NCBI RefSeq assembly: GCF_014066305.1
Contig: NW_023501050.1
Coordinates: forward strand, 496,001 to 560,000
Source of the DNA: Letharia columbiana
Taxonomy: Eukaryota > Ascomycota > Lecanoromycetes > Lecanorales > Parmeliaceae
DNA: 64,000 nucleotides
Direction: 5' to 3'
Each line of letters begins with the position of its first letter. The stretch's first letter is position 1. The position numbers and the translations under genes are program-made. Positions 1-64,000 of the stretch are shown here, piece after piece. Below the pieces are notes generated by a model. The model ran no database searches, was not told where the DNA came from, and saw only the letters and a list, made by a program, of their open reading frames with translations.

Positions 1-998
1 ACTCGACCACCCTGCAGCACCCAAGAGTTCTGCACCTTCCAGAGACCCGTATGTTTGGAGCATGGTGTGCACTCCGCCGACGGTAACCAGTGTGGCAGTC
101 CTCTTGATTAGCGTTCTCGCCCTATGTGAATACCCCCAGAGATTGTACACAATGGTATCTCCAAGTGTAGCAGTCTCTGGATTGAACGCCGCTGTTTCTT
201 TGTCGTATTTGTCAGCTTTCGCAGCTGTAGCCGGCGTGAAGAGGAACACCTTTGCTGCAAAGCCAGTCGGCAGGAACGATAGGATGAGCCATGGAAAGTT
301 CGGGCTGTACGCTGCAGAAATGTCGCGCATGCCGTCAAAATGGGTCACGAGATACACCGGCAGCCAGGTGCCATAGCTGCCAAAGACGACCACGGTGTAA
401 ATGCCTGCTGCGAGAAGGCTCGTGTATACCTGAACCCCGGTGTCGTTAATCACTGAACGGTTCGCGGCGACACCTTTGGGAGTCTTGATGCTGTGAATGC
501 TGGAGGAGACTTTGAGACTGTAAAACGGGACGTAGGCTGCCAAGGTATCAATGGCGATGCAGTAAGCTGAGGTCGTCGGCCTGATCAGGTAGAAGGTCGA
601 GAGGAAATAGTGATATGGCACGTGCGTGAGGAAAGTCAGAGCAGCGAAGTCAGTACCTATAGGGCCACAATTAAATTTGGGTCGCCATCATAGAATGCCG
701 GATCCATACTATCGAAGCCTCCGTACCACCCAACAGCCAGCTCAGTAGCCTTCCAACCGAGTAATCCAGCTATTTCCCACCAGTTGTCGCGGCTCCTGCT
801 GACAGTGGCGAGATCGCCGCTGGTGAAGGGCGAGACGAGAGAATAGAGTAGGGAGGAGATTGTCAGGCTGAGGACCAGGAGAAGAGGAAAGCGAACTCGA
901 GGAGGGAGCTTGGAAGTTGCCGCAGGGGATGCAGCTGGTATGGTAGCTGGTGGTTTTGAAGGGCGTCTCCGGCGATCGCTTTGTACTGTCCTTGCCAT
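1..998 (-). CDS. Conserved fungal multi-pass membrane protein (3' end outside window)
   Basis: I do not recognise a named family. Exon 1 (998-710) encodes a basic Ser/Pro-rich N-terminus, a hydrophobic segment (RFPLLLVLSLTISSLLYSLV) and the sequence GWKATELAVGWYGGFDS. A 53-bp intron (709-657, GTATGG...TATAG) is supported because splicing joins GGFDS to TDFAALTFLTHVPYHYF without breaking a codon, whereas reading on hits a stop. Exon 2 (656 to beyond base 1) has at least two more hydrophobic stretches (around YTSLLAAGIYTVVVFGSYGTW and PWLILSFLPTGFAAKVFLF). The start is taken at MARTV (998); an upstream in-frame ATG at 1070 would add 24 residues. Probably an endomembrane or mitochondrial integral protein; function unknown. 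The real 3' end lies outside the window. Confidence 0.7.
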
Positions 999-1306
999 GC
1001 TTCTAGATGCTGGTGAACTTGGGAGAAGGTGAAGGGGTGAAGATTGAAATGAAACAGAAATAACGATCATGCGAAAGGAGATTTCGCGTCTTTTGTTATG
1101 ACGTGAAGCGAGAAGCTGATTGGCTCAAATGTGCCAAGAGAACGTTTCCGGCCAACTTTCTAAAAGTCACTACCACCCGAGCCACCATGACCAAGCTCAC
1201 TAATGGCTTCGATGGGTAAATACATTCAATGACTCACTCGATTGACATTGTACGTAGTTGGAGGATTTGACCCCAGGTATGACTTGGCCGATGTGATCTT
1301 TACTTC

Positions 1307-3356
1307 TTGGCTGCATTCCTTTCACTTTGGCAGAATCTAGATCTCTGCGAGATGGCATATGCCATGTCTTCTTGCTTTCGTTCAGACATTCTTAATCGCT
1401 ACAGCCAACAAAACACAATATTCTATTCATTCCTTGGGCTCAATGGGACACGTTCGCCCACAAAGATCTCCTTCTGTCTGCGTTCAAAGCGTTATGCTGG
1501 CGGGATTGGCGGACCCACGCCCGGGCAGATCCAGCTGCAGGGGGAAGATGCCAACGAAAGTACGCAGACTGAGCGAAGGAAGACCCGACTCACCTGGAGC
1601 CCAACGCTTTTCAAGATGTTTGAAAGCGCAGCCACAACATTAGCCTCAATCCTCGTACTGGGGCTGGCAGGGTATGGCTATCATCGGGTATGTAAATCCT
1701 TGAAGCTAAACGTTTCCATGTCGGACTACTTTTCGACCTGCAAACCATGATTCTCGAGCAAAAGCCTGTTGATGCCTATTCGAGCTGTCCCATCATTTGG
1801 GTCTTTGACTTCGAGAGGGGATGCTGACCCCGAAATGTTCGCAGTACTATAAATACCTGGTTCTAAAAAAGATGACGAAAGCATTTGAACCGGGCGATCC
1901 AGTTCTCGAACTAGCCGCTCTAGGAAGGGGAGTTCCTAGTACAGTGCTGGAAGAAGACGACCAGCCGTGGATACGAAAGGTCGAGCAACTCAAAATAGAC
2001 CAGGTATGTATGTTCGGGAGTAACATCTTCGTAATGCGTACCATTGTCTGGCTCGTAAGCCATGTTCCGGGAGCATAAGTTTCCCTCTTGGTCTTGAGGC
2101 TCGTGCAACGGCTCGGACCTTTACCTTGAAGGTGTAATACTGACTCCTAAAATTTACTGTAGATTGTCAGTGGTACACACCGCGGACATTATCATCTCAT
2201 CATTGGCGAGAAAGGCACAGGGAAGTCATCGATGCTACTAGATGCCATGCAGAAAGTGGGTGGGGAGGGCATCTCTATGTTTGAAGCGCATGCAGACCTT
2301 GAAATCTTTCGTATACGACTCGGTAAAGCCCTTGACTACGAATTTCACGAGGATTACATTGGCAGCCTTTTTAGCATCAAAGGCCCCCGAGAGGGAAATA
2401 CAGCTTTGCTCGACATCGAACGAGCTTTCAATAAGCTGGAAAAAGTTGCTTTGAGGCGTCGTGAAATTGTTGGAAAACCTTTAGTGCTCATCATCAACAG
2501 TACTCACTTGTTACGGGATGACGAGGATGGTCGTGATCTTCTGGAGCTTATCCAGCAACGTGCCGAGCAGTGGGCCGCCAGCAACCTGGTCACCGTGGTC
2601 TTCAACAGCGATGACTACTGGGTTTACGAGCGCCTTAAGCAATACTCCACGCGAATGGATGTCCTTCCTGTGCTTGATTTGCCAAAAGACCAAGCTGTGT
2701 CCGCCTTGAGACAGTATCGTGTGAGAAATTTCAAGGAAGAACCCTCGACGCAGGTTCTTGAGGAGATCTTCAACCGAGTTGGTGGGCGGCTGACTTTCCT
2801 TAACCGTGTTGCGAAATCGGTGGACATGCTCGAGACTTGTGATCACATTTGTGGAACAGAGAAGACCTGGTTCCTGAACAAGTGTTGGATCTTAGGCGAA
2901 GACATGGATGACGATGTAATGGATCAACAAAAATACGCGGCAGCAGCTATGTTGTTGGCCAAAGCTCTTGTCGACCAGGAGAAAGAGATACTCGGCAAAG
3001 GGACCAACCATCCAGGTCAGGGCCAACTGCTACCGCAATTACCGCTGCACAAAGCCAGGGAGATCATGACAAGAGCAGATTTCATCCGGAGCTACGACCA
3101 TATCAACATATTCACCATCGATGCGCAAGCCATGGTCCGAGCTGACTCTGTTCCTATGCAGAGGGCTTTTCGTCAGATCTGCAGCGAGCCTGGATTTGGG
3201 GAACATTTGCAAGCTACGCTCGACCGGATCTCTGCTATTGAGAGCTTAGGAAGGACACGAGAGCTTGTAGCCAAGGACTTGATCGCAGGGCAATACAAGA
3301 TCAGTGGAAGATCAGATCGAGGAGAGGGTATTACTGTGGAGATTCCGCCAGCATGA
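1307..3356 (+). CDS. Mitochondrial-type P-loop ATPase (AAA+/STAND-like), three exons
   Basis: Exons 1307-1687, 1845-2003 and 2163-3356 join in frame to about 577 residues. The N-terminus is Arg/Ser-rich, like a mitochondrial presequence, and is followed by one transmembrane segment (SAATTLASILVLGLAGYGYH). A clear Walker A, GEKGTGKSS, begins soon after the third exon starts. The Walker B position (LVLIINSTHLL) has Asn where Asp is usual, so hydrolysis may be weak or use a variant site. Downstream ...NLVTVVFNSDDYW and GRLTFLNRVAK resemble sensor and lid regions of archaeal-type ATPase domains. The C-terminal ~130 residues are charged and may be a winged-helix lid (inference). Known fungal proteins of this layout are inner-membrane ATPases of unknown role. 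Start is uncertain: ATGs at 1352 and 1364 are alternatives, and a further 5' exon cannot be excluded. Confidence 0.75.
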
Positions 3357-3992
3357 GAGTCAAAGGAATGATCCCACTTACCGGAAATGACACCCCAAAT
3401 AATCCCGAAAGAAATAGCCGGAGACTAAGGCACCAGGCAGGCTATTCAACGTAAATGACACTTGCAACGATTCAGACCCCGAAATTGCTGAAGGTTAACG
3501 GCAAGAGAAGGAACATCTGCAATCGAAGCTCTTCACAGGGCTCACCGTTCCAAAAAAGTGGCCAATTGTCCAGGTGCGGTTCTTTGCTCGTATACAAAGT
3601 AACTCATGCCAGCGACCCAAAATGCCGAGGCCTTCTGACGGTGACGACCATTTCTCACCACTCAGCAACAATGACAAGTTAGACAATCCATAATAAAGAT
3701 CTTATTTTCGCGAAGGCTGGATTCGTTTCATGGCTGTTGCCAAACCGGTCGTCCCGCCTGGTCGTTTCCAGGAGAAATCTACCTACGACTTTCGAAAACT
3801 AAGATGCTTCATTTCCTAACCGAGGTCTCTCGCACAAGATGACACAAGATTGTGGGTCTTTCAAGGGTGTGCTAAGGTCTTCTGGAGGCCCTCCAATTTG
3901 TGCGCTTCTCACCATCCGCTACCTGAGCATTCCGATCAATTGATTCTTTCTTGTGAGCAGACATTGTCCGTGTCTCAGAATGGCTGTCTGCC
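3357..3992. other. Intergenic, no gene seen
   Basis: About 640 bp between the ATPase and the receptor pseudogene. Short reading frames only, none with a recognisable domain or codon pattern. Confidence 0.5.
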
Positions 3993-5254
3993 ATGGTGCA
4001 TCCGACCAAAGAGATCATGGAAAGCTGGCCAGCACCCAACTTCGTCGATCCCGTGACAAGAGGCCCCGGGCTCACAGTCGTGAACATTATTTTCATAATA
4101 CTTGTATTCGTCGTTGTGGGATTGAGATACTACACGCGCCTGCGGATCACAAGAAGCTTTGGTCTCGAAGACTGGGTAATTGGCATTTCTCTGGTAAACA
4201 GCCGAGATTTTGATGCCATTTCCCTTTTAACGTGCTCCACTAGGTGCCCACGTTCGCCTTAACATGCGTTGTCCTAGTCGCTGATAACAATTTCGGCTGG
4301 AATCGACACTTTGGGATTTACATTCATCAAAAGGCCCCCCTGGATATAAGCTCTGTTTGGCAGCGCAGATACTGTTCTTCTGGGCGGCAACGTTGAACAA
4401 AATGTCTCTTCTGGCCTTTTACAAGCGGCTCACAGGCCTGTCACCCCTTTGTGGTATAGATGGTGTATAGTACTGGGTTTGGCTTTCCATACAGCAATGC
4501 TTCTCGCTTACTTTATTGTGGCTGTCAGTGCATGCAAGTAAGTCAATCTCGGAAATGTGGCCAGCTGCAAAGCTACTTGTCGAGTTTATTGACACAAGTT
4601 TTAGGCCATTATCAGCCTTCTGGATTCCTTGAGCAACGTACTCCCACACTTGCATCAACGAAGGCGTTTATATGCTGTCCTTCAGCATCATTACCCTCTT
4701 TTCAGATTTCTTACTCCTTCTGATGCCTATCCCCATTGTCTGGACCCTTCAACTATCTCTGAAACAGCGCATAGCCGTCCTTACGCTTTTCGCGATAGGC
4801 TTCATCGTGTGTATAGCGGGCATTGTGCAGGCAGTATATGTGAATGAGGCGCTTGTAAAGAGCTATGATGAGACGTGGGTTGGGTGGCCACTTTGGATTA
4901 CAAGTGCTATCGAGGTGGATTTGGGGATTGTGCGTACCATTATGTGTTATTCTTTGGGCAAGAGATCGCTAACAGATCTCAGTTGTGTGTCTCGATTTCG
5001 GCCACTCGTCCCCTGCTTGCCATCTATCTACCACAACTCCTTGAATCACAGCGTCCATTAACTAGGGCATTGAAAGAAGTCTATGATTCGAATGAGTTGT
5101 CAGACGCATCGCCTCATCCGGCGAACCTACACATCCCAGAGAAAGAGATACCAGGGTACTCCTCTAATGTGCACCAACCGACTGCCAGAGATCTTGAGCG
5201 TGGGGTAAATACTGGGCACGACGATGAGGATAAAGTCACGTTGGGAATTCATTG
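3993..5254 (+). pseudogene. PTH11-like (rhodopsin-domain) membrane receptor, disrupted
   Basis: Fungal rhodopsin-domain proteins of the PTH11 class are seven-helix membrane proteins. Recognisable pieces are a start at 3993 (MVHPTKEIMESWP), helix 1 (VVNIIFIILVFVVVGLRYYTR), the family motif R..GLEDWVIG, a GWNRH motif near 4300, helices around LAAQILFFWAAT and AMLLAYFIVAVSAC, the ...CINEGVYMLSFSIITLFSDFLLLLMPIPIVW block, and the ISATRPLLAIYLPQLL helix with a charged cytoplasmic tail to 5254. Introns appear at about 4193-4251, 4551-4603 and 4931-4981. Three lesions break it: a one-base shift at the T run near 4310 (between GWNRH and the WDL-like continuation), another shift near 4450, and an in-frame TGA where the family has Trp (near 4630). 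All three would have to be errors for the gene to be intact. Confidence 0.75.
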
Positions 5255-5957
5255 AACGAAAGAATGCAAGATTGTTGCTCCCACCTTGAAAGAACCAGCC
5301 AACCCAATAGACTATCTGACGGGTCGCTTTTTCATGAGTGATACTCAGCGTGGGTTGATTCGTTATCCTTGCCTAGTTACCATATTCTCAATTTCCATAT
5401 ACAAAAAAGAACAAAGCGACAAAGCTCCAGGAAAGTACGCTGCTCAAATTGCGCCTCCTCATTTGTTCATCGAATTCTAATCCCTTGTCACTTGCTCTTA
5501 CTTTTCAAAGACCATTGTTTGGATACCGAATTTGTTCAAGACTCATTGTAAGTCCAATTCCATCACCAACATGCCGTCCTGCGAAGTTTAGATGGCAGTG
5601 AAGGTCGACGGCCTCAGACGCGAGCTGGCCTCGCGCGATCAACCCAGGGAGGGACTCAAAAAGGATGTTACTCTCCGACCAGACAGTTCCGACCATGTTT
5701 ACGCTTTGCGTCCTTTGCGGTTGCCTCATCCCACTAGCGCTCTTACGTCCGTGACCAGCACTGATGAAGTCATGCTTGGGAAGATAACGGGTTACAACGT
5801 ACCAGCCGTCGACGTCAGAAGTAGTGGTCCCAAGCGGTCATCACCATCTTGTATCAACTCGTCTTCCCCATCCAGTCATGATCAACCACGGCGAAAAGGA
5901 CCGGCGGATTAGAAGCTTGGCCCGGATCTCAACTTAAACTACCCCAACCACTACAAA
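5255..5957. other. Intergenic; no supported gene
   Basis: A 106-codon frame at 5592-5912 is Ser/Pro/Arg-rich and shows no domain; it may be remnant 5' sequence of the methyltransferase pseudogene that follows. Confidence 0.4.
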
Positions 5958-6860
5958 ATGCTCATCGTACCGAAAGACGCCTCCGACAGTACTATCTCGA
6001 TAGCGTACAAACTGAAAACCAGCAGATGGCAGAATGAGAACGTTGCAAACAACAGTGTAAGTGAAGAGATTCCGGTAGTGGCGGGTTATATCACGCTCAA
6101 AGCAATGGCTCGGAAGCAGAAAATTCGCATTCACGATTACAATACCATGTATGCTCAGCCAGGTCTCTATGAGTAAGTCAAGGTTGTCCAGGCACTTTCA
6201 CTATGCCAGGCTAGAATCCTTCACAGGTACAACGTCCACGAACTGCTAGCATGCGAGTCTCCGCGAATCCTGGTGCAATTTCTGAACCAGCACCTCGCAT
6301 CTTCTGCTGTTTCCGAGAACCTCGTCGGTCCTTCAGGCATTCTGGACGTAGCAGCCGGCAAGGGTATCGTCGGCGCGGAGCTCCGGAAGCAGCTCACAGG
6401 CAAGCCTGGAATCCGAAGTCTCATCGATACCAATCTTCTAGAAATGAGCCTCGTCAGCTGCATTAAGGGATCGACCAAACGTCTACGACGATTTTGTGGC
6501 CGCTGATTTGACTCAACCACGGGAATCGGGATGTAGTGGTCGTTTGTGCCGCTTTGGGTCCCGGAGATGGTGACTTGCCGCTCGAGGCCGTCGATAGAGC
6601 CATTGCTCTATTGCAGGAGGGTGAATCGCTTGCGTTTACTGTCAATGCGGGGAGTCACAGAGCTGGTAGCTCGCCTCGATGGGAAACCTTCATGGCAAGT
6701 GTCAATGAAAGCGGTGGAAGTCACTGGGGGAGGTTTGGAGGAGGTAGCACGGCAGAGGTATAAGCATCGGAAGAATGTGCAAGCATATTGGATTGAGTAT
6801 ACGGCGACCATTTACAAGAATCTGACGCCTGAGACTGCCGGTACTGGAGCACATTGGTAG
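5958..6860 (+). pseudogene. Class I SAM-dependent methyltransferase (METTL27/WBSCR27-like), frameshifted
   Basis: The first exon from 5958 begins MLIVPKDASDSTISIAYKL. It is joined by a short intron (about 6173-6226, GTAAGT...CACAG) to YNVHELLACESPRILVQFL, followed by the SAM-binding motif I GILDVAAGKGIVGAELRKQL, an acidic ID position, VYDDFVAADLTQP (motif II-like) and DVVVVCAA then LLQEGESLAFTVNAG. These motifs occur in the correct order but in three different frames: shifts fall near 6465, near 6530 and near 6655. The family normally methylates small molecules; the target is not known. Conservation of motif order with scattered indels indicates recent decay rather than chance. An assembly error at three sites is the alternative. 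Confidence 0.7.
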
Positions 6861-7948
6861 AGGCTAATAGAGAGGGTGAAGGTTGACGTACCGAAGAGCT
6901 TAAGGTAAGGTCATTAACCTTAGCTACCCATACCCATTTCTCGCAGAGTGTCGATATCCACGCCGTAGTAACTAGAGTGTCTGAAGAATTCTAAGGACTC
7001 GTGTAGACGTTGACGACCCCAAGATGTGCACAAGTCCAAGGATTTCCAGCCGTAAATTCATGTATGCCGAGACTGCTCTAATTTCCAAATGTGGACCTCA
7101 TTAAAGTACCCATAGTCAGTCAGCCCTACGCACAGACGCAAGCCGAGTCAACCCTTCCACTCTTCACGTCTCCTCCCCCTCCCTCCAATCATCTGCAACA
7201 ACTCGAAACAATACATCAACTCTCGTCCCTAAGTCATGAAGATGGACTTCAACATCACACTACCGTCCTCTGCCCCAAATAACACGCTGAGCTCTAGGGT
7301 GCCAGTAATGCCACGTATCCCATGCCCTACCGATATTTAGTATTCACCTGCCACACGGCTGTCTCTCGCCACTAAACTTCTCCCAACGACATATCCCGAG
7401 AGCTTTCAAACGCCTGCTACGTCTTCGGCACGTGCGATAAGTGTTCCTGTTAGGCATTTGCGGCATCTCTTGAGTCGCTCGGTCTTGAGGCTTCATCAAG
7501 ATTAGGTTGAGTGTAGATCTCGACAGCGACCACCATCCTTCCTACTAAAGATTCATGCGTACTAGTTGAGGATGTATAACTTGTACGCAATTCTTCATCT
7601 TCTTTTCGCGGTGCTATTTTGGACTTTGTTTGTTTTTTTGTTGTGCATTTCGGGTCATACTCTGCAGCGCTTGCGGTCAACTCTCCGTAGCAATCAATCT
7701 ATTTCTACTTAATTCATATGCAAGAACGAGCAGATCTGCCTCATCACTGCGCAATCTGTGGTCGATGGAGTACAGCTCATTGCGCAAAGATTAATTTTTC
7801 ATTAAGCGATAACGATCAAGATGGTTCAGAGTGCATACAGTTTGTGGCAAGTACTTGATAGTATTTTGTATGGATGTTATCTTGATTGGTTGTTCTTCCT
7901 AGTTATCTATGTACAAGGTCGCGAAGAGAATTAGAAGGGTAGGAGATT
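6861..7948. other. Intergenic, no gene seen
   Basis: About 1.1 kb with only short frames (for example 7091-7282 + and 7450-7680 -), neither showing a recognisable domain. Confidence 0.5.
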
Positions 7949-8030
7949 GGTCTTGTTGGCAATGGAGATCCATTGAACCCTAGTGCCACGTCATGGCCAA
8001 ACCCATACTAGGGTACATCGAGACATATAC
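7949..8030 (+). ncRNA. Candidate structured element, copy 1 (pseudoknot family)
   Basis: First of four related elements. Helix P1: GGTCTTG (7949-7955) with CAAACC (7998-8003), one bulged C. Hairpin P2: CAATGG (7960-7965), loop AGAT, CCATTG. Pseudoknot: CCCTAGT (7978-7984) with ACTAGGG (8007-8013), perfect 7 bp crossing P1. Hairpin P3: GCC (7985-7987), 7-nt loop ACGTCAT, GGC (7995-7997). The tail TACATCGAGACATATA follows the pseudoknot directly. Strand is assigned because all copies keep this order with a purine-rich leader upstream; transcription is not shown. Confidence 0.55.
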
Positions 8031-8274
8031 AATGATATATTCAGATAGATGATCGACGATGGAAGAGACGTGGGCTGAGCTGGGCTGGTATGGTGGGAAT
8101 GGGACTTGAAGGGATGGGGATGGAAGGGATGGGGATGCAAGGCATGGGATTCGATGGAAGGCATAGGATAGAGGCGAGAAAAAGAGAGGAAGGGTAGGCA
8201 GAAGATGAAGGAGGAAGATGGAGAGAAGTGAGAAGAGAGAAGAGAGACCAGCACCAAAGAGAGACAAAGGAGAT

Positions 8275-8356
8275 GAATCTTGTTAGCAACCCGAAGGTTG
8301 AGCTGCGGGGCCGCGTCAAGGCCAAGATTCTTCCCGCAGTACATCGGAAGATATAA
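8275..8356 (+). ncRNA. Candidate structured element, copy 2
   Basis: P1 GAATCTTG (8275-8282) with CAAGATTC (8323-8330), perfect. P2 CAACC (8287-8291), tetraloop CGAA, GGTTG (8296-8300). Pseudoknot CTGCGGG (8303-8309) with CCCGCAG (8333-8339), perfect. P3 GCC (8310-8312), loop GCGTCAA, GGC (8320-8322). Tail TACATCGGAAGATATA. Every paired strand except P3 differs from copy 1, yet pairing is retained. An ATTCAGATAGATG box about 8 nt after the tail is shared with copy 1. Confidence 0.6.
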
Positions 8357-8405
8357 CCATACATTCAGATAGATGTTCGCATGGAGAAGAGACACGGGCT
8401 TGAGG

Positions 8406-8640
8406 GATGGGATGGGCGGATGGGATGGGATGGGATGGGATGGGATGGGATGGGATGGGATGGGATGGGATGGGATGGGATGGGATGGGATGGGATGGGG
8501 ATGGGGATGGGATGGGATGGGATGGGATGGGATGGGATGGGATGGGATGGGATGGGATGGGATGGGATGGGATGGGATGGGATGGGATGGGATGGGATGG
8601 GATGGGATGGGATGGGATGGGATGGGATGGGATGGGAGGG
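8406..8640. repeat. Pentanucleotide microsatellite (TGGGA)n
   Basis: More than 40 units of TGGGA, with one interruption near 8498 (GGGGATGGGG). The apparent Ile-Pro-Ser-His-Pro protein on the other strand and Trp-Asp-Gly-Met protein on this strand are only translations of the repeat. Confidence 0.98.
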
Positions 8641-8805
8641 ATGGAATGGATGGAGGCAGATAGGTAGGGAGGGAGGGGTAAGTAAGATGAGGGAAGGTTG
8701 GGATGGTGCTGGGATGGAAGAGGATAGCGTAGGAGAGGTTGGTATGAGAGGGTGGCGTGGGAGAAGGCGGCATGGGATAGGTTGGGATGGTATGGAGAAG
8801 AAGGT

Positions 8806-8890
8806 AGGTGAGGTGAGGTGAGGTGAGGTGAGGTGAGGTGAGGTGAGGTGGGTGAGGTGAGGTGAGGTGAGGTGAGGTGAGGTGAGGTGA
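8806..8890. repeat. Pentanucleotide microsatellite (GGTGA)n
   Basis: About 16 units of GGTGA with one deletion near 8850. Purine-rich on the + strand like its neighbours. Confidence 0.95.
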
Positions 8891-8989
8891 GATCAGGCTG
8901 GAATAGTATAGGATAGAGCGAAGGGCAGCGTGGTAAGAGGCGGCGAGGGGATGGGCGACAAAGTTGAAAGCCGTGAGTTCGAGGCGACG

Positions 8990-9078
8990 AAGTCAGAGGC
9001 AGCGAGGTCAGAGGCAGCGAGGTCAGAGGCAGCGAGGTCAGAGGCAGCGAGGTCAGAGGCAGCGAGGTCAGTGGCAGG
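8990..9078. repeat. 15-bp minisatellite
   Basis: About six head-to-tail copies of AGCGAGGTCAGAGGC, nearly identical; the first and last copies carry single changes. Confidence 0.95.
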
Positions 9079-9145
9079 AGTAGAAGGGGAAGGAGAAGAA
9101 GAAAGATGAGAAGAGGAAGAAGACAGGAGAAGAGAGTAAGAAGAT

Positions 9146-9231
9146 GGTCTTGGTTAGCAACCCCGCAAGGTTGAGCCCCAGCGCTGCGACAAAGCCCAAG
9201 ACCGTGCTGAGGTACTAGATCGGAAAATATA
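9146..9231 (+). ncRNA. Candidate structured element, copy 3
   Basis: P1 GGTCTTGG (9146-9153) with CCAAGACC (9196-9203), perfect 8 bp. P2 CAACC (9158-9162), loop CCGCAA, GGTTG (9169-9173). Pseudoknot CCCCAGC (9176-9182) with GCTGAGG (9206-9212), six of seven pairs. P3 GCT (9183-9185), loop GCGACAA, AGC (9193-9195); the T/A pair here replaces C/G of the other copies, a compensatory change. Tail TACTAGATCGGAAAATATA. Confidence 0.6.
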
Positions 9232-9353
9232 GCAAGATAAATTCAGGTATATGGCCGATAAGGAAGAGAGGGAAGGAAGAGAAGAAGACATGGGACGGAA
9301 GGGAGGGAAGGGAAGGGAAGGGAGGGAAGGCAAGGGAAGGATGAGAAGGGAGT

Positions 9354-9365
9354 GAGAGAGAGAGA

Positions 9366-9428
<63 letters not shown>
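9354..9428. repeat. (GA)n dinucleotide microsatellite
   Basis: About 75 bp of nearly uninterrupted GA, lying just upstream of structured element copy 4. Confidence 0.97.
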
Positions 9429-9433
<5 letters not shown>

Positions 9434-9474
9434 TGAGAAGGAAGAAGAGGTAAGATAAAGGAAAGAAAGGAGAA

Positions 9475-9561
9475 GAGCTGCGTCAGTTACCCCGAAGGGA
9501 ATTAACAGGACTCGCCACGAGAAGGCCCAGCTCAGGAGTCCCCCTAAGTGGCAATTATATG
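9475..9561 (+). ncRNA. Candidate structured element, copy 4
   Basis: P1 GAGCTG (9475-9480) with CAGCTC (9528-9533). P2 GTTA-CCC, loop CGAA, GGG-(AAT)-TAAC (9486-9506). Pseudoknot GGACTC (9508-9513) with GAGTCC (9536-9541), perfect. P3 GCC (9514-9516), loop ACGAGAA, GGC (9524-9526). The tail is more diverged (CCTAAGTGGCAATTATAT). It starts 329 bp after copy 3, close to the 326 bp between copies 1 and 2. Confidence 0.55.
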
Positions 9562-11814
9562 GCTCCTAACATCATCCGGCACGCTGGGACTTTGCCCAGA
9601 GGGAAGGGGGTAGGGTCGGGGTGAAGGTAGTCTGCGACAGCGTCAGCGAGGTCACTGACCCAAGTGAGTGTGAGGAAGGAATAGGAAATGTTAGGAGGTA
9701 AAGGAAGGGAGACTTAGCGAAGTGAAGAGAGGGTGCTTGGGGGGCCTCAACCGGTGAGTCCCCAGTCCTGTGGAAGGTGATGTTGAAAGAAGAAGAAATA
9801 TTGGGAGAAAACCCAGATACTTATACCTGAGGGGCCTCCGTTAGCGCAATCACCAGATCACCCAGATCAACTCTCTGGGCATTGCCAAGGACCAAAATCC
9901 CAAAAGCCTGCCGAAATGCTGTCTCGATTTATTGCATCACGACCACAGCATCGAAAAATTCCATCAGAACGGGGAAAGATGGAGCAAAAATCGTCTGATT
10001 TTTGGACCAAGTTTCAGAGGCTGAAAGGGTGGATTGCTTTCGCTGAAACAAATGCTTCAAACGTTCTAGGTGGCAACTCTAGGAAAAAAACAGGTAAGCG
10101 AACGCTTTTCGTCCTTTCTCTTCTTCAATTTATTGCACCATCGCCAGATTTTTGTTTGGACTCCAGAAAACGGGAGGAGAGAGAGCAAGAATAGTCCCAA
10201 GTTTTGGCCGAAGCATCCGATCAGAGAAGGTGCGGTGCTCTTGCTGTAAATTATATTGCAATATTCTCCCTATTCTTGGCCATGATTTAAAGGCTTAGCG
10301 AGCTTGTTAGGTGACTTATTCTTTTCCTGCGGGGCACACTAGTGATATCTCACCTACGAACTGGAGAGCAGCCGAATCAGGTAGGCAATGTGTGTGGATA
10401 TTGAGGCCTGCACGCAGAGGGACGACGCGCAGGAGCGAAGGCAGCTTCTACGTATCTGCAGGTTTCCAGGGGAGGGAAACAGTCGGAGGGTGATACCGAT
10501 GCCTCGATGATGATCTCGAAATAATCTCCCTAGACGCTGAAGTTGCAGGAACGTGTTCGTGGAAAGAGCTTAGGAAGTGGCGAGGCATACTGGCAGCGGA
10601 CCTGCGACCGTGACACCGAACCCTGACCTCCCCTGCGCTCCTCAGACTCTTGCTTCCATTTACAAAGATGGGATACTGGTAAATGGAAGCACTACAATCA
10701 TGGACGAACGGGGATGCAACCAATTTGGTGGAATTCTGTATCTCTGCTACAACGGGTTGGTGAAGAAGAACGAGCGAGCACTGTTCCCCTACATAGCTAC
10801 ACAAAAGTCAATAGAAGGTAGTCTACTCAAGCTTTCTGCTCCCATCGGCTCAACGTAAATGGCAAGATACGGCGACGCCGTTGACAATGTGCTCAGCGGC
10901 TTTGACAGAAAGCTTGTAGGATGGTGTGGCGAAAAAAGGGGCAGTGGTGTCTACTACATATGGTCTGTTTGCCAGATGTGTAGGTAGCACGAAGAGCAGT
11001 TCTTGTCTAAAGCATTGTTGATACACAGCTATCAGTGATCGTAATACACGGCACCATCTGCATCGATGCGGCAGGCGCGATGCGTGAAGGAATCCGCCAG
11101 GCTCTCCACCAAGATCCTTCGCTCACGATTCCTCAATGTCTTTGACCTTTCGAAGTTCGATCACTGACTGTGCTCTCCAAGACTACCTACCAATCAGCAA
11201 CGCTCCCAGCAAGAACGCCTGAGCGCGCAGCGACTCATATGCAAGGGCTGGTCCTCTCGTTTTCACGGGCTCGACGGGGCACCAGAAGAGAGTTCCAAGA
11301 AGGAAGGGTATGTGTCACCTGTACGCTACGCCTTTCTTGAGCGCTAAAGATGTATAAGGGCTGCCTGCTTAGGGGCATGTTCCCGTCTCCTGCCCAAAAT
11401 TTCGCTCAAGAGGTACAAAAACAATGGACGAAAAGCTGGGCAATTTTGAGCGTAACACATACCCGGAGGCCTTCTCCCATAAGCTCGACGCGGTTGACGG
11501 ATGCCGAGTCTGCAAATATCAGTTTAAGCGGAGAAGGACCCCCTGTTGGCTCTGATGGTGGCCCTGGGTACAGAATGCGATAGTATGATGAGAGGCTTGG
11601 GGCCAGTGACAGAGGGGACACCAGGGGTATCTGGCCGTTTGAAATTGCGTTCGAAATTGCGACATTGCTGAACGCTGAAGCTGCTGAGCCAGTCCAAACT
11701 CGGGTACGAGGCCCTTCGTTTCATAAATCCGCTGCTCAATACATACATACATACATGCATGCATGCATGCATGGGTCAAAGAGACGGGATACAACGCCTT
11801 CAGAAGCCTGCATA
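9562..11814. other. Intergenic 2.2 kb; no supported gene
   Basis: Only short frames (for example 9916-10194 +). It holds a perfect 13-bp inverted repeat (TGCTTCCATTTAC at 10651-10663 and its complement at 10679-10691) and an ACAT/GCAT tetranucleotide run at 11739-11773. Confidence 0.5.
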
Positions 11815-14060
11815 TCACGGCTGGTCACCAAAGACATACTTCCTGCAAGCGGCTCTCAGCACCCCAACCTGCTGCTGTGTCCTCACAAACACCTCCCTAT
11901 ACTGTTCCAATGTCTCCTGAACAAAGTCATGCCGACTCTTCGTCCCAGCGCAAATTTCTTTCATCTTGATCTCCATCTCCTTACGCAGGAACGGCTTGCC
12001 CAGACTCGTCTCCAATCCTATACCATCATACCCTTCGATCAGAGCAACACCAAGAGTAGTTGGGATGAACTGCTGCACAGAGCCTCCACCTCCTCCGTTG
12101 CCTGCGTTACTACCACCTTGAGCGCCCCCTCTACCACCTCGGCCACCGCGACCTCCTCTGCCGTTAGTGCTGTTGGCTTGGGCAGTGCCGCCTGCTCGGG
12201 CTTGGGTCATGACATACTCTCGATCCTTGATTTTCGCGATATGCTCGGCCATTGTTGCATCAGTGCCTATACCATTGGCGTCCATTAGGCTGATAAGCTC
12301 AGGCTCGGTCAAATACCCTGGTGCAGTGGTCTCGCCTTCTGTTATGTTTGCTTCTGTTGGCTCGAAGGTCTCGTGCATGTTGAACCTGGGTAAAGGCTGG
12401 CTGCTTGTCCACTTCTCATATGGATAGACGTCCAAGTAGTTGCGCTCCAACACGATCAACCCATTGGTGAAGAACGTCTCATCACCATACTCGATCTCGA
12501 CAATTGTCGACTCCCCTTTCGCATCTTCCGAGCAGCAAGCGAGGAACCTTCGGACCACAAATTCGTACACTCGGCGATCGTCACCCGAGAGAGCAGCAAG
12601 GGAAACATAGTTAACTGGATGGATAGGCGGATGGGCCTGGTCATTGTTACGGCCGCTGCGTGGCCACTTGAAACCTCCAGCCAGGAGTCCTTGCGCGTAG
12701 GGGCCCCATGCATTGTCCTGGACTTGCTTCTCAATAAGAATCCTTAGATCAATGCCTTTGTCGAATGAATCGGTTTCGGTACGTGGGTAACTGATCCAGC
12801 CTTTGTTATACAGGTCCTCGGCGATCTATCGAAGATATCAGTGAAATCGTAGAGCGCGGAGGACGGAGAAGAGTACCTTCATCACCCTCTGACTGTCCAT
12901 ACGAAGGTACATGCTTCCAAGTTTCTGCAGCTCCACCGTCGTCAGTGGCAAAGGTCTCCATTTACTGGTTGGCTTCTTCTGTAATTTAGTGACCTTTGCC
13001 ATTCGTGCTGTGAGACACCTTTCGAAAAGGATCACAACAGATACCCGGTCGAATAAACGATGTCGTCGCCATGAAAATGTCACTTCCATATCGTCACGAA
13101 GATGCATGACTTTGATGCTCCAGAATTTTTCGGGCACGAAATTTTTGACTCTGAAATACCTGTCTACGACGAAGCCCAGTGTAGGAAATTGGCAGGATCC
13201 TACCCGATGTTAGAGATGATTTTCCACGAAATAGGATCAGGCCTGAAGGCGCACCATAGCTGATGACTCTTTCACTGAGATCTCCACCCATCACCTGCAA
13301 AGTCAGCGTGTTAAACCGCGTAAAAGCGTACCCGATGCGTAGATCCAACTCTATTCGTGCTGCGACGGCATTGACTTGTCGCTCGTCCAGGTTGATCGCA
13401 TTTTGAGCAGCTCTAACCACATGTCTACAACGTTGAGGATCAAATTAGCCAAAAGAGACCGACTCGATAGTGATTACGCATATTTTGACATACGCTCTCT
13501 CGGTGTTATTGAACTGCGCTCTTTTTACTTCAAGCGACCTGTTGCCCTGAAAAGCCGCTCGTCGCACCTCTGAACCGATGTGCTCGCCCTCTCGATCGCA
13601 GTCAGTCCAAACGAAAAGAGCTCTAGAGTATCGGGCTTGTTGCGCGATATTATCTGCAATAGCTTTCTTGTCCTAAACTCGTTTGAGATTGTGATGTCAG
13701 GCAGACCAGCGGAAACCATACCTGGTTTACCACATCCTCAACAGGAGCGTCGAACAAAGACCACGGGGGCGGCGAATGCCATTGATTGTACTGAGCTGGG
13801 AATTTGAGCTCAGTGAGATGCCCGAGGACGCTTGTCATTGTCACGGAGCAGTTGCCCCATGGTGGACCAAAGTTGAAATCGAAGTCGTAATTCTTTACGT
13901 ATGGATTGCCGGTAATGCTTCGCTTCAAATTTGTGAGCTACAAACCACTACAAACAATAAAAAATCCACCTACCGTGGTCACTTGTCCTCCGCTCAGATG
14001 CTGAGCTACAGATTTGGCAATGGCTGGCTTCTCAGCAACGCAGAGGATCTTGCGTGCCAT
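11815..14060 (-). CDS. TOP3: DNA topoisomerase III (type IA)
   Basis: Type IA topoisomerase that acts in the nucleus with a RecQ helicase and Rmi1 to dissolve recombination intermediates. Six exons: 14060-13974, 13937-13722, 13672-13494, 13424-13255, 13199-12877, 12825-11815; all junctions keep frame, giving about 660 residues, normal for the yeast-type enzyme. The N-terminus MARKILCVAEKPAIAKSVA opens the Toprim domain; its acidic motif DCDREGEHIG lies near residue 124. SYGSCQFPTLGFVVDRYF is the conserved hinge-proximal block. The catalytic Tyr is in GWISYPRTET near residue 338. LMDANGIGTDATMAEHI is the conserved C-lobe motif. A Gly/Arg-rich RGG tract (about residues 548-578) sits between this and the final core segment; it may bind nucleic acid. 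No C-terminal zinc fingers, unlike animal TOP3A. It shares a divergent promoter with the DUF1295 gene. Confidence 0.95.
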
Positions 14061-14350
14061 GCCGTCTTCTCATTCGAACTCTTGCATAACACATAGACTG
14101 AGTCACTCCCATGTTTCGAATTTTGTTCCTCGCTTCTTGAAGCAATACAGATTGGGGGATACGAGTACGTGGAAGGAACGATTGAGCTTTCCTTGAAGCG
14201 CACAGAATGACGCCTTCGGCTCGTGCCGAAAGAAATGGACCCTGCAGCAAGGATCGACAAAGAGTTTGTGACTTTTGATGACGGCAACATTTGACTTCCT
14301 GTCGTTGTTTACTCTATATACCTTTCGCATTCTGTCGTCAACGCAGCGCC
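14061..14350. promoter_or_regulatory. Divergent promoter region TOP3 / DUF1295 gene
   Basis: The 290 bp between the two start codons must hold both promoters. I see no clear TATA box or repeated operator. Confidence 0.6.
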
Positions 14351-15549
14351 ATGGCTTTACCGGTGATCAGATCCATTGCTGAATGTACTGACTACAGCAA
14401 GACGGTCCTGCCTTATATTGCCCAGCTGTACGACCTACCGCAGCAAATATTCGAGAACATCACAAATCTTCAAGCTCTCAAAGTCCTCTATGTCTCCACC
14501 AACCCGTTAATATCCGCCTTCGCCTTCTCATTATTCCTCTTTCCCATATTCCTGGTCGTCTCGGAAATCAACAGGAACTACTCGCAAGTTGATCGGTGTT
14601 GGAGCGTCTTACCTACACTATATAATGCCCACTTCACAGCCTATGCACATGCTACAGGCTTGTCAACTCGACGGCTGGATATGCTGCTGCTTTTTAGTAC
14701 CTTCTGGAGCGTGAGTCTCCACCTGCAATCGTAACAGGCTTTTACTGACTGGATTAGGCGCGATTGACATACAATTACTGGCGCAAAGGAGGCTACAGCA
14801 TTGGCTCCGAAGATTATCGATGGGATGTCCTGAAGGAATATATCAGCCCGCCGTTGTTCTTCATCTTCAACGTCGTCTTCATCTCCTTGGCTCAAAGTGT
14901 GAGGAAAATTTGTACATTTCTTCAGGAACCTCGCTGAACGACAGCACAGATCCTCCTTTTCCTTGTGGCGACACCAACCTACGTCCTTTTACTCTCGACG
15001 AAAAGCACACCTGCTTGGACAACTGCAGATGTGGTGTTCTCGAGAGCATGGGGATTCCTCGTATTTTTGGCATTCTACGCCGATGGGCAGCAATGGAGTG
15101 AGTCATGCTACCTCTCAGTCGGTTTCTGGACCATCACATCACTAACGGCAAGGATTTTAGCCTACCATTCGGCGAAGAAGGAGTACCAAGAGACAGCCAA
15201 AGTCCCCAAATGCTTCGACCAAGAAACCCTTGACCGCGGCTTCAATACCACCGGATTGTGGGCATATAGCCGTCACCCCAACTTCGCAGCAGAGCAGTCT
15301 GTCTGGGTTCTGCTCTACGGATGGTCTTGCTGGGTCACGCAGACATACTACAACTGGTCAATTATTGGAGCAGTGGCATACCTAATTCTGTTTCAGGCAT
15401 CGACGTGGTTCACGGAGCTCATATCGGCGAGGAAGTACCCAGAGTACAAGGAGTATCAAAAGAGGGTTGGGAAATTCCTACCGAAGCTGCCCGGAGGTCC
15501 GCCGGGAAATTTCAGCGATCAGCGGGTCTCGAAGCAAGTCGTGAAATGA
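14351..15549 (+). CDS. DUF1295 / steroid 5-alpha-reductase-like membrane protein
   Basis: Exons 14351-14710, 14758-14898 and 14950-15549 give 366 residues. It has several membrane helices (for example LISAFAFSLFLFPIFLVVS, SPPLFFIFNVVFISLA, ILLFLVATPTYVLLL, WGFLVFLAFYADGQQW). The C-terminal part carries the DUF1295 signature RGFNTTGLWAYSRHPNFAAEQ and ends in a SARKYPEYKEYQKRVGKFLP tail typical of the family. Relatives reduce lipid or sterol double bonds using NADPH; the substrate here is unknown. The start at MALPVIRS is preferred over an upstream in-frame ATG at 14291, which would read into the divergent promoter. Confidence 0.88.
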
Positions 15550-16120
15550 TGAAGAGAAAACGAATGGAGAATCCGAACAATGGACCAATTGACCTGGAGA
15601 TTTTGCGACATAGGGATGACCAATTCATTGAAAGCATTGAACGAGGATAGCGAAGCATCACGAATACCACTCTATGGCAAAAATGGGACTAATTTGGCTT
15701 GAAATTTTGGTCCAAAGATTAGTCTGCAAGGCAGCATTGATTCGTTGTTGCGCCTGTCTATATACTACAAACTCATTATGTAGCATTACTCCCACATTCC
15801 CTGCCGTTGCAGATGAAAGAGGTATCTTGGCGTGAACGAATAACCGAGGTCACAGAACGCACTAACGCGATTGTATAAGCAGAACCCCGAACTAACTCGA
15901 AGGGGTTAAGCGATCTTGGCATGTCCGAGGATTGAGGCAAAAGGCTCGTCACTGAGTATGGAAAGCCCCATCACTGTGGACCCGCCACCTGATCTTCGAA
16001 TCAGTCTTTACTTCATTCACATTGCTAGAAGGACCAGGAACAACCCTCAATTGCCGTAGTAGGCTCTACTCTGACGGTCTACAAGCATACAGCTCCTTCC
16101 CTGCTCTCTTCCATCCTATC
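15550..16120. other. Intergenic, contains promoter of the m-AAA protease
   Basis: About 570 bp with no gene. An in-frame ATG at 16022 could extend the next protein by 33 residues, but these do not look like part of a presequence. Confidence 0.5.
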
Positions 16121-18912
16121 ATGACCACGCTCTTCCGGCGATCGAGCAGCCTCGCCAGATTAGCGACGACGCATATCGACACGAATGTCTGCCCACTGTC
16201 CCGCTCTCTCCGCAGATCCATCGCACGAACAGCGTACCACCCGGCGTCGACGATACGCACATACTCCACTGTCAAGCCTGGGGATCCGAAAGACGGCAAA
16301 AATCTGAACGCCAATACAGGTGGAAAGCAGGTGACGAGAGATGGGAGCAGGCCAGGAAAGCCCGCACGGGGCTTCGAGAGCCTCTACAGCGATGCAGGTC
16401 CTTTGTCTCATCGAGGCGCCTCAGATGCCAAACAACAGACAGACTCTCCTCAAATGTCTATGCTCACCAAGGAGGAACAAGAGGCGTTGGACAGCCTGCT
16501 GAGTACAATCAGGAAGGGGCTGCCTGCTTCAGACGCGAACGCGGTTGAAAAGTCTTTTGAGGAGTTCAAACGCAAAGGCATACCCTCTGAGGTTCGAGAG
16601 GTCATGGAAAATCTGAAAAATCGGCCTCTGGACATTGCAAGTGCTGCGAAGCTAGTTTCTTGGACTGGAAGATTGGCACGTGAACAAGCTTCAAAACGCA
16701 TTGCAGAGGAGAGTAAAGGCTTCGTCGGCCCAAAGTCAGGAGAGGAAAAGCAGGGAAAGAAGGAAAAGTCCAAGGGAGATGATAAGAAGAAGCCTGGGGA
16801 GATGAATTTCAAAGAATTCACAGCGAAACTGGACACAGGAACATTCTTGGCCACTGCTTTCGTAGCCTACCTGCTATACCGTACCGTCATGCCAAGCGAG
16901 AACTCGAAGGATATAACGTTCCAAGAATTCAAGACCACATTCTTCGACAAGGGCCTGGTGGACAAGCTTACAGTGATCAATCGCCACAGAGTCCGCGTTG
17001 ACCTCCACCGGGAGGCTACTGGTAGAATGTACCCCGAAAGCCCAGCACAGCACGGCAATTTCCGTTATTACTTCAGCATTGGATCTGTGGAGGCATTCGA
17101 GAGACAATTGGAGGATGTGCAGAACTCGCTAGGCATCCCCAGCTCGGAGCGCATACCAGTATCCTATGTGAATGAGACAGGTTGGATCAACGTCTTGATG
17201 CCTCTTGCCCCAACGATCTTGTTTGTCCTCTCAATCTACTGGTTTTCGAGGCGTGCTGGTGGGGGCGGGGCTAGTGGTTCAAGTGGGATATTTGGGATCG
17301 GTAAAAGCAAAGCTAAGAAGTTCAACCATGAAACGGAGGTCCAGGTCCGCTTCAAGGACGTAGCTGGTATGGACGAGGCCAAACAAGAGATCATGGAATT
17401 TGTCAGCTTCTTGAAAACGCCGGACCAATACCAAAGGTTAGGAGCTAAGATCCCTCGAGGTGCGCTTCTGTCTGGTCCGCCAGGTACCGGTAAGACACTA
17501 TTGGCGAAGGCTACGGCGGGAGAATCACAAGTACCTTTCTTCAGCATAAGCGGTTCCGAATTCGTGGAGATCTTCGTTGGTGTTGGAGCCTCGCGTGTCA
17601 GGGATCTCTTCCAGAACGCTCGCAAAAACGCGCCTTGCATTATCTTCATTGACGAGATTGACGCCGTGGGTAAAGCGAGAGGCAAGGGTGGATTTTCAGG
17701 AGGCAACGACGAAAGAGAGGGGACATTGAACCAAATTCTGACGGAAATGGACGGCTTCAACACTACCGAACAGGTCGTCGTGCTGGCAGGTACCAACAGA
17801 CCAGACGTTTTGGACCAGGCTCTTCTACGTCCTGGTCGCTTTGACAGACATATCGCCATCGACCGCCCAACTACGGAAGGTCGAAAGCAAGTATTCCTGG
17901 TGCATCTTGGAAAGATAGTGACGAGCGAGGACATGGATCACTTGACTGGCAGGCTAGCAGCACTCACTCCAGGCTTTTCTGGCGCCGACATTGCCAATTG
18001 CGTCAACGAAGCCGCTCTCATCGGTAAGCCTTTTGCCTTTTTCCTTTCACAGGAGATTCCGGGCTAATCCTGGCTTCTTTAGCTGCCCGCACAAGCGCCG
18101 ACAAGGTAACAATGACCCACTTCGAGCAAGCCATCGAGCGCGTCATTGGTGGTCTTGAAAAGAAATCCCTAGTTCTGAATCCTGAGGAGAAACGCACAGT
18201 CGCCTACCACGAGGCCGGCCACGCTATCTGCGGCTGGTTCTTCAAATACGCCGATCCTCTCCTCAAAGTCTCCATCATTCCCCGCGGCCGAGGTACTCTC
18301 GGCTACGCGCAGTATCTCCCCCAGGGAGACGCCTACTTGATGAATGTCAACCAGCTCATGGACCGTATGGCTATGACACTCGCTGGCCGTGTCAGTGAAG
18401 AGTTGCATTTCGACACCGTAACCTCGGGAGCAAGTGACGATTTTAACAAAGTCACACGAATGGCAACGGCTATGGTGACGAAATGGGGTATGTCCTCTAA
18501 GATTGGCTACCTCTTCTACGAGGACGATCAGCAGCAGCAGTTGCATAAGCCTTTCTCCGAAGCCACTGCCCAAAACATCGACAGCGAAGTCCGGCGTATT
18601 ATCGACGATGCGTACAAGCAGTGCCGAGATCTGCTCACCGAGAAAAAGAAGGAAATTGGTCTGGTTGCAGAGGAGTTGCTTAGCAAGGAGGTGATTGGGC
18701 GGGATGATCTGGTAAGAATACTGGGGAAGAGACCGTTTGATGAGAACAAGGAGTTCTCCAAATACTTTGATGGGACTGGAGGCAAGAGCGCGCCGCCGCC
18801 GCCACCGCAAGAGCTGATTGATCCTCCGCCTGTGGGGGGCGGGCCGAATGTACCTACCCCCGGGGTGGCCATTCAGAGGATATGGGACAGGAGGGGAGAT
18901 TTGTCTTCTTGA
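16121..18912 (+). CDS. yta12: Mitochondrial inner-membrane m-AAA protease (Yta12/Afg3 family)
   Basis: FtsH-type zinc metalloprotease that degrades damaged inner-membrane proteins and processes the mitoribosomal protein L32. Exons 16121-18023 and 18083-18912 give 910 residues. The Arg/Ser-rich N-terminus ([18 protein letters not shown]) is a mitochondrial presequence. Transmembrane segments lie near residue 240 ([16 protein letters not shown]) and 360 ([14 protein letters not shown]), with the intermembrane-space domain between them. AAA domain: Walker A GPPGTGKT near residue 451, Walker B IIFIDEID, and second region of homology around [20 protein letters not shown]. The protease HEAGH zinc motif ([12 protein letters not shown]) is near residue 676. 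The Pro-rich C-terminus ([14 protein letters not shown]) is usual in fungal Yta12. Assignment to Yta12 rather than Afg3 rests on the long charged matrix N-domain and is less certain than the family. Confidence 0.93.
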
Positions 18913-19990
18913 ATCATTTCTGCTTTAACTTCCTGATCACAGCTAGGAGTTTGATGGTGTGTTTTGTTCATAGCTGGGAGCACATAGGTAGATCTGGGAA
19001 AATCATCACTCGTCTACTCTACAGTGCTTGTTTTCTAAGGGCTTGGATCTTTGCTCTGTCGTCTATACACCAACCTGATCATGTAGTTCACATTCCAGTA
19101 TTAGCACTGGTAAGAACAGGCCAGAATTCTCTCCCGGCCCAGAAGACTTCCGCAAGCGTGGCCAGATCCTTGACCCAACGAAGCACCACCACGTCCAATC
19201 GGGTACACATTCACATGCTCAACCACCAGCACAACGCTCCCGCACTCATTGCGTCCAGAAACCCCGGTCTTTCACCAGCGGGCCACAGGATGTCCTTCCA
19301 ATCCCATCGTTCCGAGCTCGGTGCTGCTTGCGGTTTGGATCCGATTGCCGGATTTTTGAGCCAGTTGATGGAAGGAAGGCATTGTTGCCACCGATTCCCG
19401 ACGTTTCGGTATCAACCGCAGTTGCAAGGGAGACGTCTCGTTCACCGACCAGAAAGAGCAAGGGAGTTTTGGTCCTTTTGCCGAAAGCTTTCCTCAGAGA
19501 ACCACTTCTTTACGGCAGTCGGGAGCACAGCGTACCCAGGTCTGAAGCGGGCCTTCCCTACCTTTCTAAAACCTTTCGGTGCATCACTCGTTGAATCGCT
19601 GACGATGAGACAGATTGACCGTCGTGAATGAAATCTTTCGTCGCTCCGGTTCGATCACATCCAACAGCCTCCGGGTCTTCCCCGACCGTTCCGAACCCCT
19701 TTTTGACAAAGAGGTATATATCCCCAAAGAATATATATATATGGATGGTATCAATACCGACCGGTTTAACGATGTGCATGAGTACTCCCTGCATTCTCCG
19801 TCTTTCGCGACGCCGACGCGACGCCATTTCCCGAGTACTTTCCGGCTCCCACGCTGCTGCACAGAAACAGGTCGAGTGGCCTTTTCGATAGACCTCGCCT
19901 TTTATGCTGCGTTGCTGCTCGGTTCTTGATAGCATCCTTTTCACCCGCGCGCGGCCAGACCCGTTATATATCATGAGGTGGTCAGTAGAT
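18913..19990. other. Intergenic 1.1 kb, no gene seen
   Basis: Short overlapping frames only. A (TA)-rich stretch lies at 19720-19745. Confidence 0.5.
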
Positions 19991-20551
19991 TCATCGACTG
20001 TATCTTTGGGAAACGTACGACGGAAATTCTTCCCAGAATGCAGCTCCTGCGGGAACATTCAACACTCGCATGGACGCCATCATATCGCTTGAAAAGACGT
20101 CCAGTGGCTGTAATATCCTCTTGGCTGCCTCTGCTCTTTCGGATTGGCCAAGTGCCAGCAATTCCCGGAACACCGGATCCGTGACCTCGAAGACCGGTTC
20201 AATGATCTCCGAGATACCCTCTTCACCGATATACAAGCTTATGAATTCGTCCACCATCACACCGTGATTGCCACATAGTAATTTGACGCATGGAACAAGG
20301 TAGGGTGTTTTTCGCGCCGCGTGGCCAGCTTCGGGCTCCGCATTAGGCGATCCTGCAGCCATTTTGCGCTTTCTGACGGCTTTCTTGCCTGGGAAAGGAA
20401 CGTGCTCATTCGCTCGTTCTTCTAACGCTGAATCTTTCATCTCCCGCTTTTCCGCTGTATTCGGCCAAGCCATCCGTCCAATGTTTTCTCTCTCTTCTTT
20501 CAAGCAGAGCCGAAAGGCTTCGTCAGGTGTGGTATTGTGGCCTTTCTCCAA
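19991..20551 (-). CDS. Hypothetical protein, unrecognised
   Basis: A 186-codon frame beginning MEKGHNTTPDEAFRLCLKEER. The N-terminal half is charged with a basic cluster (PGKKAVRKRKM) that could be a nuclear localisation signal. The C-terminal half is more regular (VDEFISLYIGEEGISEIIEPVFEVTDPVFRELL), suggesting folded helices. No motif I can name. Neighbouring weak frames on the same strand up to 23.3 kb may be exons of the same or adjacent genes. It may also be a remnant. Confidence 0.35.
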   Translation of the reverse strand: MEKGHNTTPDEAFRLCLKEERENIGRMAWPNTAEKREMKDSALEERANEHVPFPGKKAVRKRKMAAGSPNAEPEAGHAARKTPYLVPCVKLLCGNHGVMVDEFISLYIGEEGISEIIEPVFEVTDPVFRELLALGQSERAEAAKRILQPLDVFSSDMMASMRVLNVPAGAAFWEEFPSYVSQRYSR

Positions 20552-21376
20552 GATGTAAGGTTCCTGATTCGCACCCTCTATGTTTATAATGCACGCCCAT
20601 ACTGATGTGGATTATGTCGATTCTGCGAATGTCTCGGCTTTCTCGGCCCGTGCACTTCTTTCTTCCCAGACATCTTGCCATCGTCTGAGCTACCCTGAGA
20701 GCCAGCGCCGTCTCTGCGCTCCGGGCGGAGCCAATGGCGCTCTCAATATCGCTGCGATCGGAGTCACGCCCACGTCAGCTGCCTTTTCGAGCGACGCGAA
20801 CACGGTCATCGTTTCATTCACGGCCATCTGAATCAGCAAGTCTAAGACGGATGATAACGAATCCGAGCCTCAAATCTTCGCGCAGCAGTTGTCATCTCAA
20901 AATATCTCTCACATCGCTCCAGTAGGATCACGGGTCTTCGTGACATGGCTGCTTGATCGTAGGAGGACTCATTTCCTGCTCGGCAACATATCCGTTCAGA
21001 TGATCCTCTAGAGCGGTAGACGATCTCATCTTAATCTAGCTATCCTATTCAAACGTGATGCCCTTCTCAGATAGATGGGGGTGGGCCCGTTGGCTTCAGC
21101 GATGTATCCTCCGACAGTACCTTGGCGACTTCCATCCACAGCGGCATGGAGGACTCACGGATAAGTTGTCAGGCCAAAAGGATCCACAGCGGCCATTGTC
21201 CACGAGACCCCGATCTGGGTACGAGTGCCCGTGGAGTAAGTAAGGAAGGCGACCGGCCAAGCAAATGTTCTCTCGGCGGGTATGGTTCAGCGCTTGCATA
21301 AGCCGGAATTTGTTCCCTCAAGTGACCTCCATGTCGTGTTCGTTGCTGGTCTGGTCGTGGTACCTCGATGTCCAAC
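20552..21376. other. Gap without a supported gene
   Basis: About 800 bp with only short, domain-free frames on either strand. Confidence 0.4.
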
Positions 21377-21799
21377 TTAATCGTCCATTTCCGATCCTCT
21401 CAATCTAAACCTATTATCAGCTTGAGCTCCAACCTCCACCGCTCTGTCGAATACAGGAATGTGCTCGATCGTCTCGAAAACAATTTTCCTCCTTACAAAA
21501 GAGACCGTCGTTATAGTGTCACCCTTGAATGACAATGGCAAGCGGCTTCCACACTCACACTCGTAATAAACCTGAAACTCCGCCTCCGTGCGAGTGAGAT
21601 CGACGCGCCCGGGGCGCATACCCCCGTGCACTTTTTCCATCTCGGTCGACCATTTTTGAAGACAGCGGGAGTGGATGCGTCGGAAGCAGCAAGGCATTAT
21701 CCACACATAGTCGCTACCAGAAATACGCAGGTAGACACCACAAACGCACACCCCCTCGTCCATGTACCTGCTGCCCATACCGGCCATTCCCAGCTGCAA
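21377..21799 (-). CDS. Possible RING-like zinc-binding protein fragment
   Basis: A 140-codon frame with paired Cys/His in a RING-like order: CVCGVYL, then PCCFRRIHSRCLQKW, then CECGSRL. The PCC...H..C spacing resembles the middle of a RING finger (often an E3 ubiquitin ligase), but the ligand spacing is irregular. The frame has an in-frame upstream AG acceptor at about 21804, so it may be an internal exon. A second Cys-rich frame upstream on the same strand (22319-22567, CSFCGVNLPDA...CACERADE) could belong with it. Weak evidence. Confidence 0.35.
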   Translation of the reverse strand: MQLGMAGMGSRYMDEGVCVCGVYLRISGSDYVWIMPCCFRRIHSRCLQKWSTEMEKVHGGMRPGRVDLTRTEAEFQVYYECECGSRLPLSFKGDTITTVSFVRRKIVFETIEHIPVFDRAVEVGAQADNRFRLRGSEMDD

Positions 21800-22788
21800 T
21801 CAATGAGTCAGTCGACTATCAGGAGAACCACATGGATAGCAGGAAAGATTTCCTCGCTCTTTAGCAAGATAGGCTGCGTCTAGCTCCATGGGCCCGATGT
21901 CCAATTCGGTCTGAAATATGGGTGAGCGGAGCCCTCGGCCTGTGCCCCGATACCGCCAGCTAGCTGGAACTTGTCCTGCCATCGGCTCCCCGACAGTTTA
22001 TGACTGACAGCTCGGCGCATGTTGCAGCAGCCATCGTACTGCTCCAGACGGTCTTCGCCCATATGGGTACGAGGGCCGAGCTTTGGAAGCTACACAGTAC
22101 TCAGTCAGGATTCCCAGAAACACCATCCCCGTGGAGATTGTACCAACGCCCCATGTCATAGTGGGTGAGTCAACCACTCCTTGCTGTATATCTGTGGTGC
22201 GCCGAACGTCTCAGCACCAACGAACGAACGAGAAGGCAGTGTCTGCGCTTTCCCAGGCTGTATGAAGAGTCTCTCATCGTTCAGGTCGAGGGGATATATA
22301 GTGCGAGCGTTCAATACCTCAGTCTCGACGGCCGCCGCTGGCGTCCGATGCGATGTTAGATACCTCGGGTGTATGAGCGTTAAGGGTCAGGACCTCATCG
22401 GCTCTCTCACAAGCACAGGTGAAGAACCGGTAAATCCCTTGGACAGTTGCGTCCGGCAGATTCACCCCACAGAAGCTACATATCCGCGTACATAATCTCC
22501 AGCTTGTGGAGCGACGCCTCGATGCGGATATGGATGAGATCGAGCATAGCATTTCCACCTGGCACATAACCCAAAAAGCGGAACCCTATGGCGGGGAGCA
22601 TGAACCCTCGCATGGCGATCAGATTCATGTCATAGCCGACAAATGGACCGTAAGATTTCTATCTGCTCTTGTCAAGATGCAGCAGCCGAGGGTGAAATAC
22701 TGAAAAGACGCCTTTTCATTTCTGACGGGAGGTTGTACTGTACGGAGTGGGGTGCTGCACTCGACCGTCACAGCCACAGACCCCATAG

Positions 22789-23307
22789 TCAAGTTCTGGG
22801 CAGCGGTGTCGTACGCGCCAGCCTGCTCGTTGAACGCCACACCCTGGCCCGAAAAGGTATTGCCTCGCCGGTGAGTTTCTCCCTCGTCAAGATGCTCTCC
22901 GATTCCTCCTGGTAGCTTCGACACCCCCCCTTTTTCCCATCTGCAGCTCTCGCCGTTGACAGGAAGGTCGTTTGTCTTTGCCCGAGCTGGCCGTGAGCGT
23001 GAACGGGGACCGGAAAATTTTCGGCGCGGTGGCTCCAGGGAAGGCGCTGCGGCTCCTCTCCGGCCCAAGGAGGGTCGAAGGCCTGATGGGCAACAGCCTC
23101 GGGGAGGTCGGCTTTCACTTCGCCGAGGGACTCCTGGTGGAGGTCCGCCGCCTTCTTCGCATCCACGTTCCCAGGCTCGTAGTCCAAACGAAACAGCGTC
23201 CTCCCACTACGATCAATCAACACGAGCCTTTCTCTTGAAGTCGACCTTGTCACTCTAGCCAATTCGTCCAGAGCGTCGGTGGCCTTGGATGGTTTAGCCT
23301 CAGGCAT
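22789..23307 (-). CDS. Hypothetical protein fragment, unrecognised
   Basis: The frame begins MPEAKPSKATDALDELARVTR and contains a regular stretch (RLVLIDRSGRTLFRLDYEPGNVDAKKAADLHQE). Upstream codons in the same frame are strongly basic, so the true start may lie further 5'. The C-terminal third loses protein-like character and overlapping frames continue it, suggesting an intron or decay. No domain recognised. Confidence 0.3.
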   Translation of the reverse strand: MPEAKPSKATDALDELARVTRSTSRERLVLIDRSGRTLFRLDYEPGNVDAKKAADLHQESLGEVKADLPEAVAHQAFDPPWAGEEPQRLPWSHRAENFPVPVHAHGQLGQRQTTFLSTARAADGKKGGCRSYQEESESILTREKLTGEAIPFRARVWRSTSRLARTTPLPRT

Positions 23308-23630
23308 CCTTCCACTTTTGACAGTGTGAGGGGCCTTAGGCGTCCGCCGCTTCCTTTTTCGCTTTGGGTTTTCGGCGTCTCCTCCGGTTGGGCCTCGACT
23401 CGAGGTAACGATGGGGAGATATCTTCAGCGAGGACCCCGCGCCCCTCGTTCAGACCCGCAACATTCAACTCCCGGTATCGCAACCTCTTTCCTTCCCATT
23501 ACCCCCCCGAAGCGACCCTCACGCCATCGAGCCAACGTCGCCTCGCAGGTCCGTCTTGCCCTCGCTTGAGACATCAATGAGCTCGATGGGGGTATCTACG
23601 GTGGGCGGTGTGTCCGTCGCCCGTAACCAG

Positions 23631-23831
23631 GACCGAATCCCTGCTTCCGGCCGTCGAGCGCCGCCTTGCAAGATCCATCGGTGGCGGGGATGGATGGAGC
23701 TGTGGAGGCTGAAGCGAAAGGGACCGGGGGATGTGGACTTTGCTGTCTTTTTTCATATAGGGACCATGGGCGGGGAGGGGCTGGTACTGGTGACCGAATC
23801 CCTGCTTCCGGCCGTCGACCGCCGCCTTGCA
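23631..23831. repeat. 40-bp direct repeat pair
   Basis: Bases 23631-23670 and 23792-23831 match at 39 of 40 positions (core CTGCTTCCGGCCGTCGA), 161 bp apart. They lie in open frames on both strands, neither of which I recognise. Confidence 0.85.
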
Positions 23832-23948
23832 CTGAGGAAAAACTACTGGCTTGCGGGCCCTTCTCTCAACGACGCGTTCTCGAAGATGTATCAGGTAGAC
23901 AAGTCTGCTGCCGAAGGTATCGTATCTGAAATACACATATTGAATTAG

Positions 23949-24667
23949 GGTATAGGAAATCGATGCCACTGATCGGAGACAAGGAGAGTAGAGGGTACAT
24001 GGTGTTGGTGGCTTTGGGTTGTACATGAGTCGGAAAGGGAAAGAAGTTTTGGAGATTTGGGGGGTTTAAATGGTAGAGGATGCGGTATGGTGAATGTTTC
24101 TGAAGGATGTGAATTGGTGGAAATGAGTGAGAAATAGAGAATCATAAATTTGTGAAAGGCAGAACGGAAGGAATGGAAAAAATCAACGTGAGTGGTGAAT
24201 ACTTCTGAGGGGTGTAGACTTCAGTAGCGAGTGGGGAAAAGCAAAGAATAAGTGCAAGACTCGAAAGTAACCAAATTGTGAGTAAGAACTAGTCTACCAG
24301 AAAGTCTTCACATGAGTGAGGCAAGAACTTATGTAAATTTGACATGTATTGCTATCATTTGGACAGAATGTATACCCAACACAAGCCCTGAAAACGAAGA
24401 TACGAGGGGGTGTCTGCTCGACGCTGAAAACCAATCTCCACTTTAACCTCGTGGACTTTACAAGAAGGTCCACTCTTCGGTGCTGGAGGTTGGTCTGCGG
24501 AGACAGGATGCACCATGCTTGGGGCGTATAATGCATTGTTTCATGGTAATATCCAAAGACAAAGAGGACAAACGGGAGTGTCGTGAAAACTCTTGTCTTG
24601 AGTTATTTTGTAGTCACGGATTTTCTGGGAAGGTCAAGACTTTCTTGGTTTGCGTGGCCGTTTTGGG
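23949..24667. other. Intergenic, no gene seen
   Basis: About 700 bp, including the likely 3' region of the C2H2 gene; only short frames. Confidence 0.45.
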
Positions 24668-26262
24668 TCAGGCACGGGGAAGGCGTTCGTGAGTTACACC
24701 CTCCATTGCCCCGAAAATCCCATCGTCCTCTTCATCACTTCGCCCGTGAGAGATGGAGTGGTCATCGTAATCGTAGTCCTCGTGAACGTGGACAATGTGG
24801 CTGTTCCCCTTCTTCATATCTTGTTCATTGGAGAGCGATTGATAGGATGGGGCTGACAAGGCTAATTCGGGGAGTTGTCCCAAATTGCCCGATAGCCTGT
24901 TGACGTTATATTCGCGGTACTTAGCGGGCACAGGGGGCACCGGCGGGACATCATCAGGAAATGGGACAAAGCCATTCCTTGAGGTACCAAAGCTGCACAA
25001 GGATTCAACAGCAGCCACCAAGCCCGCCTCTTCCTCATCTACCTCTGCAGATGCAACGCCAGATGAAGATGGTCTTCGTTGCTGGTGGTATTGGCTTAAA
25101 TTGCTACCAGCGGGCAGCGAGAATGACGGAGCAGATTGGTAAGACCTCGAGAATGATGAGCTGTTGCCGCTATGTCGTTTGCTTCGACTGCTGTCTGCAT
25201 CCTCTACCATGGCGTAATGCTCGTTCATGGGAGGAGGCGTGGTCTCAGCTGAGCTAATATAGTATTCTTCTTCTCTTACGTCCGAGGATCCCGATGCGGC
25301 AGGAGAAGCAGATGAGTGGTCGCTCTCTGATGGCTTCGTCGTGTCTTCGGCTGCTGTTGTCTCTTGGTTCATTCCAACCAGTACCGAGGCAGCTTGAAGC
25401 AATTGGACTTGCTGATGCTTGGATATAAGAAGCTTTGATGTTAATATCCACTCAGGAGTGTGCTCCCACCTGCAAACAGCAAATGTCAACAAAAGAGCTC
25501 TTGGACGTCGGAGCGGACCGGATACCAAAGAGTATTCACACTCGGAGAGACCTGGACACAAAGGGAAGAACGGTAAAAGCAAACAGCTGGATGACGGGAA
25601 GACCAGGAAATACTGACAGGTGCTTCGTCAAACAGCTGCTATGCTTGTAACCCTTTCCACATTTCTCGCATCTAAGTTCACCACTTGATCTTTTACCCTC
25701 GCCCTTTGTGAGGTATGAGCCTTCGCTTGCACGCCTGGCTCTTGCTTTCGATCCGGTGCTCACATTCTCACTTGGTAGAAAGTCATCCTCGATAACGGAT
25801 CCTTCGTCGTCCATTGCTTCTTCATTGGCATTCTCGTTGTTGCTTGCGAGCCCACCCAGAGGATATCTGTCACCGCTAGAACCACCATATCTGCTAGACT
25901 CGACGCCTCGGCTACTTGCAGCGGTCTTCAAGTTCAAGCTTCCGCGTTTCGAGGGAGCGGAACCCTTGTCGTCCATATCATTGAGTGCAGCTGCAATGAC
26001 CGCGACGTTGTTGAATGTACTTGCATTCATGCTCTTGCGTCTGGTAATTCGGTGGGACGGATTGACAGCCCCGAGAGAGACCGAGTGAGAGTGGTATCTC
26101 GATGTAGCATGACGAATTGGCGTATTGGAGGAGGGCGTAGAGGTCACCGAGAGTCTGTGGGAGCTCTGAGGGCGGTTGACCTGCGGTTCCTGCTCGAATA
26201 ATCATTAGTCGGAGGGCTGTTTGTCTTTGAGGTGAAGGGGGGAATACCTTGTAGCTGGCCAT
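24668..26262 (-). CDS. Single C2H2 zinc-finger protein
   Basis: Exons 26262-26248 (MASYK only), 26189-25618 and 25469-24668 give 462 residues. The single finger is split by the second intron: CEKCGKGYKHSSCLTKHL joins WEH, giving C-x2-C-x12-H-x3-H. Residues before the finger are Ser/Arg-rich with an acidic patch (EEAMDDEGSVIEDD). After it lie a Gln/Leu-rich helix (KHQQVQLLQAASVLVGM), low-complexity Ser/Pro sequence and an acidic His/Asp tail (VHEDYDYDDHSI). Likely a nuclear regulator conserved in filamentous ascomycetes; DNA target unknown. The 15-nt first exon is inferred from a good GTATTC donor and from frame continuity into EPQVNRPQSSHRLSV. Confidence 0.85.
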
Positions 26263-27917
26263 TGTGGAGTATATTGGCTCTCTTGGTCGATGGCTCTGAT
26301 CAACAAGCCAGACCTAGAGAGCCACAGATGTAGAAGTTGACCGGATTTAGGTAATAGGCAACATTCGTGATCTCGGGGCTGTTTTCGAGATTGCAGGTGA
26401 CACACGTCTGAGGATTGCTCGTGTTTCGAAGCAAACAGAGTCGGAGCAGGTGTGGAGTATTGTGCTCTATGATGCAGTAGATTGTATTGTTAGTGGCAAT
26501 GAGTGAGCACGGTTTCTCATCAGAGAAGGGTAGCTGTCAAAAACCCGCTGGTGGTAGCCCTGTTGATTCCTGATGGAGACCGAGGCGCAGCCTGAGACCA
26601 GGGAATCTGCTCTCGGCAATGCAATTCTGCTCAGAGTGATGAAGGGAAGGAATGAGAGGCTGATGAATGAGATGGTAGCACAGGGACAATTAAAGAGAGA
26701 AGAAGGATTATTCTGGGAAAGAAATAAAATAATCATAATCATAATAATGAAAGGCTTTCACAGGTGCACTACCTTAGTGGCAGCCAGCTGCGGGGGTGGT
26801 GCACGTAAGGTAAGGTAGGAACTGGGAAGAGAGGGCAGGCTAAAGAGGGGGGGGACCTGCCTAGACTTTGGGGGCGATCCTTACGCTACCTGAGCCGCTA
26901 ACTGGTGGTTACTTAGGTAGGGTCAGCAGATGCTCCGAGCCCAATCACGCGCTGCTACTCCTATCAATTGCGCAAGAACCATGGCAATCTTCAATTCCTC
27001 CAATGCGGGACATCCCTCCTTCCCAACGCTTTGAATGGTCACGATACTTGCTCACGATTCGAATCATACCTAATCATAATCATCATTTATCATTATACTT
27101 GTACGTACGTTGTTCCAGTCCTTGTGTCATGTTACTTCTCTTCCACCACCATGTCATGTTCGTCCGAAGCACAAACCATTTCACCTCGGGTCCTGATGCC
27201 AAATCCCCATACCTAAATACGGTACCTGAGGCTAGAACATGATCTGCCTAGCCCGACTTAGCCAGAGCGCCCCACGCTGATCACTCCTCCGTCCTCACAA
27301 GTGTCCTGTCTAATGCGGGCAACCCGAAGCTCAAACGGGGAACTCCAATGAAATCCATCTCATCGTAGTCGTGCCATCCTCCTGCTTGTTGCACGTTTCG
27401 CTTCATCAGCATTATTTTTCTCCGTAAAATCTCCCAATATATGTCTCGATTCAACGCTCTCCACGAAGAATGCTAGGGAGCACGGCCCACAAGTCAAAAC
27501 GTGTTGACCAACAAAATCGATTTTAAGGGTGGGTGCTCTCCGCGATTCCTCGGTCACGATGCACGCCATCGCAAGCCATCGCGCTATCGAGTGGAGATCC
27601 AATCGCAGCCTCCGAAGCGTCTCGCCGTTTTAGCCCTAGATCACGTTCCCTCCTTCCCGTAGATTCCACACTGGGAATCATGATACCACCCTTCAGCAAA
27701 GCTCAAGGCTGTGTGGAAATTATGGTGCGCGCTGTGTGGTGGTGAGTGTGGCAGTCGAACATATATGCAGTAGTATCCGTTAGACAGCAAGATCGAAGCA
27801 AATGAACGACGACCCGAGAGACCCATTAGACGTTGCTCAAATAGATAGCGGACGCAATCTCGGCCGAGTTGCTTCGTGATTTATAGTATATTGGAGGACG
27901 TATTGAGTCCGCGGCCT
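26263..27917. other. Intergenic 1.65 kb, no gene seen
   Basis: Upstream region of the C2H2 gene and downstream region of the Zn2Cys6 gene. It contains an (ATA/ATC)-rich tract at 26726-26750. No protein-like frame of useful length. Confidence 0.5.
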
Positions 27918-29361
27918 TCATCGGTCATTTCCGGCTTTGGCCTCTTCATTCGGAATATTCAGTGACGAATCTATCGCTGTATTGAAGTTGTTGCTGACAC
28001 GATTTCCGGAAATCGGATTCTGCAAAGTCCCGTTCGTGAGGACCTTCTGGTCGACGGAGATGACATTGGTGGGCCATTGGACGAAGTAGAGCCAATTCTC
28101 GTCGAGTTCGCGGTGGATGTTATCGATGATATGCATTGCCCATCCTCTCATCCACCAGTAGTCATCAAGATGGTGGAGAATGACACAGTAGTGAGCCAGT
28201 ATGACGAGTGCCTCTGGCCTCTTCTCGTTTAACATCATTATATACTCCTGCGGTATCATGACCGGCCATAAGAACGCTATAGAAACTTCACATTCGTAAG
28301 GGGGCCTGTTGTTCATCCTTACAAACGAGACTCTGAGCGTTTCAAGAGCGGCTTTGTAGGCGTTGACCGCCTCGGGTCCACCGGAAGCGCGATCGCACAT
28401 GTCCGCAAGGTGTGTGAGTTGCTCACTCAGAACACTCGGTAGCTCGGTCTGAGGCGGCTCCTGGATGTGGTCATGAAGAAGGCCACTTAGCCGACCGTTC
28501 TTGATCCAGGGCCAAACGGACATGATAATCGAGTTGACGCCACGGATAAGTGGAAGCCATTCATCAGAATCTTGACCCTTATAGCTGAACATGCCGAGGC
28601 TGTGAGAAGCCTTGGGAGACTCGAAGCCGTAAACCACTATCAGTGAAGAGAGTGCAAGGAAAGCATCGCAGTTCGATTCGTCCATGTTTGTCATGATCTT
28701 CCGGAAAGAACTTAGCGCAGCGTCTTGCTGCTTGGCGGCTACATGACCCCAATCAGTCTGTCTGTCCGGTCTCAGACAGCCAAGGTGAAGTGCAGATATG
28801 GCCAGTATACCTCGCATCAGGAAGTCGTGTTGAAAAGCTACCTGGGGAACAGTGACCCTCCATAGTTCGTGGGATTCAGGCCGGTCCGAAAGGGTGTAGC
28901 AGGTTTCGGTGGTAAAGTGATGTAAAAGCTCGAGTTCCGCCATCTGTAGGGGCGGCAAATGGGATCTTGGACCATCGAATAGAGACTGCTGAGCCTGAAG
29001 CAGTGCAGGAGATTGGTCGGTCGAGCTGCCTTGCACCGACGGTACTGATTTGGCATCCGAATTACGGTGTCGAAGTTCTTGCGGCGAAGATGTTGAAGAG
29101 CTCTTAGGCGCGTGTGAGGAGAAGTCGCAGGTTATCGAGTGTTTCTCGCAGTTGGAGCATCGAGGTCTTATTTCGTCACACTGACAGCAGCAAAGATTAT
29201 AAAGTGTTAGTAACGACAATCGTAGACACTTTTGCAAGGTACGATCAAACATAAGAGAGCCGGGAAGATTGGGGCAATGGGATTGCTTTTACCTTAATTC
29301 GCCTCTTCTTGCAATTAGCACAACCATTGCGGCTTTTAGGATGGCTCTTTCGTGAAACCAT
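27918..29361 (-). CDS. Zn2Cys6 transcription factor, Upc2-like
   Basis: Exons 29361-29293 and 29180-27918 give 443 residues. The binuclear zinc cluster is formed across the intron: CANCKKRRIK plus CDEIRPRCSNCEKHSITC, with the classic C2-6-6-2-6 spacing, at residues 14-40. Residues from about 105 (LELLHHFTTETCYTLSD ... W..TVPQVAFQHDFLMRGILAISALHLG) match the Upc2/sterol-uptake-control subgroup, where this C-terminal domain binds ligand. Members regulate sterol genes or secondary metabolism; the target here cannot be told from context. The start MVSRKSHPKSRNG is usual for the subgroup. Confidence 0.88.
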
Positions 29362-29869
29362 GCTTGAGAATGTGAAACTCTTTCGCTGAGACTTGATGGG
29401 GAATAACAAAGGTAGTCAAACCAGATATTCTAAAAGGATGGGGAGATTTCAGGAGGTGAGGGAGTAAGGTCCTGAGTCTGCTACGTCTTTGACCAGTGAA
29501 TGAGATCAGATATTAGAGTCATCGAATCTTGCATGAACTCGGAAAAGTAATATACCAATGAAGAAGGTGGTTGGCAAAACGAGCAAGCGGAGAACAGTGG
29601 TAACGGCTCTCTTTGGTTCTCGGAGTCTTCCGCCCTTTGGCAATCCAGAGATCTGGGTCAGTTGACTGGGTTAATATGTACAAATATGGAGATTCTCGGG
29701 AAACACTCTACCAATGCGAAAGAGAGATGCGAGGATGTAGTGGCGACCAACGACGGATATTTTCTGCCGCGACTGTCCTATCGGTAAACGGCCTTGGCAA
29801 CGTTCCCCACGCGCTGCAGCGCAAGGTGACGTTTATACCATATCCGGACCCTAGAAATTCTTCCAATGC

Positions 29870-30365
29870 ATGATGGAATATCAAAAGGTCGGAAGAGGAG
29901 GAGCTGGCAACTTTTACACTCCACAAGACGTGGAGAAGGCTTCCAAAGAGACTAGTAAGGTGAGAAAACTCGTCGCCGTTTCACCACGCCGCGTTGACGA
30001 CTTTCCAGGACGTCGAAGCCCAGCGCAATGCTGCCAGTGGAGGAATCGAAGATCTAGAGAGTCAGGGTCGCAGATTCTCAACATCTGGTCGTGGTGGTGC
30101 TGGAAATTTTACGACGAGAGATATGCTAGCAGCAGGCACTACTGCGAATATTGATGTCACTCCATCGATGCAGGAAAACAAGCCTCCAGAGCTAGGACAC
30201 TATGGTCGAGGAGGGGCTGGTAATTACAGAACTCCAGAACCTGAGAAAAGAAGAGGAGAAAAAGATACATCGGAGGCTCGGGAGAAGGATGTAGAGATTG
30301 GATTGACGGAGCCTGAAAAAGCACATCTAGGGAAAGGAGGGTTCGATTGTGATGCCCACAATTAG
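29870..30365 (+). CDS. DUF3602 small protein with GRGGAGN repeats
   Basis: Exons 29870-29959 and 30009-30365 give 148 residues. Three GRGGAGN-F/Y motifs (YQKVGRGGAGNFY, TSGRGGAGNFT, HYGRGGAGNYR) and a fourth weaker GKGG near the C-terminus define the family; the rest is polar and probably disordered. In fungi these small proteins are common and poorly characterised. Two adjacent ATGs open the frame. The 508-bp gap to the divergent Zn2Cys6 gene holds both promoters. Confidence 0.85.
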
Positions 30366-30445
30366 CATCCTAGACAGAACATTTCTATCGTTCTCCGAAC
30401 GCCACGCTTTGAAATTAGTATCGTAGAGGATCAAGCACCAGCACT

Positions 30446-31424
30446 TCAGTCTACATCCATATTGTCCTCCATGCCACCCCCAACCTTCATCCTCTGCTTC
30501 ACCTTCTTCTTCTCTTTCACCTTTTGCACCGGAACCTCCATCGCCTCGACTTCCAACGGCTCTTCCATCTCTGCAGCCATTGTCTCGCTTGCTCTTTGCC
30601 GTGGCAATAGATGTTCGTTCTCAGCCACCAACTTCCTGTTCCTAGCCCTCACCCTCTCTTTATTACCAGCCATGCGGTTCTTGAAGAAGACTCTCTCCCT
30701 CCTTGCCCGGATCTCCGAGACTCGTTGCATAGCCTTGAGCGTTGCAGACACAAGGTTGCGATCGTAGCGAACAGGGATGTTGCGGCGAGCAGCAAATTGA
30801 AGGGTGGTGTCGACGGTCATTTCCTTGCCAACAGATTTCTGGCGGTAAGGTCAGCTGCTTTTCATGTAAATGAATTGGGACAGGAATCAAGGTTACACGA
30901 AACGCCTTGGTCCACTTCAGCTTCCTTGGGTTGCGCTTCATCTTGAACTGTGGGGGTACTTAGCAGGTAAGCAGATTCGTGCTGATGGGCTAATATACGT
31001 TCTTGTGGCATTTTGCTATCAAGTGTGTCAGCTGGGCTCGACTTCGTCATGCTTCACACAAGGAGAGGATCAATGAGACTGTACATCTGCAGAATTTGAA
31101 TTGCTTGGCGTCATTGCGCACGAAGGTTATACCTGCCCCTGTCAGCTCCGAAGGAATCCAGAGAAGAAGACGGCAGATGTACCCTTCTACGCAGATACAG
31201 GAGTTAGCATTGATTCCTTGAGGCTAGGAGTGAAGTTGCAAGACAGATTTCGCGAGTAAGAAGGTCCTCGAAGCATATATTATGACTCCAAACAGGGACG
31301 TTCATGTCAGAACTTTGCGTACCGAGGGATAGATAGGCTGCGAACAGAAGTAACCTAACGTACGTATTAGTACCATCTCTATAACTCTCATATAGGAGGA
31401 GCACTGACAGATTTCGACCCTCAT
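30446..31424 (-). CDS. RLP24: 60S biogenesis factor Rlp24 (eL24-like)
   Basis: Nucleolar factor that holds the place of eL24 on pre-60S particles and recruits the AAA-ATPase Drg1. Seven exons: 31424-31409 (16 nt), 31354-31323 (32), 31186-31183 (4), 31132-31085 (48), 31015-30999 (17), 30947-30897 (51), 30838-30446 (393), total 186 residues. The N-terminal zinc motif reads [18 protein letters not shown] ... FCRSKCHKNF, with C-x2-C and C-x3-C, then [17 protein letters not shown], all hallmark Rlp24 sequence. The C-terminus is the basic/acidic tail ([11 protein letters not shown]...EDNMDVD) that contacts Drg1 in yeast. The Lys-Gly of YPSKG is supplied by a 4-nt micro-exon (AAGG). It shares a 272-bp promoter region with PAM18. 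Confidence 0.92.
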
Positions 31425-31696
31425 CTTTGCGTCGCTGTGGATTTATGAGAAATATGGAGGCAGATACTGGAAAGTTCGTGCGAATATCTTCAAGACCGGG
31501 AGCGGAAGATATTGAAGCCCGACGCTAGCTTCTTTGAAGCTAGTCTATCATTTGCGGGCAAATCCGACATCGCCGCTCTCTTGAACCAGGTCCTTTCCAC
31601 TACTGTTCTGGATGTCGAGCTTGGTGATGCAGTGACCTCTCCGATCTTAAAACCACATTAAAACTAGTGGCTTCCGAAGAAAAGCCCCGCTCAAGC
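31425..31696. promoter_or_regulatory. Divergent promoter region RLP24 / PAM18
   Basis: 272 bp between start codons. No TATA box or repeated motif stands out. Confidence 0.6.
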
Positions 31697-32146
31697 ATGG
31701 CGACGGTGATAGGAGTGGGAGTAGGAGTTGCTGCTGCTGCGTTCTTAGTAAGCCTCATCCACCTCTTGCGGTAGCGAGCTATCTAGTGACAAGAATGCGC
31801 AGGGGCGAGCGGGCCTAGTAGCGTTCAGAAAATATCGCGGTGGAGCAGCAGGCGCGCGCGCTTTGGGCAAGGCTTACTACAAAGGCGGCTTTGAGCCTAG
31901 GATGAATAGAAGGGAGGCGTCGTTGATATTACAGCTCAAGTACGATGCTTTGCATAGCAAGACATACACTGATGGATAGCTGACTTTTTGGTGAACAGTG
32001 AGCGCATGCTTACAAAAGAGAAAATACGGAAAAATCATCGACAACTTATGCTGCTGAACCATCCAGATAGAGGGGGAAGTCCGTATTTGGCTACGAAAGT
32101 GAATGAGGCGAAAGAGTTGCTGGAGAAGAGTTCGGGACATTTATGA
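31697..32146 (+). CDS. PAM18: Mitochondrial import motor J-protein Pam18/Tim14
   Basis: J-domain protein of the inner membrane that stimulates mtHsp70 at the TIM23 channel. Exons 31697-31747, 31803-31939 and 31999-32146 give 111 residues. The N-terminal Ala/Val/Gly helix ([17 protein letters not shown]) is the transmembrane segment, followed by [13 protein letters not shown] and the linker [22 protein letters not shown]. The J-domain has the essential HPD in [24 protein letters not shown]. Length and order match the family closely. It is divergent from RLP24. Confidence 0.93.
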
Positions 32147-32640
32147 GATACGCGATTTGGGTCGTAACATATGAGTTGCTGCATAGCGTGGAGTTGATTT
32201 TGCCAGTGACACTTTGTTGGCGGCTTTGAGCACGACGACAAGGCGGCTTCGACCGATTATATCTGATCAGGGATCTCATTAATGGAGTTGCTGGGGCTTA
32301 CGGGAGGCGACTTGGAGAGCATCTATGGATATATCCCGGGGATTAGAGTTCAAAATGTCTCCCCTCCTAAAACCAAAATCACGTTTCGCGTTCGCTTCCT
32401 TCTCACCATTTCCCTGTGTTCCACCAAATTGCTTGAAACCGCAATAGCAGTGGCAGTGGAGCTGGTGAAGGAATGGCGCGGGAAACGATGACTCTAGCCG
32501 ACCTTGACGGCTCAACAAGGATGCGAGGTGTCAACAGTCCACAATCGACCTTTGTGGCTACTTCTCTTGACCCCTTTTGGTGATCAGTCGAAATCACTGG
32601 AGCATCGGGGCTTCTCTGTCCTGTGCAGACTCACACGTCA

Positions 32641-33992
32641 TTACAATTTCCCCGTCTTCTCCACAAATATCGCAATCACTTTTGTAAGTTCCCTTCTCCA
32701 TTCCATTGGTAATCCATGGCCCCTTCCCTCCGCCACACACCGCGTCACACCGTTCTCCTCTCCACCAAGCTCCTTCACCAACAAATCGCCGTGCGGCTGC
32801 GTGATCATTCGATCTTCTGTCCCATGGATTACCAGAATTCTGTTTCTCCCCACTTGATCCCCTAATTGTTTCAGCTGCGCTGCGCTCTTGTGATGCCAAT
32901 TGACGGCTATTGCTTGAAGAATGAAGCCCCTTTTCGTGAAACCCTCGACATTTTGTCGTTTTGCCAGTTCTTGGGCAGCCCAGCGGTCGCCGTTCGTGGG
33001 AAAATGGCCTTCTGCGTCTGTTTCGTTGAGCCAGGGCTGACTGAATGTGCGTGCTTTTATGGAGTCGAGTTGAACGTCTATGGCTTTTGGTAAACTAAAT
33101 GGCAAGTTTGAGTGATTAGGCATCTGCTACAACGGACTAAAAGGAAAGGGTGGCGAACAACATAGTTACTCTATCTCTGAGGTTTTGTAACCAGCCCTAG
33201 AAGTTTCAGCGTTGTTGAGGCCTGGGAGAGGGGTTACTGACCACTGTACTAAATAGTCTTGGTGCAGTCGATATCAGAATTAACGATGCTATCCTCTCAG
33301 GCACCATCAAAGCCTACATCTGGGCTCAGCAAGGAGCTTTCCTTATTAAACTGGAATGAAAACATTACAAGCTCCTGACCAATCATACCACCCAAGCTAG
33401 TTCCAATAACATGCAATTGACGTTGAGATGTCCATCCAACATGATCGATGAGCTCCAAAGTATCTTTTGCCATTTCAGAAGTAGAGTAACGCACTAGCGG
33501 TTTGCCAGATTCTCCAACGCCTCTGTTGTCAAAGATCAAACAGGAATACTTCGTGCTCTGATCTCGATTCGTGTTTTGACCATGGCCAAAGTCTTTGGTT
33601 TGCCGTTGCCATGTCGTCTTGAAGTTTGCTAGACCCATAATCCACTAGCAATTGTATCAATCTCCGAGGAAAAAATTCTATTCAAATCGTCTGCCACTCG
33701 ACAATGCAATCTCTACGTTGGTACCAACACCCTTCGACGCAGAAGAGCGCAGGGCTCTTTCTGCTTTGATGGAGAAGTGATGAGAAGACGTAGTACCCAC
33801 CACAAGCTTCGTCGGACCATTGCCATGAATCTGATAGGATATCTGTATAGGCCCACCGCGACCCTCTGCAACGGCAATTTTCCCCTTTTTCGCTGGCTCT
33901 AGAGCCCATGTCACATGTTGGAATTCAGGATGCTTCACGAGCTCGGCTGCGCTGAGAGGTGGCCTTCCGAATGTCAATTCCTCCCCGTCCAA
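32641..33992 (-). CDS. Alpha/beta hydrolase, five exons; no in-frame ATG in exon 1
   Basis: Exons about 33992-33801, 33644-33369, 33313-33242, 33196-33170 and 33123-32641 (roughly 349 residues). Motifs: oxyanion-side WIMGLANFKTTWQRQTKDFGH, strand FDNRGVGESGKP, nucleophile elbow HVIGTSLGGMIGQEL (G-x-S-x-G, Ser), ALMVPERIASLILISTAPRL, the acid region LVIHGTEDRMI and the catalytic His GRGHGLPMEW. The substrate is unknown. Exon 1 reads (TTG)DGEELTFGRPPLSAAELVKHPEF with a TAA one codon upstream and no ATG, so either the start is TTG, an ATG was mutated, or a 5' exon is missed. The fourth intron is ambiguous (donor 33169 with acceptor 33124, or donor near 33163 with acceptor near 33099). Confidence 0.75.
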
Positions 33993-34637
33993 TTACCGGC
34001 GTCCTCCTTTGCATAATGCATTTATGACTTACATTGTCTTATCAGGTGGTGGTCTAGAGGATCTGACACTGTGTACTAGTACTACTCATTCTGTTTCCTA
34101 TGTCGGCAGCACTCGTCAGAATTTTGAACCCCGAGATGCGACCTTCTTGTGACCGACTTATCGCCGCCCAGATAGAGTATGGCTTATGGAAAGATAGAAG
34201 AAGAGACTCTAAGCTACTCAACTATACCTATTCATTATGGAAGCTTCAGCGCAGGTTCCGTGGTGATAGTTAAATGCGAAGAGAGGAATTTAAGCGAGGC
34301 TCAGGGTTCAAAGCGAGCCGCGATTGTCGATCATCCTTTGGGCGCGCTTACTGATCATACTCTATTGTGCACGACGCATCATTGCAGCCTACTTTACATG
34401 AGTGACATCCTCGCATGTTGTACTTATTTTCTGTCCCATATCAACAACGCTCCAACCAATCATGATAGAGTGACGAACCCTTCAGTCTCACCGTTCTCGC
34501 TTTGTAATCTATCACCCACGACAGCTCCGCACTGACCTGCTTGGCAGTCAGCAGAGAGAAAATGTCCTCGCCTTAACCGCAACTCCTATTCTCCACTCCT
34601 ATCCTATCTCGACTCTTCATAGCCTCACAATACCATT
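33993..34637. other. Intergenic; promoter side of the Zn2Cys6 gene
   Basis: About 650 bp. CCAAT at 34456-34460 (AACCAATC). A 118-codon frame at 34179-34535 has no domain and no protein-like composition. Confidence 0.45.
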
Positions 34638-37600
34638 ATGGATCAGTACCAACAGCCCCACCATCAGCGCGACTCCTTTGATCTCCCTCCTCTCACAAAC
34701 CCCCCCCCTCAATACTTCGGTGGGAACGAGAGCAACGACTCGCCAACGGTGCCCAGTTTCGACTTCGCAGACGGTGATGGGCAGGATCACGATGGAGGTC
34801 ATGACGAGAGTAACGACGCGAAGAGAAGGAGGATAGCTCGAGTGTGTACTTGGCCCCTACTACCAATCTGTCGACCGAGGGCATTGACAATGGTGTCAGG
34901 CGTGTGATATGTGCCGAAAGAAGAAAATAAAGTGTGATGGGAAGATGCCGGCATGCTCACACTGTCTCAACTACAAAACAGAGTGTATCTTCACTCAGGT
35001 GGAGAAGAAGCGCAATCCCCCCAAAGGGTACGTGGTCCACTTTAATTGCTGGCTTCCTGGACGCTGATCAAAGTGCAGCGCAAAGTACATCGAAGGATTA
35101 GAGAACCGTCTTGGTCGGATGGAGTCTCTACTGAAGCTCTCCGGGATACTCAACGAAGAGAGTGAAGATGTGCCTGATCTAGAGAAAATGAAGGAAAGGT
35201 TCTTAGCAAATAAGGCAATGGATGATGGGCCTGATCCAGGTACGCTAGAGAAAAGGTTGGCACACAAGACTTTCAGCCAAAGCAGTGGTGATACACCGAC
35301 AAGGACCCCGGATGTATCCTCCAAATCTGGGAGTCAGCCGCGAACCTTCGATTCCCCACGCCACACCCCCCAAACGGACAGATTGCCAACATCACGAGAA
35401 TCTGTAGCCTCTTCTGCAGAACCACCAAAAGAAAATGGGGAGCCGGTTGAGGAGTTATCAGATATGATGTGCTCGCTAGTCACAAATAACTGTGGTGAAA
35501 CAAGATATATCGGTAGGACCTTGGTTTCGCCAGCCATAGATTGCCACTTACATGTCACAGGATCTTCCTCTGGCTTCTCCATTTTCTCCCCTAAAGGCAT
35601 ACAATGGGTCAACGAAAAGACTGGGGATAGCTCCTTTCAAGACATGATAGCCTCGGCGGATGTGAACGAGGTCAAATGGAATTTTTGGAAGCCTGAGGTC
35701 TTCAATGATTTATTCGAGAAAAGGGCGTTCGTTCCACTGCCGCCAGAACACGAGGCACTGTCCTTGCTCAAAGATTTTTTCGGGAACTTCAATTGCATGT
35801 TTCCGCTTTTCCACGAACCAACATTCATGCACTTGGTAAGAAAACACTATTCACGAAATCCTTACGAAGGATCAGGGTGGTGGGCTAGTCTTAACGTTGC
35901 TCTGGCTATCGGGCATCGACTACGAATAATGAGCAACATGGTGCCACAAGAGGACGATCAGAAGGCGTGGGGCTATCTGAAGAACGCAATGGGACAACTC
36001 ACCGAGCTTACAATGCGGAATACAGATCTTCTCAGTGTGCAAGCTCTCCTTGGCATGGTACAATTCATCGTAGACATTACAAATTTACGTCGCTGACCCG
36101 AAGTACGCAGGCTCTCTTCCTAATGGGCACTCCGAATCCTCAACCTTCTTTTTTCCTGGTCGCCGCCGCAATTCGGCTAGCGAATAGCATAGGCCTGCAC
36201 AAGCGCGGCTCAGGCTTCAATCTGAATTCAGTCGAGATCGAGCAACGGAAACGGGTATTCTGGATTGCCTACCTCCTCGATAAGGAGTAAGCTTAGCAGA
36301 GTGTAATTGATCTCTCATGACTAACGTGAACCAGTATCTGCTTGAGATCGGGTCGACCGCCAGCGCAAGATGACGATGACATGAATGTTGATTTGCCGAC
36401 AGTCGACCCCGCTGACAATATTGGAAACATACCTTTGGCGGACGGCAAGGGAAAAGCTAATCTTTTCAGGTTCATGTGCACCTTTGCCGTCATTGAGAGC
36501 AAGGTTTACAAGCAATTGTACTCTACGAAAGCTTCAAAACAGTCTGACGGTGCTCTACTGAACACTATTGGCGAACTCGACAAAGAACTCGAAGAGTGGA
36601 AAGACAGCATACCCCTTGATTTCCGACCAGAGCACGAGATCAAAGCATCTCACACTCCGTTGATCCTCCACGTTGTTGTCCTCCACTTCGCCTACTACAA
36701 TTGCTTGACGACCATCCATCGCATGTCCGTCCACCACGGATATTGGACGAGCCGGCTATCGAATTACGCAATTCAAGGCTTGAATGCTAGGCCACTAAAT
36801 CCGAGAGTATTTTCGTCAGCAGCCTTGTGCGTACAAGCTGCAAGGGCTTCCATCCACCTCATACGATACATTCCCAAGGGTGACTACTCTTGCGTCTGGT
36901 GAGTCTCGAACACCAAGTCAAAGTTCGTCCAGCTTGCTGATATTCTTCCAGGTTAATACTTTACTTTCCCGTCTCAGCACTGGTCACTCTCTTCGCAAAT
37001 ATTCTCCAAAATCCTCAAGACGCCCGCACCCGCTCTGATGTCAAATTAATGAACCAAGTCGTGAACTTTCTCTCCCTCCTTGCCGTTACCGAAGAACAAG
37101 GCGGAGTCAAACGTATGCTAGGCGTATGTGCCGAGTTTGAGCGTATTGCCCGTGTTGTCCTTGAGAGAAGCGACAAGGAATCTCACTCTCGCCGAAAACG
37201 AAGAAGCAGCAAGATCAATGACGATGACCCAGCACAAAACACTCAACAAATTCCACAGAAACGCAACGCGCCACAAACACCGCAATCAAATAACGCGCCT
37301 ACACCCCAGAGCGTCTTCACCCCTGGCTTCAACGGCGATCTAAATAGCCAATCCTTGAACCCTAATCCGCAGGGCTTCTCCCCTAGCTTCTCAGACATGA
37401 ATCTTCCCGTCGATTTCTCAGGCGCTGACTTCCCTAATATAACGTCGCCCTCGAACGGCATGAATGGGTACCAAGACATCAATATGGATGGGCAGCAGTA
37501 TACTGGTGATCCATTCAATATGGGCTCGTTTCAGCAGCCCTTCGTGCCGCAGGATTTGTGGCAGATGCCGATGACGCTCGAGTGGGACATGGCGCAGCTG

Positions 37601-37681
37601 GGCGAGATGAACGGATTTGCGACTTTTGACCCTGACCAGGGGCAGCACCCGGACGAAATGCATGGCATGAGTGGCCAGTGA
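34638..37681 (+). CDS. Zn2Cys6 transcription factor with Fungal_trans domain
   Basis: Exons 34638-34841, 34900-35027, 35079-35512, 35561-36057, 36111-36286, 36335-36898 and 36952-37681 give 910 residues. The zinc cluster (about residues 73-100) reads [31 protein letters not shown]..., again completed by splicing. A coiled-coil linker follows ([25 protein letters not shown]). The Fungal_trans domain spans roughly 290-620, with [22 protein letters not shown] and the signature [14 protein letters not shown]...[31 protein letters not shown]. The C-terminus is rich in Asn, Gln, Pro and Met, as in activation domains. The 48-nt intron at 35513-35560 is a multiple of three without a stop, so retention would add 16 residues. 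Target genes unknown. Confidence 0.9.
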
Positions 37682-38571
37682 CCCATGTAAAGGACTGCGG
37701 AGGTTAATGCATCTCATAATAGTAATGGAGGACACCAGCTTCAGGCACTATAGGGTGCCAAAGCTTCATTCCTCCGACTTACATAATTCGTGTTCATATG
37801 GCTCAACTGTACCTAAGTCTGAGGATATAGAGCGCCTTGCATTGTATGTATGATTCGACCGTTGAACATACTTTAATACAGCGACGGATCACCCCTACCT
37901 CTCATACTCCGAAAGCCATTCACTCCCTTGATCACCTCTTCCCTCGTATCCAACCCAGAACCCTCCCTCTTCCGTCAAATTCGGCTTCCAAGAACCCGTG
38001 CCCCGGGGCCACTTCCATCGCCCCACATGATTTCCCCATTGATGTACATAGGTCACTGACTCAAGATTCTCGCCCGGGCTCTCAGATCATCCAGCCGACG
38101 GAATGTTATCAAGGCACCTCACCTCACCGAGCCGGTTCGAGCCGGGTTCGAGATGCGTCATCGTGCGTGCCTTTTTACGTATCGTGCGCACGGATCCACC
38201 GTTTGGATTTCTGTCCCAGGTACGGCATCCCCGTCCCGTAGCCGGGAGAGGAGACGACGGGCATTGCAGCGTCGTATGACCGAGAAAGAAGAGAGGAGAG
38301 GGGGGAAGCTAGCTGTATTTTGGTTGGTTGCTTGGTTGGTTGATTGGGTGATGGAGCTACGGCTTCGAGCGTGACGCCGCCGCTATTGAGTGGGATACGT
38401 ATGGTCTCGACGCAGATGATGGGATGAATACCTGGCCGGGATCCGTCACTACAATGGATGAATGAATGAATGAATGCTCGCACTCAGCCCGTGCCGACGT
38501 CGGCGATGCTGAATCGTTCCGTGCGACCGGTCCTCTTCGAATCCCAAAGCCGGATGCGTTCTCGGCGCCCG
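37682..38571. other. Intergenic, no gene seen
   Basis: About 890 bp. Contains a short (GAAT)n run at 38457-38474 and a near-repeat GAGCCGGTTCGAG/GCCGGGTTCGAG near 38130. Confidence 0.5.
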
Positions 38572-39204
38572 TCATCTGGGGACCTTGTTCTCGAGGCTGG
38601 GATTGAACGACTTGGGCACCGGGGTAGAGTACCTTTCCGTGCGTTGAGGTCGCGGGACCGAGGTGTGGGTCGCAGGTCCTTGCTTGGTTGATGGCAGCGG
38701 GCTGCAAGGGCGCAGTGGTAGTGTGGGCGGCGATCGTTGATTGTCGTTGCGATTGCGGGGGGAAGAGATGGCGGACGATGTTTTTTTTTTTAGGGGGGGG
38801 GGTTGGGGGGGCAACCTGATGGTTGTGGGGTTGAACTCTGTCGAGGCGGTTGGAATCTTGGAAGAGAGAGAGTTTCGACAAGGGATGGTCGGGGTCGACA
38901 GGGCTGTTTCTGGCTTTGGTGGACTGTAGCTTCTTGACGATGGTTTTTTTTTTTTGCTGAGCGAACCTTTACTGTAATCATAGCCTTCGGCTTCCGGGAA
39001 GCCGACGACAGAGGAGGAGATGTTGATGTCTTTGATGAGGTCAAATGTCTCTGGCGTGATGGTCCATTCCCTGGGATCTTTGACTTCTTTGATCAGGTTA
39101 AGAGCTTCCTGTGGGGTTGAATTTTTGGTTTCTTCGAAGTTCCTGTCTCTGGTGAGGTCCAGTGCCTTTCCGGAGAGCGGCGTGAATTTCCATTCCTTCA
39201 TTCT
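38572..39204 (-). CDS. Hypothetical protein with short TP..LIK repeats
   Basis: The frame from MKEWKFTPLSGKALDLTRDRNF (39204; an in-frame ATG at 39339 is also possible) contains three short related motifs: LSGKALDLTRD, TPQEALNLIKEV and TPETFDLIKDI, i.e. a T-P-x2-x2-L-I-K-D/E pattern. The rest is Ser/Pro/Lys-rich and low complexity. Long homopolymers (T runs at 38781 and 38944, G runs near 38795-38810) make frameshifts likely, so the C-terminal half may not be real. I do not recognise it. Confidence 0.45.
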   Translation of the reverse strand, partial: RMKEWKFTPLSGKALDLTRDRNFEETKNSTPQEALNLIKEVKDPREWTITPETFDLIKDINISSSVVGFPEAEGYDYSKGSLSKKKKPSSRSYSPPKPETALSTPTIPCRNSLSSKIPTASTEFNPTTIRLPPQPPPLKKKTSSAISSPRNRNDNQRSPPTLPLRPCSPLPSTKQGPATHTSVPRPQRTERYSTPVPKSFNPSLENKVPR

Positions 39205-39339
39205 TTGGTCGAAATTAATAAAGTGGGAGGGAGCTGAGAAAAGGAGAATACTTGGTTTGATCGACTGTGATGAGCTCGGAGGGACCTGTAGATTGAAGGT
39301 ATTCGCAGAGTAAAAAACTTCCCTGACCTCCGTATTCAC

Positions 39340-41179
39340 GACTTTTGTCGTATGCAGGGTGGCAATATCCAGGGGAGGGAGATATCTGCAGCTTGCGACC
39401 GCAAGCTCTGGATGATGTCAAGTAAAGGAGACTTCCCAGTCTTTGCGAAGCCAGGAGGGCCCAGCAAGGAGTAGGCAATAGAGGTGGAGCCGGATCTCTG
39501 GCGGAATTATGAAAGGGGAAAGGAAAGTAGAGATAGTTCTGGGGCATAGAATGGGGAAGAGAGGGAAGCTTTGTCAAGAAGCTTCAATGAAAGAGTGTGT
39601 TCGAGGATCTGTTGACGAGGTGCGATGCGAAGAGGGATCCCGCGTAGAGTGAGTAGAAGAGGGAGGAGGTTTGTCAAGAGTCTTCATCGTAATGAGGGTT
39701 TCTGAAGGATTAGCGGGGAATTTTCAAGCTAATGGGTGAACAGGCCACAGCGAGAGAAACAATAAGAGCAAGAACATTTGCTTGGAGTATGGGTTCGGAG
39801 AGTGGTGCGAGAGAGTGTTGCTCCACCAGCTCGACAGTGGGAGATGGATGAAGTGTTAAGAATGGCTCCGTTGTACAAGGCGGCGACTCACCTGGCATGA
39901 TCTATGCCGGAAAGTCGACACATTCAATAGGCTTGCCCCGTGGCAGTTGTAGGGATTGGATGTCACGGACCAGTTTTTTTTTACAAGATGCTGACCGCAG
40001 GTAACCTTGACAAAGCTGCTGGCACTCTCTTTAACACAGCTGGTTATTGTGATGCAGTTTCGTAGCATGGTACTCTACAAAGCGTGATAAAAGGCTGTTC
40101 GAGGAATGTAGAAATGAAATCCATGTCACGTTGACATGACCGGAGCCATTTCCATGGTGCCTTGCTCATCATTGTACGTTTAATACCAGTCTTCTCCTAC
40201 CGGGCCTAGACCTGACAAGACCATCTCGTGAGCCTTGAACACCGCGAGGACAATGCACGCGACGCGACGTTGTCGACGGACAATACCTTTTATTATCAAT
40301 GGCTTTCGAGGCTCAAATTGCAAAGCTGTTGTACCATACTCTTTGTAGTCGAAAAGAATAGTTGGAATGGCGTTCTGATAGGCTGTTTGATTCCTGCGCT
40401 ATTGTTTGAGCGCTTGCATTAGTTCAGGGGTAATCGTCATGTTGGCCTTAGCTAATTCAGGCTAGTCAAGGCTAGGACTTCGACTTCACGCTGCACTTTT
40501 CTCCGACAAATTTGGCATCCGTTCCAACAAAGACAGGGGACCCAGGGGACCCTGCTTCTTATTGTACATATGCAGATGCAGACATGCAGCTGCTGCAATC
40601 CGTCATGTTTCACCGCTCTTACACGGCGAAGCAGTATGATTGTGACAGTAACAATAAATATCGTAAGCTGTTGTTGCAAGGCCAAGAGTCAACATGTTTC
40701 TTACTCGACCAGACGCGAGATGGTTGAAACTTTTTCCCTCTCAAATGAGTCCGATTCAGCCAATCAGCCAATCAGCCAATGACCGCGTACCTGCAGGAAA
40801 TGACGGTACTAAGCATGGATCTTCGTTCCCTGCTAATCAAATCTCGCAATGGTGGAGCCGACGTGCATGCAATTTGCGCCGTGCCTAACTTTGTTCCTGG
40901 ATCCCCTATTACCGATCATCACCTGCAATTTCACTCTTCCTATAAGGATCACTCTTACCGCCGCACAGCCTTGAATTTTCTTTCTTTCTTCTTTTATCCA
41001 ACTTCTGTCTCTTCAAACAAATTATCTGCTCTTTGCCAGCTTTCAGACTTCGGTCATCCACTCTCTTTAACCAAAGACTAAAATACTACACGCTCTCTAA
41101 TAACTTACCACTTTCTCACTCTCTCAATTACCCCTTCTTTCCCCCCAAAAAACCTCAACACATTTAAATATCACTCAAA
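39340..41179. other. Intergenic 1.8 kb before the wall-protein gene
   Basis: No protein-like frame. The last 180 bp are pyrimidine-rich (CT tracts) with TTTAAATA at about 41162-41169, as is common upstream of highly expressed fungal genes. Confidence 0.55.
40760..40780. promoter_or_regulatory. Triple CCAAT box
   Basis: Three CCAAT pentamers at 40760, 40768 and 40776, spaced exactly 8 bp (CAGCCAAT repeated). In filamentous ascomycetes CCAAT is bound by the Hap2/3/5 (CBC) complex. It lies about 400 bp upstream of the wall-protein start. Confidence 0.5.
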
Positions 41180-42169
41180 ATGCGTTACTCATTCGCTCTC
41201 GCTGCCTTGAGCGCTGCCTCCGCCGTCATGGCTGGTATGGCCAACGAACTCTCGGACGGCCAGGTCCAAGAGCAGGTCTCCGCATCATCAGCACCGACTC
41301 CGGCTGCTGAGGCCACCGCCTTCAGCACCATCGGTGAGATCCTCACCAGCTGTGCACCCACCGTCAAGAACTGCCCGGCTCACAAGACCCCGTCTGTTGT
41401 CCCAGTGCCCTTCGTCTCAAGCCCAACCCCAAGTCCCATCGAGGCTGGTGCATCTTCTACCTCCTTGGTCAGCCCTCCCGTTATTGCGACCCCGTCGCCA
41501 TCCAGCCCAGTTGTCCCTGTCCCAGGACAGGCTGGCGCGACCGGCTCTCCTAAGGCCCCTGCTCCAGTCGTCCCAGTCCCAGCTGTTTCAAGCTCTCCAG
41601 CTGTCGCAGCCGAGGTTGGCGCATCCGCATGCCCAACCTGCCCATCTTGCACCCCAGTCACCATCTACTCCACCGTCACCGCTACCCCAACCCCCGCAGC
41701 AACTGGCTCAACTGGCTCTTCAAGCTCTGGCTCCGGCTCTCCATCCAGCGGCGAGTCAGGTTCCTCCGGCTCTGCAAGCTCTGGCTCTGGCTCTCCATCC
41801 AGCGGCGAGTCAGGTTCCTCCGGCTCTGCAAGCTCCGGCTCTGGCTCCCCATCCAACGGCGAGTCTGGTGCATCTGGATCCGCCTCGCCATCCGGCAAGC
41901 TTCCCCCGAGCCCAGGCTCCCCTGTCAGCGTTCCCGCTGGTGGAGCTGCTGGTGCCGCTGCCCCCTCTGGAACCGCTGCTGCCTCGACCGGAGCGTAAGT
42001 CATCTCCAAACTCCCTACCCACAAGACTTCTCCATCTAACAAGCACTCTAGTGTCAAGCCACCATCCGCGACCGGCTCCCCCATCGCCTTCAAGGGCGCC
42101 GCCAGCACCGTCGGCAGCTCAATCGCCGTCGCCGGTCTCGCCGCCTTCGCTGCCATCTTCCTCGCATAA
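41180..42169 (+). CDS. GPI-anchored Ser/Pro-rich cell-wall protein
   Basis: Exons 41180-41994 and 42052-42169 give 310 residues. It has a cleavable signal peptide (MRYSFALAALSAASAVMA), a Pro/Ser/Val-rich stalk with two Cys-containing patches (CAPTVKNCP, CPTCPSC), three near-identical 17-residue Ser/Gly repeats (SGSGSPSSGESGSSGSA, about 41730-41880), and a C-terminal hydrophobic tail (SSIAVAGLAAFAAIFLA) after a small-residue site, as expected for GPI attachment. Heavy O-mannosylation is likely. No enzymatic domain, so a structural or adhesive role on the cell surface is inferred. The intron separates the repeat stalk from the GPI signal. Confidence 0.85.
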
Positions 42170-42929
42170 ATCCGTCATACATAAAAAGCATGTTCGTGAT
42201 GCCTTTCGACCTATCGATACCCATGATGGAGAGAGAAGTGGACATGCGCGCATCGCAGATGACGAGGTCGTTGCTTTCTACAGACGGAGGAGTCTAGTTT
42301 CGGGTGCGGGAGAGACCACCGGCTGGCTCGAAAGCATGCTTGTCGCATTTAGCTAGTGGTGTAATCATTAATGGTGGTGCTTTTGACAATGGAAAATGAG
42401 AGACTTGGGGAAAGAAACAGAAAATTCTACCGTGTGTCACCCTGACTGATGCGTGCGAGCTCTGTATATACATACGAACTCAGTCGTGACCGCCCGAATT
42501 CCGCGCATCCCCCTTCTGTCCTTTGTCTCATCACATACGTCCCATCCCCTCCTCTTCCCCCAATCCCAGCTCCTGAACCCACATCGCACGTACATACATA
42601 CCGGCGCAAATCGCGCGCTGGCAGTTACCCAATCAGGAACGGAAGAAGACGCGAGAATCCCACCACGTCTTGCTTGATTCCTTCCGATGCCCGCCCGATT
42701 TCCCTCGCACCTTCGCCGCGACCTACCTGCCTGCCTGCCTCTTGTTCGTTCATTCAACAATAGGTAGATAGGTGGTTAAATCCTCGGCGGTCAGGGTCAC
42801 GGTCAAGAAGGCACGGAAGCGAACGACGATGATGATGAGGATGTTCTCAGGTACGTGCTCGGCTCATCGCTTTGGCCCCGGCTGCGACGTTTGTCTCCGA
42901 CTTCGGAGATCTTGTTGTCATGTTTGATC
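42170..42929. other. Intergenic, no gene seen
   Basis: Short low-complexity frames only. CCTG repeats near 42725. Confidence 0.5.
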
Positions 42930-43281
42930 GGGAAGAGGACGAGAGGAAGAGAGGAAGAGAGGAAGAGGAAGGAAGGAAGGAAGAGAGGAAGAGAGGAAGA
43001 GAGGAAGAGAGGAAGAGAGGAAGAGAGGAAGAGAGAGAGAGGAAGAGAGGAAGAGAGAGAGGAAGAGGAAGAGAGGAAGAGAGGAAGAGAGGAAGAGAGG
43101 AAGAGAGGAAGAGAAAGAGAGGAAGAGAGGAAGAGAGGAAGAGAGGAAGAGAGGAAGAGAGGAAGAGAGGAAGAGAGGAAGAGAGGAAGAGAGGAAGAGA
43201 GGAAGAGAGGAAGAGAGGAAGAGAGGAAGAGAGGAAGAGAGGGAGAGAGGAAGAGAAAGAACGAACGAACGAACGAACGAA
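42930..43281. repeat. Purine satellite (GAGGAAGA-type) plus (GAAC)5
   Basis: About 330 bp of GAGGAAGA/GAAGAGAG units on the + strand, ending in about five GAAC units (43258-43281). The Ser/Leu/Phe- or Glu/Arg-repeat reading frames over it are translation artefacts. Confidence 0.95.
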
Positions 43282-45287
43282 CAACGAGAAGAATAATCCA
43301 TTGGCATCGCCGGCACGGGGTTCGCTCTTGGTCGATGGACGGGTGGATGGATGGGTGGGTGGGTGAGTGGATGGGTGCATTGGCTTTGGTATATACACTC
43401 TACATCCCCCCACGCAGGTAGCGGTGCGCAGGTGTGCAATGAAACATCAGAATATTGCGCCAGTGCGACAGAAAACCAAACGGAAGAAGGCGTGTCGGCT
43501 GCGACGGATATCTAATCTACCACCTACCTAGTCTCAGTAATTCAGACTCGCTTAGCGGGGTACCCTATGGCCAGCCCTACACTCGTTCCTCGCTTCGGGG
43601 GCCAATCATATCGCAAGCTCATTACGGCATACCCCCTTAGAGTCTGAGTAGGAAACCATGGAATCGCTTACATTGACCGTTATTTTGTATGAGACACCCG
43701 CAATAATTGACCGAAATGCGAAATTCGCGACTTTCAACGATTTTTCCACGACTACCACATACTCCTTTGAAGTCAATCGCGGGGCGAATAGGCCTATCGA
43801 GGTCGCTGATTAAGTATTTAAGCCTTTTATTAGGATCGGATGGCTTATTGTTGTCGCACAAGCTGATCCGGGACCGCGATCTCCGCTGACGCTCACAGCA
43901 CCCACCTTCAACCGATCAACCTTTACCAGGAAAACCTCAGACGATAGCGCATCGTATTCAGCACCATTGAAAGATCATATAACGAACCGGGTTAAGGAAT
44001 TGCCAGGGCAGATTTATTATATTACCCTTAATCAGAAAGTCGAGTACTCGAGATACGCCCCCTATAGAAATATACATCAACTCGAATACGCTTCGCTTAG
44101 GAGTTGGAGGGATCATAGCACACATACCTTAAATGATATTGACGCGGTTGGCACGCCCAGAACGAGCTCGTGTGGGTGTGGAATACATTGGGGACACTCA
44201 GGTACCCAACTTTCTCCATGGCGGCGACGGCGAGGTATCTTCGAACTTCAGATACTAACCTCTCTATGCCTTATAGTAACATCCTTCCTCTACATGATGG
44301 CGAAGTCTGAAAACTTTTGATGGTTCGGATCGAAAGAAATTCAAAAAGTCATATATTTGGTTCCCGGGCAGTAGGGAGGAGAACACCACCAAGCGACATT
44401 CGATCAGCTCGTTCATGACGACGACGCAGACCTTCCTACATTCAAAGACGTCTTTTTCTACGTTCCATATACCCATAAGAGACTCCGACGTCGTGCGAGA
44501 TATTCTCATTCATCGATGTCGCCGCCACCAATATCTGACTTCACACCAAAAGGATGAATTATCTCCGCTTCGCTCTCCGCTCTGCTCTCCGCAAGTTCGG
44601 TAGCTATACAATTGCTTGCATGCATGCTTGCTTGTTTACACGCATCGCCGCGGCGACTCTCGTAAGCTGGGCCGTCCAAAAAATAGGGGGAGACTGCGGC
44701 GTCTGACCGAAGTAATGAACTGACTGGCGAGGCCACGCATTTTCCCCAACACGCCGCGCCGTCGGTCCGGCGAGTACCATGGCGGTTACCCCGAGGATTT
44801 GTAGGGAATTCCTGCATGGTGTCTGCGCGTCTGTTGAGACGTACGGCGTTCTTGAGTACTGGTGCCGCTGCTATGGCTGAGTTAACTGAGTTTTTTGGTG
44901 GAATGGAATTGGAAGCCTACTTTTTAACCACTGCACCACAGCTCCTAATTTGACGAGGGCCTATTTGACTATTTATTCGACTTTTTTCAAGAATTCCAAA
45001 AAGGCCATATCGTAGTTGCGCATTTTTGTTAAGGATCATATGTACGCAGGGTGTGAATATTACATATCGGGCAATACACCAAAAAATAAGTCTTGGCAGG
45101 GTTTCCTGCTCGGACCACTGCGTGGGGCCACTGAGACTACCACCTACCAACCTACCTACCTACCTACCTACCAACCTCCCTACCTACCTCGCTCCTACAG
45201 GGGGAAAATTTTCCCATTCCGGCGAGACGGGTGGTTTCGTGAGTATGTATGTAGGTACATATGCTCCGTCTACGGATGAGGGGTCTT
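43282..45287. other. Gene-poor 2 kb
   Basis: No protein-like frames. Patches of AT-rich sequence around 43660-44400. A (CCTA)n run at 45140-45190 precedes the foldback. Confidence 0.5.
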
Positions 45288-45429
45288 CTACTCGTGGATT
45301 CCAGAGACGAGTTACCTTTGATAGAGCGAGGACACCAATAGATCAAGCGACATGCCGCTGAGTGGAAATAATCTTATCTATTGGTGTCCTCGCTCTATCA
45401 AGTAACTCACTTCTGGAATCCACGAGTAG
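45288..45429. repeat. Foldback inverted repeat (~53-bp arms)
   Basis: The left arm 45288-45342 and right arm 45377-45429 are reverse complements over about 53 bp with few mismatches (outer ends CTACTCGTGGATTCCAGA; inner ends GATAGAGCGAGGACACCAAT), around a 34-bp loop. No reading frame inside. This size fits a MITE-like foldback or the residue of a terminal inversion. Confidence 0.85.
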
Positions 45430-45662
45430 GTTTCCCTAGGCCCCGCGAGCGTGAAATCTGCCTCACTCGAAGCTTTTTGGAAAAGGGTCGCTAAGGGACG
45501 GATCGGGTCGTTTGAGGATAGGTGGGTTAATCTTAGGGCGAGGTTGATTCGGAGGTTTCACGACGACGGCGGATTTGTTTCTTCGATTCGTTCGTCGATT
45601 GATTCGATGCGCGGCGGGTTGTGTTTGTCGGGGTGGTTTTTGGAGATGGATTAGTGCTAGGT

Positions 45663-45701
45663 GTATATATATATATATATATACATACATACATACATAC
45701 G
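45663..45701. repeat. (TA)n / (CATA)n microsatellite
   Basis: About ten TA units followed by about five CATA units, just past the 3' end of the secreted-protein gene. Confidence 0.95.
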
Positions 45702-45727
45702 CGCTCCCTCTAACCCTCGCACGCCCC

Positions 45728-46982
45728 TCACGCCTTCCACTGCCCGACCGCCACGACCTGACTCTCCCACAACATCCGCCACGCATTCGGCTTCGCCCGG
45801 CTCCCACCCGTCGGGTCGTAATCGAACAGCATGTGCCCCGCGCCCGTGTTCTCCAGGGTGGTCTGCCCGCTGGGCGTCTTGGCGTCCTGCGCGTCGTACG
45901 TCCGGACCGTGGGTGCGACGCCGACGAGGCCGTTGATCGCGCTGACCATTTTCGCAATCTTGTCCGGGTACTCTTGGGTGCCGGGCTTCGCTTCGGATTC
46001 CGGCGTGTAGATGTAGGCTTGCAGGCCCGGATCGCCTTTGAAGTCGGCGGCGACGGAGGCGAGGGATGGTTGGCCTGGGGGGGGGAAGGGGTTTAGGATG
46101 ATTGTTCGAGGTGGGTGGTTTGGAGGGAAGGGGTGGGGGAAGATGGGTTGAATGTACCTTTGTAGCCTGAGGTGAGGAAGTTGGTCACCTGGGTTGCGAA
46201 TTGCAGTCGGTAGGTTGCTCCTTCCGGTTTCCCAAATGATAAGCTTTCCCAGTAGTGTCCTGAGAGGTTCCCGGCAAAGGTCAGCGCTGTGGATGGAACT
46301 GACGCGGACACGGTGATACAGATCTTACCGAGATAGACCCGTTTCTGACTTATGACAGCGAGCCAGGTGCATCCGCAAATCCCCCGCATGCCAAACGTGA
46401 CAGTTGTGGTGCCGAGTGCACCCGTGACAGCTGTTGCGTAGTCGTCCGCGTTATCCACGTATGGAACAATCTCTTGACCCGTTTGGAGTGCGTCAACGTG
46501 GGTGATCATGTACTGGTCACGAGCCTTCTGGGTGTTTGGTGTAGGGGGAAACGGCTCGAATACCCGCTTTTGCAGCCAGGAACGATCCTCCAGTTGTCGC
46601 TTGCTTGAAGTGCTCGGCGTAGCTATGCCACACATCGAGCGGCAACCGAAGCCCGGAGGTGTGTCATCAGCCATAGGACCGTCCGTGTCGCGGGCGAAGA
46701 GTAGCGACGCATTTCTTTTGTTGCATTAGTCATGAGACTTTGGACGAAAGGCTGGTGTAGGGGGTATACCTTGCCTCGATATCCGCATATTCGTCGTCAG
46801 AGTTGGCTGATAGCTCCCTGTCGTTGTTTTCAGCTTAGATCCTTTCACATCAACGAGGAGGCTTCAGATCGATACCTCTCTTCAGGTGTAAATCTCTTGG
46901 AGTCGAGGACAGAACGAGCAACTGCAACCCATACACAGACCCCGAGCAGGGCTCCGAAGACTTGATGAGTGTGGAACCGCAT
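45728..46982 (-). CDS. Predicted secreted protein, unrecognised
   Basis: Exons 46982-46876, 46714-46158 and 46074-45728 give about 336 residues. Exon 1 supplies an apparent signal peptide (MRFHTHQVFGALLGVCVWVAVARS) followed by a Lys-Arg site. The mature part begins ...NASLLFARDTDGPMADDTPPGFGCRSMCG and has few cysteines, a central region (YMITHVDALQTGQEIVPYVDNADDYATAV; CGCTWLAVIS) and a C-terminal block (DKIAKMVSAINGLVGVAPTVRTYDAQD ... NAWRMLWESQVVAVGQW). I do not recognise a family; possibly a small secreted effector-like or cell-surface protein (inference). The 161-bp first intron is less certain: it contains an ORF-like 65-nt stretch (ending GAGGCAAG at a GTATAC donor) that would shift frame if included. 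Confidence 0.65.
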
Positions 46983-49350
46983 ATTGTGTTGAGGACAGAC
47001 AATGCTGGCTTTCTCTTGACAACTTCTTTTCCAAGGATATGCGACACTCAATGAGGGCAGGTACTAGTTTTTGAGCCGAACGAAAGTCAGGGAGGGCACC
47101 AAGAGCCTCTAAAGGCCGCATCCTCTCGATATATTTGATTCGCCTCTAGTGTACTTGGTCCTTTCATTTCCACAAGCTGTACCAACACAAGAGACTCGGA
47201 GTACGTTGTTGGATAGAAATCCAATGACACGACTGCGGCCAGAGCTTGGCACACGGCTGTTTGAAGCTGTTGGGACAACGGACAAGGCCAAGGCGTGCGG
47301 GCCAACAGACTGCTATCCAGTAGTGAGAAACAGTTATAGAGCAAACCAAAGTCTAAAGCGTGTGTTCGGCAGATCAATGCATGAAACGACGACCCCAGCC
47401 GCAGGTTTGAGATGATCATACTTCCTCGCAAGCCTCACGATGTCGTATGTGGCACGAAAAGACAGCGAGATTAGAGGCATTCTGATCAAGTGTTGGTTAT
47501 GAGCCACCTTCAGAGCAACACAATGGGACTAGCAGGTACGGGGCCAACATGGAGTGAGGCCGTTGTGATGGAAGAGGCCGTCGATACTGAGCCTCTTCAC
47601 GCACGTACTCGCAGGCTGAAGAAAATCACAAATTAAGGAAGGAGAGCACCAACAAGATGTTGGGGTTCTGAAATCCGCAATCGAGGAGCAAGTAAGGCGG
47701 CGTAGCTGCATCCCGTAAGAGAAACAAAAGGTCCAGAGGTTGACTCTGTCCAAATAGTGAGATTTAAAGGAGTATAGTATTGGGCTCTCGAAAGACTCAT
47801 CAAACCCTGTGCTGGCTAGCGAATTTGCCTAGGTCAAACAATTATACAGGTGTGGATAGGCATTGGGGGCATGAAGCTGCGTCAATGGCACAGGTCCTGT
47901 CGACATAGCCTCATGGCACTAGCTCCAGGTGAACGCCACACTAGCAGATCCTTTGATGGCATTGTGGAGCTAAAGAGCTGATACGTGTTTCTACTATACA
48001 TAGTGATTAATTCGTACCTCGGACATGCACGCCACACACGGTTGCAAAAGGGCCGATGGAGGGTGTCAGAATGATTGTCTCAACTTGAGCGTTGGTGGAA
48101 TTACTGGACGCCTGATTTCAATGCGCGTATTGGTATCACAGTGCTGATCTGACTAACAGCGGAGGTCGCAGCTGAATGTTAGCCTTACAGGTTCGCAAAC
48201 CCTGCGATCGTCCGCGGAATTCCGTCGCTGAGCAGTGAGTAAGATGCAAAGTCAAAGACTTCACTTCTTTGTGCTCTCTTGAACCAAAGTCGTTTATGAT
48301 TTGCAACAAAGCCACAAAAGAAGGGTTGACATTATGAGTTACATATGAGAAACACATATTACAGTATCTGACGCGTCATCGACTTGGACCCACACCCTCG
48401 ATTTGACAATTAATATCCGGCCCTTACGCCTTAGCCAGACGCTGAAGAGTCAGGTAGAGTAAGTACCTATGATGGACTTGGAATCGGTTGTCTACTTTAT
48501 TGTTTTGACATCGTATTCAACTCCCGTGGCTGCATCATCTGGCACTGCGACTGGGACGGTCGGCGGAGATGGTGGTGTGAAAGGAGGAATGATAGGTGCT
48601 GAGGTGAGGCTGAGGTGAGACTAGGTCTACCTAGAGGTTACAGCAGAAAGCAAGCTAGCAGGCGGCCCGGGCGGCGAAGCATATTCTAAGGTCCCCCCAC
48701 GCTTGCCAACCTTCACCCTTAACCTTCATTTCCCATAGGCCGATGAAAGCATGAGAGTACCTTAGCTATGCTGCTTTAATAATAGTATTGTCATACTGTA
48801 ATCCCTCAGGCACATTAGCTGCGACACGATTCAGATCCACTGGTCAATTTATCTTACCCAATCGGCGAGCTTTGCCCGAGACTAAAACTACTTTATCCTT
48901 CTTCTTACCCAACATCCACTTCTGTCTCAACAACCGACCGCTGCGTGTTGGCACATGCATTTTCTAAGCCTCCCGTCTGTGCTCCACATCAACCTCATGC
49001 TATCTGAGCTACAACACTCACGAGCAGAGTCATTTTCTCGTGATGGAATCTAAATTTGCTAAGGAATTCAACTTCTCCTTTGTCCATGTTGTCTAGACCC
49101 CAACCCGGCTCAGGTAACGCCGCCGCACATAGCAACCTCGAAAATAGACCCACGTTGGTGAGATGAAGCGTGCTCATTTCCATCCTTGTTTCAAGAGTTG
49201 ATCTCTTGTTGGAAGAGTAAAGTAGAGCTTATCCATTGCCATGATGCTCCTGTCTGTAAGAATGAAGTTTTTCTTATCTCTACCTGCATTTGAGCCTCTC
49301 CTGGGTACATCTTTTGGACCGGCGCAGCTTCTTTCCTTTGTGCATCCAGT
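46983..49350. other. Intergenic 2.4 kb, no gene seen
   Basis: Many short frames on both strands, none with domain or codon-use support. Upstream region of the large glycoprotein; CT-rich near 48890-48960. Confidence 0.5.
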
Positions 49351-52300
49351 ATGTATTACTTTAGGACACTCTCTTGCCCATTGCTACTTCTACTATTGCT
49401 GGAGTCTAGCCAAAGCAGCGCTCAGAGTACAGCGTCTGCTGCAACGACAGCTGCATCCTCGTCAGCAATTCCGCCATCCTGTATCCAGTCAAGAGCTCCC
49501 ACAGCCTCGTCTGCAGCGGCAATACAGTCCTCACTTGCCAGCGACGCTACAATCAGCAAGGCCTGCGATCCTTCGATTCAACAATGGGTCAGTGGTAGCG
49601 GCACCACACAAACATACTATGCCCTTGACAGCGCCTATTTCTTCAATATCTCCCTTGCAGCGGGTGTCACTAACCGTCCACCTTCCCAAGAATGTGCAAC
49701 TAACTTCAATGCTATCCTCTCATCATGCGTGGTGAGTCAAGACTATTGGGGAGGATGGATCGTTTCCAATGGAATGAATTACTCAAGTACGTGAGAGAGG
49801 ATTATACTCGAAGTTTCATGAATACTGATATGCCCTAAAAAGTTAACTATACACCGCCAAGCCCAATGTCTAGTGCAGCGAGCAGTATATCAGGCAGTAC
49901 CATGGGCTCAAGCGCCACTCCGAACTCTGCGTCTTCAGCATCTTCAGTCAGCTCTGCCTCCCCAACAAATGGCGCAGGTATCCCGGGCTCAGCGAGTAGT
50001 GTTCGTGCTTCTGGTATGGCAAGTGGACTGTCGAGCTCGAGCTCGAACTTAGGGCTTTTCCCCTCAAAGTCATCTTGGGGTACCGGTGTGACAGCGAGCA
50101 CCGCTTCTCTTGCAACTACTGCCCATTTCGGTTCTTCAGAAAATCCGGCCAGCTCCGCTCCTTCAGCAGGTAGTTTGAGTTCTGTGCCAGGCTCAAGTGT
50201 CTATGTCTTCGATGGAGTTACTTTCACAAGTGGACCCTCTGGCCTTGTCGCTGGGACAGCCACGGTCCAGCCTGGAGGAAATGCCGTGACAATATCTAGT
50301 CATACATTTTCCCTCGGCCCCTCAGGAAGCTCGATGGCGGTCGACGGAACGATCAGCCCTCTGACTCTGGGAATCACGACAATGCTAAATGGTCACCCAA
50401 GTACATTAGCAAGCACATCAGTATCGTCTCCTACGTCATCAGCGGCAACGCAACCTGATCCCAGTGTCTATACTTTCGATGGAGTCGTCTTTACCAGTGG
50501 GGCGTCGGGACTAATTGCTGGGACTGCCACTGTGAAGCCAGGTGGACCCGCCGTCACGGTATCTAGCCACACTTTCTCACTCGGGTCTTTAGGGAGCACA
50601 ATCGCTGTTGACGGAACATTATCAGCTCTAACACCACCTCAAGTGCCTAGTACCGCAGGCTCTGTCTCTATGTCAAGTCACAGTGCTAAACTGAGTGTCT
50701 ATACCTTCGATGGGATAGTCTTCACCAGTGGTACGTCTGGCCTTATCGCTGGAACTGCCACCGTACAGCCTGGTGGACCAGCCGTCACTATTTCGAGCCA
50801 TACTTTCTCTCTAGGTCCAGCGGGAAGCACAATCGCTGTTGACGGAACATTATCAGCTCTAACACCACCTCAAGTGCCTAGTACCGCAGGCTCTGTCTCT
50901 ATGTCAAGTCACAGTGCTAAACTGAGTGTCTATACCTTCGATGGGATAGTCTTCACCAGTGGTACATCTGGCCTTGTCGCTGGAACTGCCACCGTACAGC
51001 CTGGTGGACCAGCTGTCACTATTTCGAGCCATACTTTCTCTCTAGGACCAGCGGGAAGCACAATCGCTGTCGATGGTACACTGTCGCCTTTAACGCCATC
51101 TCAGGCCTTTGCCACCAGCTCCATCTCAAAGTCTAGCGCCAGTCTTGGACCGACTTTCACGCCTCCCCCTTCCCCAGTCTATACTATCGACGGGATTGCG
51201 CTTACGGGAAATCCGAGCTCCGCTCTCACCATTGCAGGCAGCACAATCACACCAGGCGGCCCACCAGCTATTGTTTCAAGTCATACATTCTCAATCCCCG
51301 CTGCAGCCACCGGCAATGCAATCAACGTTGACGGAACCGTGACTCATCTTTCGACCCCAACGGCAACCAGTAGAGCCTCTCCAGGATCTACTAAGAGTGC
51401 CAGTTCTGCTCCCATGACAACCGGACCGTCTTCTATCTACACCATTGATGGTGTTACACTCACAGGCAATCCAACGAGTCTTGCTACTGCGAATTGGACT
51501 CTGACCGTTGGAGGCTCTGCCATGACAATCTCGAGCCATACTTTCCAAATTCCTGCTTTGGCTACGGGAGGTGCGATCAGCGTAGACGGAACTCTGACTA
51601 CTCTACCCTCCCTAGGTGCGACTGGGACCAGGAGCTCAGGGGCCTTGATGGCAAGTTCGAGATCTTCAGCGGGAGACTCAGTACCCTCCACGATGAGCCA
51701 AGGATCTTCAGCCAGCTCACAGCCTGCCATTAACCAGTATACTTTCGCGGTCACTGCCACCAATACCGCCATACCCGCCGGTTTCTACGCGCAAGCCAGC
51801 AGTAATGCTGATTGGCATTCCAATACGTGGCTCACAACTACCGATAAAAGTGGGCATACAACAATCGTGCCCGTCCTCGTTGGATGCAAAGTATGTGGGC
51901 CCATAGGCGCAGGTATCATATTATGGGATCTGCCCCCGATTCCGGATATTTCTTTCTCATTCCCAAAGTTCAACCTGCCATCGTTCTCACTCCCGTGTAT
52001 TCCGATTCCCTTCATAAAGAGCTGCAGTTCGCCAGGAAACACGCCGGAAACTGGTAGGTAGTGCCCTACTTTTGCAGTACGATGCTAATCTGGACTAGAT
52101 ATTGATGACTCAACTCCGGGCAGCGATCCGAACAAGCCAAATCCCAATGATCCAGATGGAAACCCCGACGAGGAAGAGCCGGATGAGGAGAAGAAAACGC
52201 AAGAGCAGCAAAGCGAGGAAAAGCAAACCCAGACAAAGCCAAGCAAGAGTACTACTCCATTAAGTACAACGCCTCTGAGTACTATGCCGTCGAGTACTAC

Positions 52301-53945
52301 GCCTTCAAGTTCTATTACAAGTGGATCCTCATGTGTATTAAGTATCTATTCACTTACCCCCTTTACGGACCTCGCCACTCTAGACACGGGCGGAATCACC
52401 ACATTCGGGAGCATGACTTCGTCAGGAAACGCCACCAGCGCATCCTCATGTGTATTAAGTATCTATTCACTCACTCCATTTACGGACCTCGCCACTCTAG
52501 ACACGGGCGGAATCACCACATTCGGGAGCATGACTTCGTCAGGAAACGCCACCAGCGCATCCTCATGTGTATTAAGTATCTATTCACTCACTCCATTTAC
52601 GGACCTCGCCACTCTAGACACAGGCGGAATCACCACATTCGGCAGCATGACCTCCTCCGGAACAACAACAAATGCATCCTCATGTGTATTAACTGTTTAC
52701 TCCCTGACATCCTTCACGGATCTCGCGACGCTTGTGACGGATGATTCAACAGATACCGCAACAGCCTCTGCAAATGCGACAGCACCAATAACCCAAACCA
52801 CCACTGACGCATCCTCATGTTTATTAACCGTATACACCCTGACACCCTTCACCGACATTGCAACCCTCGATACCGACGACGCCCCTACCCTAACTGCCAC
52901 CCCGACCCTAGTTGCCACCCCGACCCTAGTAACCAACCCAACCCTGACCGCCACCCCGACCAAAACTGCCACCCCGACTACCACACCCCGCTCTATCACC
53001 TCCGCTCCGACCAGTACCCCCCAACCCGACTGCAGTGCACTAACCGTCTCCTGGTTCTCACCAACCGTATGGTGCCAATGCGGCGAAGACCAAGCCACTT
53101 ACGCAGCCCTCCCCTCCTCAAGCGGCGCCTCCGCCAACTGCGACCTCACTGCCCTCCCATCCAAAACCATCAACCCCATCTCCGTCAAACCTGGCCCCAC
53201 AAACATCCCCGGCGTCAATGGCCTCGACGGCTGTAACGCCGTCGACGCAGGCGACGAACAAGGTTGCCCCGGGGTCGACTACTGCAACTGCAATGAAGTC
53301 TACGTCGGTTTCCTGTCCGCCACTGTCTCCGGCACGGTGTCCCGAAACTGCGATTACACGCTCCAACCCACCGTAAATGACTGCCCCATAAACACACTCG
53401 CCCTACTCTCCGCCTCAGTCTCCGCATCAAAAGCCGCCGTTGCCCCAAAGCCTACCCCAACCCCCACAACCAGCTCATTCGACATGGCCAGCACGACCCT
53501 ATCCTGCGGCGCCAAATTCTCCACCGACTCCGGCGCAATCTACACCTCGATCCCGCGCGCGCAAACGAACCAGATCCTCTCCAACATCGGCGATTTCTGC
53601 ACCCCATCCGACAACGGCGTCGGCGACACCCTCACTCTCGTCAAAGGAAAACCAGCCTTCCACACCATGCGTTTCGACGCCCCGGGACTCATGCTGTATC
53701 AGTTCGAAATGCAGTGGGATCCCCGGCCCGAGTGCGCGAACATCCCGGCGCCGGAGATACGCGATGCGGTGCCCACGGGCCCGGATTATTGGTGTCAGGT
53801 GTATTTCGACGCGATTACGAACAGCTGCGATGCGGGGTCGGGCGAGGATAAGCATGGGGGGATCATGTACGCTGATTGTGTGATTTGGGGGTGGGAGGCG
53901 TATGACGGGTGTAGTGGGGAATTTGCGAAGGTTAACGATTGTTAG
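49351..53945 (+). CDS. Large secreted repeat glycoprotein (cell surface)
   Basis: Exons 49351-49786, 49843-52053 and 52099-53945 give about 1,497 residues. Signal peptide MYYFRTLSCPLLLLLLLESSQSSAQ. An N-terminal domain with few Cys (CDPSIQQW...CATNFNAILSSC) precedes six copies of a ~50-residue unit of the form YTFDG-x-TSG...AGTATVQPGGPAVTISSHTFSL...I-VDGT (starts near 50199, 50461, 50697, 50928, 51177, 51433). After a Cys-containing region and an acidic linker (GNPDEEEPDEEKKTQEQ) comes a second array of 39-residue units (SCVLSIYSLTPFTDLATLDTG). The C-terminus (SCGAKF...DFCTPSDNG...CQVYFDAITNSCDAG...DCVIWGWEAYDGCSG) is a Cys-containing domain common at the end of fungal secreted repeat proteins. 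No GPI signal seen. Likely wall-associated or extracellular. Confidence 0.85.
50650..51110 (+). repeat. 231-bp tandem duplication inside the glycoprotein
   Basis: A unit of 231 bp (77 codons) starting near 50650 recurs at 50881 with only a few differences; it covers the VYTFDGIVFTSG ... SAKL segment. The adjacent copies are older and more diverged. Confidence 0.9.
52326..52811 (+). repeat. 117-bp tandem repeats inside the glycoprotein
   Basis: Units begin at 52326, 52443 and 52560 (117 bp, 39 codons, almost identical); a diverged 135-bp unit starts at 52677 and another near 52812. Length stays a multiple of three, so copy number can change without frameshift. Confidence 0.93.
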
Positions 53946-56794
53946 TAGTTGATGGTACTTGGTAGGGGGGGGCGAGGGTGGTGGATGTATATAGTGTGAT
54001 TGGAAATACCCTTGAGTAGCGCCATTGATTTTCACCTCGATTATCATATATGATGCTCCTGCGCTCACGGCGTCAGAGCAAAGTATCACATTCCGTCCAT
54101 CGTTGAGATCTCCCTTCATACTAAATAGAGTCTATGTTTGTATCCCATGCCCGCCTACACCAATCAAACCAACCACTCACCCAGCCTACGACTGCTCCCC
54201 CCTCCCCCCCCCAAAACACGCCCCTCCGTCTCCTCCTCCCATCCCATCCCATCCCATCACCCCTCCTCCACCCCCAACCACCAACTCCCCACTCTTCGCA
54301 CCACTCCCGCCCACCCTCCTCCACACCCCCTCACCCAGCCTACCACTGCTCCCTCCCACCCACCCAAATACCCCCGTCCGTCTCCTCCTCCCATCCCTCC
54401 TCCACCCCCAACCACCAACTCCCCACTCCCGCACCCTCCTCCCACACCCCCCCACCCGTCCAAAACCCCACCACCCCTCCCTCACCATCGCCCCCACACC
54501 CACACCCACACCCACCCCTTATCACACCCACCCCTCATCAAACCCATCCCCCGATCATCAATCGCCAAAAAGCCACCTCTCTCTCCACCGTCTCCCGCCT
54601 TTCCACTCCTGGCACACATACCACCCAGCCCCCCCCCCCCCGCCCATCCCACCGCAAGTAGAAAAAAATCCGGTGTCGCAATCATGAAAGTCATCGCTTA
54701 TGAACTGAGCGCACGTGGGTGCATACTATCCCGATCTATCCCGTCGTTCGTCTGACGACGTCCAGGTGCCGGAATCCAATCAGAGCGCGACCGGACGGGC
54801 ATGTTTGGCGGGCGGAAGACGACGGAGGTTGTGTCTCTCTCTACTATTCATTGGGGGTTCTCTTGCGCTGAGGGTTTAGATCGTGTGGCATGGGATCGTC
54901 TATTCCTGTCGCACCCGTTCGTTCGCGATGAGGTTGTTGTTCGCTGTGACCGTGGTCTTGGTCTCTGTGCTGTTTTCGGATCGAGGCGCTAGGGTTTGTG
55001 GACGGTGGGTGGTTGGGTATATTCGGCTGATTGTGTCAGTCTGGGGCTTTGGGAGACGGTGGCGGGTTTGATGCGGATTGGTTGTGTTGTGTTTGTTGGG
55101 GTTCTGGGGGTCTGCTGACGAGGGTTGGAAGGGGAGAGGGAGGTTTTGGTCTGTTGGGTTGGGAAAGTTTAGGGGGGTCGATCGCGTCTGGGATGGAGAG
55201 ATTGGTGCGGTGGGTGGTGGGTTTTTGGCTGGGGGTTAGCCGAGGTGAGCTCTTCGGGGGGATCCTTTGGAGCTCGGCGCGTTGAGTGTTGGATTTTTGG
55301 CTAGGAGTTGGCCAAGGTGCGCTCTTCGGGGGGATCCTTAGAATCTTCGAGACCGCATCTCGAAAGGGAAGAACGTCCTCAAGAGGTGTGATGGTGCTTC
55401 GGTGCTGATATCTAACTGCGTACGTATGCCTTCAAATCCGTTACGTCGTCCACCGTCATGAACCTCATCCTCCGCCCGCGTTCTTTGGATATCTCACCAC
55501 GCCTCTCTAGCCCCATTTCTATCAAATCCCCGATCGCTATCATTTTGAACAGCATGAGCGAATCAAGCTGTCAGTCTTCCTCTCGTTCCATGTTTCAAAT
55601 ATCGATGCAATGCCACGCTCTGTCACCCATTCCTATAGCCTTTCCCGGTCCCCGAGCTTTTGTGATTCGGCTCATCCCTTCATTTCAACATTCCGATACC
55701 TGTTCCTTGCGATCTGTAACAAATCAGACGAAGGGCAAGTCGCTCACAGCCCGACAATAGTTGCAAATCTCCTGGAGTCTATTTTCTGTACGGCTCGCGA
55801 TCGTGGTCGGTGAGTCAGGTCAGTCTCCAACATCTTGGTCTGCGCTACTCAAGTTCCACCCTTTTTGACGATGACGCCATGTTTGCTCTTCCTTCTATTT
55901 TCTTATGAGTTATAGTGACCGGAGTACGTAGGTCTATTATGTAAGTGGTGTACCAAATATCCTGAGCAAAGTCGACCGTGTTGAGGTGTCCCATATTTTC
56001 TGTGAATTATTTCATCGCGTCGTCCTTGACCACGGTGGTCTAGCGCTTATTGACTGTGAGTTGGGTTTGAACATTTGATGTCATGGTACTCTCGAAAGAT
56101 GGCATGAGATTGTTGTCTTAGATCATTTGGCTTGAAGCTGAAGAGTCTTTCATGTTGGCGATAGTTGAATTCTGAATGTCTAACAGCCTGTTTGTCGGTT
56201 AGAGTGATGAAATCGATTGCCGCACTGTGTCCAGTGAGTTCAAGATATGCGAAATAGGCGAATGGAAGAGCCTTGAAAAATGCAAAAGTGTGGGGGAACA
56301 AAGACTCGAATATGGTTCTGACTCGGGAATTTGGTTAAGACCAGACAGAAAAGAGCTTGGCAGTGAGAAGCTTTAGACCACCTTCTTTCATGAGATTCTA
56401 CCCCTGAAAGTGCCTCCAATGATTTCCCAGAACACATCTGCCCCTCAAATGGTTTCCGCTCCTGCCAACTAAGCAAATGTTTACACCGTCCCATTTAACT
56501 TCCCGAGAACTCGATCTTTCTTCTTTGTGTCAAATTTCAGACACAGCGGGCTGCTCCTCCTCCAGTGAGCCAAAGCACGGGATCCGGTCGTTGATCCCAG
56601 CAATCTTTGGCTTCTTCTCAGCCAGCCTTACAACAGCACCGGGTTACAGCCCGACCACCAGTGTCACAGCAAAGAGTTCAAGCCGATTGGTTTTCTCCAC
56701 AACTTGGTTCCTCTAATCCAAATGTGCCAACACTTCAGGGCACAATGCCCTCAACGTCGGGATCATACTTCTCATTCATCCCTATTTTCCCCCA
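53946..56794. other. Gene-poor 2.8 kb with C-rich low-complexity DNA
   Basis: 54171-54660 is strongly C-rich with a partial tandem duplication. 55219-55266 and 55290-55340 are near-identical 48-50 bp direct repeats (shared GCTCTTCGGGGGGATCCTT). The Pro-rich frames across this DNA follow its composition and are not counted as genes. Confidence 0.55.
54171..54440. repeat. C-rich tandem duplication
   Basis: About 115-125 bp at 54171-54298 (CTCACCCAGCCTAC...CCAACCACCAACTCCCCACTC) recurs at 54326-54440 with small indels. Confidence 0.85.
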
Positions 56795-57344
56795 TCACTC
56801 CTTGTGGTCGGCAACGCGCACACCTGTAGCCCCATCCCTATTAGCTCTCCACACACCGCCCTCATCTCCATCAAATTCTTCCAACTTCCACACCTCAACC
56901 TTCTCTTTACATTCTTCCAACGCCTCTTCACCTCCCCTCCACGCATCTTGTCGATGAGGAGCAGACACAGCAATCAGTATACTTTCCTCACCGATTGGAA
57001 CAACTCCTAGCCGATGAATCATGCTGATGGCCGTCAAGGAGTGCTTTTCTTTCACGCTGCGCGCAATCGAAAGCATAGTTTGGAGAGCTCGTGGCGGGTA
57101 GGAAGTATACTCTAGGTGCGTGACGGGCTTGCCGTCGAAGTTGTCCCGTGTAGTACCTGGTAGCTTTTAGATGGATGTGGGGCTGAGGATGGTTTGAAAG
57201 CCTACCAGCGAAGAGCACAATTGCGCCAGCTTTGGGGCTCTTGACCTCAGCCATGATAGAGAGGGGATTGAGGATGTCGTGAGTCAGGGCCACAGATGTG
57301 CATTCCTCTTCCTGACGGTGGCCTGCGTTCGGACTGTCCGACAT
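56795..57344 (-). CDS. cnxH: Molybdopterin synthase catalytic subunit (MoaE/MOCS2B)
   Basis: The large subunit of molybdopterin synthase converts cyclic pyranopterin phosphate to molybdopterin using the thiocarboxylated small subunit. Exons 57344-57206 and 57156-56795 give 166 residues. Family landmarks: PLSIMAEVKSPKAGAIVLFAGTTRDNFDGKPVTHLEY (the GA...F.G..R motif), then YPPRALQTMLSIA, IHRLGVVPIGEESILIAVSAPHRQDAW with the HR pair, and VEVWKLEEF containing the active-site Lys region. Length is normal. The cnxH symbol follows Aspergillus nidulans, where cnxH encodes this subunit. Needed for nitrate reductase and other molybdoenzymes; no other cofactor gene is nearby. Confidence 0.9.
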
Positions 57345-57699
57345 CTTCGGAGCAAAGCTGGCGTTCTGAAAGGTCGCAGTCTTCGGAGCCTCTCACTTGC
57401 GAAACCAACTTCCCACCTCGCCTACCAATCCCAACTGCCCATCGGTGTAGCCTGGAGCTCGCAGCTCCAACTTGTGTCTGGCTGCATTGTTGGTGTGATA
57501 TGAGCAGCCTGTAGCAAAAAGTCACCCGAGATAAGTGAAATTCGTCACTGCAAGATGCTGGAAAGCGCGCTAGTGTAGATTAGATTAGGGCATTCGACCT
57601 GAGACTCCTCTCAAGACTAGAGAGTGCAAAGTGAGTGCAGTCATGATAAGATGGATTCACCACGCTACGAAGCAGGCAGCACCTCCTTGGTGAGACGAA

Positions 57700-58558
57700 T
57701 TGTCAGTTTCCCAAATGAAGTCTCTCTTCCACCGTCCAAAGCCCCATCGACCAAGCTCGACAGCAGTATCTACAACAATGTCTCAAAAGGCTGGATTGTA
57801 CCAAGAGCATACTAATATCCCCAAAGCAGATCTACCTATCGTCGGCAACTGGGATAGTGCTAACACCACCATTGGCGCGGGCGTGGCTATCTTCCACCTT
57901 GCCTCTTCTCGTGTGGTTCTCTGCTACCACAGCACGAACAATTACTACTTTTTGCCCAAAGGCCGCCGAGATGCTAGCGAGGATACGGGTTCCGGTGCCG
58001 AAAGAGAAGGATTTGAAGAAGTGGGTGCCTTGCTCAACTGGGACCTGCGCTACGACTGTGTGTTGACTTGTGCAAAAGTCAGGCTACCGCAACCGTCTTC
58101 TCCCTCTTCCAATACCCACTCGCCAACCCAAAGCCCACAATCCCTCTCCATCCAGCGCAGCAACTACGCCCTTTGTGACTGAGCCTGTCTGGACTCAATT
58201 GGTTCCCGTCACAAGGACAGCGCAGTATATCCTCTTCTGGTACATAGCCGAGACGGTGCCCCCAGATCTTGAAGTCTCACTGTCAGCGCAGGAGAAGGAG
58301 CAAGGCATGGCTTACCAGTATCCGCCCAAATTCAATCCCGAAATGACTCTCAGGGAAAGGATGGAAGTGGAACGAGAGGGCTATGAGCCAGTCAGACACG
58401 AAAACACAGGGGTGGATGCCGAGGAGGCGTTGTACGAGAGTTACCTGATGCCTGTAGAAGAAGCTATTGAGAAGTTGGGGAGGGGCATCTCTGCGGACGT
58501 GGTGAGAAAGGGATGGGAAGCCATTCAACTGAAACATAAGATGGAAGACGGTCGGTGA
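57700..58558 (+). CDS. Nudix hydrolase
   Basis: Exons 57700-58020 and 58079-58558 give 266 residues (240 if the ATG at 57778, MSQKAGLYQEH, is used). The Nudix box is complete only after splicing: GRRDASEDTGSGAEREGFEE plus SGY fits G-x5-E-x7-RE-x2-EE-x-G. Before it lie NTTIGAGVAIF and the strand NNYYFLPKGR typical of the fold; after it a Pro-rich insertion, VPVTRTAQYILFWYIAE, and a C-terminal helical part ending KLGRGISADVVRKGWEAIQ. Nudix enzymes cleave nucleoside diphosphate derivatives; the substrate cannot be read from sequence. The divergent MoaE start is about 350 bp away, a shared regulatory region by position only. Confidence 0.88.
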
Positions 58559-59699
58559 TAACTCAAGAGCACAGCGCTTGGTACCTGGGGATCGCAGTGT
58601 TGGAGTCGTATTCATACCTGACTCAACAGGCAATGGTCTGAGTGAGATAAGGGACCTTCTGTCTGAAACTCCTTACACACAGCAGTAGAGGACAAAAATG
58701 GGCGGAAAGTACCCTTAAGTCTTTGCACACCCTGTGAACAACCTCTAGATTTAGCAGTGCATAGTTCAGTCCCTTCCTAAAGTCCCTGTTGATAGACTTG
58801 CTGCCTTTTATATGCGGCTATAGTGAGTCGTTCTACGCTTATAGCCGATGAAACTTTAGAAGCAGGCTCGATGATTCGCACATTTGAGACGGGGATGGTT
58901 CCGCTTGTCAACAAGGTTGTAATCCTCGACTCGAAGAGATAGGTTCAGCAGGAAGTGAGAATGGGTTGAAACTAAAAGCAGGGCAATCACGGTAGCTCGC
59001 TTAGAAAAGATACAATTTTTGTTTTCTCACCTACGTCCGTAGACTCTGCATTCATCAGAACACTTATGGTAAACGTGATTTGCCCTTCGCGCCCCTCCAA
59101 CCCTCTTCTCCCATTTGCTTACAAGCACCGGTGTCAAACACCTCAGAAACCCCCTATGGCGGATGAGTAGACCAGAGTTCGAAAGGCCCACCCAATATGT
59201 AATAATGCTATTCACAGCCGTCAAAGTATGATTGGGACTGTCTGAGCGCGACACGTAAAACACAGATCGGCAGGGGAATGACGGAGTGAACGCAGCACAC
59301 GAGATGTTCACGAAGTATTGAACGCCCTTAGTACTCTGTTATCAGAGCTGCAGATAGTTTGAGCCGCACACAGATGATGCTCGGGGTGCACTATCCTAGT
59401 CGGCATTCTGTGCCGAACAGCCTCGGGTCAGATCTGAATCTCGAAAGATTAACAGAACATTGCGGCTCAAAGTGTTGCCCAATATGTGATTTGGTTCGCA
59501 TTTGGCACGGATTTGGCCCGCAGCGTTCTCGAATGCAGCAAGATGATTGCCTACTACACACGTGACAACTTAGATTGAAGTGCTATTTTTTCTTTTTCAA
59601 AAAAGTGGAAAGGCGCAGAAACGCGAAAACCTATGCTTTTTTTGCAGCTGTATCCTACCCCACTCTCCAAATCAGCTCATCTCGCTCTTGACCGATCTA
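58559..59699. other. Intergenic 1.1 kb, no gene seen
   Basis: Short frames on both strands, none supported. A 3' exon of the SnoaL-like gene may lie near 59650-59690. Confidence 0.45.
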
Positions 59700-60298
59700 T
59701 CATTCGACAAGAAAAATGCCACTTACCAAATACACCTGATAGAACTTCATCCTCCAGCCTCCCAAGCCGCCCACTCCGCCCTCTGAGCCACTATTCACCA
59801 GGAGCGCTCTAGCAGCCCAGTCTTTGCCATCACTACCGCCTTCTTTAAACCCGTACTCTACAGTACCGTAGAGCATGACCTCCGCTTCAGACTCTGACAC
59901 CGGAGCAAAGGGAAAAATCTTTGTCGGGTGGTGGGAACGGGACGAGACTGCTGACCACATGTTCTGGCGGAGGGAGAGGATTCCTGCTGTTTTGCACGCG
60001 TCAAAAGCAAGCAGAGTATACAACACAATACAAAAGCGGGTTTCAAGCCCTTGGAGCAGGCCCTTTTTCTATATTGAATGCAAGTAGAGCAATTCGGAAT
60101 AAGCGAAGAGACCTCCTTACCATCAGACCCTTCCACCTTGGTACTTGCCATTACTAACACGGCATCTTTCGTAAAGCAATCTACGTACTTCTCATGTGCC
60201 TCAGGCGTGTCGGATATCTTGTAAAAGGTTTTAAAGAATTGGTGGAGCGAAGAAGGGACTTCGGGAGTGGAGGGATAGGAGGATTTATATTGGTCCAT
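59700..60298 (-). CDS. SnoaL/NTF2-like protein
   Basis: Exons 60298-60121 and 59983-59700 give about 153 residues. MDQYKSSYP...LHQFFKTFYKISDTPEAHEKYVDCFTKDAVLVMA is the usual opening of fungal SnoaL-like proteins, followed by ILSLRQNMWSAVSSRSHHPTKIF, EVMLYGTVEYGFKEG and WRMKFYQVYL. The cone-shaped NTF2 fold binds small molecules; role unknown. A GTAAGT donor immediately after YQVYL (about 59729) suggests a short extra 3' exon, so the printed C-terminus (VSGIFLVE) may be intronic. Confidence 0.78.
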
Positions 60299-60508
60299 TG
60301 TGCTTTGCTCTGCTTGGGTAGCTGCTTAAGACTGGGGGTGATAAAGGGAGGATAAATGTTAGGAGGGTCGAAAATTTAAGACCAGAAGCCATTCTAATGA
60401 GATACTTGAGGAGAATCGCGGAGGGAGAAGCCGAAGGTCCGGGAGTGACGTTTGAGGTGCCAAGCCATCGGAAATGTACCCGGCCTTACCTGATTTAGGG
60501 TCTGCGCG

Positions 60509-60584
60509 CTTTTGATTCGCGTACAATGGTATAAACCAATACCATAGAGCGTAGGATCCGCGCCACTTTTGATTCGCGTACAAT
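60509..60584. repeat. 19-bp direct repeat in the HET gene upstream region
   Basis: CTTTTGATTCGCGTACAAT at 60509-60527 and 60566-60584, 57 bp apart. Between them is a small inverted repeat (GGTAT...ATACC). About 110-190 bp upstream of the HET frame; could be a paired regulatory site. Confidence 0.6.
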
Positions 60585-60697
60585 AATTTTCCGCCTCGAA
60601 CTGGGGGAGCGGGTTTTGGATTTGCTGACTCGGGAAGTACCGACCCTTATGTAGCTGTTCCAGGACAGAGCAAGAGCTCGAAGCTACAATTCAGCGC

Positions 60698-62840
60698 TTG
60701 GAGGAGAAGATGTCCGACAAACGCCTGGCGACCATGATCTGTGAGACCTGCCTAAAGATGTTCCAAGGAGATCTTTGGCTGCAGATAGATGTAGATCTTC
60801 CAGAGAACGAATACCCACGTCAGAGAATCCGTCACACAACAGAGCACGGTTTGCGCCAAGCAGCTAGGGAGCATTGTCAGATCTGCACGTTGATCTGGCG
60901 CGCACTGTTAGATAGTGAGGCGAGAGCTCCGCAGAGAGGCTCGAGCTTCACGCAATATAGATTTCGGGATATCGTTCAATTTTGCAGTTTTTTCTGGGCA
61001 CGGAAAAATCGTGTCGACGACGGAGACCCATTGCTACATATATGTGTGTGGTACCTCTTTATTCATTAAAGTGTCCTGCTCCGTTTTTGAATGACACTGA
61101 AACTGGGCTGATAAACGTGTAGTTCTCCTAGGTCCTTCGTCGTCAGGCTTACATCCAATTCCGCAAGAACGAGAGGTAGCTGTATCGGACAATACTGCAT
61201 CTACTGATTGTTTCATTCAAGTTAGAAGCTGGATGTCAAATTGTCTTAGATATCATCAACAATGTGGACGATCTGATCACCGAGCACTATACAACTTTTA
61301 TCCGACACGACTACTTGACCTGCAGCCACAACATACTGACGTCGAACTTTGCCTGTGCATAACCCATCAAAATCCACCAGAGACACCTTACATGACCCTT
61401 AGTCATTGCTGGGGCACTGCCAGGTTCTTCAAGCTGACTAGTACGACATCGAATACCTTAAGGCGGGCTTCAAACTCAGAGAGCTTCCTAGAAGTTTTCG
61501 GAAGGCTATCCAAGTTACAAGGGAGCTTAACATTCGCTATTGATGGATGGATGCTCTATGCATTCTTCGACTCGACGGAGGACTGTCGTTACGAATCCGC
61601 TACGATGATGGACGTTTATCAAAATACGCACTGTAATATTGCAGCAGCGGATGCTTCTTACAGCGAGCAAGGTTGCTTCTTCTATCGTGATCTTTCACTC
61701 ATACCTCCAATAACGGTTGAAACGCGGTGGAACAACTTCGCACATAACGGATCCTACCATGTGCACCCTAGTACTTTTTGGAAACTTCATCTTGAAAAGT
61801 CCCCGTTGAATTGAAGAGCATGGGTTGTCCCAAGAGCGTATTTTAGCTTCTCGTATTATACATTACAATCAAGAGCAGTTATTTTGGGAGTGTCTCCATC
61901 TCGATGCGTGCGAAACCTACCCAGATTGCTTTCCGCGACCCACGTCAATCCTACGACTGAAGAGCTTCGATTTAGACACAGAAGTCTCAAGTGATAAAAA
62001 GCGCGCTCTGGGATCCCGGCGCAATGTTGTGGCAGCTTGTAGTGGCCGCAATTTGACCAGAGCCGAGGAGGACAAGTTGGAAGTCTCAAGTAATAAAAAG
62101 TACGCTCTGAGATACTGGCACAAGATTGTGGATGCTTACAGTGGCTGCAAGTTGACCAGAGCCAAGGACAAGTTGGTGGCGATATCGGGCCTTGCAAAGC
62201 GAGTGCAATCGTTCTCAGGCGATGAGTACTTAGCCGGTCTATGGAAGAAGGCTCTGCTATATGGACTTTTGTGGAGAGCTCAGTGGGAGGATCTCATAGA
62301 AGAACACGCTTCCTCTCAAGCGCCCACCTGGAGCTGGGCAAGTATAGAAGGGTTCATATTCTATGACGACCTCATGATTCCCTGGGACGATGAAGAACAC
62401 CTCTCCATTAAAATTGTCACCATCTTGGCTTCGGGTGTTATATCTGTTGCACTGATGTCACTGGACAAGTCAAAGTCGGTTTCACCCGCTTGAGCAGCAC
62501 TTTGATTGCAGTCCGTATCAGAGAAAAACAATCTAGCCTTTCCCCAAATTTTGATTGTATCCTCGATTTGCCGGTTTTCAGGCACGGTGGCTACTGGTAC
62601 CCAGCTTTCCATTTTGAGATAATTAAATGCCGAGCAGGGACTTTCGTTTTGCCAATTTGGATAGTATTAATTGATGGGGAGGGAAGTCGAAGTCTAGTAC
62701 TCAAAACTGTGGATTCCGTCAACATCATCTACAAGCGAGTTGGCTGCTTATTTCCCGGGGAAAGGAAAACCAGATACGATGACATTGGCTGGCCCGATGT
62801 GGTGGCAAGGTTCGATAAGCAGACTTTGACTCTATTCTGA
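60698..62840 (+). pseudogene. HET-domain (heterokaryon incompatibility) gene, multiply disrupted
   Basis: HET-domain proteins trigger cell death or growth arrest when unlike fungal cells fuse. Landmarks appear in order but in shifting frames: MEEKMSDKRLATMICETCLKMF...HCQICTLIWRALL (60698-61069), SNCLRYHQQCG...YPTRLLDLQ, the HET block 1 PYMTLSHCWGTARFFKLT (near 61390), block 2 FRKAIQVTRELNIRY then WMDALCI (near 61505-61570, with an in-frame TGA between), block 3 MMDVYQNTHCNIAAADAS (near 61605), and the C-terminal KLVAISGLAKRVQ...YLAGLWKKALLYGLLWR...APTWSWASIEG. Breaks: a one-base shift near 61455, TGA near 61550, a shift back near 61570, a TGA near 61812, and a stop near 62491. Introns near 61041-61130 are possible. 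Not functional as written. Confidence 0.8.
61981..62175 (+). repeat. 99-bp tandem duplication in the HET gene
   Basis: A unit starting GAAGTCTCAAGTGATAAAAAG at 61981 recurs at 62080 (96 bp, one codon shorter). It encodes EVSS-KK-AL...SG--LTRA-DKL twice. About 75 percent identical, so not very recent. Confidence 0.85.
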
Positions 62841-64000
62841 ATGAGTCCAAGCCTCCAGTTCATGCTATTCGACCTCGATATTGTGGTAAGGCGCAAATCG
62901 CACAATCTCTTATGTAATGCAGAAACTCTACCTAGCACACAAGCACAAGTCTACTGTTCCTCGTCAAGGCCCCGAGAACGAAATTCTCAAGCACTTTGGC
63001 ACTGGTTTTCGAAAGACCGCAGAAGTCAACATTTCAGTTTGAGATTACACCGAACGTTCGGTCGCGAATGATTGATATTTCACAATGGCATCACACTCGG
63101 CAAGGCCCATCTCTTTGCATCTTCATGCTAGCTCTGGGTGTTTCAAAACTGCCTGCCTGTATGTACCTGTATGCAATCCGAGACAGCCATTCACCTCGCC
63201 CGCTTACTTGTAGACCTTCCCTGGCGCAGCTGTTGACGAAGTATCATAGGTGGGAAAAGCCGTTGGATCGCCAAGACAGAGAAGTCCGGTTCGATTGCTC
63301 TTGACGCATCCTATCGAAGTTTTACCATACGGCATTTGCAGGTTTAGTACCATGATTGAAAGATTGGCATCAAAAATTCCTGCGCACGATGAACATGATT
63401 AATTTCACAACTATAATTTGGATCGTAAAATTTTTATGTATAGAGTAAAACACTTATCGCTGCGACTTCAGCGCTGTTACAATAAATCAAATCTACAAGA
63501 AAATAATTAACCTGTAGAATTATAAATATATTAGAATTGCGAGCGAGGTCAATCGAGAATTCTTTTTTCTTTTAGTCTCTAGATACTACTATACCAGTAA
63601 TCTGAACCTAAATGTTTTCTATTGAGAATTCTAGTTAATACTCTTACGACTCCAACTCCGCTAGAAATACCAAATTCGAATTATGGTAATAGATTTCATA
63701 ATCGGATCCGCATAGGAATCTCTGATGCAACCGGGTTGAATACGCTAAATACAGTGCGTGGCCGCCCCGGGAGAGCTCCGCTTAGCGATCGCGGGGCTAA
63801 TTATGTGGCCCGATCGGCGGTCAGTTCGGGGCAGATTTCCGGCTTCTAGGCAACGAGCAAGAGAAGCGCCCGGGTGAGATTAGTACGCCATTCAGAATCG
63901 CCCTCTTCCACGCTATATTGTCGTTGTCGAAACTCACGCGGCGACAAGGCAGTGCTAGACGGTCGACTGCATCCTTACAGCTGCCGAGGTAGGTATGAGC
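62841..64000. other. No supported gene; AT-rich stretch at 63350-63720
   Basis: Downstream of the HET remnant. 63350-63720 is clearly AT-rich compared with its surroundings (many TA/AA steps, AATTC motifs), then GC content rises again to the end. It could be the edge of a mutated repeat. Confidence 0.5.

Follow-up and report, generated by a model that had tools for sequence, protein, structure and literature searches.

Four elements in a row in the Letharia columbiana genome are very likely HDV-like self-cleaving ribozymes read from the minus strand

What are the four structured elements that lie between positions 7949 and 9542 of a 64,000-nt window (the whole stretch of DNA that was analysed, a part of the 52.2-Mb genome of Letharia columbiana), and on which strand would they act? 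Read on the plus strand, they had been described as a family of covarying pseudoknots of no known class. Read on the minus strand, they take the form of HDV-like self-cleaving ribozymes that would probably chop a noncoding transcript, and we give this reading a probability of about 0.88. The ribozyme class and its occurrence in fungi are already known, and the arrangement in four copies is unusual.

On the minus strand, all four copies form a nested double pseudoknot in the order P1, P2, P3, P1', P4, P2'. Position numbers are those of the genomic HDV ribozyme. P1 has 7 of 7 pairs in every copy, the wobbles being a U-G in copy 3 and G1-U37 in copy 4, and P1 (7 bp) and P3 (3 bp) together have no unpaired cell in the four copies and in two candidates found elsewhere in the genome, e5 and e6. 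P1.1 consists of one pair only (22-38), in which L3 position 22 pairs with position 38 after P1' (G-U, G-C, G-C and C-G in copies 1-4), and U faces U at the second place. The cut-site pair is C-G in copies 1-3, e5 and e6 and G-U in copy 4. Copy 4, e5 and e6 carry extra nucleotide(s) between P2 and P3, and in copy 4 two additional nucleotides separate CUGA from P2. The hand-parsed parts, which match the window exactly in each of the four copies, and the two candidates are as follows:

8013-7949, minus strand: putative HDV-like ribozyme, copy 1
8013-8007/7984-7978 (P1), 8003-7998/7955-7949 (P2, one bulge), 7997-7995/7987-7985 (P3), 7975-7960 (P4), minus strand: helices of copy 1
7994-7988, minus strand: L3 of copy 1, AUGACGU (A replaces the signature U20)
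7959-7956, minus strand: J4/2 of copy 1, CCAA, with putative catalytic C 7959
between 8014 and 8013, minus strand: predicted cut of copy 1 (activity doubtful)
8339-8275, minus strand: putative HDV-like ribozyme, copy 2
8339-8333/8309-8303 (P1), 8330-8323/8282-8275 (P2), 8322-8320/8312-8310 (P3), 8300-8287 (P4), minus strand: helices of copy 2
8319-8313, minus strand: L3 of copy 2, UUGACGC
8286-8283, minus strand: J4/2 of copy 2, CUAA, with putative catalytic C 8286
between 8340 and 8339, minus strand: predicted cut of copy 2
9212-9146, minus strand: putative HDV-like ribozyme, copy 3
9212-9206/9182-9176 (P1, one U-G), 9203-9196/9153-9146 (P2), 9195-9193/9185-9183 (P3), 9173-9158 (P4), minus strand: helices of copy 3
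9192-9186, minus strand: L3 of copy 3, UUGUCGC
9157-9154, minus strand: J4/2 of copy 3, CUAA, with putative catalytic C 9157
between 9213 and 9212, minus strand: predicted cut of copy 3
9542-9475, minus strand: putative HDV-like ribozyme, copy 4
9542-9536/9513-9507 (P1, G1-U37 wobble), 9533-9528/9480-9475 (P2), 9526-9524/9516-9514 (P3), 9505-9487 (P4), minus strand: helices of copy 4
9523-9517, minus strand: L3 of copy 4, UUCUCGU
9486-9481, minus strand: J4/2 of copy 4, CUGACG, with putative catalytic C 9486
between 9543 and 9542, minus strand: predicted cut of copy 4
contig C60 from 130,346 (L007 1486-1556), plus strand: candidate e5, by core pattern and model R1
contig C26 from 294,972 (L032 1542-1469), minus strand: candidate e6, by core pattern and model R1

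Coordinates, helices and spacings of the four elements agree with those given by the sequence-only reading, which had taken them on the plus strand; the HDV order of helices appears on the minus strand. There its pseudoknot is P1 (7 bp per copy), its P1 is P2, its P3 stays P3 with the 7-nt loop, the hairpin that it called P2 is P4, and J4/2 lies within its J1/2. In particular, the TTRGC that it noted in three copies is GCYAA on the minus strand, that is, the final base of P4 followed by the CYAA of J4/2. The likeness to HDV-like ribozymes that it pointed out is strengthened, every HDV helix being found in order, while its statements that P4/J4-2 is missing, that J1/2 contains an additional hairpin and that no known class applies arose because the complement strand was read: P4 and J4/2 are both present, the hairpin is P4, and the elements match the HDV-like layout. 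The mismatch reported in the third pseudoknot pair exists on the plus strand, but is a U-G wobble on the minus strand, and the seventh P1 pair of copy 4 (G1-U37) is gained on the minus strand only. P1 of copies 3, 4 and e5 pairs fully only in the ribozyme sense, its complement having one mismatch in each. The case shows that reading the reverse strand can disguise a known ribozyme as a new class.

That the stems differ in sequence and still pair, and that folded RNA has been under selection, finds support in the pairing and covariation statistics. Copies 1-3 were aligned by MAFFT with no use of structure, and 23 pairs were scored in the rows with letters on both sides: 67 of 67 cells are standard pairs and 13 of the 23 pairs, including pairs of P1 and P2, are changed on both sides. 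Neither value is attained by any of 500 column shuffles, and structures slid along the alignment give only 26-47% pairing. In two P2 pairs of this alignment copy 1 is gapped, and its P2 requires one bulge. A covariance-type comparison was extended to six sequences with a model, R1, built from copies 1-3 alone, with copy 4, e5 and e6 held out. In the six-sequence alignment, which was fitted to R1 and hence to a model already containing P1 and P3, 66 of 66 cells of P1, P3 and P1.1 are paired, 9 of 11 pairs are doubly changed, and 0 of 500 shuffles equal this; both-side changes occur at 100% pairing in 7 of 7 P1 pairs and in the P1.1 pair (G-U, G-C, C-G). When the 5' and 3' strands of P1 are matched across the six elements, which had been accepted partly on their P1, only the true one of the 720 ways gives 42 of 42 pairs.

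The layout can also be counted against chance by means of a relaxed HDV descriptor (P1 of 7 bp, P3 of 3 bp, L3 of 7 nt containing CG, at least 5 bp in P2, and C-N-R-R placed 0-2 nt ahead of P2), which was designed post hoc with the elements already known. It matches the 64-kb window nowhere on the plus strand and four times on the minus strand, exactly at the four elements. Dinucleotide shuffles of the whole window (200) give a mean of 0.875 matches and a maximum of 4, or 0.355 and 2 when a tight P1-P3 distance is imposed, and none of 500 shuffled versions of the 1.75-kb locus gives a match. Across 258,344 bases of partly overlapping loci, the descriptor finds six places attributable to chance (L005, L010, L012, L035, L038, L076). 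An earlier, stricter descriptor recovered only copies 2 and 3 among the four elements and also matched about four other places in the window, near 23716, 23738 and 54969 (plus) and 774 (minus).

The active-site letters are conserved as well. In HDV, the catalytic cytosine of J4/2 acts as general acid and stands in the context CNRA. A C followed by NRA is found in J4/2 of all four window copies (CCAA, CUAA, CUAA and CUGA in copies 1-4), and the candidate J4/2 reads CUAA in e6 and CGAG, outside the CNRA context, in e5. G25 of L3 is present in six of six elements (the four copies, e5 and e6) and U20 in five; both letters are thus carried by copies 2, 3, 4, e5 and e6, and copy 1 has A20. The letters U20, G25 and C75 are named for the HDV ribozyme in the available text of PMC3386971, and a catalytic C in J4/2 is described for HDV-like ribozymes there and in that of PMC3774820. 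In the antigenomic HDV ribozyme, where U20-G25 of L3 correspond to U23-G28, the U23A mutant is reported to be inactive and A23 occurs in none of five active combinations (PMC3386971, section 5). Copy 1 is probably dead or slow, because it has an A at U20 and the U23A change inactivates the antigenomic ribozyme. In addition, the first A and last U of its L3 (7988-7994) could pair to leave a 4-bp P3 and a 5-nt loop, which would be a further reason to expect inactivity.

The Rfam search proposed in the sequence-only reading was run, and the Rfam HDV model matches nothing in the region at E values of up to 10. RF00094 detects none of the six elements and gave no match over the genome among the best 86 of 772 first-look candidates, which were scored. 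No Rfam family, hammerheads included, reaches its gathering score in the window; six matches at E 0.33-9.6 (one CRISPR repeat, four lncRNA, one snoRNA) fall below gathering scores and were judged to be chance. The array would thereby add HDV-like ribozymes that Rfam's model overlooks. The array copies share the P1-P2-P3-L3-P1'-P4-J4/2-P2' order with the HDV, R2 and L1Tc ribozymes and with the fungal variants of PMC5640933, and the 7-bp P1, 3-bp P3, 7-nt L3 with CG and J4/2 C of HDV-like ribozymes recur in the array, as does U20 in copies 2-4. Fungal HDV-type variants, of which that source counts 230 representatives from 26 species, are characterised in its available part by a C-G at the cut site, as in copies 1-3, an extra nucleotide between P2 and P3, as in copy 4, and a loop E in P4 (PMC5640933). 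In contrast, copies 1-3 have a plain P4 hairpin in which no loop E was recognised by hand parse; the array copies further differ from HDV-like ribozymes in that their P1.1 is a single pair, they escape RF00094 and they stand four in a row. HDV-like ribozyme sequences also occur in tandem in Leishmania SIDER2 (two Pr77 hallmarks), where, according to the text available from PMC4035085, two copies stand at the 5' end of a retroelement, whereas the array has four, more widely spaced, with no retroelement recognised. Among the matches listed, no open-access title or abstract beginning describes a fungal array of HDV-like ribozymes.

The genome was searched by core sequence patterns, and e5 and e6 emerged as two weaker candidates. 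Core pattern 1 has 24 matches, all tested, and only in copies 1-3 and e5 do the 60 nt upstream contain a P1 that pairs fully; core pattern 2 has 10, again all tested, with a fully paired P1 in copy 4, e5, e6 and copy 2. Core pattern 3 has 98 matches, of which 30 were scanned by the relaxed descriptor, three others were viewed as small pieces and several were already covered through other patterns. All 15 loci with the J4/2-tail pattern were scanned by the relaxed descriptor and none was accepted outside the array; among 20 matches to the copy-4 pattern, which include copy 4 and e5, four were viewed as small pieces and none of these was accepted by eye. The genome count is therefore at least six elements, a lower bound because only part of the pattern matches was examined. 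Against R1, e5 scores 31.4 bits and e6 30.2 bits, the next-best locus outside the array among 52 loci, mostly chosen for a core-like pattern, reaching 11.3 bits; copy 4 is weak (7.8 bits, E 0.29 in 6 kb) and keeps the same P1/P3 register. Candidate e5, whose J4/2 reads CGAG, whose P2 has 5 bp and which carries two additional nucleotides ahead of P3, is the weaker one because it was rejected by the relaxed descriptor and passed a looser scan only. No long homology links the e5 and e6 regions to the array (blastn, E 0.01). A good 5' splice site, AGGTAAGT, lies upstream of e6 (L032) and ends 43 nt before its predicted cut, for which reason e6 may be inside an intron. About two thirds of the 98 core-pattern-3 matches (by eye) are almost identical over 23 letters and belong to a dispersed repeat (for example at loci L044, L050 and L063) with GGCCTTGTTGTCGCTTGGTTTCT and few variants, three viewed copies of which contain 'gtgttctccgc' stretches; it does not fit a ribozyme because its P3 fails to pair. 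Another locus, L085 (G000:C114:163930-164090), has a core-like GCC-TTGGCGA-GGC, preceded at a distance of about 50 nt by what could be a P1 of 7 bp, and might also form P2; it was left out of the count as a proper J4/2 was not seen by eye.

The four elements share the stretch 7900-9560 with several simple repeats, and this stretch has 75% purine on the plus strand compared with 50% window-wide. In the frames tested, no gene was recognised between a rhodopsin-domain frame and a topoisomerase gene, and the landmarks around the array are these:

4672-5061, plus strand: frame with a fungal rhodopsin domain (Pfam)
recognised coding part ending near 11815, minus strand: topoisomerase gene, the nearest recognised gene upstream of the array
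8404-9077, no strand: low-complexity arrays in the spacer between copies 2 and 3 (repeat analysis)
8404-8653: (GGGAT)n
8802-8891: (AGGTG)n
8988-9077: 15-bp repeat
8014-8076, minus strand: conserved 5' flank of copy 1 (RNA directly upstream of the predicted cut)
8340-8400, minus strand: conserved 5' flank of copy 2
9213-9275, minus strand: conserved 5' flank of copy 3

The 5' flank is common to copies 1-3, with 74% identity between copies 1 and 2 (8027-8076 versus 8351-8400), and its exact pattern, derived from the three copies, has three genome matches, all inside the array. A pyrimidine-rich 3' flank is present in all four. Judging by the almost equal outer intervals (330 and 326 nt), the array probably arose when a unit of about 327 bp was duplicated in tandem, after which simple repeats expanded between copies 2 and 3; these repeats, about 430 bp in all, explain most of the amount by which the middle interval (873 nt) exceeds the outer ones. 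As the copies have diverged and yet kept P1 and P2, selection on folding after duplication can be argued.

From this layout we infer transcription, cleavage, a release of pieces and some use of them. Transcription would run from high to low coordinates through the region, and each copy would fold into its double pseudoknot (P1, P2, P3, P4 and the one-pair P1.1) and cut the chain directly 5' of P1. As in HDV, the last nucleotide ahead of P1 would use its 2'-hydroxyl to attack the phosphate that follows, leaving a 5'-OH and a 2',3'-cyclic phosphate, with the first C of J4/2 acting as the catalytic cytosine. Cuts at copies 4, 3, 2 and 1 would release three pieces (330, 873 and 326 nt) that each begin with a ribozyme. 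Two fungal variants cleave in vitro, and the HDV mechanism with its cut before P1 has been demonstrated for them (PMC5640933, section 7). The most likely outcome is that a noncoding transcript is chopped by the copies, for processing or destruction.

The pieces might instead have a life of their own. A retrozyme-like locus of HDV class, in which neighbouring ribozymes excise units of about 326-330 nt and a host tRNA ligase joins the 5'-OH and 2',3'-cyclic phosphate ends of a unit into a small circle that may spread, would account for two nearly equal intervals of three (326 and 330 nt) and for the shared flanks. It has a parallel in animal non-LTR retrozymes, described in the available text of PMC7229834 as hammerhead (type I) tandem repeats of about 300 bp whose units each carry a self-cleaving ribozyme, as predicted here, and which tRNA ligase circularises better than self-ligation does. 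A filamentous fungus is known to contain small RNA circles, 157-450 nt long (PMC9875651), but those circles are exogenous, and that paper uses no word that starts with HDV. Moreover, the array differs from animal retrozymes in being of HDV class, with no hammerhead in the repeat unit by Rfam gathering score, in being fungal, and in that a single array of diverged copies was found rather than many near-identical ones. The 5'-flank pattern is confined genome-wide to the array, a single nucleotide search with copy 2 plus flanking sequence returned copy 2 alone, and the middle interval is 873 nt. We therefore regard this explanation as unlikely, and its fullest form, an HDV-type counterpart of hammerhead retrozymes that makes 326-330-nt circular RNAs in a fungus by flanking-ribozyme excision and tRNA ligase closure, as quite unlikely. 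If true, such a counterpart would offer a chromosomal route for the origin of HDV-like circular replicons, and the array makes it possible to test directly whether unit-length RNAs are produced in fungi by means of HDV-class ribozymes.

It is also improbable that the array consists of decaying remnants of ribozymes which a mobile element once carried, for example at LINE 5' ends, and which now have no role. HDV-like ribozymes occur in many non-LTR elements (PMC3774820 and PMC4035085, in their available parts), copy 1 bears a change that inactivates HDV, and the two candidates lie at other loci; however, a test of 10 of the 26 stop-to-stop frames listed around the array found no reverse transcriptase domain in those 10, and compensatory P1 and P2 changes in diverged copies favour selection after duplication. 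It is more doubtful still that the ribozymes are part of the 3' end, or of a read-through transcript, of the upstream topoisomerase gene, which they would trim or destabilise: this gene is on the same strand (minus) and is the nearest upstream one recognised in the frames tested, but about 2.3 kb separate its last recognised coding frame from copy 4. A new plus-strand pseudoknot RNA or ribozyme class, as suggested by the sequence-only reading, is hardly credible and was dismissed: the same helices can be drawn on the plus strand, but wobbles become mismatches there (one in P1 of copies 3, 4 and e5 each), the relaxed descriptor has no plus-strand match in the window, and the full HDV active site is present on the minus strand. 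Minus-strand HDV-like ribozymes acting on a noncoding transcript thus remain the preferred reading.

Outside the array, Pfam families found in the window include HTH_AAA_fung, Fungal_trans_2 and Fung_rhodopsin. Two large open frames without a Pfam match hold long tandem repeats with units of 231 bp and 117 bp, at 50463-51070 and 52325-52692.
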